Assembly (NCBI RefSeq): GCF_001887355.1
Contig: NZ_MPIN01000001.1
Span: 434,001 to 498,000 of the forward strand
Direction: 5' to 3'
DNA from: Cystobacter ferrugineus
Lineage (GTDB): Bacteria > Myxococcota > Myxococcia > Myxococcales > Myxococcaceae
Length of the DNA: 64,000 bases
Shown: positions 1 to 64,000 of the stretch, in pieces
Position numbering within the stretch: the first letter of the stretch is position 1
Layout of the letters: each line of letters opens with the position of its first letter
Position numbers and translations under genes: made by a program
The notes under the pieces: generated by a model
Database searches by the model: none
Told to the model about the DNA's origin: nothing
Seen by the model: the letters and a program-made list of their open reading frames with translations, nothing else

Positions 1-12
1 TCTGACGTTGTT

Positions 13-1207
13 TCAAATTTCCAGCAGGAGCCGAGTGGGATCCTCGATGCAGTCCTTGATGCGCACGAGGAACTGCACCGCCTCGCGGCCATCGATGAGG
101 CGATGGTCGTAGGAGAGGGCCAGGTACATGATGGGCCGGATGACGACCTGGCCGTTGCGGGCCACGGGGCGCTCCACGATGTTGTGCATCCCCAGGATGC
201 CCGTCTGGGGCGGGTTGAGGATGGGGGTGGAGAGCATGGAGCCGAAGGTGCCCCCGTTGGAGATGGTGAAGGTGCCGCCCTGCAGCTCGCTCAGGGTGAG
301 CTTGTCGCTCTTGGCGCGGGCGCCGAAGTCACCGATCTTCTTCTCCATGTCCGCGAGCGACAGGGTGTCGGCGTCGCGCAGCACGGGCACCACGAGTCCG
401 CGCGAGCCGCTCACCGCCACGCCGATGTCGTAGTAGCGCTTGAAGACGACGTCCTCGCCTTCGATCTCCGCGTTGACCTGGGGGAAGGTCTTGAGCGCCT
501 CGATGGCGGCGCGCACGAAGAAGCTCATGAAGCCGAGCTTCACGCCGTGCTTGGCCTGGAACTTCTCGTTGTACTGCTTGCGCAGGTCCATCACCTCGCC
601 CATGTCCACCTCGTTGAAGGTGGTGAGGATGGCGGCGTTGGACTGGGCCTGGAGCAGGCGCTCGGCGACGCGGCGGCGCAGGGGCGTCATCTTCACGCGC
701 TCCTCGCGGTCCGCGCGGGGGCGGGGGCCGGAGGGGGCGGCGGGAGCCGGAGCGGGCGCGGCGGCCGGACGGCTGAGCTGACCGAGCGCGTCCTCCTTCA
801 TGATGCGGCCACCGGTGCCGCTGCCCTTGAGCTGGGCGACGTCGAGGTTGTTCTCCTCGACGATCTTCCGGGCGGTGGGCGTGATGCGCGTATCCGCGGC
901 GGCGGGAGCGGGCGCGGCGGCGGGAGCGGGAGCAGGCGCGGCGGCCTGCTGCGGCGCGGGAGCCGAGGCGCTGGCGCTGCCACCGGCCTCGATGGTGCCG
1001 AGCACATCACCCACGCGCACCTTGTCGCCCTCCTTGAAGGCGATGGTGGCGATGGCGCCGGCGGCGGGAGCGGGCACGTCGATGGTGACCTTGTCGGTCT
1101 CCAGGACGACGAGGGGCTCGTCCACGGAGACGGACTCACCCTTCTTCTTGTTCCACTTGCCGACGACGGCTTCCGTGATGGACTCGCCCAGGGGCGGGAC
1201 TTTCAAT

Positions 1208-1218
<11 letters not shown>
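13..1218 (-). CDS. sucB: Dihydrolipoyllysine succinyltransferase (E2 of 2-oxoglutarate dehydrogenase)
   Basis: E2 core of the 2-oxoglutarate dehydrogenase complex; it transfers the succinyl group from E1-bound ThDP via lipoate to CoA in the TCA cycle. Residues 1-76 form a lipoyl domain with the lipoylated Lys43 in ETDKV. An Ala/Pro linker follows, then a peripheral-subunit-binding domain at about 110-145 ([15 protein letters not shown]) and the acyltransferase catalytic domain with the HRLIDG active-site block near the C-terminus. At 401 aa it has normal length. The ATG start lies inside the 3' end of sucA (11-bp overlap), so the two are translationally coupled. A lipoamide dehydrogenase gene is not seen here, although the window ends just downstream. 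Confidence 0.95.
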
Positions 1219-4078
<2,860 letters not shown>

Positions 4079-4326
4079 GGCGTGCTGTCTTTTACTGGAA
4101 GGCCGCCCCGTTGGGGGGTTTTCGGCAAGATTTATTGGGAGTGCCCTCGTCCGCGCCTACGATTGGGGTCCCCAGGAACAGCAGGTTTCATGCGCGGCGT
4201 GAGCACAACTTCACCTCGGGAGGGCCCGGGGGCCGCCGGATTCGGACGTCTTCCTGGCTTACCCGGGGCTCGGGGAGTGGTAAACCCCCCGGGACTCTCA
4301 CTTTCTTTCGTCAGAAAGGCCTTCGC

Positions 4327-5145
4327 ATGTTGCTGCAGGGCAAGAAGCTCCTCATCACCGGAGTTCTCACTCCCCAGTCCATCGCCTACGGGGTTGCCGA
4401 GCACGCGCTGGAGCAGGGCGCGGAGATCATCCTCACCGGGTTCGGCCGGGCACGCTCGCTCACCGAGCGCAGCGCCAAACGCCTCAAGGAAGGCACCGAG
4501 GTGCTGGAGTTGGACGTGTCCAATCCCGAGCACTTCCCCGCGCTCACCGAGGCACTGCGCCAGCGCTGGGGCCGGGTGGACGGCGTGCTCCACGCCATCG
4601 CCTTCGCGCCCGAGAACGCCCTGGGTGGAAACTTCCTCAACACCCCCTGGGAGAGTGTCCAGACCGCGTTCCGCGTCTCGACCTTCTCCCTCAAGGAGCT
4701 GGCCGTGGCGGTGCTGCCCCTGATGCCCAAGGGGGGCTCCATCGTCGCGTTGGACTTCGACAACCGGGTGGCCTGGCCCATCTACGACTGGATGGGCGTG
4801 TGCAAGGCGGGCCTGGAGTCCGCGGTGCGCTACCTGGCGCGGGACCTGGGGCCCAAAGGTATCCGGGTCAACGCTCTGGCGGCCGGGCCGCTGGCCACGG
4901 TGGCGGCCAAGGGCATTCCCGGGTTCAAATCCCTCCAGCAGGGGTGGGGGCGGCAGGCTCCTCTGGGGTGGGATGCGCGCAACAGCCATGATGCGGTGAC
5001 GCGGACCGCGTGCGCGCTCCTATCCGATTGGATGCCCTCCACCACGGGGGAGATGATTCATGTGGACGGCGGCTATCATGCGATCGGTGCTCCGCCCGTG
5101 GACCCCCATGAAGATGAAAAGGAGGAGAGCGGCCAGCCGGGTTGA
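4327..5145 (+). CDS. fabI: Enoyl-[acyl-carrier-protein] reductase (InhA/FabI type)
   Basis: NADH-dependent enoyl-ACP reductase of type II fatty acid synthesis, 272 aa. The N-terminus has the family's atypical nucleotide-binding loop (TGVLTPQSIAYG), and the catalytic pair is Tyr153-x6-Lys160 in YDWMGVCK. The block ALDFDNRVAWPIYDWMGV resembles mycobacterial InhA more than E. coli FabI. The ATG at 4327 is chosen over the in-frame upstream ATG at 4111 because homology begins at MLLQGKKLLITG and AGAAAGG sits 7 nt upstream of it. The C-terminal tail is short and charged. A hairpin overlaps the stop codon. Confidence 0.93.
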   Translation: MLLQGKKLLITGVLTPQSIAYGVAEHALEQGAEIILTGFGRARSLTERSAKRLKEGTEVLELDVSNPEHFPALTEALRQRWGRVDGVLHAIAFAPENALGGNFLNTPWESVQTAFRVSTFSLKELAVAVLPLMPKGGSIVALDFDNRVAWPIYDWMGVCKAGLESAVRYLARDLGPKGIRVNALAAGPLATVAAKGIPGFKSLQQGWGRQAPLGWDARNSHDAVTRTACALLSDWMPSTTGEMIHVDGGYHAIGAPPVDPHEDEKEESGQPG

Positions 5146-5159
5146 ACACCCTCGGCTGG
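5133..5159 (+). terminator. Hairpin overlapping the fabI stop codon
   Basis: CCAGCCG at 5133-5139 pairs with CGGCTGG at 5153-5159, and an inner GGT/ACC pair is possible. It straddles the TGA of fabI and is followed by TTGATTG. It may act as a terminator before the chemosensory operon, but it has no strong T run. Confidence 0.4.
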
Positions 5160-5312
5160 TTGATTGCTGTGCGGCGGGAGAAGCTCGATCCTCCCCCCGA
5201 TTTCCATGTTTCGACCCCCCCCGGCTTTTGCTGAGAGGCGAGGTCACGGTACAGTCTCCAACGTTTCCTTCAACCGGGTCCCGAACTTCGTGGCCCGGGC
5301 GGAGCCCTGGGT

Positions 5313-5690
5313 TTGAGCGCCAACATCCTCCTCGTGGATGACAGCCCGACCGTTCGCAACATCCTCAAGATCTACCTCATGAATTTGAAGATGGGGTTCG
5401 TCGAAGCGGAAGACGCGACACGGGCGTTGCAGCTCCTCCGGCTGGTGCCGGTCAAGCTCGTCATCGCCGATATCAATATGCCTGGTATGGACGGCATCAC
5501 CTTCGTGAAGCAGGTCCGAGCGAGCCCGTTGTCACAGGTTCGCGATGTGCCCGTCATCCTGCTCACGGGCGAGCGCGGCGGCGACCTGCGTCAGCGCGGG
5601 GTCGAGGCCGGAGCCAATGCCTTCATCAACAAGCCGGTTTCCCATCACGACCTGACGGAAACCGTGCGTAAATTCCTCACCCAGAATTGA
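5313..5690 (+). CDS. Single-domain response regulator (CheY-like)
   Basis: Stand-alone receiver domain of 125 aa. The acidic pair is at residues 9-10 (LLVDDS), the phospho-acceptor is Asp53 (IADINMPGMDG), the switch Thr is Thr85 (LLTGERG) and the conserved Lys is Lys107 (INKPVS), so the phosphorylation site is intact. The start is a TTG at 5313 with GGAG 8 nt upstream (5301-5304); no ATG or GTG fits. It is the first gene of the chemosensory operon, 10 bp before the REC-CheW gene, and is probably phosphorylated by the CheA encoded downstream. Its output partner is not visible. Confidence 0.9.
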   Translation: MSANILLVDDSPTVRNILKIYLMNLKMGFVEAEDATRALQLLRLVPVKLVIADINMPGMDGITFVKQVRASPLSQVRDVPVILLTGERGGDLRQRGVEAGANAFINKPVSHHDLTETVRKFLTQN

Positions 5691-5700
5691 GCGTCGAGCC

Positions 5701-6558
5701 GTGAGCCTTCCGTCCCTGCTCCTTGTCGATGACAGTGATGCCATCCTCGCGCTCGAGCGCGCCATCCTCTCCGGCCATTACGCGCTGAACACGGCGAGCA
5801 ATGGCCGGGAGGCCCTGGAGAAGGTGGCCCGGGTCCAGCCGGCCGCCATCCTGCTGGACTTGTCCATGCCGGAGATGGACGGGGACGAGGTGCTCAAGCG
5901 GGTGAAGGCGGATCCCATCACCGCCGACATCCCCGTCATCATCATCTCCTCGGAGACGAGCCGGGCGGAGGCGTGTCTGGCGCTGGGCGCGGAGCTGTTC
6001 CTGTCCAAGCCCTTCCGGGCCGACGAGCTCTTGAGCGCGGTGGAGAACGCGCTGGAGAACGCGCGGCGCCGGGCGCGCGCGGGTTCGCTGGCCCTGTTGC
6101 GGCTGGCGGTGGGCGGCCTGGAGTTCGCCATCCCCCTGGAGGGCGTGCGTCAGGTCATCCTCCAGCCCAGCACGCGTCCCCTGCCACTGGGGCCGGGCTA
6201 CATCTCCGAGTTCTTCGAGCTGCGGGGCCAGCCGGTGTGCGTGCTGGACCTGGCGCGCCGGCTCGAGGTCGAGCACCGCGAGCCCGTCGAGGAGCGCAAG
6301 CTGGTCATCCTGGAGCTCGGCGGGGTGCAGCTCGCGCTGAGCGTGGACGCGGTGCAGGACCCCGAGGAGTACTCGGCCACGGACATCGAGCGGCGCGAGC
6401 GCGTGGGCGGTGTCGGTCACGGAGAGCTGCGCGATGCCCTCATGGGCATGCTGCGCAGCGGAGACCGCTCGGTTCCCATCTTCGATCCCAAGGCGTTCGC
6501 CACGCAGGAACTCTTGCGCGAGGCGGTGGACGTGCTCCGTCCGGCGCGTAGCGCATGA
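5701..6558 (+). CDS. REC-CheW fusion (CheV-like with reversed domain order)
   Basis: 285 aa. Residues 1-125 are a receiver domain (LLLVDDS, phospho-Asp in LLDLSMPEMDG, IISSETS, LSKPF). Residues 130-285 are a CheW-like coupling domain (LRLAVGGLEFAIPLEGVRQV, FELRGQPVCVLDLARRL). CheV proteins carry CheW first and REC last; this is the reverse. The role is probably a phosphorylation-controlled coupler between the MCP and CheA of the same operon. The start is GTG at 5701. The stop overlaps the cheR start in ATGA. Confidence 0.9.
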   Translation: MSLPSLLLVDDSDAILALERAILSGHYALNTASNGREALEKVARVQPAAILLDLSMPEMDGDEVLKRVKADPITADIPVIIISSETSRAEACLALGAELFLSKPFRADELLSAVENALENARRRARAGSLALLRLAVGGLEFAIPLEGVRQVILQPSTRPLPLGPGYISEFFELRGQPVCVLDLARRLEVEHREPVEERKLVILELGGVQLALSVDAVQDPEEYSATDIERRERVGGVGHGELRDALMGMLRSGDRSVPIFDPKAFATQELLREAVDVLRPARSA

Positions 6559-7769
6559 GTGGGGGTGTGGGGGTGGATTCTCAACTGGTGTTCGAGCGGG
6601 CGCGCGAGTTCGTCGCGTCGTGCACGGGCTTCCGGGACACGGCGATCTCACCCGCGGCGGTGGATCGCGTCGTGCGCATGGAACTGGCGCGGGGCCGTTC
6701 GCCCTCGGAGCTGCTGGCGGAGATGCACCGTCCGGGCTCCGCTCTGGAGCGGGCGCTGCTGGACGCGGTGTTGGTGGGAGAGACGTATTTCTTCCGCCAC
6801 CCGGAGCAGTTCCGCTTCCTGGCGACCGAGGCGGTGTCCGCGGCGATGCGCCGGGGAACCATGACGATGCGGGCCTGGAGCGCCGGATGCGCCTCGGGCG
6901 AGGAATCCTATTCGATCGCCGCGTGTCTCTTGAACATGGTGACGCCGGGCGTGCAGGTCGAGGTGCTTGGCACGGATCTGCACGAGGGACGTCTGGCGTT
7001 CGCCCGCCGGGGCGTGTACGGCAACTGGTCTCGCCGCGAGTCGGGTCCGCTGCTGTATCCCGTCTATCAGGAGACGGCGGATGGCCGGGTGAGCGTCATC
7101 GACTCCGTGCGCGCCGTCACCCACTTCGTCCAGGCGAATCTGTTGGAGCCCCTGGCCGAGAAGCACGGCCAGTTCGACGTCATCTTCTGCCGCAACGTGC
7201 TCACGTACTTCTCGCCCGATGCGGTGCAGCAGGCCGTGCGTCATCTGGCGCGGGTGCTCGTGCCGGGCGGCTACCTGCTGCTGGGCACGGTGGAGATGGA
7301 CAACGCGCCCGCGGGGCTGGTGCGGGTGGGGCCTCCGGAACTGCAGGCCTTCCGCCGTCTGACGCCCCAGGAGCTGGCGCCCCCGCCCAAGCCTCCGCCC
7401 CCCGAGCCTCCCAAGGTCGCCCTTCGCGTGCCGCCGCCCGCGCCGGCTCCCGCGCCGCCTCCTCCCACGGCCGTGAGCCTGCACACCGAGGCGCTGCAGC
7501 GCATCGAGGGGGGCGACGAGTCCGGCGCGGCCAGCACCCTGGAGGCCCTGCTGCAACAGTTCCGGGACTATCTGCCGGGCATGCTGGAGTTGGCTCTGCT
7601 GCGTGAGCGGGCCGGGGCGCGAGAGGCGGCCTTCGCGCTCATGCACAACGTGCGCGATTGCGCCTCCCGCCTCCCTCCGGATCAGGTCATCGAGGGACCT
7701 GAGCCGCTGCCTGCCCGCTTCTACAGGGCGTCCGCCGACGCCTTCCTCACGTTGGGATCCATCGAATGA
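6555..7769 (+). CDS. cheR: CheR-type chemoreceptor methyltransferase with C-terminal extension
   Basis: SAM-dependent glutamate methyltransferase acting on the MCP. The N-terminal CheR helical domain contains GETYFFRHPEQF. The SAM-binding domain has RAWSAGCASGEESYSIA and FDVIFCRNVLTYF. After about residue 275 a proline-rich linker leads to a helical, TPR-like tail to residue 404, as in Frz-type CheR proteins that carry TPRs. A 4-bp overlap with the upstream gene and a 4-bp overlap with cheW place it in the middle of the operon. Confidence 0.93.
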   Translation: MSGGVGVDSQLVFERAREFVASCTGFRDTAISPAAVDRVVRMELARGRSPSELLAEMHRPGSALERALLDAVLVGETYFFRHPEQFRFLATEAVSAAMRRGTMTMRAWSAGCASGEESYSIAACLLNMVTPGVQVEVLGTDLHEGRLAFARRGVYGNWSRRESGPLLYPVYQETADGRVSVIDSVRAVTHFVQANLLEPLAEKHGQFDVIFCRNVLTYFSPDAVQQAVRHLARVLVPGGYLLLGTVEMDNAPAGLVRVGPPELQAFRRLTPQELAPPPKPPPPEPPKVALRVPPPAPAPAPPPPTAVSLHTEALQRIEGGDESGAASTLEALLQQFRDYLPGMLELALLRERAGAREAAFALMHNVRDCASRLPPDQVIEGPEPLPARFYRASADAFLTLGSIE

Positions 7770-8311
7770 CATCCATTCCCCGAGGCCCCGAGGAGGTTCA
7801 GGACCAGGAGGTCCGAACCCTCCTGGACGAGCGCGCGAACCGTCTGCGCGGACGCTCCGACAACACCACCGACGAGTCCGTGGTCATGGTGGCGGAGTTC
7901 CCCCTGGGCGAGGAGCGCTACGCGATCCCCCTGGACTCGCTGCGCGCGGCGCTGCCCCTGCGCCTGGTGACGCCGGTGCCCCTGTCCCAGCCGCACGTCA
8001 TCGGCGTGCTGCGCTATCAGGGCCAGGTGCTCGCCGCGCTCAGTCTCGCCGCGCTCCTGGGCGGTCATGGCTGGCGCCAGGATCCCGCCGTGTTGCTCGT
8101 GGTGGAGCGTGGGGACGGGGACCTGTGCGCCCTGGACTGCGAGGCCATTCCCCGCCCGCTGAGCATTCCCACCACGGCGGTGGAGACGGCGCGCGCGCAA
8201 TCCGAGGGCCCGGTGACGCAGGTGCTCATGAGCGCCTCGCGCCAAATCATCCACCTCATCGATCTGCCGCGTCTGTTCGCGAGCACTTCCGGGACACGCA
8301 ATGTCGGTTGA
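7766..8311 (+). CDS. cheW: CheW-like coupling protein
   Basis: 181 aa. It has an N-terminal extension of about 45 residues with a charged segment, then a single CheW domain (VMVAEFPLGEERYAIPLDSL, VIGVLRYQGQVLAALSLAAL, QIIHLIDLPRLFA). It is expected to link the MCP signalling tip to CheA. The start overlaps the cheR stop by 4 bp, and its 3' end overlaps the cheA start by 11 bp. Confidence 0.9.
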   Translation: MTSIPRGPEEVQDQEVRTLLDERANRLRGRSDNTTDESVVMVAEFPLGEERYAIPLDSLRAALPLRLVTPVPLSQPHVIGVLRYQGQVLAALSLAALLGGHGWRQDPAVLLVVERGDGDLCALDCEAIPRPLSIPTTAVETARAQSEGPVTQVLMSASRQIIHLIDLPRLFASTSGTRNVG

Positions 8312-10457
8312 CCCCATGCTGCAGAGCCTCGTGGCGGGCTTCTCGTCCGAGGCGCAGGAAGTCTGTCAGAAGGTCACCCTGGACCTGCTCGAGCTGGAGC
8401 GGGAGGGACTGGACAACGAGGCCCTGGGCAAGGTGTACACGCGTCTGGCGCGGCACCTGCACACCCTCAAGGGCAGCGCCGCCAGCCTCGGACTGCAGGA
8501 CCTGAGCTCCATCGCGCACAAGCTGGAGGATGCCCTCGCGCCGCTGCGCAAGGACATCAAGCCCATGCCGCGGCCGCTGGTGGATCTGCTGCTGCACGGG
8601 TTGGATCTCTTCCTCCTGCGGGCCCAGGCTCACGCGGACGGCCGTGGCGACGCGCTGCCGGATCCCGCGGCCGCGCTGGCCCAGCTCGTGGCGGAGGCCC
8701 CGCCCCCGGAGGAGGCCGTGGCAGCCGCCCCGGCGGCCCCCTCCGCGGGCGCGCCCTCCACCGCTTCCGCCGCGCCTTCCGCCGCCGCGGCGGTGGCCAG
8801 CACGGCTCCGGATGATGACGTGGACGCGAGCTGGCGCGTGGCGGCGCACCAGGTGACGGCGCTCATGCGCGAGGTGGAGCGGATGCGCGAGTTCCGCATG
8901 CGCCTGGAAGATCGCTTGCGCGACATCGGCAAGGTGGTGGAGCTCCTGTCGGCGCGCGAGCTGGTGGCGCCCACGGCCCGGGCCCGCGCGACGCTGGCGT
9001 CGGTGACGGCGGGCGTGCGCGCGGACGGGCATGAGGCGTCGGACATCGTGGACAGCCTGGAGGAGGGCCTCAAGTCCATCACCACGCGTCCGGTGCGCAC
9101 CATCCTCGAGCCGCTGCAGCGCATGGTGCGCGACCTGTCGCGCCAGCTCGGCAAGTCCTCGCGCCTGTCGGTGGTGGGCGCGGAGGTGTCGCTGGACCGC
9201 CGGCTGCTCGAGAAGCTCCGGGGCGCCATGGTGCACCTCTTGCGCAACGCGGTGGACCACGGCATCGAGATGCCCGAGGAGCGCGAGCGCGCGGGCAAGC
9301 ACCACGAGGGCGCCCTCACGCTGCGCGTGGAGCAGCAGGGCAACATCCTCTTCCTGGAGCTCATCGACGACGGGCGCGGCATCGACGTGGCGCAGGTGCG
9401 CGCGTCTGCCGAGCGCAAGGGGCTCATCACCGCGGAGGAGGGCGCGCGCATGCACGAGACGCAGGTCCGCGACCTCATCTTCCGCCCCGGTTTCAGCACC
9501 CGCACGGACGTGACGGACACGTCGGGCCGTGGCGTGGGCCTGGACGCGGTGCGCGCCGCGGTGGAGTCCATGCAGGGCCGCATCGAGGTGCTGAGCACCA
9601 AGGGCAGTGGCACGCGCTTCGTGCTCACCATCCCCATGGAGCTGGGCAGCTCGCCGGTGCTCACGGTGCGCGCCATCGACGTGGCGGTGGGTCTGCCCAT
9701 GCTGGCGGTGGAGTCCACCCAGCTGGCCACCTCGGAGAACCTGCGCATCGGCCGCAGCAAGACGCAGCTCGACTACAACGGCCAGCTCGTGCCGGTGACC
9801 GACCTGGGCGCCCGCATGGGCCTGCGCGCCGCGGCGCCTCCCTCCGAGGGACAGCCGCTCATCATCGTGCAGAGCGGCGGCAAGCGCATGGCGCTCGCCG
9901 TGGACGCGGTGGTCGGAGACCGGGACCTGGTCATCCGTCCGCTGCCCGCCGAGGTGCGTGAAGTGCCCTCCTACCAGGGCGCCGCCATCCTCAGCCGCGG
10001 CGAGCTGCTGCTCATCCTGCGCCCCGGCTGGGTGGTGACCGACTCCGCGCCCCAGACGGTCGCCATGCCGACGAGCCGCCGGGCGCTCGTGGTGGACGAC
10101 TCCCTCACCGCTCGCGCCCTGCACCGTGCCATGCTGGAGGCCGGTGGCTTCACCGTCCACCTGGCGTCCAGTGGAGCCCGCGGCCTGGAGCGGTTGCAGG
10201 CGGAAGAATACGACGTGATCATTTGCGACCTTGAAATGGAAGAGATGAACGGGACCGAGGTCATTGCCCGCCTGCGTGCACAGCCGGACACGCGGGACAT
10301 CCCCGTCATCCTCGTGTCGGCCAACGACAGTGCGAGTGCCCGTTCCCGGGGTCTGGCGGCGGGAGCGGATGGCTACCTCAGCAAGCGTGAGTGCGCCGCG
10401 GGCCGTCTGCTCACCGAGGTGCTGGACGTGATGAGCCGCAGGGGGGCCCGGGCATGA
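8301..10457 (+). CDS. cheA: CheA-type hybrid histidine kinase with C-terminal receiver
   Basis: 718 aa. Domains in order: an Hpt (P1) domain with phospho-acceptor His54 in HTLKGSAASLG; an Ala/Pro-rich linker (about 130-175) in place of a recognisable P2; a dimerisation helix pair; a HATPase domain (N box HLLRNAVDHGIEMP, G1 IDDGRGID, G2 GRGVGLDAV); a CheW-like P5 domain; and a receiver domain with VVDDS, phospho-Asp in IICDLEMEEMNG and LSKRE. The CheA-REC arrangement matches FrzE-type kinases of myxobacteria. The ATG at 8301 lies inside cheW. The stop overlaps the cheB start. Confidence 0.95.
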   Translation: MSVDPMLQSLVAGFSSEAQEVCQKVTLDLLELEREGLDNEALGKVYTRLARHLHTLKGSAASLGLQDLSSIAHKLEDALAPLRKDIKPMPRPLVDLLLHGLDLFLLRAQAHADGRGDALPDPAAALAQLVAEAPPPEEAVAAAPAAPSAGAPSTASAAPSAAAAVASTAPDDDVDASWRVAAHQVTALMREVERMREFRMRLEDRLRDIGKVVELLSARELVAPTARARATLASVTAGVRADGHEASDIVDSLEEGLKSITTRPVRTILEPLQRMVRDLSRQLGKSSRLSVVGAEVSLDRRLLEKLRGAMVHLLRNAVDHGIEMPEERERAGKHHEGALTLRVEQQGNILFLELIDDGRGIDVAQVRASAERKGLITAEEGARMHETQVRDLIFRPGFSTRTDVTDTSGRGVGLDAVRAAVESMQGRIEVLSTKGSGTRFVLTIPMELGSSPVLTVRAIDVAVGLPMLAVESTQLATSENLRIGRSKTQLDYNGQLVPVTDLGARMGLRAAAPPSEGQPLIIVQSGGKRMALAVDAVVGDRDLVIRPLPAEVREVPSYQGAAILSRGELLLILRPGWVVTDSAPQTVAMPTSRRALVVDDSLTARALHRAMLEAGGFTVHLASSGARGLERLQAEEYDVIICDLEMEEMNGTEVIARLRAQPDTRDIPVILVSANDSASARSRGLAAGADGYLSKRECAAGRLLTEVLDVMSRRGARA

Positions 10458-11524
10458 GTGGTGGGAAGGAGCCCATCCGTGTGCTCGTGGTGGATGACTC
10501 GCCCACCATGGCGGACGCCGTCAGCGCCCTGCTGACGGATGATCCGCGCATCGAGGTGGTGGGTCGCGCCAACACGGGAAGCCGGGCGGTGACGCTGGCG
10601 CGCCTGTTGCGCCCGGACGTCATCACCATGGACCTGCTCATGCCGGACCTGGATGGACCGGCGGCCATCGCGGCGATCATGGCCGAGGCGCCCGCGCGCG
10701 TCCTGGTGGTGAGCGCCGTGGCGGACCAGCGCAACCTGGAGGTGTGCTTCCAGGCGATGAGCGCGGGGGCCCTGGAGCTCATCGGCAAGCCGAGCGTCAT
10801 CAGCGGCGAGGAGCTGCGGCGCTGGGGCCGGCAACTGGCCGAGTCGGTGTGTCTGATGGCGGAGGTGCCCGTCATCTCCCGGCGCCTGCGCGTCTCCAGC
10901 CCGCCGCCGCCCGTGTCGGGCGCCCGGGTGGACATCATGGGCATCGCCGCCTCCACCGGCGGGCCGCCGGCCCTGTCCGAGGTGCTCTCGCGTCTGCCTC
11001 CGGATCTGCCCGTGCCCATCGTCATCGCCCAGCTCATCACCGAGGGCTTCACCCCCGGCATGGTGCGCTGGCTCTCCCAGGTGACCTCGCTCAAGGTGGT
11101 CATCGCCCGGGAGGGGGAGCGCGTGGAGGCGGGCAAGGTGTACTTCCCGGCGGATGGTCACGATCTGACCATCGAGGGCAACGGCGTGGTGCGCATGACG
11201 CGCACGCGTGGCGGGCCCTGCCCCTCGGGAGATCTGCTGTTGTCCTCGCTGGCGCGCACCTATGGCAGCCGCGCGGGTGGAGGTGTCCTCACCGGCATGG
11301 GAGAGGACGGCGCCCGCGGGTTGCTGGACATCCGCAAGGCGGGAGGCGTCACCTTCGCCCAGGACGAGGCCACGTGCGTCGTCTTCGGCATGCCCCGGGT
11401 GGCGCTGGAGCTGAAAGCGGCGGACCGGGGCGTTCCCCTGTCCTCCATTCCCGACATCATCCGCATGAGCTGCCGCCGCGGTCCCATGCCCAACCGCCCT
11501 CCCGGTCCGGAGGGCGTGGTTTGA
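10454..11524 (+). CDS. cheB: CheB-like response regulator / methylesterase lacking the catalytic His
   Basis: 356 aa. The N-terminal receiver domain is intact (VVDDSPTM, TMDLLMPDLDG, VVSAV, IGKPS). The C-terminal CheB methylesterase domain keeps the nucleophile Ser167 (AASTGGPP) and Asp285 (GMGEDGARG). The position of catalytic His190 of E. coli CheB is Leu194 here: the family block QHMPPGFT reads QLITEGFT, with codon CTC at 11033-11035. Demethylase activity is therefore doubtful. The ATG at 10454 overlaps the cheA stop (ATGA); an in-frame ATG at 10391 lies inside cheA and is not used. Confidence 0.93.
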   Translation: MSGGKEPIRVLVVDDSPTMADAVSALLTDDPRIEVVGRANTGSRAVTLARLLRPDVITMDLLMPDLDGPAAIAAIMAEAPARVLVVSAVADQRNLEVCFQAMSAGALELIGKPSVISGEELRRWGRQLAESVCLMAEVPVISRRLRVSSPPPPVSGARVDIMGIAASTGGPPALSEVLSRLPPDLPVPIVIAQLITEGFTPGMVRWLSQVTSLKVVIAREGERVEAGKVYFPADGHDLTIEGNGVVRMTRTRGGPCPSGDLLLSSLARTYGSRAGGGVLTGMGEDGARGLLDIRKAGGVTFAQDEATCVVFGMPRVALELKAADRGVPLSSIPDIIRMSCRRGPMPNRPPGPEGVV

Positions 11525-11555
11525 ACCCCTTTTCCTTCCTCGCTGAGGTGCTTTC

Positions 11556-13136
11556 GTGAGCCCCGCCCGTAAATCCATAGGCATCGGTGCCCAGTTCGTC
11601 TTCGTCACCGCGGCCGTCAGCGTCGCCATCGCCATCGTGCTGTCCATGGTGGCGGCCAGGCAGCTGCGCGACAGCCTCATGTCGAGCACCCTGAACGAGG
11701 GCAGGGCGATTGCCCTGGGCTTCACGGCCGCCGCCGAGCGCGCGGGCGGCTCCTCGTCGCTGCAGCCCCTGGTGGACTCGTTCCGGGAGATGCAGGGCCT
11801 GGGCTACCTCTACGTGGTGGACGAGAGCAACACGGTGGTCGCCCACTCCTTCCCGGGCGAGGTGCCCGCGGAGTTGCTCAACGCCAACCCCCTGCCCGAG
11901 GGCGGCCTCGCCAATGGCGAGCGCACGCAGACGCGGGACATGGTGGAGATGACGGTCGACGGCAAGCGGGTGGCCGCCGCCGACGTGGCCGCGCCCCTGT
12001 CCGGCGGGACGCGGGGCGTGCTGCACGTGGGCATGATGCGCGACAGCGTGGAGGTCCAGGTGGGCTGGCTGTGGCTCAACATGCTGATGCTGGGCCTGCT
12101 CATCGTGGCCGTGGGCGTGCTGGCCGTGTACGGCCTGAGCCGCTCCATCACCGGGCCGCTGCGTGATCTCACCAACGTGGCCGCGCACATCGTCCAGTCG
12201 GGCGACCTGACCCGCCCCATCCCCTCCACGGCCGGAGGCGAGGTGGGCCAGCTCGCCCTGTCCTTCGCGCAGATGGTGGATCGGCTGCGCTCGGTGACGC
12301 AGAACCTCCAGCAGGCCTCCGAGGCCCTCAACGCCTCCACCGAGCAGCTCAACGCCTCCGCCTCCGAGCAGTCGCAGACGGTGGCCCGGCAGGCCTCCGC
12401 GCTCCAGGAGACGCAGGTCACCGCCCAGGAGATCCGCCAGACGAGTCTTTTGGCCGCCCAGAAGGCCGACGCGGTGCTCTCCGTGGCCGAGCGCGCCGAC
12501 GAGCTGAGCCGCACGGGCGAGGCCTCCCTGGAGCAGACGCTCGCGGGTCTCAACGACATCCGCGCCCAGGTGCAGGAGATCGCCCAGAAGATCCTCGAGC
12601 TGGGCGAGCGCACCGTGCAGATCGGCAGCATCACCCAGACGGTGAAGGACCTGGCGGACCAGTCCAACATGCTCGCGCTCAACGCCGCCATCGAGGCGGT
12701 GCGCTCGGGCGAGCACGGCAAGGGCTTCAGCGTGGTGGCGCGTGAAATCCGCGCCCTGGCCGACCAGTCCATCGAGTCCACGGACCGCGTGCGCGAGCTG
12801 CTGGACGATATCGGCAACTCGGTGGCCACCGCGGTGCGCGCCACCGAGCGCGGCGCGCAGCGCATGGAGGCGGGCCTGGAGCAGGTGCGCGCCTACGGCA
12901 AGAGCCTGCGCGAGCTGTCCACCATCAACCAGGACAACGCCGCCGCCGTGCGGCAGATCGCCGCCGCCGTGGGTCAGCAGAACGTGGGCATCAACCAGAT
13001 CAGCACCGCCGTGGGCGACCTCTCCAAGATGATGGAGGAGACGGTGGCCCGTATCAGCGCCACCGGTGAGGCGGCCACCACGCTGCAGGTCATCTCCGAG
13101 CAGCTCAGCAGCGCGGTGAAGGCCTACCGCGTGTAG
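11556..13136 (+). CDS. Methyl-accepting chemotaxis protein (transmembrane)
   Basis: 526 aa chemoreceptor. TM1 is at about residues 9-30 (FVFVTAAVSVAIAIVLSMVA). A periplasmic sensor of about 135 residues resembles a single Cache/PAS-like fold (GYLYVVDESNTVVAH, GVLHVGMMRDSV). TM2 is at about 170-192, followed by HAMP and the cytoplasmic signalling domain with the hairpin tip LALNAAIEAVRSGEHGKGF. The start is GTG at 11556 with GAGG 7 nt upstream. It is the last gene of the operon, 31 bp after cheB, and is followed by a strong hairpin. Ligand unknown. Confidence 0.94.
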   Translation: MSPARKSIGIGAQFVFVTAAVSVAIAIVLSMVAARQLRDSLMSSTLNEGRAIALGFTAAAERAGGSSSLQPLVDSFREMQGLGYLYVVDESNTVVAHSFPGEVPAELLNANPLPEGGLANGERTQTRDMVEMTVDGKRVAAADVAAPLSGGTRGVLHVGMMRDSVEVQVGWLWLNMLMLGLLIVAVGVLAVYGLSRSITGPLRDLTNVAAHIVQSGDLTRPIPSTAGGEVGQLALSFAQMVDRLRSVTQNLQQASEALNASTEQLNASASEQSQTVARQASALQETQVTAQEIRQTSLLAAQKADAVLSVAERADELSRTGEASLEQTLAGLNDIRAQVQEIAQKILELGERTVQIGSITQTVKDLADQSNMLALNAAIEAVRSGEHGKGFSVVAREIRALADQSIESTDRVRELLDDIGNSVATAVRATERGAQRMEAGLEQVRAYGKSLRELSTINQDNAAAVRQIAAAVGQQNVGINQISTAVGDLSKMMEETVARISATGEAATTLQVISEQLSSAVKAYRV

Positions 13137-13164
13137 TTCTCCGAGACAGCCTCTGGATGCACGA

Positions 13165-13199
13165 AGGGCCAGGGGAGGGGAAACCCTCCACCTGGCCCT
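13165..13199. terminator. Hairpin terminator between convergent mcp and clpA
   Basis: A 15-bp stem with a GAAA tetraloop: AGGGCCAGG plus GGAGGG (13165-13179) pairs with CCCTCC plus CCTGGCCCT (13184-13199), with one bulged A at 13190. It is symmetrical and lies between two convergent genes, so it can serve both strands. The T tract after it is weak. Confidence 0.7.
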
Positions 13200-13243
13200 C
13201 GTCGTTTCTCCCCCTCTTCACTCGAGGGGGAGGGTCCGGGCGC

Positions 13244-15556
<2,313 letters not shown>

Positions 15557-15560
15557 GGTC

Positions 15561-15887
15561 TCAACCTTCCTCTGGTTCCATCGAGAGGCGCAGCGGGAAG
15601 CCATTCTCCCGCGCCGCGGCCTCCACGGTGCGTACCTTCGTTTCTGCGACCTCGTACGTATAAACGCCCGCCACGCCGATGCCGTTGTAATGGATGTGCA
15701 GCATGATCTGCACGGCATCCGTCTCCGATTTGTGGAAGACCTCCTTGAGAACGGCCACCACGAACTCGCGCGTCGTGTAGTTGTCGTTGTGCAACAGCAC
15801 CTTGTAGAGCGTGGGCCGCTTGAGCTTCTTCTGCGGCACCGTCTCTGTGACGACGTTGGAATCCGGATCGGACTTCTCTCGAGGCAT
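15561..15887 (-). CDS. clpS: ATP-dependent Clp protease adaptor ClpS
   Basis: 108 aa adaptor that delivers N-end-rule substrates to ClpA. The recognisable core is YKVLLHNDNYTTREFVVAVL, then VFHKSETDAVQIMLHIHYNG and AGVYTYEVAETKV; these contain the conserved DN pair and the pocket residues. It is directly upstream of clpA and co-transcribed with it. Confidence 0.95.
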   Translation of the reverse strand: MPREKSDPDSNVVTETVPQKKLKRPTLYKVLLHNDNYTTREFVVAVLKEVFHKSETDAVQIMLHIHYNGIGVAGVYTYEVAETKVRTVEAAARENGFPLRLSMEPEEG

Positions 15888-15941
15888 GCGCTTCCTCTAA
15901 TGATTAGGGGGTGCGGACGGCTCCCGCTCGGGGCGCGAGGG

Positions 15942-15962
15942 GGCCTGCTAACGGAGCAGGCC
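15942..15962. repeat. Perfect hairpin upstream of clpS
   Basis: GGCCTGCT at 15942-15949 pairs with AGCAGGCC at 15955-15962 around a 5-nt loop. It lies 55-75 bp upstream of the clpS start in a 258-bp gap that holds no supported gene. It may be a terminator of the upstream operon or part of the clpS leader. Confidence 0.4.
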
Positions 15963-16110
15963 AGCCAGCGGCGAGCCCCGTGGATGAGCCCTCGGCGCGG
16001 ACCGCCTGGCGGCCTCGTGGCCCGAGGAGCGGGGCGCGGGAAGGCACGGAGCAGGTGGGGGGCGGGAGGGCGGAGATCACGGCGGGCACCAGCCTATAAC
16101 GCCTGGAGGA

Positions 16111-16131
16111 GGCGCCCGCCAACCGTGCGGG
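16111..16131 (-). terminator. Hairpin after the hypothetical gene at 16146
   Basis: CGCCCGC at 16111-16117 pairs with GCGGGCG at 16125-16131. It lies 15 bp downstream of the stop of the minus-strand hypothetical gene, where a terminator is expected. No T run is evident. Confidence 0.4.
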
Positions 16132-16145
16132 CGGCTCCGGACGGC

Positions 16146-16586
16146 CTAGCGTCCCCGGGTGAGTTCGGCGGCCAGGAAGCGGCCGACCTCCTCGAGCCCC
16201 TCCTGGGCGCGTTGCCGCCCCTCGGGCGACTCCATCACCCGGCGCGCGGCCTCGCTGGCGGTGCCCGCCTCCAGGTCCGCGAGCACGAGGAAGGCGCTCC
16301 ATGCGGCCGTCACCTCCACCACCCGTCCGGGGCGCTGGGGCCGATCGCGCAGCGTGGTGGCCACCTTCTCCAGCAGCCCCTCGTCGTCGAGCCGCTTGCT
16401 CTTGCCCCGCATGGCCGTCCACGCCTCTTCCAGGAGCGACGGCAGCAGCCGGCCGCGCAGGGCCTGGGAGAGGCGCTGGGCCGCCTCCTCCTCATCGAGG
16501 TGGTGGGCACGCGAGTAGGTGGGCACGAGCTTGGCGACCACGACGGGACGCGTGGCCAGGTGCGCCAGGCGGGGGGGAAAGGTCAT
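16146..16586 (-). CDS. Hypothetical protein, 146 aa
   Basis: I do not recognise the family. The protein is soluble, without a signal peptide or membrane segment, largely helical and charged (DEEEAAQRLSQALRGRLLPS, RRVMESPEGRQRAQEGLEEV). Composition and strong GC3 suggest real coding. It follows the DUF2378 gene by 8 bp and is probably in one operon with it, which gives no functional clue. Confidence 0.7.
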   Translation of the reverse strand: MTFPPRLAHLATRPVVVAKLVPTYSRAHHLDEEEAAQRLSQALRGRLLPSLLEEAWTAMRGKSKRLDDEGLLEKVATTLRDRPQRPGRVVEVTAAWSAFLVLADLEAGTASEAARRVMESPEGRQRAQEGLEEVGRFLAAELTRGR

Positions 16587-16594
16587 GCGGCGTT

Positions 16595-17182
16595 CTACCA
16601 GCGCACGAGCAGGCGGAAGCCTTGTTGTGAGCGATCGTCCACGTGGATGATGGGTTGGTGCGCGTGGGCGTATTCCAGCACCACCTCGAGCGCGCCGGCG
16701 TAGAGCTCCGGGGGGTTGTGGATGTCGGGGATGGAGACGCGCCGCACGCGCTCGCCCAGGCTGACGGACTGCACCTGGAGCTCGGACCGCCCCATCATTC
16801 CCAGATAGCGCGGCAGCCGCTCCAGCGCGCGCGAGGGGCCCATCATCGGCAGGCCCACCGCGGCGATCCGGCCCAGTGGCGTCTTCGCGAATCCCTCGCT
16901 GAGCTGGCGTCCAAGCGCGCGGTAGGCCTCGTCATCGCTCAGCGTCCCATACGCCAGGTACCTCGCCTGGGACATGCAGCGCTTCCAGACCTGGATGGGG
17001 TAGTCGACCTCGGGGCAGCGGGGATCATACCCCTCCTGGGCCAGGGCCTTGGTCAGGGCCGGGTCCGGCCGCATGCCCCGGACGAACAGCCCCTCGAAGA
17101 CACAGGAGGGGATGCGGAGCTGTGCGGCATAGGTGGAGGTCCTCGCCTGCGGGCTGGTGCTTTCCATGGACGTTCTCCCCAT
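16595..17182 (-). CDS. DUF2378 (Mxa_TIGR02265) family protein
   Basis: 195 aa. It belongs to a paralogous family that is characteristic of myxobacteria and of unknown function. Family traits are VFEGLFVRGM near the N-terminus, the GYDPRCPEVDYPIQVWKRCM segment, and YRALGRQLSEGFAKTPLGR. No catalytic motif is visible. The ATG at 17182 is preferred because GGAGG lies 7 nt upstream; the next ATG (17167) also has a purine-rich site. The gap of 170 bp to nfuA contains an AT-rich patch at about 17228-17262 that may be promoter DNA. Confidence 0.85.
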   Translation of the reverse strand: MGRTSMESTSPQARTSTYAAQLRIPSCVFEGLFVRGMRPDPALTKALAQEGYDPRCPEVDYPIQVWKRCMSQARYLAYGTLSDDEAYRALGRQLSEGFAKTPLGRIAAVGLPMMGPSRALERLPRYLGMMGRSELQVQSVSLGERVRRVSIPDIHNPPELYAGALEVVLEYAHAHQPIIHVDDRSQQGFRLLVRW

Positions 17183-17352
17183 CGGGCTGCCTCCGTCCTC
17201 CGAGCTTAACACGCCTGTAGGGGGAAACATTGAATTCAGGTAATGTTATGATTGTCCGATAGAGCAACTTCTGAGGTGGGCCCTGGGGCGAGCACGTGGT
17301 TGCCAGGCGGGAGCCAAGGGCTTAGAGGAAGAGGGAACGGAGAGATTTCGAC

Positions 17353-17919
17353 ATGTCGGTGAACATCCAGCTCGAGTGGACCCCAAACCCCAGCACCCTG
17401 AAGTACGTGGTGGATCGGCGGCTCATGTCGTCGGGAGCGGTGAACATCACCAGCACGCAGGCGGCGGAGGAGAAGTCACCGCTGGCGCTCAAGCTCATGG
17501 GCATCAAGGGCGTGACGGCGGTGATGGTGGGCAGCAACTTCGTCACCGTCACCAAGGGTGAATCGGGTGAGTGGGACGAGTTGAACGACGCGGTGATGAG
17601 CACGCTGGACGAGCACCTCGGCGCGGGCCTGCCCGTGGTGAACGAGGAGGCGCTCGCGGCGGCGCGCACCGCGGCGGGCGGGACGGGTGGCGGCTCGGTG
17701 GAGTCGCGCATCCAGGAGATCCTCGATTCGGAGATCCGCCCGGCGGTGGCGCAGGACGGTGGAGACATCACGCTGAACCGCTTCGAGGACGGCATCGTCT
17801 ACCTGCACATGCAGGGCTCGTGCGCGGGGTGCCCCTCTTCCACGGCGACCTTGAAGATGGGGATCGAGACGCGGCTGCGCGAGCTCGTTCCCGAGGTCAC
17901 CGAGGTGGTGTCCGTCTGA
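17353..17919 (+). CDS. nfuA: NifU/Nfu-type iron-sulfur cluster scaffold protein
   Basis: 188 aa Fe-S carrier/scaffold. Residues 1-90 form an Nfu N-terminal domain (IQLEWTPNPSTLKYVV, KLMGIKGVTAVMVGSNFVTV). A Gly/Ala linker follows. Residues 115-188 form the NifU C-terminal domain with the cluster-binding CxxC in GSCAGCPSSTATLKMGIE. This order is that of eukaryotic Nfu1 and many bacterial Nfu proteins. The downstream methyltransferase reading frame overlaps or abuts its 3' end. Confidence 0.93.
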   Translation: MSVNIQLEWTPNPSTLKYVVDRRLMSSGAVNITSTQAAEEKSPLALKLMGIKGVTAVMVGSNFVTVTKGESGEWDELNDAVMSTLDEHLGAGLPVVNEEALAAARTAAGGTGGGSVESRIQEILDSEIRPAVAQDGGDITLNRFEDGIVYLHMQGSCAGCPSSTATLKMGIETRLRELVPEVTEVVSV

Positions 17920-18803
17920 GGCGGCAGGTCAAAGGCGCGCGGGTCAAGCGCGAGCTGCTGCCGGACCAGTCCCGGGAGCTGTTGCGTGAGCTGCACCTGC
18001 TCACGCGCGAGGGCAACCTCAACGCGGACACGCTGCGCAAGCTCAAGCAGGTCAACCACCTGGTGGGGCTGTTGCGGCCGGCGCTGGAGGACATCCAGGG
18101 CCGGCACGCCTCGCCCGTGGTGGTGGACGCGGGCAGCGGCAACGCCTACCTGGGCTTCATCCTCTACGAGCTGTTCTTCAAGGACGCCGAGGGGGGCGTG
18201 GTGCTCAACGTGGAGGGCCGGCCGGAGCTGACGCAGCGGGCCAGGGAGCGCGCCGGGCGGCTGGGCTTCGCCCGGATGGAGTTCCAGACGGCGCACCTGG
18301 AGAACGCGCAGTGGCCCGAGCGCATCCACCTGCTCACCGCCCTGCATGCCTGTGACACGGCGACGGATGACGCGTTGGCGGTGGCCATCCAGAAGGGCGC
18401 GGACCACGTGGCGGTGGTGCCGTGCTGCCAGGCGGAGGTGGCCACGCAGCTCAAGGAGAGCCGGGCGGCGGTGGACTCGACGCTCTCGCTGCTCTACCAG
18501 CACCCCTGGCACCGGCGCGAGTTTGGCAGCCACCTGACCAACGTGCTGCGCGCGCTGACGCTGGAGTCCTTCGGCTACCAGGTGACGGTGACGGAGCTGA
18601 CGGGCTGGGAGCACTCGCTCAAGAACGAGCTGATTCTCGGCCGGCGCGTGCACCGGGAGAACCGGCAGGCGCGCGCGAAGCTGGAGGCGCTCCTGGGCGC
18701 CTACGGGGTGCGGCCCAAGCTCACGCGGCTGCTCGGCGTGGAGCCCGCGGGCAGCGCTCCGGCCGCCCCGGCCGCCGACATCACCCGTACGACTCCCGTT
18801 TGA
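17829..18803 (+). CDS. SAM-dependent methyltransferase (Methyltransf_32-like)
   Basis: Class I methyltransferase of the GSTCD/METTL25-type family. The SAM loop is VVVDAGSGNAYLGFILYEL. Further motifs are LTALHACDTATDDALAVAI and the Cys-Cys block VAVVPCCQAEV that marks the family. The substrate is not known; RNA is possible. The start is uncertain. Homology begins near 17949, but no ATG exists there; in-frame GTGs at 17820 and 17829 lie inside nfuA, and a TTG is at 17982. I report the 17829 GTG (324 aa). The 3' end overlaps the convergent ferredoxin-reductase-like gene by 23 bp. Confidence 0.75.
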   Translation: MPLFHGDLEDGDRDAAARARSRGHRGGVRLRRQVKGARVKRELLPDQSRELLRELHLLTREGNLNADTLRKLKQVNHLVGLLRPALEDIQGRHASPVVVDAGSGNAYLGFILYELFFKDAEGGVVLNVEGRPELTQRARERAGRLGFARMEFQTAHLENAQWPERIHLLTALHACDTATDDALAVAIQKGADHVAVVPCCQAEVATQLKESRAAVDSTLSLLYQHPWHRREFGSHLTNVLRALTLESFGYQVTVTELTGWEHSLKNELILGRRVHRENRQARAKLEALLGAYGVRPKLTRLLGVEPAGSAPAAPAADITRTTPV

Positions 18804-19665
18804 TCCGCTTGTCGTCGACGCCGAGCGTGTGCAGGTGGCCGATGACCGTCTCCAGGAAGCGCGGGGTGGCGGGGGTGCGCGTCTCCAGGGCCTTCTTGCG
18901 GGCCCAGGGGGTGATGGCCGGGCCGCACACGTAGACGAGGCAGGTGCCGCGCTCGGGGATCAGCTCCTCCAGGAGGGCCTCGCCGACGCGGCCCTTGCGC
19001 ACGGTGGGGCCGAAGCGCGTCTCGTCCGTCTCGCGGGTGAGGGTGTGCACCACGCGCAGCCGGTCCGGGTGCGCGCGCTCGAGCGCGTCCAGCTCCTCGC
19101 GGTAGAGGATGTCTCCCCACGTCTTGTTGGAGCACAGCAGGGTGTGCCGCAGCCGGAGGCCCCGGTGCAGCGCGTCCTTGAGGATGGAGAAGTTGGGCAC
19201 CGCGCCGGAGCCGGCGACGACATGGACGAGGTGCTCCGTGCGCTCCTCCACGTCGTCCGGCAGCACGTAGGGGCCCATGAAGCCGAGCACCTTCATCCGC
19301 GAGCCCGTGAGGGGCGCGTGCACGAGATAGGGCGAGAGCAGGGGCGGGTAGGGGGTGAGGCCGGAGATGAACTCCTCGTCCTTGATGGTGATGGCCACGC
19401 GCGGCTCGTGCGGCGCGGAGGCGAGCGAGTAGGAACGCGCCGGCTCCTTGCGCCCCTTGTGCTGCTGGAAGTAGGCGATGAGGTGGCCGAGGGCGCGGAA
19501 CTGATGGGGGTCCAGGTTGAGGAACTGGCCGGCGCGGTAGTCGGGGCGCTCGGGGCCGAAGTCCAACTGGAGCGTGACGGTGTCGGGCGTCTCCCAGCGC
19601 ACGCCGTCCACTGTCACCTCGTACTCCCGTGGCCGCTCGCGGGCGTTTCTCGCGACGTCGCTCAT
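18781..19665 (-). CDS. FAD/NAD(P)-binding oxidoreductase (ferredoxin-NADP reductase family)
   Basis: 294 aa flavoprotein reductase. The FAD domain has RAGQFLNL and the RxYS motif in ARSYSLASAP. The NAD(P) domain has HVVAGSGAVPNFSILKDAL and the C-terminal VYVCGPAITPW. No 2Fe-2S ferredoxin domain is fused. It probably passes electrons from NAD(P)H to an oxygenase or ferredoxin, but no partner is adjacent. The ATG at 19665 has GGAGAG upstream; an in-frame ATG at 19737 is less likely. It is divergent from the RNA methyltransferase gene, with 71 bp between them. Confidence 0.85.
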   Translation of the reverse strand: MSDVARNARERPREYEVTVDGVRWETPDTVTLQLDFGPERPDYRAGQFLNLDPHQFRALGHLIAYFQQHKGRKEPARSYSLASAPHEPRVAITIKDEEFISGLTPYPPLLSPYLVHAPLTGSRMKVLGFMGPYVLPDDVEERTEHLVHVVAGSGAVPNFSILKDALHRGLRLRHTLLCSNKTWGDILYREELDALERAHPDRLRVVHTLTRETDETRFGPTVRKGRVGEALLEELIPERGTCLVYVCGPAITPWARKKALETRTPATPRFLETVIGHLHTLGVDDKRIKRESYG

Positions 19666-19736
19666 GGCGTGCTCTCCTTCGTCCGGGTGGACGTTCCCGT
19701 GAGGAAAGCATTGCGGCCGGGCGTCGGGCGCGGACA

Positions 19737-20879
19737 ATGCCGCCTCAGGTGACCAACGTCCAACAGAGGGAGTGGCTCTTCATCCCGGCGCTGCCCGGCC
19801 TGGAGCCCGCCGTGGCGGCCGAGGCGGAGGCCCTGGGCCTGTCGCCCCGGCGCGTCGAGGGAGGAGTGGAGCTCGAGGGCGGCCCGGGGCTGCACCAGGA
19901 GGCCAACCTGCGCCTGCGCACGGCGAGCCGGGTGTGGCTGCGCCTGGGACGCTTTCCCGCGCCGGACGCGGCGGCGCTCGCCAGGGGTCTGGCGGCCCTG
20001 CCCCTGCGGCCGGTGTGGGACGGGCGCTCGGTGCCCCGGCTGTCGGTGGTCCTGCATGGCGCGCGCTTCAAGGGGCCGGACGCGGTGCTGGCCGCCGCGG
20101 CGCGGGCCTGGGGGCTGCCGTCGGTGGAGCGCGCGGGCCTCCTGGACGAGGAGCCGGGCGAGGGTCTCACCCTGCTCGTGCGCGTGGAGGGGGACACGTG
20201 CACGGTGAGCGCGGACACCAGTGGCGAGCCGCTGCACCGCCGGGGCTACCGCCAGGAGGTGAGCCGGGCGCCGCTGCGCGAGACGCTCGCCGCGGGCATC
20301 CTGGTGCTGGCCGGGTACGATGGCGTGGCGCCGCTGGTGGACCCCATGTGTGGCTCGGGCACCTTCCTCATCGAGGGGGCGTGGATGTCCCAACAGCGGG
20401 CGCCGGGGCTCGCGCGGCCCTTCGCCTTCGAGCGCTTTCCCGGCTTCGACGCGGGGGCCTGGGCAGCGTGCCGGGCCCGGGCGGAGGCCCAGGCCCTGCC
20501 GGCCCCGCGCGCGGTGCTGCGGGGGCATGACCTCAACGCGGGCTCGCTGGGGACGGCCAGACGCAACGCGCGGCGGGCGGGCGTGACGCTCACGCTGGAG
20601 CGCCAGGACGTGCGCACGCTGACGCTCCCGGCGGGGCTCGGGCCCGGGTGGGTGGTGGCCAATCCGCCCTACGGCAAGCGGGTGGGCGAGGGGGAGGATC
20701 TGCCGGGATTGTACCGGGCGCTCGGGGCCACCTTGCGGCGGGCCTTCGTGGGCTGGCGCGCCGCGGTGCTCGTTCCCGAGGAGCCGGGCCTCATCCGCGC
20801 GCTCGCCCTGCCCGGGGCGCGCGAGCTGCCGGTGCGCAATGGAGGGCTGCGCTGCCGTCTGCTCCTGTGCGCCCTGTGA
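19737..20879 (+). CDS. RlmL/TrmN-like class I RNA methyltransferase
   Basis: 380 aa. The N-terminal 150 residues look like a degenerate ferredoxin-like/THUMP RNA-binding region. The C-terminal Rossmann domain has the UPF0020 signature: DPMCGSGTFLIEGA for SAM and the N-methylation motif NPPYGKR. The family methylates guanine N2 in rRNA or tRNA; the target cannot be told from sequence. The start is ATG at 19737, 71 bp from the divergent reductase start. Confidence 0.85.
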   Translation: MPPQVTNVQQREWLFIPALPGLEPAVAAEAEALGLSPRRVEGGVELEGGPGLHQEANLRLRTASRVWLRLGRFPAPDAAALARGLAALPLRPVWDGRSVPRLSVVLHGARFKGPDAVLAAAARAWGLPSVERAGLLDEEPGEGLTLLVRVEGDTCTVSADTSGEPLHRRGYRQEVSRAPLRETLAAGILVLAGYDGVAPLVDPMCGSGTFLIEGAWMSQQRAPGLARPFAFERFPGFDAGAWAACRARAEAQALPAPRAVLRGHDLNAGSLGTARRNARRAGVTLTLERQDVRTLTLPAGLGPGWVVANPPYGKRVGEGEDLPGLYRALGATLRRAFVGWRAAVLVPEEPGLIRALALPGARELPVRNGGLRCRLLLCAL

Positions 20880-20900
20880 GCCGAGGCGGCCCTCCGCGCT

Positions 20901-22505
20901 TCAGTCCGGCATGGGCGCGGGGGGCAGCGGCAGCCGCAGCTCGAACCGCGCGCCGCCACCTGGCCGCTGTCCCGCCGACACCGTGCCGCCGTGAGCGAGC
21001 ACCACGCGCCGCACCACCGCCAGCCCCAGGCCGGTGCCCGTGGCGCGCGTGGTGAAGAAGGGCTCGAAGATGCGGTGGATGTCCGCCGGGGAGATGCCCG
21101 AGCCCTCGTCCTCCACGGTGAGCAGCACGCCCTCGGGCTCGCGCGACACCGACACGGTCACCCGTCCCTCCGGGGGCGAGGCCTGCACGGCGTTGCGCAG
21201 CAGGTTCTCCAGCGCGAGCTGCAACAGCATCTCGTCGCCTTGGAGCATGGGCAGGTCCGGCGCCTCGTTCATGCTCACCTGGAGGGTGCCGAGCTGGTGG
21301 CGCTGACGCAGCAGCTCCAGGGTGCGACGGGCCAGCTCGCCCGGGTGCAGCGGACGGGGCCGGGGCTCCATCGGCCGTACCACGTCCAGCAGATCCCTCA
21401 CCATCGCGTCCAGGCGCGTGGCCTCTTCCTCCAGCATCCGCACCGCGCTCGTGCTCACCGGGCCCAGCCGGTCGCGCTTGAGCACCGCCACCGCGTTGAG
21501 GATGGCGCCCAGGGGATTGCGCACCTCGTGGGCCACCACGCCCGCGGCTTCGCCCAGCACGGTGAGCCGCTCCTGCGCCACCAGCTCCGACTGCAGCCGC
21601 GACAGCTCCGCCAGCCGCGAGGCCGCCAGCCGGTGGTGGCGCACGTTCTCCAGCGCCCCTCCCACCTGCCGCGCGAACAGCTCCAGCGTGGCCGCGCTCG
21701 TGGGCGTCAGCGTCTCGCCCTGCACGGACAGGATTCCGTAGGGCTTGCCCTGCACGAAGATGGGCGCGTCCAGGGCGCGCACGCTCGGGTAGGCGCGCCG
21801 CAGCCACGCGAGCGGCTCCACGGCGCGCATGTTCTCCAGCACCTGGAGGAAGTCCGAGTGGAAGGCCGCCTTGTGCCGCGCCAGCACCTCGTCGATGTGC
21901 GGCAGGCTGGAGCGCGGAAAGCGGATCTCCTGCAAGGGCTTGCCGTAGAGCACCTCGCACGTGGTCACCTGCGCCGCGTCCTGCCGCAGGGGCCCGTAGC
22001 GCAGGTGGTCGCCCTCGAGCAGCAGCACCATCACGGAGAAGCCGTGCCGGTGGATGGCCTCGACCGCCGTCTCCAGCACGCCCTGCTCGTCACGGCAGTG
22101 CAACAGCGCTCCCGCGGCCTCCACGAGGGACTCGGTGAGCCGCCGTGTACTCGCCTCACCCTCCGCGTCCATCAACATCAGCAGTGTGTCCTCCGCCCGC
22201 ACTCCCTCGCCCCGACTCATGCAATAGGTCCGTTCTTGCTCTTCCGCCACCCGCACGCGCACCCACAGCTTGTGGGGTGTCTGCTTTCCACGGGTGTACT
22301 CGGTGTGCATCGGCTCCAGCCAGCGCTGATCCTCGGGCGAGAAGCGCGCGAGCAGCATCAGCACGGGGGTGGCGAGCACCTCGGGCAGGCCGATGCCCAA
22401 CAACTGCAACAACGCCGGGTTGGCGTGGACGATCCGCTCTCCACGAACCACCAGCACCGGCGCTGGCAGCCCATCGAGAGCCTGGTAGTCGGCCGGATCG
22501 GACAT
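20901..22505 (-). CDS. PAS-GAF sensor histidine kinase
   Basis: 534 aa cytoplasmic kinase without membrane segments. An N-terminal PAS domain ([20 protein letters not shown]) is followed by a GAF domain (about 120-305), HisKA with phospho-His326 in [13 protein letters not shown], and HATPase_c ([36 protein letters not shown]). The ATG at 22505 has GGAAGGAG upstream. It is third in a minus-strand set (response regulator, PilZ protein, kinase) with 65 bp to the PilZ gene, so the three probably form one pathway. Confidence 0.92.
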
Positions 22506-22570
22506 GCCCTGCTCCTTCCGGCGGAGGGGTGGGGGGCTGCGGCCGAGATGGGCGCGGACCACCATGGGGT

Positions 22571-23470
22571 TCAGCCCGCGGTCGTGGGGGCCTGGGGGCG
22601 ATGCGTTCGCAGGAAGTCGTCGAGGAAGGTGCGCTCCTCGGGCTTCAAGTCCGCCAGCCCGAGGCCGTAGCCGCGCGGCTGCTTACCATCGTCGAGCGTG
22701 TATTCCCAGATGACGGAGCTGCGCAGCTTGATCTCCCGAGGAGGCTGCTCGAAATTCAACACCAGCTCCACCCGGGTGCCCAGCCGCAGGGGCTTGGACG
22801 TGGGAATGAAGAGCCCTCCGGCCTGCAGGTTGACGATGCGGTGGTCGGTGAAGATGCCCATGTTGCGCGCGTTCACCCGGATTTCCACCTGGGTCCGGTC
22901 GTTCTGCGTGCGCAGGCCCACGAACTCCTCGGCCGAGTAGGTGTAGGCCGGAGCCTGCACGGCGGCGCGTCCGCCGGCGGGAGTCGCCGTGCGGGGCCCC
23001 GCGGCAACGGGCGCCGCGGGAGCCGTGGCGCGCTGGGCCTCCGCCTCGCGCATGCGGCGCGCGAGCAGCTCGAAGATGTCCGCGTGCACCTTGCGCAGCT
23101 CGGGGCTGGTGGCCGCGGACAGGTGCTCGGGGGAGAAGCGCCTCGCCATCCGGAAGAAGGCGGCCCGCACCTCCTCCAGCGGCGCCTCCGGCTTCAGCCC
23201 GAGGATCTGCCACGCGCTCATCGCCTGCATCTGCCCCAACTGCGTGCGCAGGCGCGCGGCCTGCCCGGACTCGTCGGCGGAGCCGGGCCGCAAGGTGCTG
23301 AACAGATCCTTCACTTCGTTGAACTGCGCGATGGGCTCCCAGGACTCGCCATCGCGGGAAGCGCGGGTGACGGCCTTGAGACGTCCCGAGCTCACCAGTT
23401 CTCGCAGCGACTGGAGCGTCAGGGGTCCCAACACGCGTCCGACGGAGTCTCCAATCCAGTAATTCGACAT
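22571..23470 (-). CDS. GYF_2 / J-like / PilZ domain protein
   Basis: 299 aa with three parts. Residues 1-55 resemble a GYF_2 (DUF4339) domain (YWIGDSVGRVLGPLTLQSL). About 95-150 is a J-domain-like helical segment (AWQILGLKPEAPLEEVRAAF) in which the HPD tripeptide is lost (RRFSPEHLS). A Pro/Ala linker leads to a PilZ domain at about 195-290 (RVNARNMGIFTDHRIVNLQA, GGLFIPTS), the c-di-GMP-associated fold. Myxobacterial PilZ proteins of this sort occur in motility and signalling. The start has GAGGAG just upstream. Confidence 0.85.
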   Translation of the reverse strand: MSNYWIGDSVGRVLGPLTLQSLRELVSSGRLKAVTRASRDGESWEPIAQFNEVKDLFSTLRPGSADESGQAARLRTQLGQMQAMSAWQILGLKPEAPLEEVRAAFFRMARRFSPEHLSAATSPELRKVHADIFELLARRMREAEAQRATAPAAPVAAGPRTATPAGGRAAVQAPAYTYSAEEFVGLRTQNDRTQVEIRVNARNMGIFTDHRIVNLQAGGLFIPTSKPLRLGTRVELVLNFEQPPREIKLRSSVIWEYTLDDGKQPRGYGLGLADLKPEERTFLDDFLRTHRPQAPTTAG

Positions 23471-23490
23471 GGGCTCTCCTCGGGTTGTGT

Positions 23491-23862
23491 TCAGTGGGCC
23501 AGTGCCTGGCGGATGGCCAGGGAGATTTCCAATGGATGGAAGGGCTTGCCCACGAAGCCCACGGCCCCGGCGGACAGGGCCTGCTGCACCACCGGATCGG
23601 CATCCATGCTGCTGATGATGAGCACGCGCGTGTCCGGTGAGGACTGCTTGATGTGCGCGAGCACCTCCAGCCCGCTGCACCGGGGCATGAAGAGGTCCAA
23701 CAGCATCAATGCCGGCCGCTCGCGCGCGGCGACCTCCAGTCCCTCGCGGCCGTCCGAGGCCTCGAGCATCCGCACCTCGAGGCCACTTTCCTGGATGGCG
23801 TCCTTGAGGAGGTGGCGCACGAAGCGATCGTCATCGACCAGCAGAAGCGTGGGGGGGGGCAT
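23491..23862 (-). CDS. Single-domain response regulator
   Basis: 123 aa receiver domain with LLVDDDRFVR, phospho-Asp in LLDLFMPRCSG, IISSMDADP and GKPFHP. No output domain. The start at 23862 (MPPPTLLLVDDD) gives normal spacing to the acidic pocket; upstream in-frame ATGs at 23901 and beyond are possible, and no start has a strong Shine-Dalgarno. Codons 2-4 are a run of nine C (nine G on the plus strand, 23851-23859). It is 20 bp upstream of the PilZ gene and probably in the same operon. Confidence 0.88.
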   Translation of the reverse strand: MPPPTLLLVDDDRFVRHLLKDAIQESGLEVRMLEASDGREGLEVAARERPALMLLDLFMPRCSGLEVLAHIKQSSPDTRVLIISSMDADPVVQQALSAGAVGFVGKPFHPLEISLAIRQALAH

Positions 23863-23972
23863 GTCGGGCCATGATAAGGCGCCCACACGTGGATTGCCCA
23901 TGGTCTCAACGTGCTTTCTCATTCCTTTCATCACTTGCGCGGAGATGACGGGAAGTGGGCTAAGCACGCGCC

Positions 23973-25358
23973 ATGTCCACTGCTCAAGCCCTGGCTCACT
24001 TCGACGCCCAGAAGAACAGCTACCTCGAAGATTTGAAGCGGCTGATCCGCATTCCCAGTGTGTCTTTCGACGGCTTCGAGCCCTCGCACGTGCGCGCGAG
24101 CGCGGAAGCCACAGCGGCACTGTTGAAGTCGCGTGGTTTCGAAAACGTGCGCTTGCTGGAGTTGGAGGGTGCCCATCCGTACGTGTACGGCGAGCGGTTG
24201 AATGCTCCTGGCAAACCCACGCTCCTGCTGTATGCGCACCATGACGTACAGCCGGCGGGAGACGAGGGGGCGTGGAAGAGCCCGCCGTTCGAGCCGCGGG
24301 AGCGCGACGGGCGCCTCTACGGGCGCGGCGCGGCGGACGACAAGGCGGGCATCGTGGTGCACACCTCGGCGGTGGACGCCTGGTTGAAGGGGGGCGGGGA
24401 GCTGCCGCTCAACGTGAAGGTGCTCATCGAGGGCGAGGAGGAAGTGGGCAGCGAGCACCTGGGCATCTTCCTGCAACGGCACAAGGCGCTGCTCCAGGCG
24501 GATGCCATCGTGCTCACGGACACGACGAACTTCGACACGGGGCTGCCCTCCATCACCACCGCGCTGCGCGGCCTGGTGACGGTGGACGTGGAGGTGCGCG
24601 CGCTGCGGCAGGCGGTGCACTCGGGCATGTGGGGCGGGCCGGTGCCGGATCCGGTGATGGCGCTGTGCCGGATGCTCGCCTCGCTGACGAACCCCGACGG
24701 GAGCATCGCCATCGAGGGCATCCACGAGCACGTGCGCCCACTCACCGAGGACGAGCGGCGGAGCATCCAGTCGCTTCCGGGGAACGAGGTGTATTTCAAG
24801 CAGCAGGCGGGCCTGGTGCCCGGCGCCGAGCTGCTCGGTGGGCGCCATCCCTGGGAGATGAACTGGCGCCAGCCGGCGCTCGCCATCAACGCCATCCAGG
24901 CGAGCAGCCGCAAGGACGCGCGCAACATCATCTGCGACGTGGCGTGGGCTCGCGTGGGCATCCGCGTCGTGCCGGACCTGGACGCGGCGGACGTGCAGCG
25001 GCGGCTGGTGGAGCACCTGAAGCAGCGCGTGCCCTGGGGGCTGGAGCTGCACATCAAGGAGGACGCGCCCGCGGGCCCCTGGTTCACGGACACGTCGCAT
25101 CCGGCCTTCCAGGCCGCCTTCCGCGCGCTGCGCCTGGGCTATGGCACCGAGCCCGTGGCCATCGGGTGTGGCGCGTCCATTCCCTTCGTGGAGCCGTTCG
25201 CCCGGGAGCTGGGCGGGGTGCCCGCGCTGCTCATCGGCGTGGAGGATCCCTACACCAATGCCCATTCTGAGAACGAGAGCCTGCACCTGGGTGACTGGGA
25301 CAAGGCGGTGCGCAGCGCCATCCATCTGTACGCGGAGCTGGCCCAGGCACTGAAGTAG
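23973..25358 (+). CDS. M20 family metallopeptidase (dipeptidase)
   Basis: 461 aa zinc dipeptidase of the M20 (ArgE/DapE/CNDP) family. Metal ligands and catalytic residues are visible: [10 protein letters not shown] (about residue 89), the bridging Asp in [10 protein letters not shown], the [10 protein letters not shown] Glu pair, and the C-terminal NAHSENESL His. A dimerisation/lid domain lies between ([13 protein letters not shown]). No signal peptide, so it acts in the cytoplasm. It is divergent from the response regulator gene. Confidence 0.92.
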
Positions 25359-25390
25359 CGTCCGGGTCGTTTCGCTTTTATGAGGGCTTC

Positions 25391-25876
25391 ATGAAAATCG
25401 CCAAGGACAGCGTCGTTTCCATCGAGTACCGGCTGCATCTGGGGGATGGAGAAGTGGTGGATGAGAGCGAGCCGGGAGATCCGCTCGAGTACCTGCACGG
25501 GCACGATGAGATCGTCCCGGGCCTGGAGAAGGCGCTGGAGGGCAAGACCAAGGGCGAGTCCCTGAAGGTCGTCGTCCCGCCGGCCGACGGCTACGGGGAG
25601 ATCGATCCGGACGGCGTGGAGGAGGTGCCGCGCAGCGAGTTCCCGGCGGAGATGGAGATCAAGCCGGGCGCCATCCTCAGCGCCACCGATCATGAGGGCG
25701 ACGAGGTGGACTTCCTCGTGAAGGAAGTGAAGGGCGACAAGGTCATCGTCGACTTCAACCACCCCTTCGCCGGCAAGACGCTCCACTTCGAGGTCAAGGT
25801 GCACAACGTGCGCGCCGCGACGAAGGAGGAGCTGGAGCACGGCCACGCCCACGGCGAGCACGGGCACGACCACTGA
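25391..25876 (+). CDS. slyD: SlyD-type FKBP peptidyl-prolyl isomerase
   Basis: 161 aa. FKBP fold split by an IF chaperone insert: VSIEYRLHLGDGEVVDESEP, then HGHDEIVPGLEKALEGKTKGE, then the insert, then VDFNHPFAGKTLHFEVKV. The C-terminal tail is His-rich (HGHAHGEHGHDH), as in SlyD proteins that bind nickel. It lies 32 bp after the dipeptidase gene. Its TGA directly abuts the stop of the convergent Rsm22 gene. Confidence 0.94.
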   Translation: MKIAKDSVVSIEYRLHLGDGEVVDESEPGDPLEYLHGHDEIVPGLEKALEGKTKGESLKVVVPPADGYGEIDPDGVEEVPRSEFPAEMEIKPGAILSATDHEGDEVDFLVKEVKGDKVIVDFNHPFAGKTLHFEVKVHNVRAATKEELEHGHAHGEHGHDH

Positions 25877-27076
25877 TCATGTCGACTCGCGCTTGCCCTC
25901 GTCCGGGGGCGGCGCGGGCGTCTTCGGGGCCGGGGGCACGCCCTGGCCCGCGTAGGCCACCACCTTCACCTCCGAGCGGTCATCCAGCGCGAGCCCGTCG
26001 CCCTTGGCCTCGGTGTTCGTCACCGAGACGACGTCGCCGCGGTGCAGCTTGAAGAAGCGCTCGTTCTTCTCCGTGCGGTGCTTCTCCTGCATCGCCAGGC
26101 CCATGCGGCCCTCGGCGCCACAGCCGATGAAGCGCTGGCGCCCCTTGCCCTCGAGCGACTCGGACACGATGCGGAAGAGCCGCTCCGGCCGGGGCTCGGG
26201 CCACCCCTCGCCCGCGGGCGCGAGCACCAGGTAGCTCATCTTCAGCGCCTCCTTGTGCAGCCCCGCCGCCTTGGCGATCTCCTCCACCACCCGGGGCATC
26301 GTCCAGGTGCGCTCCGCGTGGCACCAGTCGCTCTCCTTCACCAGCGCGGGACAGGCGCCCCGGTACATGCAGGGCGCGCGGATGGCGTAGCCCTTCTCCA
26401 CCATGACGTCGCGCACCTTGAGCAACAGCCGCGACGTCTCGCGCAGCGCGGGCTCCAGCACCACCAGGCTGCCCCCCGGCTTCACCTGCGCCAGCACCTG
26501 CTCCAGCAGCGCCGCGCGCGGCTTCACCGCCTCGTCCCCCGCGCCATACAGCTCGTTGAGCACGTGGCCCATGGTGATGAGATCGTACTTCCCCTCGGGA
26601 AGGGGCGCCTTGCGCAGCGGATCCCACTCCCGGGTGGCGAGCGCCTCACCGGCCTCCGTCGCCAGGGCGCGCGCGAGTGCCAGCGCGGGCTTGCTGCGGT
26701 CCGCGGCCGTCACCTCGGCGGCGCCCGCGTCCAGCGCGGCGAAGGCCACCGGGGCGGGGCCGCTGCCCAGGTCGAGCACCGAGCGGGGCCTCGCGGACAG
26801 CTCGCCCAGGGCCTCGCGGGCCTGGGCATAGGAGACGGGCCAGTAGAAGAGCAGATAGGCGCCGAGCAGCCTGGGGTCGTCCATGTAACGCGCCCCCGCG
26901 AGCTTGCGCTCGCGCGTGAGTCCCAGCGAGAGCTGTTTCACGCCCGCGCCCACCTCCTTCACTTCCTGTGGGGTCAGGCGCGTCTCGGGCCCGTCCGCCC
27001 TGCCGCGCGCCTGCCTCCAGACGGCGATGAGCCGCGGAATCCAACGCTCCAAGTCCTTGCCGTACGGGCCACTCAT
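25877..27076 (-). CDS. Rsm22/METTL17-like methyltransferase with Cys ligands
   Basis: 399 aa homologue of the small-ribosomal-subunit Rsm22 family. The SAM-fold loop is SVLDLGSGPAPVAFAALDAG. A Cys-rich segment reads PCMYRGACPAL and SDWCHAE, and a later Cys is in RFIGCGAEG. These four cysteines match in order the [4Fe-4S] ligands described for METTL17/Rsm22. Role: probable ribosome assembly or rRNA modification; activity is not shown. The C-terminus is Pro/Lys-rich. The ATG at 27076 is preferred over 27166, where homology is absent. Confidence 0.85.
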   Translation of the reverse strand: MSGPYGKDLERWIPRLIAVWRQARGRADGPETRLTPQEVKEVGAGVKQLSLGLTRERKLAGARYMDDPRLLGAYLLFYWPVSYAQAREALGELSARPRSVLDLGSGPAPVAFAALDAGAAEVTAADRSKPALALARALATEAGEALATREWDPLRKAPLPEGKYDLITMGHVLNELYGAGDEAVKPRAALLEQVLAQVKPGGSLVVLEPALRETSRLLLKVRDVMVEKGYAIRAPCMYRGACPALVKESDWCHAERTWTMPRVVEEIAKAAGLHKEALKMSYLVLAPAGEGWPEPRPERLFRIVSESLEGKGRQRFIGCGAEGRMGLAMQEKHRTEKNERFFKLHRGDVVSVTNTEAKGDGLALDDRSEVKVVAYAGQGVPPAPKTPAPPPDEGKREST

Positions 27077-27140
27077 CCCCACCCTGCCTTCGCGATAGAA
27101 GGGTCGCCTCTGGCGGGCAACCGCGTTAAACCCCGACTCA

Positions 27141-28136
27141 ATGATTTCCGTCCGCGACCTGCGCAAGCACTATCAGGTCCACAAGCGTCCGCCTGGCCTC
27201 AAGGCCGCTCTCCGCTCGGTCTTCCACCGGACCTACACCTCCGTCAAGGCGGTGGATGGCATCTCCTTCGACATCCAGCCCGGCGAGCGCGTGGGCTTCC
27301 TGGGCCCCAATGGGGCGGGGAAGACCACCACCCTCAAGGTGCTCTCGGGGCTCTTGCACCCCTCGAGCGGCGAGGTGCGCGTGGATGGTCATGTCCCGCG
27401 TCATCGCGAGGAGGCCTTCCTCAAGAAGATCATGCTGGTGACGGGGCAGAAGCAGCAGCTCATCTGGGACCTGCCCCCGTCGGAGACGCTCGAGCTCAAC
27501 CGCGCCATCTATGACGTTCCCACCGCCCAGTACAAGCAGACGTTGGACGAGCTGGTGACGCTGCTGGACCTGGGCGAGCTGCTTGGCAAGCCGACGCGGC
27601 AGTTGTCGCTCGGCGAGCGGATGAAGTGCGAGCTGGCGGTGGCGCTCATCCACCGGCCCAAGGTGCTCTTCCTGGACGAGCCCACCATCGGGCTGGACGT
27701 GTCCATGCAGGCCACGATGCGCGCCTTCATCAAGGACTACAACGAGCGGCACGGCGCCACGCTCATCCTCACCAGCCACTACATGGACGACGTGGCGGCG
27801 CTGTGCCCGCGCATCATCGTCATCGACAAGGGGATCGTCTCGTATGACGGGGGGCTCGACGCGCTGGTGAAGAGGGTGCGCCCGGAGAAGCGCGTGGTGT
27901 TGCGCCTGTCCCAGGCGGTGGACGCGCCGGACCTCGCGGCCCTGGGCAAGGTGGTGTCGCATGATCCGCTGTCGGCGGTGTTGCAGGTGTCGCAGGATGC
28001 CGTCAACGCCACCGTGAGCCGGGTGCTCTCCACCCTGCCGGTGATGGACCTGACGGTGGAGAACGCGCCCCTGGAAGAGGTCATGAGCGAGCTGTTCGCC
28101 GAGAGCAAGGCGCGGCGCCAGGGGGCGGGCGTATGA
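27141..28136 (+). CDS. ABC transporter ATP-binding protein (ABC-2 exporter)
   Basis: 331 aa. Walker A GPNGAGKTTTLKVL, signature LSLGERMKCELA, Walker B VLFLDEPTIGLD, H-loop LTSHYMDD. The C-terminal ~85 residues form an extra domain typical of ABC-2 export ATPases. It overlaps the first permease gene by 4 bp. Substrate unknown; related systems export drugs, viologens or polyketides. Confidence 0.93.
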   Translation: MISVRDLRKHYQVHKRPPGLKAALRSVFHRTYTSVKAVDGISFDIQPGERVGFLGPNGAGKTTTLKVLSGLLHPSSGEVRVDGHVPRHREEAFLKKIMLVTGQKQQLIWDLPPSETLELNRAIYDVPTAQYKQTLDELVTLLDLGELLGKPTRQLSLGERMKCELAVALIHRPKVLFLDEPTIGLDVSMQATMRAFIKDYNERHGATLILTSHYMDDVAALCPRIIVIDKGIVSYDGGLDALVKRVRPEKRVVLRLSQAVDAPDLAALGKVVSHDPLSAVLQVSQDAVNATVSRVLSTLPVMDLTVENAPLEEVMSELFAESKARRQGAGV

Positions 28137-28936
28137 GCGTGCGCGGCACGCTGCGTGCCCTGCCCACGCTGCTCCGGGTGGGGGTGTCCGAGGCGGTGGC
28201 CTACCGGGCGGAGATGCTCGTCTGGGTGCTGGGTACCACCATGCCCTTCATCTCCATGGCGCTGTGGACGGCGGTGGCCCGCTACGAGCCCGTGGGGCGC
28301 TACGACTCCCACGAATTCGTGCGCTACTTCCTGGCCACCTTCGTGGTGCGGCAGATGACGGGGGCATACGCGGCCTGGCAGATCAACTTCGAGGTGCGCC
28401 AGGGCACGCTGGCCATGCGCCTGTTGCGTCCCATCTCGCCCCTGTGGAGCTACGCGGCGGAGAACCTGGGCACCTTCCCCTTGCGCCTGTTCCTGGTGGT
28501 GCCGCTGACGCTCTTCTCCGTGTCCACCCTGGGCACCCGCTCGGTGCCCGGCACCGCGTGGGGCTGGGGGTTCTTCCTGCTGGCGCTCGTGGGCGGCTGG
28601 CTCATCACCTTCCTGGTCAACGTGTTCGTCGGCAGCCTGAGTCTGTACATCGAGAGCAGCAACCGGATCATGGACCTGTGGTTCGCCTTCTTCCTCGTCT
28701 GCTCCGGCTACCTGTACCCGGTGGAGCTCTTCCCCCCGGTGCTGCGCGGCCTGTTGGACTGGTTGCCCTTCCGCTACCAGATTGGCCTGCCGGTGGAGTT
28801 GATGACGAACGCCCACGGCTTCACCGAGGCGCTGGGGTTGCTGGGCCGCCAGTGGTTGTGGGTGGCGCTGCTCCTGGGCCTGTCCATCCTGAGCTGGAAG
28901 CGGGGCCTCAAGCGCTTCGCCGCCTATGGAGGCTAG
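28133..28936 (+). CDS. ABC-2 type permease (ABC2_membrane_6-like)
   Basis: 267 aa integral membrane protein with about six hydrophobic helices (for example MLVWVLGTTMPFISMALWTA and FFLLALVGGWLITFLVNVFV). Family marks are the YFLATFVVRQMTGAYAAWQI and VRQGTLAMRLLRP segments seen in paired DUF990-like permeases. It partners the ATPase upstream and the second permease downstream to make a heteromeric exporter. Confidence 0.88.
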   Translation: MSVRGTLRALPTLLRVGVSEAVAYRAEMLVWVLGTTMPFISMALWTAVARYEPVGRYDSHEFVRYFLATFVVRQMTGAYAAWQINFEVRQGTLAMRLLRPISPLWSYAAENLGTFPLRLFLVVPLTLFSVSTLGTRSVPGTAWGWGFFLLALVGGWLITFLVNVFVGSLSLYIESSNRIMDLWFAFFLVCSGYLYPVELFPPVLRGLLDWLPFRYQIGLPVELMTNAHGFTEALGLLGRQWLWVALLLGLSILSWKRGLKRFAAYGG

Positions 28937-28940
28937 GGGC

Positions 28941-29735
28941 ATGTTCCGCCGCTACATGCGTTTGTTGAGGGTTCGCCTCCGGGCGTCCAGCCTGCTCGCC
29001 ATGCAATACCAGGCGGACTTCCTGCTCGATGGGCTCATCTCCGTCTTCTGGATGGCCTCCGCGCTGGTGCCCCTGTTCGTCGTCTTCCAGAACGCGCAGC
29101 GCCAGATCGAGGGGTGGAGCTTCGGCGAGTCGTTGCTGGTCATCGGCTGGTTCACCCTGTTGCAGGGCATCCTGGAAGGGGCCATCAACCCGAGCCTCCA
29201 GGGCGTGGTGGAGCACATCCGCAAGGGGACGCTGGACTTCGTGCTGCTCAAGCCCGCGGACGCGCAGTTCCTGGTGTCCACCGAGAACTTCCTGCCGTGG
29301 CGGGCCCTCAACCTCGTCGCGGCGCTGATCATCTTCGGCTACGGCTTCCACCTGATTGGCCGCGCGCCGTCCTTGCCGGGCGTGGCCATCTCGCTCGTGC
29401 TGCTGGGCACGAGCGTGCTTTTGCTCTACTCGCTGTGGATCCTCACGGTGTGCGCCGCCTTCTACGTGGTGAAGGTGGACAACCTCACCTACCTGTTCTC
29501 GTCCATCTTCGATGCCGCGCGCTGGCCGGCGTCGGTGTTCCGCGGGGTGCTCGCCTTCGTCTTCACCTTCGTCATTCCCCTGTCGGTGATGACCACCTTC
29601 CCGGCGGAGGCGCTGCTCGGCCGGTTGCCGTGGACGGCGCTGGTGTGGGCCATCCTCGGCTCGCTCCTCTTCGCGTTCTTCTCGCGCCGGATGTGGTTGC
29701 ACTCCATCGGCCGCTATACCTCCGCGAGTAGCTGA
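28941..29735 (+). CDS. ABC-2 type permease, second subunit
   Basis: 264 aa, about six membrane helices, homologous in outline to the preceding permease (IRKGTLDFVLLKPADAQFLV matches VRQGTLAMRLLRP). The ATG at 28941 is chosen because GGAGG lies 8 nt upstream; an in-frame ATG at 28926 would overlap the previous stop. Last gene of the exporter operon. Confidence 0.88.
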   Translation: MFRRYMRLLRVRLRASSLLAMQYQADFLLDGLISVFWMASALVPLFVVFQNAQRQIEGWSFGESLLVIGWFTLLQGILEGAINPSLQGVVEHIRKGTLDFVLLKPADAQFLVSTENFLPWRALNLVAALIIFGYGFHLIGRAPSLPGVAISLVLLGTSVLLLYSLWILTVCAAFYVVKVDNLTYLFSSIFDAARWPASVFRGVLAFVFTFVIPLSVMTTFPAEALLGRLPWTALVWAILGSLLFAFFSRRMWLHSIGRYTSASS

Positions 29736-29952
29736 ACCCGGGGTGGTTGTACCCGCCGCTTCGCCTGAGTCAGCGTGCGAACCTCCACGTGCTCGGAACG
29801 CGATGCCTCGCCATCGAGGTGCAGGACCAGTAAGTCCGGTGTGTGGCTCCCGCGAACACGCGACTCGGGTACGAAGCGGATGAGGATGTTGTGGCGCTCG
29901 TTCTGCGGAAACCCGCGCGCGTAGCGGATGGCCGTGTGCGGTTCTGGGTGGG
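29714..29952 (-). pseudogene. Possible 3' remnant of an unrecognised gene
   Basis: A minus-strand open frame of about 78 codons with coding-like third-position GC ends in TAG at 29714-29716 and overlaps the permease 3' end by 22 bp. The peptide (for example IRYARGFPQNERHNILIRFV and HTPDLLVLHLDGEASR) looks like normal protein, but no start codon with a ribosome site lies in it, and upstream the frame runs into the glutathione transferase gene. I cannot name the family. It may be a truncated gene end left after an insertion or deletion. Confidence 0.35.
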
Positions 29953-30603
29953 CTAGCCGAGCGCGATCATATCGGGCCGGTCGCGGTGCTGATCGGCCCA
30001 GCGGGAGAGTTCCGGGGGCAGGCGCCAACCGAGCGAGACCATCTGCGCGAGCACGGGGTACTTGGGCGCACGCAGGGGCAACGTGGCGAGCCAGTGCTCC
30101 GCGGTGACGAGCCACATGTCCGCCGCCGACCAGCCACTCCGGGCGATGGTGGAGCGCGCGAGCACCGAGACGCGCTGGCCCAGTGTGTCCAGCGCGCGCT
30201 GGATGCGCTCGACCGCCTCGGCCTTCACGGCACTCCAGGCCTCGGAGGAGTGAAGCGCGTAGTACCGGGCGCCGAGAGCGGCGACCGTGTTCAAGGCGAC
30301 GTCGACGAGCGAGGCGACCTCGAAGACGGCGAGCGCATCATCGGGCTCCGAAGGCCAGAGCCGCGGAGCCGAGGGGTAGGCCCGATCGAGGTAGTGGGAG
30401 ATCGCGGTCGAGTCCCCGAGGACACGCCCATCCTCCTCGACGAGGACGGGGGTCGTCTTGAGCGGGGAGAGGCGGCGCGACTCCTCGAGGAACTCCGGGT
30501 GGGCACGCACGTGACGTAGCTCGACGGTGAGCCCCTTGTGCGCGAGTGCGAGGCGGGTACGGCGGGCGAAGGGTGAGGTCTGGATGTGGAAGAGGATGCG
30601 CAT
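29953..30603 (-). CDS. Glutathione S-transferase family protein
   Basis: 216 aa. The N-terminal thioredoxin-like domain (ILFHIQTSPFARRTRLALAH) contains the cis-Pro block KTTPVLVEEDGRVLGDSTAI, where DST matches the glutathione-binding E/D-S motif. A C-terminal helical domain follows. The start at 30603 (MRILFHIQ) is preferred to 30636. The substrate is unknown. It lies in an accessory patch with a gene remnant and a gene-poor gap. Confidence 0.85.
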   Translation of the reverse strand: MRILFHIQTSPFARRTRLALAHKGLTVELRHVRAHPEFLEESRRLSPLKTTPVLVEEDGRVLGDSTAISHYLDRAYPSAPRLWPSEPDDALAVFEVASLVDVALNTVAALGARYYALHSSEAWSAVKAEAVERIQRALDTLGQRVSVLARSTIARSGWSAADMWLVTAEHWLATLPLRAPKYPVLAQMVSLGWRLPPELSRWADQHRDRPDMIALG

Positions 30604-30964
30604 CGTCAGCGAAGGGCGAGAGGGTCGACGGCTCACGCCCGTGCGGCGACGTGACCCGTGCGCCGGGTGAAGGCACCAGGTCCTTCACCGGGCTGTCGGT
30701 CGCGAACATACGCGGCGAACAGCCTCTTCGGCGTGTACCTGCATCCGTCCTCCGTCTTCGAGCGCCGGACGCTGGGCTTCACCGTCTCGGAGGGCGTGTC
30801 CCCACCGGCTGACTCGGGATGCGCTGGCCCGGGATGCCCAGGGATGACGAGGCCTCCTGTTGCCCCGAGGCACCTGCCGCCAGATGCGGGGCGAAAGCTC
30901 CGTGATGCCGTGCCGGTGGGGGCCGGGGCCGGCTTCACGTCCGTGTTCTGACCCGCGACCCGCC
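30604..30964. other. Gene-free interval of 361 bp
   Basis: Between the glutathione transferase start and the SDR stop. A 97-codon plus-strand frame (30658-30951) and short minus frames exist but show no family resemblance or ribosome site. Upstream promoter DNA for the glutathione transferase gene is expected near 30604-30700. I see no RNA gene or repeat. Confidence 0.5.
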
Positions 30965-31801
30965 TCAGGCCGCCGCGCTGTCCCCGTCGGTGGAGCGCGC
31001 GAGCTCTCTCCAGGCGGTGATCTCCGCGGTGACGCTCCGGTGCTTGCCTTCGATGCGGGCGAGCGTGTCGCTGCCGAGCGGCAGCCGGAGGGGAGGGTGG
31101 GAGGCGTTGGCGAGGGCGAGCATGGCCTTGGCCAACTTCGCGGGATCCCCCGGTTGCCCGTGGTTGAGCCGCGTGGCGGACTCGCGCGTGACGCCGGACG
31201 AGGCGGCGTAGTCGGCGATCGGCTCGGCCACCGCCAGGGACTGTCCGTCGAGGAAGTCGGTGCGGAAGAAGCCGGGCTCCACGACGGTCGCCTTGATGCC
31301 CAGCGGCGCGAGCTCGGCGGCCAGTGCCTCCGTGAGCCCCTCCACCGCGAACTTGGTGGCGCCGTAGACGCCCCAGCCCGGATAGGCCTCGTAGCCGCCG
31401 AGCGAGGAGATGTTGATCACATGCCCCGAGCGCTGACTCCGCATGTGTGGCAGCACCGCGCGGGTGACGTTCAGCAGGCCGAACACGTTGGTGGAGAACA
31501 CGCGCTCGACCTCCCGGGCCGTGGCCTCCTCGACCGCGCCGAGCAGTCCGTAGCCGGCGTTGTTGAGCAGGACGTCGATGCGGCCAAAGCGTTGGATCGC
31601 CGCGTCGACCGCGGCCCGGGCCTGCTCCTCCTGGGTGACATCGAGGCGGACGGCGAGCAGGCGCGGGTGCTCCCCGAACTTCGCCGTGATGCTCGCCGGC
31701 TCCCGAGCGGTGGCCACGACGGCGTCGCCCGCGGCGAGGGCCTCGGCGGTGATGAGCGCGCCAAAACCACGAGAAGCTCCAGTAATGAACCAGATACGCA
31801 T
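30965..31801 (-). CDS. Short-chain dehydrogenase/reductase
   Basis: 278 aa classical SDR. Nucleotide-binding TGASRGFG, NNAGYG, catalytic Ser in ISSLGGYEAYPG and Tyr-x3-Lys in YGATK, followed by VEPGFFRTDF. Substrate unknown. The ATG at 31801 (MRIWFITGASRG) is used; the longer frame to 31900 lacks homology. It is divergent from a LysR gene with 123 bp between them, the standard arrangement of a LysR regulator and its target. Confidence 0.92.
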   Translation of the reverse strand: MRIWFITGASRGFGALITAEALAAGDAVVATAREPASITAKFGEHPRLLAVRLDVTQEEQARAAVDAAIQRFGRIDVLLNNAGYGLLGAVEEATAREVERVFSTNVFGLLNVTRAVLPHMRSQRSGHVINISSLGGYEAYPGWGVYGATKFAVEGLTEALAAELAPLGIKATVVEPGFFRTDFLDGQSLAVAEPIADYAASSGVTRESATRLNHGQPGDPAKLAKAMLALANASHPPLRLPLGSDTLARIEGKHRSVTAEITAWRELARSTDGDSAAA

Positions 31802-31924
31802 GATGAATACCTCTTGGGGTTGTCGCCGGACGGAAGCGCCGGCGTTGCGAGACAGAAGGTAGAGGGGACACGTTGTTGAGAGAATCACTTGAGTCCGCAT
31901 CGAGCTGGTGAGTGGATTTCATCA

Positions 31925-32821
31925 ATGAAGCCGATCGAACCCATCGCCCTGTCGCCCTTCCTGGCCATCGCCACCCACCGCAGCTTTCGCCGGGCGGCGG
32001 TGGAACTGGGGGTGTCGCCCTCGGCGCTGAGCCACTCACTGCGCGGCCTCGAGGAGCAGCTCGGCGTGCGGCTCATCAATCGCACCACCCGGAGCGTCGC
32101 CCTGACGGAGGCGGGCGAGCGGCTCTTCGCGCGCATCCGCCCCGCCTTCCGCGACATCCGTGATGCGCTCGAGGAATTGAATGCCTTCCGGGGCCAGCCC
32201 ATGGGCACGCTGCGCATCAACGCGGCCCGGACATCGGCCCAGCTCGCGCTGCTGCCCGTGGTCACCCGGTTCGCGCGGGCCTATCCGGACGTGCGGGTGG
32301 AGATCCGGGTGGACGACGGCCTGAGCGACATCGTGGCGGAGGGCTTCGACGCCGGGGTGCGCCTGGGCGAGAACCTCGCCGCGGACATGCTCGCCGTTTC
32401 CCTGGGCCCCCGTCAGCGCTCCGCCGTCGTGGCCTCGCCGGAGTTCTTCACGCGGCATGCCGTGCCCCGGACCCCCTGGGAGCTGCGGGAGTTGCCATGC
32501 ATCCGCTACCGTTTTCTCAGCGGCGTCTTCTATCGCTGGGAGTTCGAGCGTGACGGCGAGGAAGTGACGGTCGAGGTCGATGGGCCCCTGACGCTCGGTG
32601 ATCAGGGCTTCATGATCGACGCGGCGCTGGATGGCCTCGGTCTGGCCTATGTCTTCGAGGAGCTGGTGCGCACCCTGCTCGAGCAGGGCCGTCTGGTGCG
32701 GGTCCTCGAGGACTGGTGCCCCGACTATCCTGGCTTCTTCCTTTACTACCCCAGCCGCCGCCAGCTCCCGGTGGCGCTCCGGGCCTTCATCGATTTCACG
32801 AGGACCGGGCAGTCTGTCTAG
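31925..32821 (+). CDS. LysR family transcriptional regulator
   Basis: 298 aa. N-terminal winged HTH (FLAIATHRSFRRAAVELGVS, LEEQLGVRLINRTTRSVALT) and a C-terminal periplasmic-binding-like effector domain (about 90-298). It probably controls the divergent SDR gene and itself. I could not see a convincing T-N11-A site in the 123-bp intergenic region. The ATG at 31925 starts directly at the HTH domain. Confidence 0.92.
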   Translation: MKPIEPIALSPFLAIATHRSFRRAAVELGVSPSALSHSLRGLEEQLGVRLINRTTRSVALTEAGERLFARIRPAFRDIRDALEELNAFRGQPMGTLRINAARTSAQLALLPVVTRFARAYPDVRVEIRVDDGLSDIVAEGFDAGVRLGENLAADMLAVSLGPRQRSAVVASPEFFTRHAVPRTPWELRELPCIRYRFLSGVFYRWEFERDGEEVTVEVDGPLTLGDQGFMIDAALDGLGLAYVFEELVRTLLEQGRLVRVLEDWCPDYPGFFLYYPSRRQLPVALRAFIDFTRTGQSV

Positions 32822-33225
32822 GCCGCCGCGAGACTCGCCTGGTCCAGGTCGGCACCTTCACGATTCGTAAGCCTGAGACGAATGGGGGCCTTTTCGACGT
32901 GTTCGCCTGCGTGAGGTGTGGAGGCATGCGGCGGGGAAACTTCTTGAATTCTTATACGCGGATTACCAGCAGCACACCCAGCCAATCCGCGACGAGAGCG
33001 ACCCGGGCATCGACGCTCGCCGCTGTCACACCCACCAGAAGCACGTTGTCTGTCATGGTGCGTACGCAGTCATCACGACGAGATGAACGTAGAATTCGGT
33101 GGAGCGGCTGTATTGTCTGCCATGACACGCGTTGCGAGTTGCGCCGTCCGCGCGCGCCGTGCTAGCCACGACGCGACGAGCGCGCCTCAACGTCGATTCG
33201 TCATTCATATTCAAGGAGCTCGATC
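32822..33225. other. Gene-free interval of 404 bp
   Basis: Between the LysR stop and the malectin lipoprotein start. GC is lower than in the neighbours in its middle (about 32935-33125). A short inverted repeat ATTCGT/ACGAAT lies at about 32863-32882. AAGGAG just before 33226 is the ribosome site of the next gene, whose promoter should lie here. Open frames crossing it have no recognisable content. Confidence 0.5.
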
Positions 33226-33846
33226 ATGAAGGTTGTGTCTCAGGTTCTTGTCTCGCTGTTGTGCTCGGCCAGTGTTGCTGGCTGCCTTTCGCCAGAGGAG
33301 CCGGGCGGTCAGACCGACGCCGCATTCTCGGAGACCGCGGCGGCTGTGACCGATGGCGCCAGCGTGGAGCGCACAGTGCTGCCGCCGCATGATGTCTACG
33401 CGGTGAACGCTGGCGGTGCCGCGGCGGGTGGCTTCACCGCGGATGACTACTTCACGCAAGGCGACGTGTTCTCGAATGTCTCCCAGCCAGTGTACACCAC
33501 GGATGTGTACCTCGCGGGGCCGCCCGAGATCTACTCGGATGCGCGCCAGGGTGGTCAGTTCGGCTACTCGTTCACGGGGCTGACGCCGGGGATCAATTAC
33601 GCCGTGGTTCTCCACTTCGCGGAGCTGTACTTCTCGATGCCGCGTCAGCGCCGGTTCAATGTGTCCCTCAATGGCACGGTGCATACCAACATCGATATCG
33701 TTTCCCTCGCGGGCGGTCCGTTCAAGGCAACGACCCTGCTGTACTTCGTGCGTGCGGATACCAACGGCATCATCAACGTGGACTTTTCGCGCGGAGCGAA
33801 CGATCAGCCGATGGTGAACGGCATCGAGGTGCGCGTCATCGAGTGA
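33226..33846 (+). CDS. Malectin-domain lipoprotein
   Basis: 206 aa. Signal peptide with lipobox VAGC, lipidated Cys20, so anchored in the cell envelope. After a Thr/Ala-rich linker comes a malectin-like carbohydrate-binding domain: YAVNAGGAAAGGFTADDYF, then YSDARQGGQFGYSF, then VLHFAELYFSMPRQRRFNVS and NGIEVRVIE at the end. Malectin domains bind glucose oligomers or related glycans. It precedes the DUF1592/DUF1552 pair by 114 bp on the same strand. Confidence 0.88.
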   Translation: MKVVSQVLVSLLCSASVAGCLSPEEPGGQTDAAFSETAAAVTDGASVERTVLPPHDVYAVNAGGAAAGGFTADDYFTQGDVFSNVSQPVYTTDVYLAGPPEIYSDARQGGQFGYSFTGLTPGINYAVVLHFAELYFSMPRQRRFNVSLNGTVHTNIDIVSLAGGPFKATTLLYFVRADTNGIINVDFSRGANDQPMVNGIEVRVIE

Positions 33847-33960
33847 GAACGCCGCGCAAACCCACGATGTATACGTAGGTGTGAAAATCTAGCTGAACGA
33901 GAATTCTCCGGCATTCCCCACTCTCCTGGTGTTAGGCTGTCTCATTGGGAGGGTAGTGGA

Positions 33961-36000
33961 ATGAGCGCTCGTCGGATCGGAGTGCGAGCTTGCGTCACCG
34001 GAATCCTGATGGTGCTCGGTGCGTGCACGGAGCCCCAGAAGGGGCCGGGCACTCCGGACGGCGGAGGAGGAGCTTCCTCCGACGGCGGAAGCGAGGTCAC
34101 CGAGATCTCGCCGAACCTGATTCCCCAGGAGGAACTCTTCGCCTGCCGCGGGGCCGTCTCCGACGCTCCCACTCGCATTCGTCGCATCAACCGGTGGCAG
34201 TGGACCCGCAACGTGGGCGGCTCCGTGACGCGCGGATGGACCGGCTTCAGCTTCTACGACAATCCGCTCGATCCGAATCCACGCTCTCCCTACGGCAGCT
34301 ACGCCGCCGACGACTCGGTCGACGAGTCCATGGTCGAGATCATCCTCCCCATCGTGGACGAGTACGGCGCGACGTGGGCCGGGCCCTACACTGGCTCCAA
34401 CAGACTGGATCTGCTCCGCGAGGACAAGTCCTTGCGTTGCATGTGGGAGCAGGCCCAGCCGGGCACCTCCTGCATTCGCAACTACCTCGCCACCCTGCTC
34501 GAGCGGGGCGTGATGTACCGGCCGGCGCGCGCGGATGAGCTGGACCGGTTGGCCGCCTTCACCCAGTCGGTGCTCGCGCAGGAAACTCCCGGTGGAGGTG
34601 AGGCTGCACGTACCCACAGTCTCTCGCGCGTCGTCACCGCGGCGACCTTGATGAGCGGCGCGCTCTTCCGCGAGGAATTGGGCACGCCGCTCGGCAACGG
34701 CCGGGTCGAACTCGGTGAGTGGGAGCTCGCGCAGCAGCTCACCTATGCACTGGGTGATCGGGCCCCGGGCGCGGTTCCCACCTGGAGGTGGCCCGATACC
34801 TCCGCCTCCTCCAAGGGTCACTACGGAGACATCGCGGACGCGGCGCGCGACGGAGGGATTCGCTCACCCCAGGTGGTGGGCGCGCTGATCGAGCAGCATG
34901 CCGGCGGCGTGGATCCCACCCGCTTCGATCTGCTCCAGGACTTCGGCGAGGAGGAGCGTCCCCGCCGGGGCGAGTTCTGGCTCTCCGATGGCGTGGCGAA
35001 CTTCTTCCGCCAATGGTTGGGCTACACGGAGGTGGAGGCGATCTTCAAGGAGCGTCCGGAGGCGACCAGCGCCTTCGACGATGGGGAGCTGAGTGGCTAC
35101 CGGGCGCAGGCCGCGGCCTGGGAGAATCTGCTCTCCGGCTACTACGGCCACGAGTCGACGCTGATTCAGCAGATGGATGACTTCGTCGCGCGCGCGGTGG
35201 TGGGTGACGTCGAGGTGCTCGAGACCCTGTTGACCTCCCGGCGGTTCTTCCTCGCCGCGACCCGGGATTCGGGTTTCGACGGCAACGCCACGCGGTACAC
35301 GGGCCAGCCTTACGGCACCAACTCGGAGATCGCCGCGACCAACGAAGCGCGCTGGCGGATGTTGCCGGAAAAGGAGCGCGCGGGTGTGCTCACCCACCCG
35401 GCGTGGTTGGCCTCGCATGGCGGAAACTTCGAGGACGATCCCTCCGCGGTGCACCGGGGCAAGTGGGTGCGGGAAAACCTGCTCTGCGGCTATGTGCCAC
35501 CCCTGAGCTCGGTGCGCGTGAGGGCGCAGGTGGGGCCTCACTCGCCGGACAAGAACGCGCGTGCGCGCCTCGAGGAGGCCACCGGCAAGAGCGAATGCCA
35601 GGGCTGCCACTCGCTGATGAACCCGCTCGGCTACCCGTTCGAAATCTACAACCATGCCGGCTACCTGCGCACGAGGGACCACGCCCCCGACGGTGGATGG
35701 ATGGCTCCCAACGGGCAGGTGGTGTTGAGCGGTCTGCCGGACCCGGGCTTGAACGGACCCGTGCGGGATGCGGTGGAGCTCAGCGAGAAGCTCGCCGCCT
35801 CGGGCTACGTGAAGCGCTGCTTCATCCGGCACGCCTTCCGCTACTTCATGGGCCGCGACGAGAACCGGAGCGACGCCTGCACGCTGGTGCGGATGGAGCA
35901 GGCCTACGATGAACATCAGGGCTCGTTCAAGGCCCTGCTGAGCACCCTGATGACCAGCGACACCTGGACGACGCGCCGCGAGCCGGCGCGGGGAGAGTGA
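33961..36000 (+). CDS. DUF1592/DUF1588/DUF1585 lipoprotein with CxxCH motif
   Basis: 679 aa. Lipobox LGAC with Cys22. The N-terminal part (after a Gly/Ser-rich linker) is not recognised; the middle resembles DUF1592 (WLSDGVANFFRQWLGYTEVE). The DUF1588 block has KWVRENLLCGYVPPL and a CQGCH motif of c-type-heme form, followed by NPLGYPFEIYNHAGYLR. The C-terminal DUF1585 block has GYVKRCFIRHAFRYFMGRDE. Proteins of this type are usually paired with DUF1552 proteins, as here. Function is unknown; one covalent heme is possible. Confidence 0.88.
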   Translation: MSARRIGVRACVTGILMVLGACTEPQKGPGTPDGGGGASSDGGSEVTEISPNLIPQEELFACRGAVSDAPTRIRRINRWQWTRNVGGSVTRGWTGFSFYDNPLDPNPRSPYGSYAADDSVDESMVEIILPIVDEYGATWAGPYTGSNRLDLLREDKSLRCMWEQAQPGTSCIRNYLATLLERGVMYRPARADELDRLAAFTQSVLAQETPGGGEAARTHSLSRVVTAATLMSGALFREELGTPLGNGRVELGEWELAQQLTYALGDRAPGAVPTWRWPDTSASSKGHYGDIADAARDGGIRSPQVVGALIEQHAGGVDPTRFDLLQDFGEEERPRRGEFWLSDGVANFFRQWLGYTEVEAIFKERPEATSAFDDGELSGYRAQAAAWENLLSGYYGHESTLIQQMDDFVARAVVGDVEVLETLLTSRRFFLAATRDSGFDGNATRYTGQPYGTNSEIAATNEARWRMLPEKERAGVLTHPAWLASHGGNFEDDPSAVHRGKWVRENLLCGYVPPLSSVRVRAQVGPHSPDKNARARLEEATGKSECQGCHSLMNPLGYPFEIYNHAGYLRTRDHAPDGGWMAPNGQVVLSGLPDPGLNGPVRDAVELSEKLAASGYVKRCFIRHAFRYFMGRDENRSDACTLVRMEQAYDEHQGSFKALLSTLMTSDTWTTRREPARGE

Positions 36001-36002
36001 CC

Positions 36003-37397
36003 ATGCTGACCCGACGCGCGTTGCTCAAATCCGCCGTGGCCGCTGGACTGTTCGCGCCGTTCTACCGCGAGGCGCTCGCCCAGACGGTGAAGCCCATGCG
36101 GCTGGTGCTGGTGCTGGAGTGCAATGGCATCTATCCCGAGGCATTCCTGTCCAGCGGGACCCGCGCGGCCCTCGGCTCGAGGATTGGCAAGCGGCACAAC
36201 TTCCTCGACGTGTATCCCGAGACACCGTTGCTCCGCGCGGGCGATGGCCTCTCCAGCGCGCTGTGCCTGGGGCCACTCGCCGGAGGCAGTGGAGTGCCGT
36301 CCCTCGAGAACCGGGCGGCGGTGTTGCTCGGGCTGTCGTCGACGATCGCCGGAGGTGGGCACTCGTCGGGAACGGGGGCGCTGAGCTGCGCGGTGCATGG
36401 CTCGGCCGCCACCCTCGATACGGTGCTGGCGCCGAGGCTCAAGCGCACCGCGCCCTTCGACGCCATCCGGCTTGGCACCAGCTCCGCGCGCACCCCCATC
36501 GTCTACGAGACGTGTGCCTATGGCCCGCGCAAGCCCGCTGGCATCCTGGTGAACCCGATGCTCGCGTACAACACGATCTTCGGCTCGCTCTCGACCGGCG
36601 CGGCGGTGGGACAGGAGCGCCGGATGCTCTTCGACTTCGCACGCGAGGACGTGAAGGCCGCGCTCGGGACCTTCAAGGGCAACTCCCACGAGCGCATCAA
36701 GCTGGAGCGGTACCTGGCCTCGCTCGAGGCGCTGCGTGCGAGGGAGTCGCAGTTGCAGGGAATGGCGGAGCAGGTGACGCCGCTGCTGCCCCCACACCCG
36801 TCCGTGAACCCGTTGCTTCAGGGAGGCAGCATCCCGCCCGATTCCCTCAAATGGCTCGAGGCGCAATTCGAGATCGCCACCACCGCGCTGCTGGGCGGAC
36901 TGACGAACCTGGTGGTGCTGGCGGCGGGGACCTCGGGTTTCGACGTGGCCTATGACTCGAGCATCGCGAGCGCCGGGCGGCACGACCTCCAGCACGGCAT
37001 CGACAACGCGGCCAACTGGACCGGCATCGCGGCCGTCACCCGGAAGCACGTGGCCCTGGTGGCGAAGCTCGCGCGTGCGCTGGCGGCGACGCCGGAGCTC
37101 CATGCGTCCGGCTCGATGCTGGATCACACGGTGATCGTCTTGATGTCCGACAATGGTGAACAGCACCACTCGGAGGCTCGGGAGTGGCCCAAGCTCGTCC
37201 TCGGTGGCAATGCGCTGGGACTGAAGACGGATGGACGGACCGTGGTGTACCCGGCCGAAGGCAGGGCACGCAATCGCCAGGTGTCCAACCTGTTCAACAC
37301 CCTGGGCCATGCCTCGGGCGATACCGACTTCAACTCCTTCGGGGCGGAAGGACCGACGAGGATCGCCGAAGGGCCCCTGTCGGAACTGCTCGGGTAG
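36003..37397 (+). CDS. DUF1552 family protein with Tat-type signal
   Basis: 464 aa. Twin-arginine N-terminus (LTRRALLKSAVAAGLFAPFY) predicts export after folding. The rest has DUF1552 features: GGGHSSG, EDVKAALG and the C-terminal MSDNGEQHHSEAREWPKLVL and GRARNRQVSNLFNTLGHASG. The family resembles the alkaline-phosphatase/sulfatase-like DUF1501 proteins in layout, but activity is not known. The ATG at 36003 has GGGGAGAG upstream; a GTG at 35997 overlaps the previous stop. Coupled to the DUF1592/1588 gene. Confidence 0.88.
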   Translation: MLTRRALLKSAVAAGLFAPFYREALAQTVKPMRLVLVLECNGIYPEAFLSSGTRAALGSRIGKRHNFLDVYPETPLLRAGDGLSSALCLGPLAGGSGVPSLENRAAVLLGLSSTIAGGGHSSGTGALSCAVHGSAATLDTVLAPRLKRTAPFDAIRLGTSSARTPIVYETCAYGPRKPAGILVNPMLAYNTIFGSLSTGAAVGQERRMLFDFAREDVKAALGTFKGNSHERIKLERYLASLEALRARESQLQGMAEQVTPLLPPHPSVNPLLQGGSIPPDSLKWLEAQFEIATTALLGGLTNLVVLAAGTSGFDVAYDSSIASAGRHDLQHGIDNAANWTGIAAVTRKHVALVAKLARALAATPELHASGSMLDHTVIVLMSDNGEQHHSEAREWPKLVLGGNALGLKTDGRTVVYPAEGRARNRQVSNLFNTLGHASGDTDFNSFGAEGPTRIAEGPLSELLG

Positions 37398-37430
37398 GCC
37401 GGAGTCGCTGGAGTTCCACCTGCGCCGGAC

Positions 37431-38156
37431 TCAGGCCCGCGCAAGGGACTGTCGGGCTGCTTTCGCCAGGCGCACCATGGCGGCACGTGCTTCGTCTGGC
37501 GTCGCGATCGGTTGGTCGAAGGTAAAGCGCAGGGGGTGCTCATCCGCCAGCACATCGAAGCCGTCGGCATCAATGCCTTGCATGACGACCTTTTCCGGCG
37601 AGATCCCCTTGAAGGCCTGGCAGTAGGCCTTGAGGTTGTGGGCGTGGTCGTCATTCATGTGCCCGACGATGTCGGCTTCGCTCTGTGCGAAGGGGTTGGC
37701 GACGAGTATTTCATCGCGCTCCAGCCAGTAGATCCGCCCGAACCCGCCAATGAAGCGGGCGCGTACGAGAACGAGCCGGTACAACTCGAAGTCGTGGGTA
37801 TTGAGGTAGTCCGCTGACCGGGGGAAATAAGCACGGTACCGGGCGTGAGCCACGGTTTCGTCGAGCGGGACGGGCATGGCATCCGCGACCCAGGTCAAGC
37901 GCTGGGCGGCTTGTGGGTCTGGATTCGTCGCATCGTGAATCGTCAGGGAGACCTTCGCGTCCGCCTGGATGTTCTTCGTGTGCTGGGCCAAGGTGCTGAT
38001 GAGGATCAGCGGCGCGCCGGCATGGTCGAGAGTGTAGGGGGTAATCGACCCGAAGGGATAGCCAGGCAGCTCGAGGCTCATGGTCGCGAGCACACCATGG
38101 CGCTGGTTCAAAAGAAGCGTGCGGGCATGACGAGCACGATTTTCGAGATCGGACAT
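37431..38156 (-). CDS. HugZ/pyridoxamine-phosphate-oxidase-like protein with DUF2470
   Basis: 241 aa. The N-terminal split-barrel FMN-like domain has RHGVLATMSLELPGYPFGSI and LILISTLAQHTKNIQADAKV. The C-terminal DUF2470 domain has IVGHMNDDHAHNLKAYCQAF, and GIDADGFDVL follows. HugZ/HutZ relatives bind and degrade heme, and the HMNDDH histidines lie where the heme ligand is expected. Specific activity is inference. Monocistronic; convergent with the DUF1552 gene. Confidence 0.88.
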   Translation of the reverse strand: MSDLENRARHARTLLLNQRHGVLATMSLELPGYPFGSITPYTLDHAGAPLILISTLAQHTKNIQADAKVSLTIHDATNPDPQAAQRLTWVADAMPVPLDETVAHARYRAYFPRSADYLNTHDFELYRLVLVRARFIGGFGRIYWLERDEILVANPFAQSEADIVGHMNDDHAHNLKAYCQAFKGISPEKVVMQGIDADGFDVLADEHPLRFTFDQPIATPDEARAAMVRLAKAARQSLARA

Positions 38157-38390
38157 GCCCCGAGGATACCGCGGTTCAACGGCGAACCGCCTCGAAGAAA
38201 GCCTTCAGCTTCGCGGGAGTATAGGAAAGACGGCAGTGAGTACCAGTTCACCCTCCTCGCGCAAGGGCCATGCGGCGCTGGCGACATGCCGCCGAGCAGC
38301 CCATGACGGTCCGTTCAGGGGTAGCAGCGCCGAAGCTCGATTTCTCGGCCTCGGCGGTGGTAGTCCCTGACCGGACCTGCTTCGGTTGGC

Positions 38391-40193
38391 TTAGTGGAAG
38401 TCCGGCGCGATGTGCATCGGCGTGAAGAGAGGCCGGACGGTGGACGAAGCCTTCCCGGCGTTTTCCACCTCATCCGTCAACAGGGTGTAGAGGATGTCGG
38501 CGCTCTTGCGGAGATCCTCGACCGGAGCGCCCTCGTTGATGCCGTGGTAGTTGATGGGCGGCCCCATCTTGTCGGTGAACAGCGCGCCGGCGGCGATCAG
38601 GTTCGTATTGCCCTTGGCATCCGTTCCGCCACCAATGGCCCACCGCGGGCACTGCTCGCCGAGAACCTGCTCGAACGCATGGCTGACGCGCTGGAACGCA
38701 TTGCCCTCCGGGAGCCGGACATCGGGCGGGAACACGGTCCTCGTCTGGAATTCGAGGGTATAACCGGCCTCGGCGGGGAATTGCCCCAGCAGCTTCGTGA
38801 AGGTGTCCTGGAAGACGCTCTGGGTGCCCTTGCCTCCGACCAGGCCCTCGGTCTTTCCGTCCCACGCCACGCTGTGGTGGCCGAGCGCATAGCGGATGTC
38901 GATCTCCACCCTCGCGGCGATGTCGGGAGCGCCCTCCGGGTTGGTGTAGAAGCGGGTCACGGCGTACGTCGTCCCGTTGCCCTCCTTGAAGACCTCATCG
39001 TTGCGGCGCAGCAGGTCCGGGTGGTGCTCGCCGAAGACCTGGGTGCCCCAGCTCCAGGTGATGAACCGGCTCATCTCGCTGATTTCATTGCGTGCCAGGT
39101 GCGTGCCCACCTGGGCGCTCAAGAAGTTGGTCAGGGAGATCAGCGGGTTGGTTCCCTCCTCCCGGTTCTCGTCCGGTGCCGAGCCGTGCTGCGCGCCGCT
39201 CACCTTGGTCGTGAGGACGAGGCGGTTGTCGGCCAGTCCCGACGTGTCCACGCTCAGCTCGGCCCGGCGATAGGCGGGGTCGTCGAACCCATGGCTCTGG
39301 TACAGAGACGCCACCTGCTGGGCGAAGCTCTTGAGGGCCTCCGGCGAGTCCGAGCGGATGACGGCGGTGGCGGATTCGGGAATCTGGTTCGCGGGTCCCT
39401 TGGGCGTGTCGAGGGATTCAATCCACACGCCCGTTGGCTTCGCGCTCCCGCGCTTGAGGGTGAAGACAGGGCGCTCCCCTCCCTTCTCGGCGCGGATGCA
39501 CCACATGGCGTCGAAGATGACCCCCAGGTCCGGGTTCTCCTCTGGCTTGTCTTCCAGGTAGTAGGGCATCGCCATGTCGGTCTCCTCCGAGGTGTCGAAG
39601 AGAACCTCCAGGGTGACGCCATTGAGCTTGGAGTCGCCGTCGTACTGCCGGGCCACGGCCTTCAGGACGTTGAAGGCGATGAGGGCGGGGCCCTTGTCGT
39701 CGATGGAGCCGCGGCCGACGTAGAACTCCTGCTCCCTGCCGAAATAGGTCCGTTGCTCTTTCACGAGCTTGAAGGGCTCCCAGCCCTCCAGCGTCCCCGG
39801 CGGCACCGTGTCCAGGTGGCTGCTCAGCGCGACCCGGCGCGACCCCGAGCCCACGCGCACGCCGAAGAGCCAGTACTCACGGCCGTTGATGGTCTTCTTC
39901 CACTCGAAGGGAACCAGCTTGTGGACCTTCTGCTTCTCGTTGAACTGCTCGACCTGGAGCCGCACCTCCTCCTGGATTTTCTGGAGGTTGGCCACCGTCT
40001 CGGCCTCGGTCTGGTCCACCCCACGGTAGGTCCGGGCCGCGACGAACGTCGAGAGGTCATCGAACAGTTGTTCGTCGATGTAGCGATGGAGTTGCTCACG
40101 TCCCGTCTCCGACGGCTCCTCCTCCGTCTGGGTACACGTCCACATGAATCCCAACAGCGCCACGAAGATGAGTCGAATCCCAAATCGAGACAT
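38391..40193 (-). CDS. Exported M20-family peptidase
   Basis: 600 aa, larger than usual for M20. The N-terminus is a signal peptide (IRLIFVALLGFMWTCTQTEE); Cys20 may be lipidated, but MWTC is a poor lipobox. Metal-site blocks: SSHLDTVPPG, GRGSIDDKGPALIAFNVLK, FDTSEETDMA, and the C-terminal NYHGINEGAP. A long lid domain lies between. It probably hydrolyses peptides in the periplasm or at the surface. The ATG at 40193 is used because the signal peptide starts there; AAGGG precedes it. Confidence 0.88.
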   Translation of the reverse strand: MSRFGIRLIFVALLGFMWTCTQTEEEPSETGREQLHRYIDEQLFDDLSTFVAARTYRGVDQTEAETVANLQKIQEEVRLQVEQFNEKQKVHKLVPFEWKKTINGREYWLFGVRVGSGSRRVALSSHLDTVPPGTLEGWEPFKLVKEQRTYFGREQEFYVGRGSIDDKGPALIAFNVLKAVARQYDGDSKLNGVTLEVLFDTSEETDMAMPYYLEDKPEENPDLGVIFDAMWCIRAEKGGERPVFTLKRGSAKPTGVWIESLDTPKGPANQIPESATAVIRSDSPEALKSFAQQVASLYQSHGFDDPAYRRAELSVDTSGLADNRLVLTTKVSGAQHGSAPDENREEGTNPLISLTNFLSAQVGTHLARNEISEMSRFITWSWGTQVFGEHHPDLLRRNDEVFKEGNGTTYAVTRFYTNPEGAPDIAARVEIDIRYALGHHSVAWDGKTEGLVGGKGTQSVFQDTFTKLLGQFPAEAGYTLEFQTRTVFPPDVRLPEGNAFQRVSHAFEQVLGEQCPRWAIGGGTDAKGNTNLIAAGALFTDKMGPPINYHGINEGAPVEDLRKSADILYTLLTDEVENAGKASSTVRPLFTPMHIAPDFH

Positions 40194-40444
40194 ATCAGCC
40201 CTTTTTGTTGTGCGGATCACTCGCGCCGCCCTGCTTCGAACCCGTTCCAAGAATGGATTCGATGGGCCGGGTCACCTGACCCGGGTTCTTTGTCGATTCG
40301 GGTTCTTACTTAACTTGTGTCGTGTGGGCAGGTGAAGCGGCATGTCGTGGATGTGAAGAATCCTACGCTTGGGTGCGCCTGCCTCCACACAGAGGACAGG
40401 CGAGTACATCCTGAAGCAAATCGTCTGGCACCTTCTCGGCCACC

Positions 40445-41326
40445 TCAGGCTCTCGCTGCCTCCTTCGGCTCGGCTGGGGCGGACGGCGCTCGGGCGCGGA
40501 CCATCCAGCAGGCAGCGGTGAAGCGGACCTCCGCTCCGTGTACATAGGGCTCGAATGCGGCGCGGACCGTTTCGATGACCTGGGTGCGAGTCTGGTCGTC
40601 CGCCTCTTGGAGAACCAGGCCGAGCGGACCGAGCCGGGTCAGGTAACGGACCAACTCCTTCTCGGGCAGGGTGCAGGCAATATCGATCGGCCGGATGTCG
40701 ATCTCGGCCCAGCCGCTTTCCTCCAGAATGCGGTGGACCCGGCGCTGGTCCGCGAAGGCGAACTGCCCCGGCGCGTCCGGCCGGCGGGCGGGGACGTTTG
40801 GCAGGAGCGGTGCCGCGGCGCGCTCGGCCGTCGTCATGAACGGATTCTCCGCGGGACTCCGCCAGGCGATGAACCGCAATTCGGCGTCGTCCTTCGCGGC
40901 GCGCTTCAGGTTCGCGAAGGCCCGGACGAAGTCGTCGAAGAACATGACGCCGAAGCGCGAAATGATCATGTCGAAGCTCGCGGGCTCGAAGGCGTGGTTC
41001 TGCGCGTTGGCGCGGATGAAGCTCGCCGGCGTGCTTTCCCGTTCGGCGCGGGCCCGGGCGGAGGTGATCATCGGATCCGAAATGTCGATGCCGATGCAGC
41101 GGCCCTCCGCGCCGAGCTGCCGCGCGATGGCGAGCGTCGTGCTGCCCGTACCGCAGCCGACGTCGAGCACCTGGCGCCCGGAGCCGGCGGAGACCGCTTC
41201 GACGAGCAGGTCCTCCAGCGGTTTGAACATCTGGTCGAGCAACTCCTGTGCCTCGACCCAGGCGCGTCCGGCGAGGCCATTCCAAAGCTTCGTCTGCTCG
41301 TCATCGGTCTGGCTTGTGACATTCAT
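40445..41326 (-). CDS. Class I SAM-dependent methyltransferase
   Basis: 293 aa. SAM loop VLDVGCGTGSTTLAIARQLG, then GIDISDPMI, then FDMIISRFGVMFFDD. It resembles UbiE/ArsM-like small-molecule methyltransferases, without the Cys triad of ArsM. The ATG has AAAGGAG 7 nt upstream. Divergent from a MerR gene, with a MerR-type operator/promoter between them, so it is inducible by that regulator's signal. Confidence 0.88.
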   Translation of the reverse strand: MNVTSQTDDEQTKLWNGLAGRAWVEAQELLDQMFKPLEDLLVEAVSAGSGRQVLDVGCGTGSTTLAIARQLGAEGRCIGIDISDPMITSARARAERESTPASFIRANAQNHAFEPASFDMIISRFGVMFFDDFVRAFANLKRAAKDDAELRFIAWRSPAENPFMTTAERAAAPLLPNVPARRPDAPGQFAFADQRRVHRILEESGWAEIDIRPIDIACTLPEKELVRYLTRLGPLGLVLQEADDQTRTQVIETVRAAFEPYVHGAEVRFTAACWMVRARAPSAPAEPKEAARA

Positions 41327-41377
41327 GATCGTCTCCTTTGGCGTGCCTTCGAGAACCGAAAGCCGTACTGTGCCAGT

Positions 41378-41397
41378 TCAAGTCGACTTGAGGTCAA
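41378..41397 (-). promoter_or_regulatory. MerR-type operator and promoter of the methyltransferase
   Basis: A perfect 14-bp palindrome TCAAGTCGACTTGA lies at 41378-41391. On the minus strand it directly follows TTGACC (41397-41392), a good -35 box. The -10 is then some 19-20 bp away (around 41366-41372), the long spacer that MerR-family activators correct by DNA distortion. The same DNA overlaps the GAGG ribosome site of the merR gene (41390-41393), so binding could also repress merR. Confidence 0.75.
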
Positions 41398-41401
41398 GCG
41401 G

Positions 41402-41833
41402 GTGAGAGAGCTGGACATCACCGAAGTGGCGCGGCGGTCCGGCGTTCCTGCCTCGACGCTGCGGTTCTATGAGGAAAAGGGGCTGATCGCCTCTATCGGC
41501 AGGCGGGGTCTGCGCCGTCTGTTCGAGCCCGACGTGCTGGAACGGCTGGCACTGATCGCGCTGGGGCGCGCCGCTGGCTTCTCTCTCGATGAGATCGCGC
41601 TGATGTTCGCGCCGGGCGGGCGGCCGCGCATCGACCGACAGATGCTCGCGGCCAAGGCGGAGGAGCTCGACAGGAAGATCCGCGAACTGAGCGCCATGCG
41701 CGACGGCCTGCGGCACGCCGCTGCCTGCCCCGCGCCGAGCCACATGGAATGCCCCACCTTCCGCCGCATCCTGCGGGCCGCCGCGTCTGGAGCTGTGGGA
41801 GCGCGAGGGAAGAGGGCTCCGCGGCCACCGTGA
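41402..41833 (+). CDS. MerR family transcriptional regulator
   Basis: 143 aa. N-terminal winged HTH (ITEVARRSGVPASTLRFYEE, KGLIASIGRRGLRRLFEPDV), a dimerisation helix, and a short C-terminus with two cysteines (ACPAPSHMECPTF). The SoxR C-x2-C-x-C-x5-C cluster is absent, so the signal is not a SoxR-type 2Fe-2S centre; thiol or metal sensing is possible. The start is GTG at 41402 with GAGG 8 nt upstream. It sits next to its predicted operator and controls the divergent methyltransferase gene. Confidence 0.9.
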   Translation: MRELDITEVARRSGVPASTLRFYEEKGLIASIGRRGLRRLFEPDVLERLALIALGRAAGFSLDEIALMFAPGGRPRIDRQMLAAKAEELDRKIRELSAMRDGLRHAAACPAPSHMECPTFRRILRAAASGAVGARGKRAPRPP

Positions 41834-41909
41834 ACGCCTCCGGTGCCCAGAACTTTCCGGGCACCCGTGCGTTTCCCGGCGACGCCCGTTCGCGGCGCCT
41901 GGACACTCC

Positions 41910-44900
41910 ATGCACGATCCCTTCACCTCGCGTTCCCTCATGGCCCTGCTCGCCATGGGGCTCTCCCTGCCCTTCACCCTCCAGAACGCACTCCTGACCG
42001 CCAAGGCGGATACCGAGTCGCTGGGCGGTGCCCACCGCACCCTCACCTTCGTGAGCACCGACAAGCCGCTCTACCGGCCCGGCGAGCAGCTCATGGCCCG
42101 AGGGCTGTTGCTCGACTCGATCAGCCACAAGCCACTGGGACACAACCTGCTGGCGAACCTGGAGATCCGCGGCCCCAAGGGGGATGTGCTCACCTCCGCT
42201 CGGGTCCCGACCCAGGATTCGGTCTGGGGCCACGCGTGGACGTTGCCGCCCACGGTGGCGGGGGGCGAGTACACCCTCCAGGTCTCCTATCCGGAGACGG
42301 GCGAGGCCCCCGCTGAGCGCAAGTTCGACGTGCGCGTCTACCGCGCCCCCCGGCTCAAGTCGCAGATCGAGTTCCTTCGCGACGGCTACGGCCCCGGGGA
42401 CACCGTCACCGCCACGCTCGACGTCAAGCGCGCCGAGGGAGGCCCGCCCACGGGCGCTCGCGTCACCGCCACCGCCCTCGTCGATGGCGTCGACGTGGCT
42501 CGGGTGGAGGGCTCGGTCGACGCGCGGGGGCTGTGCACGGTCAGCTTCAAGCTGCCGGCGCGCATCGAGCGCGGCGAGGGCTCGCTCGCCTTCGCCATCG
42601 AGGATGGCGGGGTGGTCGAGACGGCGGCCAAGACGCTCCCCATCCTCCTGCGGACGCTGGACCTCCAGATGTACCCGGAGGGCGGAGACCTGGTGGCGGG
42701 GCTGCCCTCGCGCGTCTACTTCGAGGCGAGGACGCCCTCGCTCAAGCCCGCGGACCTGAGCGGCGTGGTGATCAATCAGGACACGGGCGAGACGGTCGCC
42801 CCGGTGCGCTCGGAGCACGAGGGCCGGGGGCGCTTCGAGCTGACGCCCAGGGCGGGGGTCCGGTACGCGCTGCGCATCGATGAGCCCTCGGGCATCCGTG
42901 ACCTCTTCCCCCTGCCCGGGGTGAAGAGCCGGGGCGCGGTGCTGCGCTCGAACACCGACGTCATCCCCGCGGGTCAGCCCGTGGTGCTCTCGGTGGAGCT
43001 CGCGGGCGTGAAGCGGGCACGGGTGACGCTCAGCAAGCAGGAGGTGGAGCTCGCCTCGTCGCAGGTGGATCCCCACGAGCGGGTGATCCTCGATCCGAAG
43101 GACGCGGACGGCGTGCTCATCGCCACCGTGTGGGACGAGGCGGGCCGTCCACTCGCGGAGCGGCTCGTGTTCCGTCAGCCCTCCAAGGCCTTGTCCATCG
43201 AGGTGACCACGGACAAGAAGCGCTACGTGCCGGGAGAGCAGGTTCAGCTCACCGTCCGCACGATGCGCGAGGGCAAACCCGTGTCGGCGCTGGTGATGCT
43301 CACCGTCACCGATGATGCCGTGCAGCAGCTCATCGAGAAGCGCGACCAGGCGCCCCATCTACCGGTGATGGTGTTGCTGGAGCCCGAGGTGCGGGAGCTG
43401 GCCGATGCCCAGCTCTACCTCGACGAGAAGAACCCAAAGGCGAGGCTGGCGGTGGATCTGCTGCTGGGCACCCAGGGCTGGCGGCGCTTCGCGCTCGCGA
43501 ACGCGGAGAGCTTCGTGGCCCAGCATGGGGACCAGGCCCGGCGCGCGTTCGCCATCCGCGTCCCGCCCCAATTCATGCCGCCTCCCCCGGGGGCGGTGGT
43601 CGCCGAGGGGGCTGGCCTTCCGCCCCCGATGCCCGCGGCTCCAGTGGCCCAGGCTGCACCGCCGCCCCCCAAGGCGGCCAGGCCCCAGGGAGCCCTGGCT
43701 CCGCCCGTCAATCCCCTCGCGGGCAAGCCCGCGCCCCATCCGGGCCTGGCTCAGGGGGCGCTCAAGGCGAAGCGGGAGCAGGCGCGTGAGAGGTCGATCG
43801 TGGCCCGGAGGCACGCGGCGCAGGAGGCGGATGCCATGGCCGGGGCGCCTCTGGATGAGCTGTCCATGTCCTACTTCCGGGAGTACGCGCACCTCGTGCG
43901 GCCCGAGCGCAAGCCCGGCGACCGCGTGGACTTCTCGGAGACGCTCTACTGGAACGCGGGCGTGCGCACCGATGCCCGGGGCGAGACCCGGGTGTCCTTC
44001 GGATTGAACGACTCGGTCACCACCTTCAAGGCGTTCGTGGGAGCCGTGGGGATGGATGGCGCGCTCGGCTCGAGGGTGGCGTCCATCGAGTCGGTCCAGC
44101 CCTTCTACATCGAGCCCAAGCTGCCGCTCGAGGTGACGTCCGGAGACGTGATCCAACTGCCGCTGGCGTTGGTGAATGGCACGACCACGGCGCTCGAGGG
44201 GGCGCGGGTGCGGGTGGCGCTGACGGGCGGCCTGAAGGCGGCCAACGTCGACGGATTGCGCCTGGCCGCGAACGAGCGGGTGCGGCGCATCCTCGAGCTG
44301 AAGGTGGGGGAGCTGTCCAGGCCCGTGGAGGTGTCGCTCGCGGCGAGCGCGGGCAACTACGCGGACACGGTGACGCGCACGCTGAACATCCAGCCTGCTG
44401 GCTTCCCCAGCACCACCTCGTTCAGCGGACTGCTCTCGTCGCGCCAGCCCGCCATGCACGCGCTGAGCGTGCCCTCCAATCTGGTGCGCGGCAGCATGAA
44501 GACCTCCCTCACGGTGTACCCCACGCCGCTGGCCAACATGACCGAGTCGCTGGCCCGGCTCGTCCGCGAGCCCAGTGGCTGCTTCGAGCAGACGAGCTCG
44601 ACCACCTATCCCATGACGATGGCGCAGCGGTACTTCCAGACGCACAGCGGCGTGAGTCCCGAACTGGTGGCCTCGGCGCGCGAGAAGCTGGAGACGGGCT
44701 ACAAGCGGCTGGTGGGCTTCGAGTGCCCGGAGCGCGGCTATGAGTGGTTCGGCGAGAACCCGGGCCACGAGGCGCTCACCGCGTTCGGGCTGATGCACTT
44801 CAGCGAGATGAAGCAGGTGCGGGACGTGGACGCCGCGATGCTCGAGCGCACGCGCCGCTGGCTGCTCGCGCAGCGCGATGGCAAGGGCGGCTTCGAGCGC

Positions 44901-46007
44901 AAGCGCCGCGCGCTCCACACGTGGATCGAGGATCGCGACACCTCCAACGCCTACATCACCTGGGCGCTGCTGGAGAGCGCGACGCGGCCCGCGGAGCAGG
45001 CGCGTGAGCTGTCCCGGGAGGTGGCCGCGCTCGAGGAGGCCGCGGACAAGAGCCGGAACAGCTATGTGGTGGCGCTGACCGCCAACGTGCTGGCGCTCGC
45101 GGGGGACATGGCCGGGGCGCGCAAGCTCATGGACCGGCTCGCCGCGAAGCAGGGTTCGTCGGGTGTGGTGGAGGGCGGCACCCAGTCCATCGTCGGCAGC
45201 ACGGGCGGGACGCTCCAGATCGAGACCACCGCGCTCGCGGTGCTGGCGTGGCTCAAGGACCCGGGCCACCTGGGGAACGTGGAGCGCTCGATGCGCTTCC
45301 TGGCGGATTCATGCCAGGGGGGACGCTACGGCTCGACCCAGAGCACGGTGCTCGCGCTGCGCGCCATCGTCGCCTATGACCAGGTGCGCTCGGCGAAGCG
45401 AGCCCCGGGCTCGGTCCGTGTCTATGTGGACGGCCGGCCCGTGGGCGGCGCGGTGAAGTTCGACGCGAAGTCCCAGGAGGCGCTCAAGCTGCCGGACGTG
45501 GCCGAGCTGCTCACCCCGGGGAAGCACGATCTGGAGCTGCGGATGGAGGAAGGCTCGGAGCTGCCGTACTCCATCGAGGTCACCTACCACGCGCTCGTGC
45601 CGGCCAGCTCGCCGGACACCCGGGTGTCGCTGGAGGTGGCGCTGGCGAAGAACGCGCTGACCGAGGGCGAGCCGACCGAGGCGCGTGTGGTGGTGACCAA
45701 CAAGACCGGCGAGACGCTGCCCACCACGGTGGCCATCTTCGGAGTGCCGGGTGGACTCGAGGTGCGGCATGACCAGCTCAAGGAGCTGGTGAAGAAGCAC
45801 GCGGTGGACGCCTATGAGGTCATCGGCCGCGACGTGGTCCTCTACTGGCGGGGCATGGAGCCGCGCAAGAAGCTGGACGTGCCGCTGTCCCTGGTCGCGG
45901 CGGTGCCCGGGAAGTACACGGGCCCCGCGAGCCGCGCGTACCTGTACTACTCGGACGACCACAAGATCTGGCGTGATGGCCTCGAGGTGTCCATCGCTCC
46001 CAGGTAG
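41910..46007 (+). CDS. Alpha-2-macroglobulin-like protein with thioester
   Basis: 1365 aa exported protease-trap homologue. Signal peptide at about 10-34, ending near TAKADTES. The MG2-type block STDKPLYRPGEQLMARG starts at about residue 49. A Pro/Ala-rich insertion at about 550-640 (with PPPPG and PPPPK runs) is where a bait or linker would be. The A2M core (FGLNDSVTTFKAFVGAVGMD) follows, then the thioester motif GCFEQ with Cys891, the TED helical barrel and a C-terminal receptor-like domain. No lipobox, unlike many bacterial A2Ms, and no pbpC next to it. The start ATG has no strong ribosome site. Confidence 0.92.
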   Translation: MHDPFTSRSLMALLAMGLSLPFTLQNALLTAKADTESLGGAHRTLTFVSTDKPLYRPGEQLMARGLLLDSISHKPLGHNLLANLEIRGPKGDVLTSARVPTQDSVWGHAWTLPPTVAGGEYTLQVSYPETGEAPAERKFDVRVYRAPRLKSQIEFLRDGYGPGDTVTATLDVKRAEGGPPTGARVTATALVDGVDVARVEGSVDARGLCTVSFKLPARIERGEGSLAFAIEDGGVVETAAKTLPILLRTLDLQMYPEGGDLVAGLPSRVYFEARTPSLKPADLSGVVINQDTGETVAPVRSEHEGRGRFELTPRAGVRYALRIDEPSGIRDLFPLPGVKSRGAVLRSNTDVIPAGQPVVLSVELAGVKRARVTLSKQEVELASSQVDPHERVILDPKDADGVLIATVWDEAGRPLAERLVFRQPSKALSIEVTTDKKRYVPGEQVQLTVRTMREGKPVSALVMLTVTDDAVQQLIEKRDQAPHLPVMVLLEPEVRELADAQLYLDEKNPKARLAVDLLLGTQGWRRFALANAESFVAQHGDQARRAFAIRVPPQFMPPPPGAVVAEGAGLPPPMPAAPVAQAAPPPPKAARPQGALAPPVNPLAGKPAPHPGLAQGALKAKREQARERSIVARRHAAQEADAMAGAPLDELSMSYFREYAHLVRPERKPGDRVDFSETLYWNAGVRTDARGETRVSFGLNDSVTTFKAFVGAVGMDGALGSRVASIESVQPFYIEPKLPLEVTSGDVIQLPLALVNGTTTALEGARVRVALTGGLKAANVDGLRLAANERVRRILELKVGELSRPVEVSLAASAGNYADTVTRTLNIQPAGFPSTTSFSGLLSSRQPAMHALSVPSNLVRGSMKTSLTVYPTPLANMTESLARLVREPSGCFEQTSSTTYPMTMAQRYFQTHSGVSPELVASAREKLETGYKRLVGFECPERGYEWFGENPGHEALTAFGLMHFSEMKQVRDVDAAMLERTRRWLLAQRDGKGGFERKRRALHTWIEDRDTSNAYITWALLESATRPAEQARELSREVAALEEAADKSRNSYVVALTANVLALAGDMAGARKLMDRLAAKQGSSGVVEGGTQSIVGSTGGTLQIETTALAVLAWLKDPGHLGNVERSMRFLADSCQGGRYGSTQSTVLALRAIVAYDQVRSAKRAPGSVRVYVDGRPVGGAVKFDAKSQEALKLPDVAELLTPGKHDLELRMEEGSELPYSIEVTYHALVPASSPDTRVSLEVALAKNALTEGEPTEARVVVTNKTGETLPTTVAIFGVPGGLEVRHDQLKELVKKHAVDAYEVIGRDVVLYWRGMEPRKKLDVPLSLVAAVPGKYTGPASRAYLYYSDDHKIWRDGLEVSIAPR

Positions 46008-46118
46008 CTGGGAAGGCGAGCTGGGCCTGGCTTGGGAGGGAGTGCGCTCTCCCCCTCCTGGGTGATGTCGCTGGCATTGGGTCTGGGTACAGACGAACGA
46101 GCCCAAGGAGCCTTTGTC

Positions 46119-47369
46119 ATGTCGAGAGCGGTAGTGATTGGCGGTGGTATCGCGGGTTTGTCGGCGGCGCACGTCCTGTCCCAGCACTTCGAGCGCGTCC
46201 TGCTCGTGGATAGGGATGGGCAGGACGTGGCACACGAGCGCCAGGGCGTGCCACAGGTGGATCACCTCCACGTGCTGATGCGGCGCGGTTGGTTGGCGTT
46301 CAATGAGCTCTTCCAGGGGATTGGCGAGGAGCTCATCCGGGCCGGGGCCGCGGAGGTCGACTGGGGTACGAACTGCTACTGGGTGGGACGCTTCGGGGCC
46401 TTCCCTCGCCCTCCCTCGGACATCACCTCGCGTTTGTGCAGCCGCAGGCTCCTGGAGAAGACGGTCCGCGCCCGTCTGGCGAGCAATCCAAGAATCGAGC
46501 TCGTCGAACATTTCGAGGCCGAGACGTTCCGGTGGGATTCCTCGCGGAGCCGCCTCCTGGCGGTGAAGGCGAGAGATGGGCGGGACTTGGAGGCCTCGCT
46601 CTTCGTGGATGCCTCGGGGCGCAACGGTCCCTTCCGCTCGAAGGCGGTGCTCGAGAAGGTGGATGCGCGGGCGAGCTATGCCACGTGCGTGGTGCGCATT
46701 CCCCACGCGGAGCGTCTGCCCTTCCGGCAGGCCTACGTGCAGGTGTGTGCGCCCCATCACCTGCGCGGAGGTGGCATCAATCCCATCGAGGATGGGTTCC
46801 ACCTGGCGATGATGGTCGGCGCCGGCCACGAGATGCCTCCGGGAGACAAGGAGGGCTTCCTGGACTACGCGCGCTCCCTGCGAGATCCCTGTGTGGCTCA
46901 GGTGCTGTCCGAGGCCGAGTTCGTGGGTCCGATCCGCTGCTTCCGCAGGATGGCGGGAACGCGTGTGTTGCGGCCCGCGTTCCAGGCCGACAACCTCGTG
47001 ACGGTGGGCGATGCGCTGTGTGCCTTGAATCCCGTCTACGGGCAGGGGATGACGGTGAGCCTGCTGTCGGCGCTCGAGCTCGGGCGGCAACTGGCCCAGG
47101 AGGGCAGGACCTCGCAGAAGCGGTTCAACGAGCTCGTCGCGGGTCCCTGGCTCACGGCGGCTGGCGAGGACCTGCGCGTGCCCGGGTGCACCCTGGAGAA
47201 CGTGAGCGTCAGGGAACGTCTGACCATGAGGTTCAACAGCATCCTGGGAGATAGGGTCATGCTCCGGGCCACCTTCGATCCGGACGCGCATCAGCGCGCG
47301 ATGCGTGTCCTCCACATGGTGGACCCGCCCTCCGCGCTCCTCCCACTCGCACTGCCTCGTGTGGGGTAG
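46119..47369 (+). CDS. FAD-dependent oxidoreductase (monooxygenase/halogenase-like)
   Basis: 416 aa. N-terminal FAD dinucleotide motif VVIGGGIAGLSAAHVLSQHF; FAD ribityl-binding block LVTVGDALCALNPVYGQGMT near residue 300. The fold is that of PHBH-type flavoproteins; the substrate is not known, and the tryptophan-halogenase WxWxIP motif is absent. The ATG at 46119 has AAGGAG about 10 nt upstream. Single gene, ending at a hairpin terminator. Confidence 0.85.
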   Translation: MSRAVVIGGGIAGLSAAHVLSQHFERVLLVDRDGQDVAHERQGVPQVDHLHVLMRRGWLAFNELFQGIGEELIRAGAAEVDWGTNCYWVGRFGAFPRPPSDITSRLCSRRLLEKTVRARLASNPRIELVEHFEAETFRWDSSRSRLLAVKARDGRDLEASLFVDASGRNGPFRSKAVLEKVDARASYATCVVRIPHAERLPFRQAYVQVCAPHHLRGGGINPIEDGFHLAMMVGAGHEMPPGDKEGFLDYARSLRDPCVAQVLSEAEFVGPIRCFRRMAGTRVLRPAFQADNLVTVGDALCALNPVYGQGMTVSLLSALELGRQLAQEGRTSQKRFNELVAGPWLTAAGEDLRVPGCTLENVSVRERLTMRFNSILGDRVMLRATFDPDAHQRAMRVLHMVDPPSALLPLALPRVG

Positions 47370-47374
47370 CGGCG

Positions 47375-47408
47375 GGGGGGCTCGCGGAGTCCGAAAGGAC
47401 GGCCCCCC
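47375..47408. terminator. Hairpin between convergent FAD oxidoreductase and OmpA fusion genes
   Basis: GGGGGGC (47375-47381) pairs with GCCCCCC (47402-47408), and inside it GTCC-GAAA-GGAC forms a second stem. It lies between two convergent stops and can act on both strands. Confidence 0.65.
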
Positions 47409-47446
47409 TCCCGAGGTGACTCCGGGAAGAGGGCCCGTCCAGGGTG

Positions 47447-50400
47447 CTACTCGACGATCACGAACTCCACGCGCCGGTTGTTGGCGCGGCCCTCGGGCGT
47501 GCCGTTGGTGTCGATGGGCTTGGTCATGCCGAAGCCCTCCGACGCGAGCCGCTCGGGAGCGATGCCCTTCTGGATGAGGTACTCGAGCACCCACTTCGCC
47601 CGGCGGGCCGACAGGTCCTTGTTGTAGGACGCCTTGCCCGCGTTGTCCGTGTGGGCCTCGACCCGCAGCTTCTTGATGTCCGGGTTGGTGTGGAGCACCT
47701 CGTACACCTGATCGAGGATGGGCAGGGACTCGGTGATGGCGTTGTCCTTGTTGATGGCGAAGTACACCTTGTCGAGCGTGCGCAGCTTGCCCTTCTCGAC
47801 GACCACCTTGGGCGGCGCGGGAGGAGGCGGCGGGGGCGGCGCGGTGACGGTCACCACGACCGTGGCCGTGGCCGTGCGCCCGTCATTGCCCGAGACGCGG
47901 TAGGTGAACGTGTCCTGGCCGGAGAAGCTCTCGCGGGCGGTGTAGCGCAGGGTGCCGTCGGTGGCGGCCTCCACGCGGCCCTCCTTGGCGCTGCCCACCT
48001 CGTCCACGCGCAGGGACTCGCCGGGCTGGCCCTCGTCGTTGCCCAGCACCGTGAGGTCGATGGACTGGCCCGCGAGCACCTGACCCGAATCATCCCGCGC
48101 GATGATCGCGGGAGGAGGCGGGGGAGGCGGAGGAGGTGGGGCGACGACGACGGGCGCCGGCTTCGGACGGGGTGGGGTGTCCGAGGGCGCGTAGCTCAGG
48201 GCCGCGAGCAGCCGGTAGCGCGGCGTGCCGTAGCCGTTGGTGAGGCCCGGGCCACCGCCCACGGTCGCTTCCAGGTTCTTGAGGAAGCCCCAGCGCAGGG
48301 CCAGCAGCAGCTCCAGGGGGTTCGTGGGCACCGAGGGCCGCCGCAGACCCACCTCACCGGCCAGCGTGGCGAGGAGGGCGAGCTTGTGCTGGGGCACCAG
48401 GTCCACCTTGCCGCCGACGCCGTAGGTGATCGCCGTGCCGAGGTTCAGGTTGTAGAACTGCTGAGCGCGGGCGAGGTAGAGGCCCACGTTGGCCATGAGG
48501 GCGGAGCCCCGCTCGCCGCGCCACTCTCCCGCGAGGGTGGGATTGAAGGTGACGCTGCCCGTTCCCGCGTAGGAGTCCCGGGGCGCGGTGGGGAAGGAGA
48601 AGGGCAGCGACAGCGAGAGTCCCAGATTCTGGGAGCGCACCAGCGCCGTCTTCAGGTTCAGGCGCAGGTCGGAGATGGCCGTGGTGACGCCCGTGCTTCC
48701 GAACCGGGGGTTCACCGTGTTGGGGCCCCCCGTGTTCTGGGAGAGCAGCACCGGGATGGCCGCGCCGAGCTCGAACCGGTCGAACAGCGCCACCGAGCCC
48801 GCCAGCGTGAGGAACGCCTGCCGGCCCACGATCAGCCGCTGGTAGCGCGAGTCCTCGCTGGACACGAGCCGCAGGGGCTGGTTGGCGTAGTCCACGAAGA
48901 GCCGGCCACTGACGGTCAGGTGGTCCGGCACCCGCGCGGACTGGACGCCGAGGAGGTCATCCCGGCCGGGCTGCGCCTGGAAGCGCTGCACGAGAAACGA
49001 GCGCCCCAGGTCCCCCTGGGCCTGGGACACCATGGGGACCGTGGCCACCGCGGCGGCGGCGGCGGCCACCGTGCTCCGGCGGCGGCGCAGCCACAGGGCG
49101 AGCGAGCTGAGCAGCAGCGGCAATCCCGCGCCGGCACCGCCCGTGCTGGAGCAGCCACTGCCCTCGACGAGCAACGTGGAATCCGGCTTGCACTCGCCGG
49201 ACAGGCAGACCGAGCCCTCGGCGCACTGCGCGTCGGAGGTGCAGGAGGAGAGGCAGGCGACCTCACCGCAGACGTAGTCGCCGCAGCTTTGCGTCTCCTG
49301 GGTACAGGTACCCGCGCCGTTACAGGTGCCGCTGGAGATGCTGACGCCCTCGGAGCAGCTCGCGTCGCCACACTGCACGGAATCCCGCGGGTAGGAGCAG
49401 GTGTCGCGCACCGTGCCATCGCAGACGCCACCGCACACGGTGCCATCCGAGCCGCACGCGGGACGTCCGCCCTGGGGCGCGCCCGTCACCGCGGTGCAGG
49501 TGCCGACGGAGCCCTCGGCGTTGCAGGCCTCGCACTGGCCCTGGCACGCGGTGTCGCAGCACACGCCGTCCGCGCACAGGCCGGTGGAGCACTCACTGTC
49601 CTGGGTGCACGCTCCGCCCTGGTCCGTGCCCGGGCGCTGGGTGAAGAGGGCGCTCAGCTCGTGGGGTCCGGTGACGTTTGTGATGATGTACTGGCCGCCC
49701 GTGACGGACGTGGAGACCTGCGCGCCGTTGTCCGTGAGCGAGCTCAGGTCGTAGCCCGGCCGTGGGGTGACGGTGCAGGTGACGGACTGGCCGTACAGGA
49801 CAGGCGAGGGGCAGGTGATGGTGCCGCCCGGGCCGCTGCTGGTGGTGATGTCGTACTTGATGGGCTCGAAGCGCGCGGTGACGGTGGTCGCCTGGTCGAC
49901 CGAGACGGTGCAGGGGTTGGCCGTGCCCGAGCAGCCGCCGCTCCAGCCGACGAAGACACTGCCGGGCGCCGCGGTGGCGGTGAGGCTCACCTGGGTGCCC
50001 GCGAGGAAGTCCGCGCTGCTCGTGGTGCAGTTCACATCGCACTGGATGGCCGTGGGGCTGCTGACGATGGTGCCCTGGCCCCCGCCCGTTGGATCCTTCT
50101 CCACCGTGAGGGTCGCGAGGGTGCCGATGCCATTGGAATCGACGGCCACGTTGTTGGTGTCGTTCGGATCCTGGACGTCCGTGGGAGGCGAGATCTGCGC
50201 GCGGTTGACGAGCGTGCCCGAGCCCGAGCCGGGAACGACCCTGGCATCGATCGAGTAGGTGAGCTTGCCACCCGAGGGGATGTCGACGGTGGAGTGGATG
50301 GGGCCCGTGCCCGTGGCCGCCGGGCAGGTGGCGCCGCCGGTGGCGGTGCACGTCCAGGTGACGTCGGTGAGCTCGGGGGGGAAGTCCTCATCGAGGGAGG

Positions 50401-51676
50401 CGCCCGTGACGCCAGCGGGGCCGTTGTTGGAGGCGACGAGCGTGTAGTGGACGGGCTTGTCCCAGCCCACGCCCACGACGTTGTCACTGAGCGAGACGGC
50501 GAGATCCGCGTAGGTGACGCCCGTGCTCACGGTCGTCTCCACCAGGGGCCCGATGAGCGGGGACACGCCCTGGCCCTGGACGTTGTAGTTGCCGTGGGAC
50601 ACCTTCTCGGTGGCCGTTGGATCGATGTGCACCTTCATGTCGAACTGGGTGCTGGCGGTGGGATTGAGCGTGCCCAGGTCGCACGTCACCGTGCGGGTGG
50701 CGTCGTCGTAGTTGCACGTCGCGCCCGGCGGCGGATGGATGGACACGAACTCGGTCTGATCCGGCACGACGATGGTGACCTGGGTGTTGTTCACCGCGCC
50801 GTCGCCCGAGTTCTTCACGAGATAGGTGTAGGTGAGATCCGAGTCCACGTTGGCCGAGCGGGGGGCGCTGGCGGCGATGGACAGGCCGGGCAGGAACGCG
50901 CCGAAGCCGTCCACGTACACGTGGCCCCAGTGGCCGCCCGGCTGGCAACCGGCGGCGATGACCTCGAGCTCCACGGTGTCACCCACGGCGAGGCGCGCGT
51001 CACCCGGCGCCACGTCGATGGCCTGCCAGTCGGTGTACTGCACGTCACCCAGCGTCTTCCACGGAACGCCCGTCTGGTTGGCGAAGTTGAAGGTGGACCA
51101 GAGCTGCGTGTTGCGCGTCACGTTGCGCAGGGAGATGAAGAAGTAGGGCTGCTGGTCCGCGGTGTGGTTCGGGGCCTGGAGCACCGGCGCGATGGCGAAG
51201 CGCACGTGCACCTTGCCATCGGCCGGATCCACGTCGGACGAGGCGAGCGTGGTCGACTGCACCAGCCGGTTGACGTTCCTGTTCTTGCCCGACTCGTTCA
51301 CCACCGCGGCCCATTGGCCATAGCGGGGCCAGCGCAGGGATGCCGCCGCGCTCAGGCCGGCGGGAATCTCTGTCTCCGGGCCTCCGGCGGCCCGCCGCGC
51401 GAAGGTGTAGTTGGTGCCACCGCTCTGGAGGTTGAGGCTGTCCCGGCTGGTGACGGGCAGGGTGATGCCGGGGTTGAGGTTGGTGGCGACACTCCAGCCG
51501 TTGAGCGTGCCCTCCTCGAAGCTGCCGTTGTCGAAGAGCGGCTGGGCGCTGTGGACGTTCGCCGTGGTGGGCGGCGAGGCGGGTTCGTCACGCGTACAAC
51601 CCGCGGTACTGGCCAGCAGCAGCGCGAGCACCGCGTAATGTGCACGATGGATCGAGGATGGAGTGTTTCGGGTCAT
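47447..51676 (-). CDS. Surface/OmpA fusion: DUF11, Cys-rich repeats, MYXO-CTERM-like segment, beta-barrel, OmpA
   Basis: 1409 aa. Order: lipobox STAGC (Cys27); a DUF642-like domain starting FDNGSFEEGTLNGW; DUF11 repeats (about 230-520); a bacterial Ig/InlB-like repeat (LTATAAPGSVFVGWSGGCSG); Cys-rich EGF-like repeats at about 690-830; a MYXO-CTERM-like segment at about 838-865 (GCSSTGGAGAGLPLLL, then LALWLRRRR); at once a second signal-like stretch ending VSQAQ; a beta-barrel of about 280 residues; a Pro run; an Ig/cadherin-like domain; a second Pro run; and an OmpA peptidoglycan-binding domain (VEAHTDNAGKASYNKDLSAR). The first half resembles MYXO-CTERM proteins such as TraA in layout, the second half TraB. 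The ATG at 51676 begins the signal peptide. Confidence 0.85.
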   Translation of the reverse strand: MTRNTPSSIHRAHYAVLALLLASTAGCTRDEPASPPTTANVHSAQPLFDNGSFEEGTLNGWSVATNLNPGITLPVTSRDSLNLQSGGTNYTFARRAAGGPETEIPAGLSAAASLRWPRYGQWAAVVNESGKNRNVNRLVQSTTLASSDVDPADGKVHVRFAIAPVLQAPNHTADQQPYFFISLRNVTRNTQLWSTFNFANQTGVPWKTLGDVQYTDWQAIDVAPGDARLAVGDTVELEVIAAGCQPGGHWGHVYVDGFGAFLPGLSIAASAPRSANVDSDLTYTYLVKNSGDGAVNNTQVTIVVPDQTEFVSIHPPPGATCNYDDATRTVTCDLGTLNPTASTQFDMKVHIDPTATEKVSHGNYNVQGQGVSPLIGPLVETTVSTGVTYADLAVSLSDNVVGVGWDKPVHYTLVASNNGPAGVTGASLDEDFPPELTDVTWTCTATGGATCPAATGTGPIHSTVDIPSGGKLTYSIDARVVPGSGSGTLVNRAQISPPTDVQDPNDTNNVAVDSNGIGTLATLTVEKDPTGGGQGTIVSSPTAIQCDVNCTTSSADFLAGTQVSLTATAAPGSVFVGWSGGCSGTANPCTVSVDQATTVTARFEPIKYDITTSSGPGGTITCPSPVLYGQSVTCTVTPRPGYDLSSLTDNGAQVSTSVTGGQYIITNVTGPHELSALFTQRPGTDQGGACTQDSECSTGLCADGVCCDTACQGQCEACNAEGSVGTCTAVTGAPQGGRPACGSDGTVCGGVCDGTVRDTCSYPRDSVQCGDASCSEGVSISSGTCNGAGTCTQETQSCGDYVCGEVACLSSCTSDAQCAEGSVCLSGECKPDSTLLVEGSGCSSTGGAGAGLPLLLSSLALWLRRRRSTVAAAAAAVATVPMVSQAQGDLGRSFLVQRFQAQPGRDDLLGVQSARVPDHLTVSGRLFVDYANQPLRLVSSEDSRYQRLIVGRQAFLTLAGSVALFDRFELGAAIPVLLSQNTGGPNTVNPRFGSTGVTTAISDLRLNLKTALVRSQNLGLSLSLPFSFPTAPRDSYAGTGSVTFNPTLAGEWRGERGSALMANVGLYLARAQQFYNLNLGTAITYGVGGKVDLVPQHKLALLATLAGEVGLRRPSVPTNPLELLLALRWGFLKNLEATVGGGPGLTNGYGTPRYRLLAALSYAPSDTPPRPKPAPVVVAPPPPPPPPPPAIIARDDSGQVLAGQSIDLTVLGNDEGQPGESLRVDEVGSAKEGRVEAATDGTLRYTARESFSGQDTFTYRVSGNDGRTATATVVVTVTAPPPPPPPAPPKVVVEKGKLRTLDKVYFAINKDNAITESLPILDQVYEVLHTNPDIKKLRVEAHTDNAGKASYNKDLSARRAKWVLEYLIQKGIAPERLASEGFGMTKPIDTNGTPEGRANNRRVEFVIVE

Positions 51677-51813
51677 GGGTTGCCTTGCGTCGTACCCGGC
51701 GGAAGGGAGCCGTCCGGGGGAACGCACGGTGTCAACGCAAAGCCCATGCCGAGCAACGCTTCGAGGCGCTCAGAGGGGAGACCGGCTGGAAGAGGCGGGC
51801 CCGAGCGCTTCCT

Positions 51814-51832
51814 GACATGTCGCTGACATGTC
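51814..51832. promoter_or_regulatory. Tandem GACATGTC palindromes
   Basis: Two copies of the 8-bp palindrome GACATGTC (51814-51821 and 51825-51832) lie 11 bp apart, one helical turn, each preceded by T. They sit 7 bp beyond the stop of the P450 gene and about 140 bp upstream of the OmpA fusion gene, in a 163-bp gap. A dimeric or tetrameric regulator site for the fusion gene is plausible. Confidence 0.45.
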
Positions 51833-51839
51833 AGTGACG

Positions 51840-53060
51840 CTAGAACGCCAGGGGCAGGCTCACCAGCCCGCGGGCCTGGGCACTCGGGCGCCATGCGAGC
51901 TTCTCGGGCGCCGTGGCCACACGCAGCTCCGGGAGCCGCTCCAGCAGCAGCTCCAAGGTGACGATGGCCTCCAGCCGGGCCAGGGGCGCTCCCAGACAGA
52001 AGTGGATGCCATGGCCGAAGCCCACGTGCTTGTTGGGCGTGCGCCCCACGTCGAACCGGTCCGGCTCGGCGAACTGCTCGGTATCCCGGTCCGCGGCCAG
52101 GTAGTTCACCCGGACGGCCTCATGGGCCTGGATGTGCTGGCCGTGCAGCTCCAGGTCCTCCTTCGCGAAGCGCAGGATGCTCAGCTCGAACGGGCCGCAG
52201 TAGCGCAGCATCTCCTCCACCGCCGAGGGAATGAGGGAGCGATCCTCCCGCAGCCGTTGGAGCTGGTCCGGGTGCTGCAACAGCGCCAGCAGGCCGTTGC
52301 CCAACAGGTTCCCGGTCGTCTCATAACCGCCGACGAGCAACAGGAAGACCATGCTCATCAGCTCCTCGGCGCTCAGCCGATCCCCCTGCTCCTGCACGGC
52401 GATCAACGCGCTGATGAGATCGTCCCGGGGCTGCTGACGGCGCAGCTCGAAGATCTCCCCCAGGTACTTGAAGAAATTCTGGTGGGCCTCGCGTGTCTTC
52501 TCCTGGGAGTCCTTCGACGGAGGGGCGAAGAACGTCTGTGTCCACTCGCGGAACCGGTCGCGATCCTCCGGGGGAATCCCCAACAGCTCGGCGATGACGA
52601 TGACGGGCAGCGGAAAGGCGAACTCCTTGAGGAAGTCCCCTCCGGGGCCCTGGGCCCTCAGACCCTCCAGCAGCTCCGAGCAGATCTCCGTGATGCGCGG
52701 GCGCAGCTCCTCGATGCGGCGCGGGGTGAAGACCTTGGACACCAGCGAACGCATCCGCGTGTGGTCCGGCGGGTCCACGGTCAGCAGGTGCCGGCTGAGC
52801 GACCTCAGCTTATGGCCGAAGAACCGCTGCCGGACCTCCTCGGGCAGGCGGGTGGGATCCTGCGTGAAGCGCGGATCCCTCACCAGCGAGACCACATCCG
52901 CGTAGCGAGTCAGTAGCCAGAAGTGCTGCCCCAGTTGCGGATCCGTGATCCGGGCGACGGGGAACTCCTCCCGCATGCGCTTGTAGAGGGGGAAAGGGTT
53001 GGCGCGCACGTGGGGAGACCACAGCGTCTCTCCCTCCGCGAACAGGGGACTGGCCGTCAT
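51840..53060 (-). CDS. Cytochrome P450
   Basis: 406 aa bacterial class I-type P450. I-helix motif GGYETTG with the acid-alcohol-type pair replaced by Glu-Thr, ExxR in EEMLRY, and the heme loop GFGHGIHFCLGAPLAR with the thiolate Cys355. N-terminal VDPPDHTRMRSLVSKVFTPR is typical. No redox partner is adjacent. The substrate is unknown; many myxobacterial P450s modify secondary metabolites. It is divergent from tssK with 213 bp between them. Confidence 0.94.
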   Translation of the reverse strand: MTASPLFAEGETLWSPHVRANPFPLYKRMREEFPVARITDPQLGQHFWLLTRYADVVSLVRDPRFTQDPTRLPEEVRQRFFGHKLRSLSRHLLTVDPPDHTRMRSLVSKVFTPRRIEELRPRITEICSELLEGLRAQGPGGDFLKEFAFPLPVIVIAELLGIPPEDRDRFREWTQTFFAPPSKDSQEKTREAHQNFFKYLGEIFELRRQQPRDDLISALIAVQEQGDRLSAEELMSMVFLLLVGGYETTGNLLGNGLLALLQHPDQLQRLREDRSLIPSAVEEMLRYCGPFELSILRFAKEDLELHGQHIQAHEAVRVNYLAADRDTEQFAEPDRFDVGRTPNKHVGFGHGIHFCLGAPLARLEAIVTLELLLERLPELRVATAPEKLAWRPSAQARGLVSLPLAF

Positions 53061-53196
53061 GGAGCGCTCCTTCTCCTGGAAGGCTCCGAGCTTAGAACTT
53101 CGCTGCCTGGGGGTATAGAGAGCCCCTCCTTCGGGTGCGGCGCGGAGAGGGATGCGCTGGCTGGTTGCTCGACCCGGCTGGGGCAGGGCACGGCCC

Positions 53197-53206
53197 CGTC
53201 ACAACC
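53197..53206 (+). promoter_or_regulatory. CGTCACAWCC element upstream of tssK
   Basis: CGTCACAACC begins 77 bp before the tssK ATG and is followed by a pyrimidine-rich stretch (TGCCGCTTCCATCTCCATC). The same element and tail recur before tssB and hcp and, divergently, before the caspase-like gene. It could be a promoter part, an activator site or a leader signal. Confidence 0.6.
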
Positions 53207-53273
53207 TGCCGCTTCCATCTCCATCGTTCACGATGGGTGCCACTCGCCGCGAGTGACCCCAAGGAATACATTC

Positions 53274-54590
53274 ATGTCTCGCGCACACGATCTTCCCGCT
53301 GCCGTGCAGTGGCATGAGGGAATGTTGCTCGCCCCTCAGCACTTTCAACAACAGGACCGCCGTTACGAGGCGCTCCTCCAACTCCATCTCGGCCTGGCCA
53401 GGCCCTTCCACTGGGGCGTGAGCCAATTTCAGTACGATCGCTCGCTATTGCTCGCGGGCACGCTCCGGGTGCTGGAGTTGGAGGCCATTCTCCCCGATGG
53501 GCTTGTCGTCTCCTACCAGGAAGGTAGGGGAAGTGAGCTGCAGCTCGTGCTCGGAAGTCCGCGGGGTGTGGACTGGCAACGCCCGGTGCGCCTGCATGTG
53601 GCCGTGGCCTCCGGGCCGCGAGGCGGTCCTGGCCCCAGCCGCTTCATCTCCACCACGAGCGAGCCGCTCGCCGACGAGAGCACCGGCGACATGCCTCTGC
53701 GCATCGCCCAGCTCCAACCACGGCTCGAGCTGTTCGCGGGCCCTCCCCCCGCTGGCTATAGCGCGCTCCCGGTGCTCGAGTTGCGCCGCGACCATGAATC
53801 CTTCTTCGTGGAGGACTACCTTCCACCCCTGCTGGCGGTGCCCTTCGATTCTCCCCTTGGAGAGCGGTGTGATCGGCTGACCCTGCGCATCCGGCAGAAG
53901 GCCGCCAGTGTGGTGGAGGAGCTGCGCGCCCGGACGGCCGAGCCCGCGCAGCACGCCGAGAGCCTGCAACTGCTGCGCTGGCTCGTCGCCGGGCTCCCCG
54001 CCTTCGAGGCCATGCTGCGTTCGGGCACGCCCCACCCCTTCGGCCTCTACCTGGCGCTGTGCACGCTGGCCGGCCACCTCGCCCCCCTGGGCGAGGGCAA
54101 GATCCCTCCCGCCTTCCCCGCCTACGAGCACCTGGAGCCCTGGCGCTCCTTCCAAGCGGTCTTCTCCTTCATCGAGAGCACACTGGAGCAAGGCGTCTCC
54201 GAGGCCTACACCCGCGTCCAGCTCCAGGCCGAGGGGGGTGGCTTCACCACGCACTTCCCGCCGAAATGGATGGATCGGGAACTGGTGCTCGAGGTGCGCG
54301 GCCGGCCCGGGACCACCCGCCAGCAGGTGCTGGGGTGGATGGCGGGCTGCCGCATCGGCTCGGAGAGCCGCCACCGGGTGATGCGCGAGACGCGCACGCT
54401 CGGGGCCCGCCGCGAGCTCATCGACAGCCGCCCGGGTCTGTTGCCCCGCTCCGGCTCGCTCCTGTTCTCCCTGGAACCCAGCTCCACCTTCATCCGCCCC
54501 AATGAGCGGCTGCTCCTGGAGAACCTCCTCGAGCCGGGCGAGGTGCATGCCCCCGCCGAGATCTTCCTGCTCATCCGCAACGACACCTGA
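53274..54590 (+). CDS. tssK: T6SS baseplate subunit TssK
   Basis: 438 aa. N-terminal family start VQWHEGMLLAPQHFQQQDRR, YEALLQLHLG and the LELEAILPDG block; C-terminal FSLEPSSTFIRPNERLLLEN. TssK links the baseplate wedge (TssF/G) to the TssLM membrane complex. The ATG at 53274 has AAGGA 8 nt upstream; the longer open frame from 52923 is rejected because homology starts here. First gene of a tssK-L-M-A-E transcription unit. Confidence 0.95.
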   Translation: MSRAHDLPAAVQWHEGMLLAPQHFQQQDRRYEALLQLHLGLARPFHWGVSQFQYDRSLLLAGTLRVLELEAILPDGLVVSYQEGRGSELQLVLGSPRGVDWQRPVRLHVAVASGPRGGPGPSRFISTTSEPLADESTGDMPLRIAQLQPRLELFAGPPPAGYSALPVLELRRDHESFFVEDYLPPLLAVPFDSPLGERCDRLTLRIRQKAASVVEELRARTAEPAQHAESLQLLRWLVAGLPAFEAMLRSGTPHPFGLYLALCTLAGHLAPLGEGKIPPAFPAYEHLEPWRSFQAVFSFIESTLEQGVSEAYTRVQLQAEGGGFTTHFPPKWMDRELVLEVRGRPGTTRQQVLGWMAGCRIGSESRHRVMRETRTLGARRELIDSRPGLLPRSGSLLFSLEPSSTFIRPNERLLLENLLEPGEVHAPAEIFLLIRNDT

Positions 54591-54595
54591 CTCCC

Positions 54596-55378
54596 ATGCG
54601 ACATCCAGCCCTTCCCACCGATTTCGAAATGCTCGGAGGCTCCCCCCTGCTCGAGAGGGCACGCGTCCTCTTCGCGGAGCTCCTCACGCTTCGCCAGCAG
54701 CTCCAGGCCATCTCCCTCCCCAGCCGCTTCGCCACGAAGGAGCCGCCGGGCCCCACCGTCGAGGAGATCTGGCGGCGGCTGCTCGAGCGCATCCAACAGC
54801 AGACCCGCACCGAGGGCACCCCGCGTGGCTCGCTCCTCGAGCGCGACCTCGAGGAGTGCCGCTACGTGCTCACCTCCTTCGCCGATGAGCTGCTCGTCCA
54901 CACTTCCTGGTACGGCCGCGAGGCCTGGCAGGCCAACCTGCTGGAGGACGAGCTCTTCGGCACCCACGAGGCCGGGGACCGCGTCTTCGCGGACGTGGAG
55001 CGGCTGCTGCGCGAGCGCAACCCAGCGCACGCCGAGCTCGCCCTCGTGTACCTGATGGCGCTCTCGCTCGGCTTCGAGGGCCGCTACCGGGGACTCGGGG
55101 CCGAAACCCTGCTCCAGGATCTGCGGCGCCAGCTCTTCCTGTTCGTCTTCCATCGGCCTCCGGAGCCGGACAGCACCCCCCGTCGCCTGGTGGACGATGC
55201 CTACGCCCACACCCGGGACGAGCGGATGGATCGCCGCTTCGCGCGCCGCTGGCCCTGGGGTGCCGCCATCGCCGCCGTGCTCGTGGGCACCTTCTCCACC
55301 AGCCTCGTCCTCCTGCGGCCCACTCCTCCCACTCCCCCCGCCGTCATCACCCCCTCCCACCTGGAGACCCGGCCATGA
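54596..55378 (+). CDS. tssL: T6SS protein TssL (DotU/IcmH family)
   Basis: 260 aa. The cytoplasmic helical domain has VLTSFADELLVHTSWYGREA, EDELFGTHEAGDRVFADVER and MALSLGFEGRYRG. One membrane helix sits near the C-terminus (about residues 220-242, WGAAIAAVLVGTFSTSLVLL), leaving a short periplasmic tail with no peptidoglycan-binding domain. It forms the inner-membrane complex with TssM, whose start overlaps its stop by 4 bp. Confidence 0.92.
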   Translation: MRHPALPTDFEMLGGSPLLERARVLFAELLTLRQQLQAISLPSRFATKEPPGPTVEEIWRRLLERIQQQTRTEGTPRGSLLERDLEECRYVLTSFADELLVHTSWYGREAWQANLLEDELFGTHEAGDRVFADVERLLRERNPAHAELALVYLMALSLGFEGRYRGLGAETLLQDLRRQLFLFVFHRPPEPDSTPRRLVDDAYAHTRDERMDRRFARRWPWGAAIAAVLVGTFSTSLVLLRPTPPTPPAVITPSHLETRP

Positions 55379-56676
55379 GCGACCCTTCCTCGACCCTCCA
55401 CACGGCACTTCACCGGCTGGGCGCCACCGGGCGGCACCGGGAGCGGCGCTACCAGGTGCCCTGGTTGATGATGGTGGGAGAGCCCGGCTCGGGACGCACC
55501 TCGCTGGCCGCGGGTGCCAACCTTCGCCGACCCTACGGCTCGCCCACCCGCGGGGAGATGGAGGCGGGCGGCTGGGGCGTCTGGCTCTTCGATCAGGGCG
55601 TCGTGCTCGACATGCCCGGCATGACGGAACAGCCCACGGAGGAGTGGCGGGCCGTCCTCCAGCGCCTGAAACGCGTCCGCGGCCAGCGGCCCATCGACGG
55701 GCTGATGCTGACCGTGCCCGCCACGCACCTCACCGGGCCCAAGGCCTTGGATGACGTCGGATTGGAGCGCATGGCCCAGGGCCTCTTCCAGGGACTGCAG
55801 GCCCTGCGCCGCGAGCTGGGCGTGCGCGTGCCCGTCTTCGTCGTCATCACCCGCTCGGACGTCATCCCCGGCTTCACCGCCTTCTGCCGGTCACTGCCGC
55901 CACGCAGGCGGGACGAGATGCTCGGGTGGTCCAGCCCGTACTCCCCCCAGGAGCCCTACACCCCCACCTGGGTGGACGAGGCCTTCCAGGTCATCCACCG
56001 GGAGCTGTGTGGACTCCAGCTCGAACTGCTCGCGGACGGGCGCGGCAAGCAATCGGACCGGGAGTCCGCATTCCTCTTCCCGTCCGAACTGCGCGCGCTG
56101 GCCGGGCCAGTGCGGCGGCTGCTCGACGTCCTCTTCCAGTCCTCCGTCTTCACCCAGCCCCCGCTGCTGCGCGGCCTCTACTTCTGCGGGGACCCCGAGG
56201 CGGAAGGCGCCACGCTTCCCGGAGGAAGTCCGCGCTCGCCGGTCTTCATCACCCACCTGCTGGAGCGCAAGGCCTTTCCCGAGAGCGGACTGGCCAGCCC
56301 GGACGCGGAGGCCGCGCGCGTCAGACATCGGGGCGCGACCCTGCTCAAGGGAGTACTCGCCGTGTGCGTGCTGCTCGCGGCGCTTGTCCTCGGAGTCCTC
56401 TGGAGGGAATCGAGGGAAGCGCGTGTCCGCCAGACGCCCGCGTCCCCACCGCCCGTGGCGCAGGAGGTGATGCCACCCGCCAAGGACGCCCCCCAGCCGG
56501 AGCCCGCTGCCAAGGACGCTCCTCAGCCGCCGCCCGGCGCCGCCCGGCGCCGCCCGGCACCCAGGCCGCCCAAGCCCACCGTCTTCGACGATGCCCCTCC
56601 GCCCCAACCCACCCGGGCGGGCGACTCCCCCTTCGATGACGCCCCTCCTCCCCCACCTTCCTCCCCGAGCCCCTAG
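55375..56676 (+). CDS. tssM: Short TssM-like (IcmF NTPase) protein
   Basis: 433 aa against about 1100-1200 for normal TssM. Residues 30-300 resemble the IcmF NTPase domain: VPWLMMVGEPGSGRTSLAAG (Walker A Lys replaced by Arg), GWGVWLFDQGVVLDMPGM and VPVFVVITRSDVIPGF. A single membrane helix follows at about 322-343 (GVLAVCVLLAALVLGVLW), then a Pro/Ala-rich tail with a repeated FDDAPPP motif. The large periplasmic region that contacts TssJ is absent, and no tssJ is seen. Position between tssL and tssA supports the TssM assignment. Confidence 0.8.
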   Translation: MSDPSSTLHTALHRLGATGRHRERRYQVPWLMMVGEPGSGRTSLAAGANLRRPYGSPTRGEMEAGGWGVWLFDQGVVLDMPGMTEQPTEEWRAVLQRLKRVRGQRPIDGLMLTVPATHLTGPKALDDVGLERMAQGLFQGLQALRRELGVRVPVFVVITRSDVIPGFTAFCRSLPPRRRDEMLGWSSPYSPQEPYTPTWVDEAFQVIHRELCGLQLELLADGRGKQSDRESAFLFPSELRALAGPVRRLLDVLFQSSVFTQPPLLRGLYFCGDPEAEGATLPGGSPRSPVFITHLLERKAFPESGLASPDAEAARVRHRGATLLKGVLAVCVLLAALVLGVLWRESREARVRQTPASPPPVAQEVMPPAKDAPQPEPAAKDAPQPPPGAARRRPAPRPPKPTVFDDAPPPQPTRAGDSPFDDAPPPPPSSPSP

Positions 56677-56678
56677 CC

Positions 56679-57782
56679 ATGGACGACATGCTCTCCGCCG
56701 CTCCGCCGGACCTCGAGCCGCTCCTGGGGCCGATCTCCCCCGACGCGCCCTCGGGACGCAGCCTGCGCTACGAGCCGCTCTACGAGCAGATCCGCGAGGC
56801 ACGCCGCGAGGATGACCCCACGCTGCCCCAGGGAATCTGGCAGGCCTCCCTCAAGCGCGCCAACTGGGCCCAGGTGGCCGAACTCTGCCAGCAGGCCCTG
56901 GCACACGAATCAAAGGACCTGCAGCTCGCCGCCTGGCTCACCGAGGCCTGGGGGATACAGCAGGGCTTCCCGGGCGTGGAGCGGGGACTGCGGCTGACCA
57001 CCGCGCTGGTGGAGCGCTTCTGGGACTCGCTCTGGCCCGCCCTCGAGGAGGGCGACGAGGAGGCCCGGCTCGCTCCCCTGGCATGGCTCGATGACAAGCT
57101 TCCCCTCGTCCTCGCCAGGGTGCCGATCGTCAGGACTCGAGCCCCCGGCGCCGTGAGTCATGACTTCGCGGACTGGCAGCGGATCCTCCACCACGAGAAA
57201 CAACGGGTTGCTCGCGAGGACGCGCCGGACGAGGAAGAGGCGAACGCCAAAGAAGCCACGAGCAGTCCATTGACTCGGGACGTCTTCCTGGGGAGCGCCG
57301 CCCAGATGCCCACCTCCGCCGTCGACGCGCTCGCGCGGCAGGTGGCCGCCGTGCTCGAGGCCAGCAGCGCGCTGGAGCAGTCGCTCGACTCGCGGCTGGG
57401 ACGCACCAGCGCGGTGCTCCGCCGCACCCGCTCCGTCCTCGGTGACATCCAGGCGCTGGCCGCCGCGCTGCGCGCTGATTCCTCGCGGGAGGAGCTTGGA
57501 GAAATGACCAGGGCCATACCCGACACGGAGGTCCCCGCGGAGGCTTCGGCCCCCGGGCGGCCGCCGCGCGCCATCCGCAGCCGGGAGCAGGCCTACCAAC
57601 TCCTGACCCTCGCCTCCGACTACTTGCGGCGCACCGAGCCCCACAGCCCCGTCGCCTACCTGGTCGAACGCGCCGTGCGCTGGGGCCAGATGCCACTCCA
57701 TCAGCTCCTCGCGGAACTCGTCCCCGATACCTCCAACCTGGAAACCATCCAGTCCCTGCTCGGCATGAAGCAGGAGAAATGA
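56679..57782 (+). CDS. tssA: T6SS protein TssA (ImpA N-terminal family)
   Basis: 367 aa. The N-terminal ImpA domain includes LLGPISPDAPSGRSLRYEPL and the blocks WAQVAELCQQALAHESKDLQ, LAAWLTEAWGIQQGFPGVER and ERFWDSLWPALEEGDEEARL. The C-terminal VitK/ImpA-like end has REQAYQLLTLASDYLRRTEP. TssA caps and coordinates sheath and tube assembly at the baseplate. Start 2 bp after the tssM stop. Confidence 0.92.
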   Translation: MDDMLSAAPPDLEPLLGPISPDAPSGRSLRYEPLYEQIREARREDDPTLPQGIWQASLKRANWAQVAELCQQALAHESKDLQLAAWLTEAWGIQQGFPGVERGLRLTTALVERFWDSLWPALEEGDEEARLAPLAWLDDKLPLVLARVPIVRTRAPGAVSHDFADWQRILHHEKQRVAREDAPDEEEANAKEATSSPLTRDVFLGSAAQMPTSAVDALARQVAAVLEASSALEQSLDSRLGRTSAVLRRTRSVLGDIQALAAALRADSSREELGEMTRAIPDTEVPAEASAPGRPPRAIRSREQAYQLLTLASDYLRRTEPHSPVAYLVERAVRWGQMPLHQLLAELVPDTSNLETIQSLLGMKQEK

Positions 57783-57783
57783 C

Positions 57784-58248
57784 ATGGCACGAAGCAGACA
57801 AACCCACGGCTTCCCGGCCCCGTTGTTCGACAGGCTGGTGGAGCTGGAGAGCTTCCCCTTGCTGGACGAGGAGGAACTGCGCGCCTCGGTGCGGCGCGAG
57901 GTGGCCCACGCGCTGAACACCCGCTGCACCCTCTCCTTGGAGCAGGCTGGATCGCTCGAGCCGCACGAACGCTCGGCCCTGGACTATGGGTTGCCGGACT
58001 TGCGGCCTCTCGGCCCGGCCGCCACCGATACCCGGTTGTTGGAACGGCTCATCGCCCGCGCGGTGGAGGCCTACGAGCCGCGCCTGCGACAGCTCCATGT
58101 CTCCGTGCGTCTCCCCCCCGAGGACGAAGGTGCCCCCATCGCGGTGATCACCGCCCGGCTGGCCCAGGGTCCCATCGCCGAGCCCATCTCCCTTCCACTG
58201 CGGCTGGACCGGAACGGGAGGCTGGTGGAGGTGGATGGGGAACGCTGA
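57784..58248 (+). CDS. tssE: T6SS baseplate protein TssE (gp25-like)
   Basis: 154 aa gp25-like wedge component. Family features: LFDRLVELESFPL, LRASVRREVAHALNTRC, LDYGLPDLRPL, and the C-terminal strand pattern ISLPLRLDRNGRLVEV. It starts the sheath on the baseplate. One bp separates it from the tssA stop. It is followed by a hairpin and a new upstream element. Confidence 0.93.
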   Translation: MARSRQTHGFPAPLFDRLVELESFPLLDEEELRASVRREVAHALNTRCTLSLEQAGSLEPHERSALDYGLPDLRPLGPAATDTRLLERLIARAVEAYEPRLRQLHVSVRLPPEDEGAPIAVITARLAQGPIAEPISLPLRLDRNGRLVEVDGER

Positions 58249-58270
58249 AGCCCCTGGAGAGGAGCGCGCG

Positions 58271-58294
58271 GGGGCTCATCGCTTCATGAGCCCC
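58271..58294 (+). terminator. Hairpin after tssE
   Basis: GGGGCTCAT (58271-58279) pairs perfectly with ATGAGCCCC (58286-58294) around a 6-nt loop, 22 bp after the tssE stop. Its last base is the first base of the CGTCACAACC element before tssB. It may terminate or attenuate transcription from tssK-E. Confidence 0.5.
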
Positions 58295-58303
58295 GTCACA
58301 ACC
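58294..58303 (+). promoter_or_regulatory. CGTCACAWCC element upstream of tssB
   Basis: CGTCACAACC begins 77 bp before the tssB ATG, the same distance as before tssK, and is followed by CTCCACCTTCCGCTCCATCC. Identical spacing points to a promoter or leader element that drives tssB-tssC separately. Confidence 0.6.
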
Positions 58304-58370
58304 CTCCACCTTCCGCTCCATCCCACCAGTGCGCAGCAAACCCCAGACATAGCCAAGAGGAAGGAAAGAC

Positions 58371-58880
58371 ATGCCTGCAAAGGAAAGCATCCAGCACGTC
58401 CTGGATCGGGTCCGGCCGCCGCGAGTGCAGATCACCTATGACGTGGAGATTGGTGACGCGGTGGAGCAGAAGGAACTTCCGCTGGTGGTCGGCGTCCTGG
58501 CGGACCTGGCTGGCCAGCAGAAGGAGCTCCCGCGCTTGAAGGAGCGCAAGTTCGTGGAGATCGACCGCGACAACTTCGACCAGGTAATGGCCGCCATCGG
58601 CCCTCTGCTGAGGCTGTCCGTGCCAGACAAGCTCCGTGACGATGACAGCCGCATGGCCGTGGAGCTGCGCTTCAAGAGCATCGATTCCTTCCATCCTCGC
58701 CAGCTCGTCGAGCAGATCGAGCCCCTGCGCAAGCTCCTGGAGTCGCGCCAGCGGCTGGTGGACCTGATCGCCAAGCTGGACGGCAATGACGCTCTGGCGG
58801 ACGTGCTGCGGTCCGCGCTGGCCGACAGGGCCCGGCTCCAGGCGCTCCAGTCCGAGCTGGCGACGAAGCGCGAGCCGTGA
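58371..58880 (+). CDS. tssB: T6SS sheath small subunit TssB (VipA)
   Basis: 169 aa. Family start ESIQHVLDRVRPPRVQITYD, VEQKELPLVVGVLADLAGQQ, and KFVEIDRDNFDQVMA. It polymerises with TssC into the contractile sheath. The first gene after a 122-bp gap carrying a hairpin and the shared upstream element. Confidence 0.95.
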   Translation: MPAKESIQHVLDRVRPPRVQITYDVEIGDAVEQKELPLVVGVLADLAGQQKELPRLKERKFVEIDRDNFDQVMAAIGPLLRLSVPDKLRDDDSRMAVELRFKSIDSFHPRQLVEQIEPLRKLLESRQRLVDLIAKLDGNDALADVLRSALADRARLQALQSELATKREP

Positions 58881-58924
58881 GCCCGGTCCCCATCCATCCA
58901 CCCATATCCAACACGGAGAGAGAG

Positions 58925-60421
58925 ATGTTCGAGGAAGAAACACGAGAAGCGACGCAGGGAGCGCAGGTCGCGGTGGCGGAGCCGGAGCGGGGACTGCTGG
59001 CGCGCATCATCGAGGAGGGGAGGCTGGCGCGCGATGACAGCCAGCAGCCCCGCGCCCGCGAGCTGGTGAGCGAACTCGTGGATCAGGCACTCACCACCGA
59101 GTCCATCCCGAGCGACGTGGACCTGGTCGCGCTCATCAACCAGCGCATCGCCCGCATCGACGAGCTGCTGGGTGCGCAGCTCGACGAGGTGCTCCACGCC
59201 GAGTCCTTCCAGCGGCTGGAGGCCTCCTGGCGGGGGCTGCACATGCTGGTCCATGGCACCGAGACGGGGACGAACCTGAAGCTGCGGGTCCTGCACGCCA
59301 CCAAGAAGGAGCTGCTGGATGACCTGGAGCGGGCGCCCGAGTTCGACCAGAGCGCCCTCTTCAAGAAGGTCTACGAGGAGGAGTACGGCACCTTCGGTGG
59401 GCAACCCTATGGGGTGCTCGTCGGCGACTATGAGTTCGGCCGCGTTCCGCGGGACGTGGCGCTGCTGGAGTCCATCTCCCGCGTGGCCTCCGCCGCCCAC
59501 GCGCCCTTCATCTCCGCGGCCAGTCCCTCACTGTTCGACCTGGACAGCTTCACGGACATCGGTGCCCCGAGAGACCTGGCGCGCATCTTCGAGAGCACCG
59601 AGCTCATCCGCTGGCGCAGCTTCCGGGACTCGGAGGACGCCCGCTACGTGGCGCTGGTGCTGCCCCACATCCTGGCTCGGCTGCCCTACGGCGAGGACAC
59701 CGTGCCGGTGGAGGGCTTCGGCTACCGGGAGGACGTGGACGGCCGCGATCACCGCAAGTACCTGTGGGGCAACGCGGCGTACGCCCTGGGCCTGCGCATC
59801 ACCTCCGCCTTCGCTCAGCACCAGTGGTGCGCCAACATCCGCGGGGTGGAGGGAGGCGGCATCGTCCAGGGGCTGCCCACCCATACGTTCCGCACCGACG
59901 AGGGAGACATCGCCCAGAAATGCCCCACCGAGGTGGCCATCACCGACCGGCGTGAGAAGGAATTGAGCGACCTGGGCTTCATCACCCTGTGCCATTGCAA
60001 GGGAACCGACTACGCGGCCTTCTTCGGCTCGCAGACGGCCAACAAGCCCCGCCGCTACGACACGCCCCAGGCCAACGCCAACGCGGAGCTGTCTTCCCAG
60101 CTTCCCTACCTCATGTCCGCCTCGCGCTTCGCGCACTACCTCAAGGTCATCATGCGCGACAAGATTGGCGGCTTCGCCTCGCGTCAGGAGATCTCCGACT
60201 ACCTCAACCGGTGGATCAGCCAGTACGTGCAGATCAATGAGAACGCGTCCTTCTCCATCAAGGCCCGCCAGCCGCTGCGCGAGGCGCGAGTGGACGTCAC
60301 CGAGGTACCGGGTCACCCTGGCAACTACCGCGCGGTGGTGTTCCTCCGCCCCCACTTCCAGCTCAACGAGCTGACCGCCTCCATCCGCCTGGTGTCCGAT
60401 CTGCCCCAGGCGGCCACGTAG
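58925..60421 (+). CDS. tssC: T6SS sheath large subunit TssC (VipB)
   Basis: 498 aa. Family blocks: VDQALTTESIPSDVDLVALI, EASWRGLHMLVHGTETGTNL, KLRVLHATKKELLDDLERAP, LPYLMSASRFAHYLKVIMRD and the C-terminal YRAVVFLRPHFQLNELTASI. The start at 58925 (MFEEETREATQ) has GGAGAGAGAG directly upstream and is preferred to the GTG at 58877 that overlaps the tssB stop. Pairs with TssB. Confidence 0.96.
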   Translation: MFEEETREATQGAQVAVAEPERGLLARIIEEGRLARDDSQQPRARELVSELVDQALTTESIPSDVDLVALINQRIARIDELLGAQLDEVLHAESFQRLEASWRGLHMLVHGTETGTNLKLRVLHATKKELLDDLERAPEFDQSALFKKVYEEEYGTFGGQPYGVLVGDYEFGRVPRDVALLESISRVASAAHAPFISAASPSLFDLDSFTDIGAPRDLARIFESTELIRWRSFRDSEDARYVALVLPHILARLPYGEDTVPVEGFGYREDVDGRDHRKYLWGNAAYALGLRITSAFAQHQWCANIRGVEGGGIVQGLPTHTFRTDEGDIAQKCPTEVAITDRREKELSDLGFITLCHCKGTDYAAFFGSQTANKPRRYDTPQANANAELSSQLPYLMSASRFAHYLKVIMRDKIGGFASRQEISDYLNRWISQYVQINENASFSIKARQPLREARVDVTEVPGHPGNYRAVVFLRPHFQLNELTASIRLVSDLPQAAT

Positions 60422-60491
60422 GCAGGAAAGCCAGACGCTTCGGGATGGCACGGGAAGCGCGTGCCTTCCCGGGGCGCGGCGTGAAGCAGGA

Positions 60492-60519
60492 GGCGGGGGC
60501 CGATGAAGAGACCCCCGCC
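60492..60519. terminator. Hairpin between convergent tssC and caspase-like gene
   Basis: GGCGGGGG (60492-60499) pairs perfectly with CCCCCGCC (60512-60519) around a 12-nt loop, 70 bp after tssC and 9 bp past the stop of the opposing gene. A second small stem GGCACG/CGTGCC lies at about 60447-60465. Confidence 0.6.
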
Positions 60520-60527
60520 GGCACGTG

Positions 60528-61028
60528 TCAACTGCCCCGGGTGCTCTGAGAACCGACCCGGGTGCTCTGCAGCGCGGCGTTGTCATCCAGTTTGGTCGGG
60601 CGTGGATACCCCTCGGAACAATCCATGTCACGGTTGGTGCCATAGATCCATACACCGTTCAGGACGTTCTGCCCCTCGAGCGCCAGCGCCAGCCGAGCTG
60701 TGAAGTTCTCCACCTTCTCCATGCAGGCATGGATGAGAATGGGACCCGAGTACCCAGCCGGGGCAGAGTTTCTCAAAATGCCCGCGATGTCATTGACCGA
60801 CCATCCCCAGTTGTTCCCTCCAGACTGTTCATCGCCGATCTCCTCGTCATTGCCATGCGCTGACAGGCACAGGGGCTCGTTCGGGCCGAGCCGACCGATC
60901 AGCGTCTGCAACTCCTGCGTCGCGGCCTGTGGACCGTTCGCGGCATTCATGGCGACGACCGTGCCCCAGGTATTCGCGCTGTTGGGGTAATTCCGAACCC
61001 TATTGTCCCTCGTACAGATGATGAGCAT
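60528..61028 (-). CDS. Small caspase-like (clan CD) protein within the T6SS cluster
   Basis: 166 aa, no signal peptide or membrane segment. The N-terminus is a hydrophobic strand (MLIICTRDN). Next comes LCLSAHGNDEE, matching the clan CD pattern of hydrophobic residues then His-Gly (His58), and GPILIHACME, matching hydrophobic residues then Ala-Cys (Cys102); 44 residues separate them, close to the caspase spacing. No known family can be named with certainty. GGAGA lies 6 nt before the ATG, and its GC is visibly lower than that of the tss genes. It lies on the opposite strand between tssC and hcp and shares the CGTCACATCC element, so it may be a secreted effector or a system-linked protease. 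No immunity gene is obvious. Confidence 0.75.
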   Translation of the reverse strand: MLIICTRDNRVRNYPNSANTWGTVVAMNAANGPQAATQELQTLIGRLGPNEPLCLSAHGNDEEIGDEQSGGNNWGWSVNDIAGILRNSAPAGYSGPILIHACMEKVENFTARLALALEGQNVLNGVWIYGTNRDMDCSEGYPRPTKLDDNAALQSTRVGSQSTRGS

Positions 61029-61085
61029 TCTGTCTCCATTCTCTTTTTGACTTCAGCCACTCTGGCCATGGATGAGACCGGTCCA

Positions 61086-61095
61086 GGATGTGACG
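61086..61095 (-). promoter_or_regulatory. CGTCACAWCC element upstream of the caspase-like gene
   Basis: On the minus strand CGTCACATCC begins 67 bp before the ATG at 61028. It forms a perfect 10-bp inverted repeat with the hcp copy at 61122-61131, 26 bp apart. Confidence 0.55.
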
Positions 61096-61121
61096 AGGGC
61101 GCCGGAAAAACCGCGGACACC

Positions 61122-61131
61122 CGTCACATCC
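61122..61131 (+). promoter_or_regulatory. CGTCACAWCC element upstream of hcp
   Basis: CGTCACATCC begins 76 bp before the hcp ATG and is followed by CTCCGCGCCCATCTCCACCC, the same pyrimidine-rich tail as the tssK and tssB copies. Confidence 0.6.
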
Positions 61132-61197
61132 CTCCGCGCCCATCTCCACCCAAACCGAGAGCGAAATACCACCTCATCACGTGAGGCAAGGACAGAC

Positions 61198-61656
61198 ATG
61201 CCAGAAAGCATCTATCTCAAGATCGCCAAGGCGCAGGGCAGCTCGAAGGTACAGGCGTACACGGGCCAGATCGAGGTCCTCTCCTACTGCTACGAGATCT
61301 CCTTTCCCATGACCCTCAACGAGCGGTCCAACGATGGTGAGGTGAAGAGGCAGGGCCGGCCCAGCCACGGAGAGCTCATCATCACCAAGTTGGTGGATAA
61401 AGCCTCGCCCAATCTCTATCTGTCCTGCAGCAAGGGAGAGAGCGTTGGCACGGCCACCCTCACCGTGGCTGGAAGCGAGGACAGCAAGATCTTCACCTAC
61501 GAGATGACGGATGTCGTCGTCACCGGTGTCTCGGTCTCGGCCGGGGGAAAGGGCGACCCCGTCGAAACGGTGAAGCTCGATTACGCCAGCATCACCTGGA
61601 AGGAAGGGGACAGCAACTCGACGAAGTGGGATCGCAAGACCAACAAGTCGGCCTGA
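61198..61656 (+). CDS. hcp: T6SS tube protein Hcp
   Basis: 152 aa, the usual Hcp length. Strand pattern SIYLKIAKAQGSSKVQAYTG, IEVLSYCYEISFPMTLN, GRPSHGELIITKLVDKASPN, FTYEMTDVVVTGVSVSAGGK and VKLDYASITWKEGD. It forms the hexameric rings of the inner tube and can carry small effectors in its lumen. The ATG at 61198 has AAGGA upstream; longer in-frame starts from 61072 lack homology. tssF follows by 50 bp. Confidence 0.95.
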   Translation: MPESIYLKIAKAQGSSKVQAYTGQIEVLSYCYEISFPMTLNERSNDGEVKRQGRPSHGELIITKLVDKASPNLYLSCSKGESVGTATLTVAGSEDSKIFTYEMTDVVVTGVSVSAGGKGDPVETVKLDYASITWKEGDSNSTKWDRKTNKSA

Positions 61657-61706
61657 TTCAGAAGACAGGCACGCTCACGGCAGTGGCGGACGAGTGGAGG
61701 CAATCA

Positions 61707-63524
61707 ATGGGCAGCAGTCAGGACGAGTTGCTCCAGGCCTACCAGCGGGAGCTGGCATGGCTGCGCGGAGCGGGAGCGGAGTTCGCGGCCAGCTACCCCA
61801 AGCTGGCGGCGAGGCTGCGGCTGGGCGCGAGCGAGGTGGGAGACCCCCACGTGGAGCGCCTCATCGAATCGTTCGCCTTCCTCACCGCGCGTGTCCAGCA
61901 CGCCTTCGACAGCGATCTGCCGGAACTCTCCACCACCTTGTTGGGCCTGCTGGCCCCCCACCTGGTGGAGTCCGTGCCCTCGTTGTCCATCGCCTGCTTC
62001 GAGGTGGATACGGCGGCTGGCCTGCCCCTGACCGGTAGCCGCATCGAGCGCGGCACGCAACTCCTGGCCGAGCCACGCCCGGGGCAGACCTGCCGCTTCC
62101 GCACCTGCGCCCCGGTGACGCTCTGGCCCATCCAGGTGATGGACGCGAGCCTGGAGTCCCCGCTGTCCTTCGACTGGCTGCGGGGGCGGCGGGACGTGTC
62201 GGCGGTGCTCCGGCTGCGGCTGGAGGCCCGCGAGGCCCGGCTGGCGGAGCTCCAGTTGGAGCGGCTCCAGTTCTTCCTCGACGGACCCTCCGAGCTGACC
62301 TTCCGCCTCTACGAGCTGCTCACCTGCCATGCCCGGAGCGTGGCGCTCGTGCCGGATGGCTCGCCGGGCGAGCCCCGCTTCCAACCCGCGGACAGCTTGC
62401 GGCAGCTCGGCTTCGGCCCCGAGGAGGCGGTGCTGCCCTCGCTGCCCCACCAGCACCGCGGCTATCGCCTCCTGCAGGAGTACTTCGCCTTCCCCGAGAA
62501 GTTCCTCTTCTTCGAGCTGGCGCTGGAGCGCGCGTGCATCCAGGCGTCGCGGCAGGCGCTCGAGGTGTTCGTGCTGCTGGATGCCATGCCCGAGGAGCAG
62601 CTCGCGCTCACGCCGGAGACGTTCCGGTTGGGCTGTACCCCCATCATCAATCTCTTTCCCAAGCTGGCCGAGCCCATCCGGTTGGATCAGCGCCGCACCG
62701 AGTACCCGCTGGTGCCCGACTACCGCCGCCAGCAGGAGCTGGAACTGCACTCCATCCTCTCCGTCACCGCCGCCACGGAGGGAGCCGGGCACACGCGGGG
62801 GGTGGAGCCTCTCTTCTCCTGGCGCCACCGGGATGATGGGCAGGAGCCGCGCGCCTTCTGGTACGCCCGGCGTCAGCCCACCGGCCGCGCGCGGGGACCG
62901 GGCTCCCAGATGCTGCTGTCCTTCGTGGACCTGGAGCTCGACCCACACCTGCCGGCGGAGCAGACGCTGCACGTGCACACGCTGTGCACCAATGGGGAAC
63001 TGCCCGTGCAGCTCGGGCCCGGCGCGGAGCTCCAGGTGGAGGAGCGCGTCCCCGTGGGTGCCATCCGCTGCCTGCGCCGTCCCACGCCACCCCGCGCGCC
63101 CCCGGAGCGGGGCGCCATGCTCTGGCAGCTCGTCTCGTTGCTGTCGCTCAACCACCTCTCGCTCGCCAACGGCCCCCAGGCGCAGGAGGCGCTCGAGGAG
63201 CTGCTGCGGTTGCATGACTTCTCCGGCGGCCAGGTGTGCGAGCAGCAGCTCCAGGGGCTGACGGGGCTGGCGTGCCGCCCGGTGGTGCGCCAGCGCGGCT
63301 GGGATGCCTGGCGGGGCTTCTGCCGCGGCCAGGAGATCACCCTCACCTTCGACGAGTCCCTCTACGTGGGCGGCAGTGCGCTGCTGCTCGCGGCGGTGCT
63401 CCACCACTTCTTCGGCCTGTACGCCCCGGTGGATTCCTTCACCCAGCTCGTCGCGAGGAGCGAGCAGAGGGAGGACACATGGAAGAGATGGCCCCCCATG
63501 GCCGGCGACGCGCCCCTGGTGTAG
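61707..63524 (+). CDS. tssF: T6SS baseplate protein TssF
   Basis: 605 aa. Family start LLQAYQRELAWLRGAGAEFA and ASYPKLAARLRLGASEVGDP, HVERLIESFAFLTARVQHAF; later LLQEYFAFPEKFLFFEL and LGCTPIINLFPKLAEPIRLD; C-terminal FDESLYVGGSALLLAAVLHH. It is a wedge component with TssG and TssE. The ATG at 61707 has GGAGG upstream. Its 3' end overlaps tssG by 46 bp. Confidence 0.95.
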   Translation: MGSSQDELLQAYQRELAWLRGAGAEFAASYPKLAARLRLGASEVGDPHVERLIESFAFLTARVQHAFDSDLPELSTTLLGLLAPHLVESVPSLSIACFEVDTAAGLPLTGSRIERGTQLLAEPRPGQTCRFRTCAPVTLWPIQVMDASLESPLSFDWLRGRRDVSAVLRLRLEAREARLAELQLERLQFFLDGPSELTFRLYELLTCHARSVALVPDGSPGEPRFQPADSLRQLGFGPEEAVLPSLPHQHRGYRLLQEYFAFPEKFLFFELALERACIQASRQALEVFVLLDAMPEEQLALTPETFRLGCTPIINLFPKLAEPIRLDQRRTEYPLVPDYRRQQELELHSILSVTAATEGAGHTRGVEPLFSWRHRDDGQEPRAFWYARRQPTGRARGPGSQMLLSFVDLELDPHLPAEQTLHVHTLCTNGELPVQLGPGAELQVEERVPVGAIRCLRRPTPPRAPPERGAMLWQLVSLLSLNHLSLANGPQAQEALEELLRLHDFSGGQVCEQQLQGLTGLACRPVVRQRGWDAWRGFCRGQEITLTFDESLYVGGSALLLAAVLHHFFGLYAPVDSFTQLVARSEQREDTWKRWPPMAGDAPLV

Positions 63525-64000
63525 CCCAGGAGCTCTTCGAGTCCGGTCACCGCTTCGACTTCTTCCAGGCGATGCGCCTGCTGCGCCTGCTCCGCCCGAA
63601 GGAGCCGGTGCGGCTGCGCGCCTCGGTGGAGCTGGCCTTCCCCGCCAGCGACATCGTCCAGGTGAAGCCGCCCGCGAGGCCTGGGGACGCGCCGGAGATG
63701 ACGGTGGCCTTCCTCGGTCTGGGCGGGGTGCAGGGGCCGCTGCCGAGGCCCTTCGCCCAGCAGCTCCGGGACAGGACGCGCGTGGGGGACACGGGCCTGC
63801 GCGACTTCCTGGACATCTTCCACCACCGGCTGCTGTCGCTGCTGTACCAGGGGCGGGTGCGGCGCCGGGTGTGGTTGGAGCCGGGCGTGCCCGAGGCCCA
63901 TGACGTGGCCCGCTACCTGTATGCGCTCATGGGCCTGGGCACCCGGGGCACGCGCGGACGGCTGGAGGTGGAGGATCGGCGGCTGCTGCGCTACGCGGGA
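63479..64000 (+). CDS. tssG: T6SS baseplate protein TssG (partial, runs off the window)
   Basis: The first 174 codons are present. Family start QELFESGHRFDFFQAMRLLR, then VRLRASVELAFPASDIVQV, TVAFLGLGGVQGPLPRPFAQ, LRDFLDIFHHRLLSLLYQ and VARYLYALMGLGTRG. The ATG at 63479 has GGGAGG upstream and lies inside the 3' end of tssF in another frame. No stop occurs before the window edge; further T6SS genes (tssH, vgrG) probably follow. Confidence 0.93.
   Translation, partial: MEEMAPHGRRRAPGVAQELFESGHRFDFFQAMRLLRLLRPKEPVRLRASVELAFPASDIVQVKPPARPGDAPEMTVAFLGLGGVQGPLPRPFAQQLRDRTRVGDTGLRDFLDIFHHRLLSLLYQGRVRRRVWLEPGVPEAHDVARYLYALMGLGTRGTRGRLEVEDRRLLRYAG

Follow-up and report, generated by a model that had tools for sequence, protein, structure and literature searches.

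A myxobacterial adhesin–barrel chain with an internal MYXO-CTERM and a conserved, probably processed joint

MYXO-CTERM is usually found at the extreme C-terminus of a protein, but that of a 1409-aa chain encoded in the 64-kb window (the whole stretch of DNA analyzed, to which all coordinates refer) was located 542 residues before the stop codon, raising the question of what such a sorting tag does inside a chain. The frame ran on the minus strand from the ATG at 51676 to the stop at 47447 without internal stop and displayed the following features:

47447..51676, minus strand: whole gene, 1409 aa in one open frame, stop codon included; colinear orthologues L112, L113, and L114
51599..51676, minus strand: N-terminal export signal, residues 1-26, then Cys27 in a lipobox-like TAG↓C; putative lipoprotein
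50891..51538, minus strand: N-domain, residues 47-262, common to other surface proteins, without Pfam or NCBIfam match
50144..50896, minus strand: DUF11 region (Pfam), two stretches that together span about residues 261-511; the search gave bounds only for the better of them, 391-511
49859..50023, minus strand: InlB B-repeat-like domain (Pfam), best stretch residues 552-606; a second stretch was also over threshold
49172..49621, minus strand: Cys-rich stalk, residues 686-835 as delimited visually
49076..49162, minus strand: internal MYXO-CTERM (HMM plus pattern), residues 839-867, with Cys842, hydrophobic helix, and RRRR 864-867
49019..49087, minus strand: second signal-peptide-like stretch, residues 864-886, with RRRR n-region, Ala-rich h-region, and SQA↓Q between residues 886 and 887
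49067..49077, minus strand: GGAG (49074-49077) plus GTG codon of Val870 (49067-49069), possible internal start, unconserved
48185..48979, minus strand: predicted outer-membrane beta-barrel (AlphaFold2 model), about residues 900-1164
47849..48112, minus strand: Big_9 Ig-like domain (Pfam), residues 1189-1276, flanked by two Pro-rich linkers
47474..47761, minus strand: OmpA peptidoglycan-binding-type domain (Pfam), residues 1306-1401

The domain searches of both halves suggested in the original prediction thus recovered DUF11 (two stretches), InlB B-repeat (two), Big_9, and OmpA from Pfam, together with a barrel predicted by AlphaFold2. Lipobox-like sites TAG↓C, TSG↓C, TSG↓C, and STG↓C were present in the 1409-aa protein and its three orthologues, the Cys being kept in all four. 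None of the 11 N-domain members had an NCBIfam match at E ≤ 0.01, the N-domain gave a single, chance-level match to PDB sequences (E 0.42), and its single-sequence structure model (pLDDT 41) was too poor for use; the Cys-rich stalk had multiple matches each in L033, L039, and L087.

The internal MYXO-CTERM that had been read from the pattern was recognized by HMM as well: TIGR03901 scored 22.9 bits on the 1409-aa chain in the genome-wide search (cut-off 20), and all invariant elements (Cys842, hydrophobic helix, and Arg cluster) were present; for the N half alone (869 aa), TIGR03901 fell below its cut-off (18.6 bits), while the sister model TIGR03382 exceeded its own (19.4 bits; cut-off 15.85). 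At least 26 MYXO-CTERM matches were listed for the genome, this list being possibly incomplete because 150 of the 370 first-look candidates were scored: (i) 22 lay 0-7 residues from the stop; (ii) one was spurious, without Cys; and (iii) three were internal, at 542, 606, and 553 residues ahead of the stop, each of them with a second hydrophobic stretch next and with barrel and OmpA in the same frame. The internal MYXO-CTERM of the 1409-aa chain is beyond chance, since the internal cases among the matches listed all led into barrel–OmpA frames. The genome also carried a gene for myxosortase MrtX (442.8 bits; cut-off 180), and MrtX cleavage of TraA requires the MYXO-CTERM cysteines, according to the available part of PMC11980579.

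The joint was compared across 78 related barrels in a tree built by a quick method (some long branches, L121, L090, and L124 among others; change counts that do not separate gain from loss), and it was contained in a single frame in 55 of them. L038, L093, and L094 (contig edges) were left out of the tree, and L001, L002, L003, and L007 were replaced by P0001, L123, L125, and L124, the same genes with a longer fetch or the window itself. Joints were scored with the signal-peptidase (−3,−1) rule and a hydropathy scale. Each of the 55 fused joints harbored Gly-Cys (read from the listing), a hydrophobic helix, a basic cluster, and then [AVSGTILC]xA↓Q (VSQAQ at residues 883-887 in the 1409-aa chain), the region from the Cys to the cut containing 4-9 basic residues and 0-2 acidic ones. 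Shuffling each 40-residue segment yielded an average of 23.6 motif-bearing segments out of 55 and at most 35 (2000 rounds), compared with all 55 real joints; xAQ is therefore frequent by chance in Ala-rich segments, and the shuffles leave shared ancestry uncorrected.

The 23 non-fused relatives all carried a homologous stretch with the same motif at the apparent start of the barrel gene, one of them (L051) being classed as barrel-only though its frame runs off a contig edge. Six of these 23 barrel genes stood behind a separate MYXO-CTERM gene. In L067 and L084, a giant ORF ended in MYXO-CTERM, and the first Met of the barrel ORF lay 123 and 122 nt downstream, respectively. Two expectations of the original prediction, a second signal-peptide-like stretch at the joint and relatives in which two neighboring genes encode the halves, were thereby borne out. 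Part of the joint conservation may be due solely to the barrel's need for a signal peptide in barrel-only relatives. A long-standing single-chain family, which the original prediction had set against its own reading, was indeed found, spread over many lineages, but its members kept the Cys/helix/Arg pattern; a recent fusion was not supported by the tree, in which the single chain was an old form, present in many lineages. The count of MYXO-CTERM/barrel pairing covered at least 40 barrel places, with MYXO-CTERM matches at E ≤ 0.1 only, and it undercounted fusions because the internal MYXO-CTERM of L022 (G002) was absent from its list; exodomain lengths were lower bounds because many fused frames ended at contig or locus ends.

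Processing at the joint is the best reading of a MYXO-CTERM pattern and [small]xA↓Q kept in every fused chain, and the 1409-aa chain is probably a polyprotein precursor with a double processing hinge at the joint, yielding a surface module of two parts. Sec would export the single chain, the MYXO-CTERM helix would come to a halt in the inner membrane, leaving its Arg cluster on the inner side, and the hydrophobic stretch after it would re-enter as a second signal peptide using the same Arg cluster. MrtX would cut after a lipidated Cys842 and signal peptidase I after Ala886, and a hairpin of about 44 residues would be discarded as a result of these two cuts. The N half would thereby become a lipid-anchored surface adhesin on the Cys-rich stalk, facing a presumed ligand, and the C half an outer-membrane barrel that OmpA attaches to the cell wall; by analogy with TraA-TraB, both might then come together as a 1:1 anchored adhesin.

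It is unlikely that the chain instead stays whole or is cut once, with the hairpin as a lasting inner-membrane anchor and adhesin plus barrel as one trans-envelope tether. The halves do share one frame in many lineages, and the available parts of the literature contained no cleavage data on any internal MYXO-CTERM; however, an adhesin whose chain is retained in the inner membrane could not be displayed outside, keeping both the MYXO-CTERM Cys and the signal-peptidase-type motif in all fused joints would be needless, the homologous stretch served as the apparent start signal in every non-fused gene, and split versions exist.

A second break in the chain would be unneeded if the barrel half were made (also) by internal initiation, as the original prediction had allowed. 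The GGAG-4 nt-GTG sequence was present at the joint as described, and traB begins at the equivalent position where the two genes are separate, but the sequence was unconserved: 4 of the 55 joints had a start codon accompanied by a Shine-Dalgarno-like match, compared with 12.7% of control windows, and the three orthologues had none. Internal initiation was rejected as the main route on this count, and any contribution from it is very improbable.

Double processing of a precursor also has to be distinguished from a fused TraA-TraB pair running outer-membrane exchange, the natural fusion originally suggested. The barrel–OmpA half was homologous to TraB as claimed, and on sequence similarity it is a distant TraB relative: it shared the TraB-type layout (signal-peptide-like stretch, here internal, then barrel and OmpA) and its barrel was 31% and its OmpA domain 44% identical to those of the TraB of its own genome. 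Neither cut-off was reached in the HMM comparison, however: (i) the N half (residues 1-869) had no match to TraA model NF033759 at E ≤ 0.01 (cut-off 750), its BLAST matches to TraA being short and best in the Cys-rich part; and (ii) the C half scored 243.2 bits with TraB model NF033763 (cut-off 700), TraB itself standing on a long starred branch in the tree. The genome's own TraA and TraB, used as controls, gave 1035.3 and 969.5 bits, respectively, and membership as a TraA-TraB fusion was rejected; a fused pair in this role is scarcely credible.

A sequencing error or decaying gene is a negligible explanation even though the full chain was absent from the 3 further genomes examined within the genus (where it is therefore dispensable), because the three orthologues were 66-69% identical to it along almost the entire length and stayed in frame across the joint, which contained one gap of a single residue, and L039 aligned over both halves (40% and 36% identity), which also rules out an assembly artefact. 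The five window neighbors (P450, FAD-monooxygenase, A2M, TssK, and TssL, named by eye) gave no tblastn match at E 1e-5 in the short loci L112-L114.

To our knowledge, bacterial polyproteins cut at built-in sorting signals have rarely been described. The evidence leaves evenly balanced the broader proposal that the joint represents a general type of polyprotein hinge in bacteria, in which one Arg cluster would serve as sorting-tag tail and second-signal-peptide head, two proteases would give matched amounts of lipid-anchored adhesin and wall-anchored barrel, and TraAB would be a split example within a far larger adhesin–barrel class (fused, tandem, and divergent) that accounts for a large fraction of the MYXO-CTERM proteins in these genomes. 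If true, a single chain would supply myxobacteria with surface adhesins and wall anchors at a fixed 1:1 ratio, kin recognition by TraAB would be one case of this wider class, and myxosortase would gain a role within chains. Fused, split, and barrel-only forms occur in related species, and the functional partnership is therefore directly testable.

Among known systems, the predicted barrel resembled FapF (Z 22.7), the COG4313 channel (Z 22.2), and KdgM in fold (Z 20.2-22.7 overall), but fold alignments had 11-17% identity, and a shared fold shows no function; we know of no MYXO-CTERM partner for these barrels. TraA/TraB had in common with the 1409-aa chain a Cys-rich stalk ending in MYXO-CTERM, followed by barrel plus OmpA, in adjacent, overlapping genes: in L025, traA and traB overlapped as ATGA directly downstream of the Arg codons of the MYXO-CTERM, the M. 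xanthus overlap is four bases (PMC3325183, available part), and TraA:TraB is 1:1 in foci (PMC12045341, available part). They differed in being two separate genes rather than one chain, in a variable, PA14-like TraA N-terminal domain (as given in the material available) unmatched in the 1409-aa chain, and in a TraB cut-off far above the C half.

The closest precedent, MXAN_5598 of Myxococcus xanthus, was already described with the same idea (Guo, Haft & Wall 2025, PMC11980579): in the available part of that paper, it has a large adhesin region, an internal MYXO-CTERM, and then barrel plus OmpA, as in the 1409-aa frame, its N part is proposed to be processed and surface-anchored, its layout is likened to TraA plus TraB, and a second signal peptide is not mentioned. 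MXAN_5598 is also listed among outer-membrane-vesicle proteins in the part of PMC4158809 available. MXAN_5598 adjoins ftsA and ftsZ, while the 1409-aa gene formed a separate clade with another exodomain. What we take to be the FtsZ motif was absent from every frame of the 64-kb window in the neighborhood scan, and it lay 0.65 kb past the gene in L036 (M. xanthus AM003) and clade members L037 and L041. The family of the 1409-aa chain is old and widespread, and one of its members had previously been noted; new here are the family-wide joint, the series of fused, split, and barrel-only forms, and the pairing of MYXO-CTERM genes with barrel–OmpA genes.

The Pfam domains DUF11, InlB B-repeats, Big_9, and OmpA were found in the chain, the features of which were as follows (residues counted on the translation):

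Window 51676 to 47447, minus strand: whole gene, single open frame, 1409 aa
Residue 842: internal MYXO-CTERM Cys
Residues 864-867: RRRR of the joint
Residues 884-887: SQA↓Q cleavage-type motif

The original prediction was supported in part. Its observation of a MYXO-CTERM inside one continuing frame was confirmed: the model matched within the chain at 22.9 bits (genome search; cut-off 20), and on the isolated N (adhesin) half TIGR03901 gave only 18.6 bits (cut-off 20) and its sister model TIGR03382 passed (19.4 vs cut-off 15.85). The N-domain (window 50891-51538, minus strand) displayed invariant Asp/His/Cys/Gly residues and matched neither Pfam nor NCBIfam. Encoded on the same strand, a cytochrome P450-like gene (by eye; region window 51840-55378) ended 163 nt before the start codon, and type VI secretion-like genes (TssK/TssL-like, named by eye) came after it.

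The sequence comparison was applied to three orthologues, L112 (genome G051; residues 17-1409, 69% identity), L113 (G057; residues 17-1409, 68%), and L114 (G006; residues 26-1409, 66%), which were in frame across the joint with one single-residue gap and kept GSGCS, the helix, RRRR, and AQA↓Q or ALA↓Q. In L039 (uncultured bin), the chain aligned with residues 7-829 (40%) and 896-1409 (36%) and had Pfam domains identical to those of the window chain, and the N-domain was likewise joined to MYXO-CTERM plus barrel-OmpA in L118, L119, and L121; the joined chain is therefore old and not an error. The N-domain was present in 16 of the 58 genomes searched within the family and was attached to other C-terminal parts in L017, L115, and L116, and therefore exodomains are swapped.

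Of the 26 MYXO-CTERM matches listed for this genome, where 150 of 370 first-look candidates had been scored, 22 ended 0-7 residues before the stop, one was spurious, and three were internal; all three internal matches listed were followed by a second hydrophobic stretch, in frames also containing barrel and OmpA. The Cys/helix/Arg pattern was kept in relatives: all 55 fused joints displayed Gly-Cys and a hydrophobic helix, then another hydrophobic stretch with [AVSGTILC]xA↓Q, a count inflated by relatedness of the sequences, and the Cys-to-cut piece had 4-9 basic and 0-2 acidic residues in every fused chain and a length of 38-56 residues (median 51; 44 in the window protein). When 40-residue segments were shuffled, which ignores relatedness, the motif appeared in a mean of 23.6 of 55 (maximum 35, 2000 rounds). 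A homologous hydrophobic stretch with the motif lay near the N-terminus in 23/23 non-fused barrel genes and would act there, at the apparent gene start, as a normal signal peptide; the internal stretch is predicted to be cut because of this homology, which is the strongest evidence for such cutting.

The best reading, from sequence and by analogy, is that the joint would be cut twice to give an adhesin and a barrel. The chain would be exported by Sec and form a hairpin in the inner membrane at the joint, where the myxosortase MrtX (its gene is present in the genome) would cut after lipidated Cys842 and signal peptidase I after Ala886; type II secretion would then carry the adhesin, BAM would insert the barrel, and the two halves would re-associate. 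The steps beyond sequence were inferred from TraA work and general envelope knowledge, and absence of the full chain from three other genomes of the genus examined counts against this mechanism. Production of the barrel half by an internal start at the joint, suggested by the GGAG/GTG there, is not favored: joints that had both a start codon and a Shine-Dalgarno-like match numbered 4/55, vs 12.7% of control windows (22 codons from the same genes), and the GGAG/GTG was among the four but missing in the three orthologues.

A scan of genome contigs with joint plus barrel as query gave 62 loci, which together with further search loci and the window gene made 81 barrel chains; three at contig edges were left out, and the resulting 78 tree rows were 55 fused, 17 barrel-only, and six split (four TraA/TraB loci, L067, and L084). 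The split rows held the two halves as separate adjacent genes; in L067 and L084 a giant ORF ended in MYXO-CTERM, with the barrel ORF's first Met 123 and 122 nt downstream, respectively. The three states needed six changes on the tree vs a shuffled mean of 21.4. Barrel-only L051 (its frame runs off the contig), L053, L077, and L078 had, by eye, apparent repeat-region remnants ahead of the signal, and possibly lost the adhesin half and retained the barrel; a response-regulator-like ORF (named by eye) lay near L053 and L078. The window gene and its three orthologues formed a starred clade separate from those of TraB and of MXAN_5598 (a Myxococcus xanthus protein with internal MYXO-CTERM), the latter identified by a downstream FtsZ motif. 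This motif was found at 26 loci, namely 25 fused rows (L034, L036, L037, L040-L043, and others; about 0.5-0.8 kb past the gene) and L030, a repeat retrieval of the L019 gene. Besides Myxococcus and Corallococcus records, it occurred in those of Archangium (L061) and Hyalangium (L086); none was found in the 64-kb window. L041 and L084, which share one record ('Comamonas sp. KCTC 72670' by title), nested inside Myxococcus clades, and this record is probably mislabelled or mixed.

In the own genome, 12 barrel-OmpA genes were recognized (only OmpA places with a recognized barrel), and 10 of them were fused with or adjoined a MYXO-CTERM gene: three fused, traAB, and the following:

L140 (C5), L141 (C5), L142 (C22), L143 (C6), L144 (C11): tandem, barrel-OmpA then large MYXO-CTERM or MYXO-CTERM-like gene
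L145 (C3): divergent pair

In the five tandem pairs, the adhesin gene's first possible start lay 20-33 nt past the barrel stop; the adjacent gene of L143 had a MYXO-CTERM-like tail outside the TIGR03901 list, the listed one being the next gene. Two barrel-OmpA genes (C2:806 kb and C5:679 kb) had no MYXO-CTERM partner. Across five further genomes, 21 of the 40 barrel places listed were either fused to a MYXO-CTERM ORF or had one within 1.5 kb, and the other 19 did not; random placement gave a mean of 0.64 pairings (maximum 4 in 2000 rounds). Fusion in some lineages and adjacency in others is a classical mark of partner proteins.

AlphaFold2 (28 sequences; mean pLDDT 83, pTM 0.54) predicted, for the C half, the strands of a barrel followed by an Ig-like portion and then an OmpA domain. 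Its highest-ranked structural matches by VIA-align were FapF (Z 22.7, 225 residues, 2.7 A), COG4313, KdgM-type porins, and the NalP translocator, all 12-stranded barrels, and the C-terminus matched OmpA domains (Z up to 17.8); the modeled barrel match indicates fold, not function.

The TraA model had no match in the N half at E <= 0.01 (1035 bits for the genome's own TraA), and BLAST gave only short matches to TraA, the best one in the Cys-rich part. The C half shared 31% identity with TraB in the barrel and 44% in OmpA, and the TraB model gave 243 bits vs a cut-off of 700. The proposed identity as a TraA-TraB fusion was therefore rejected; the barrel-OmpA half is a distant TraB relative. The traA/traB genes overlap by four bases in M. 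xanthus (PMC3325183), and in L025 (same genus) the overlap was ATGA directly past the MYXO-CTERM Arg codons. TraA:TraB is 1:1 in foci, and in the authors' model TraB anchors the pair to the wall (PMC12045341); this split case suggests, by analogy, a role for the parted halves of the window chain, itself not a TraAB.

No paper dealing by title/abstract with a second signal peptide within joints of this type, or with tandem barrel/MYXO-CTERM pairs, was found in literature covering few subscription journals, which is weak evidence of absence. ORFs with internal MYXO-CTERM motifs were described as rare cases by Guo, Haft & Wall (PMC11980579), where MXAN_5598 (adhesin region, barrel, and OmpA) was compared to TraA and TraB combined and its N part was proposed to be processed; MXAN_5598 is also on a vesicle protein list as an OmpA domain protein (PMC4158809). 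The window chain belongs to this kind, which had been noted before in one species, and adds to it a clear hinge open to testing and a broader pattern of partners.
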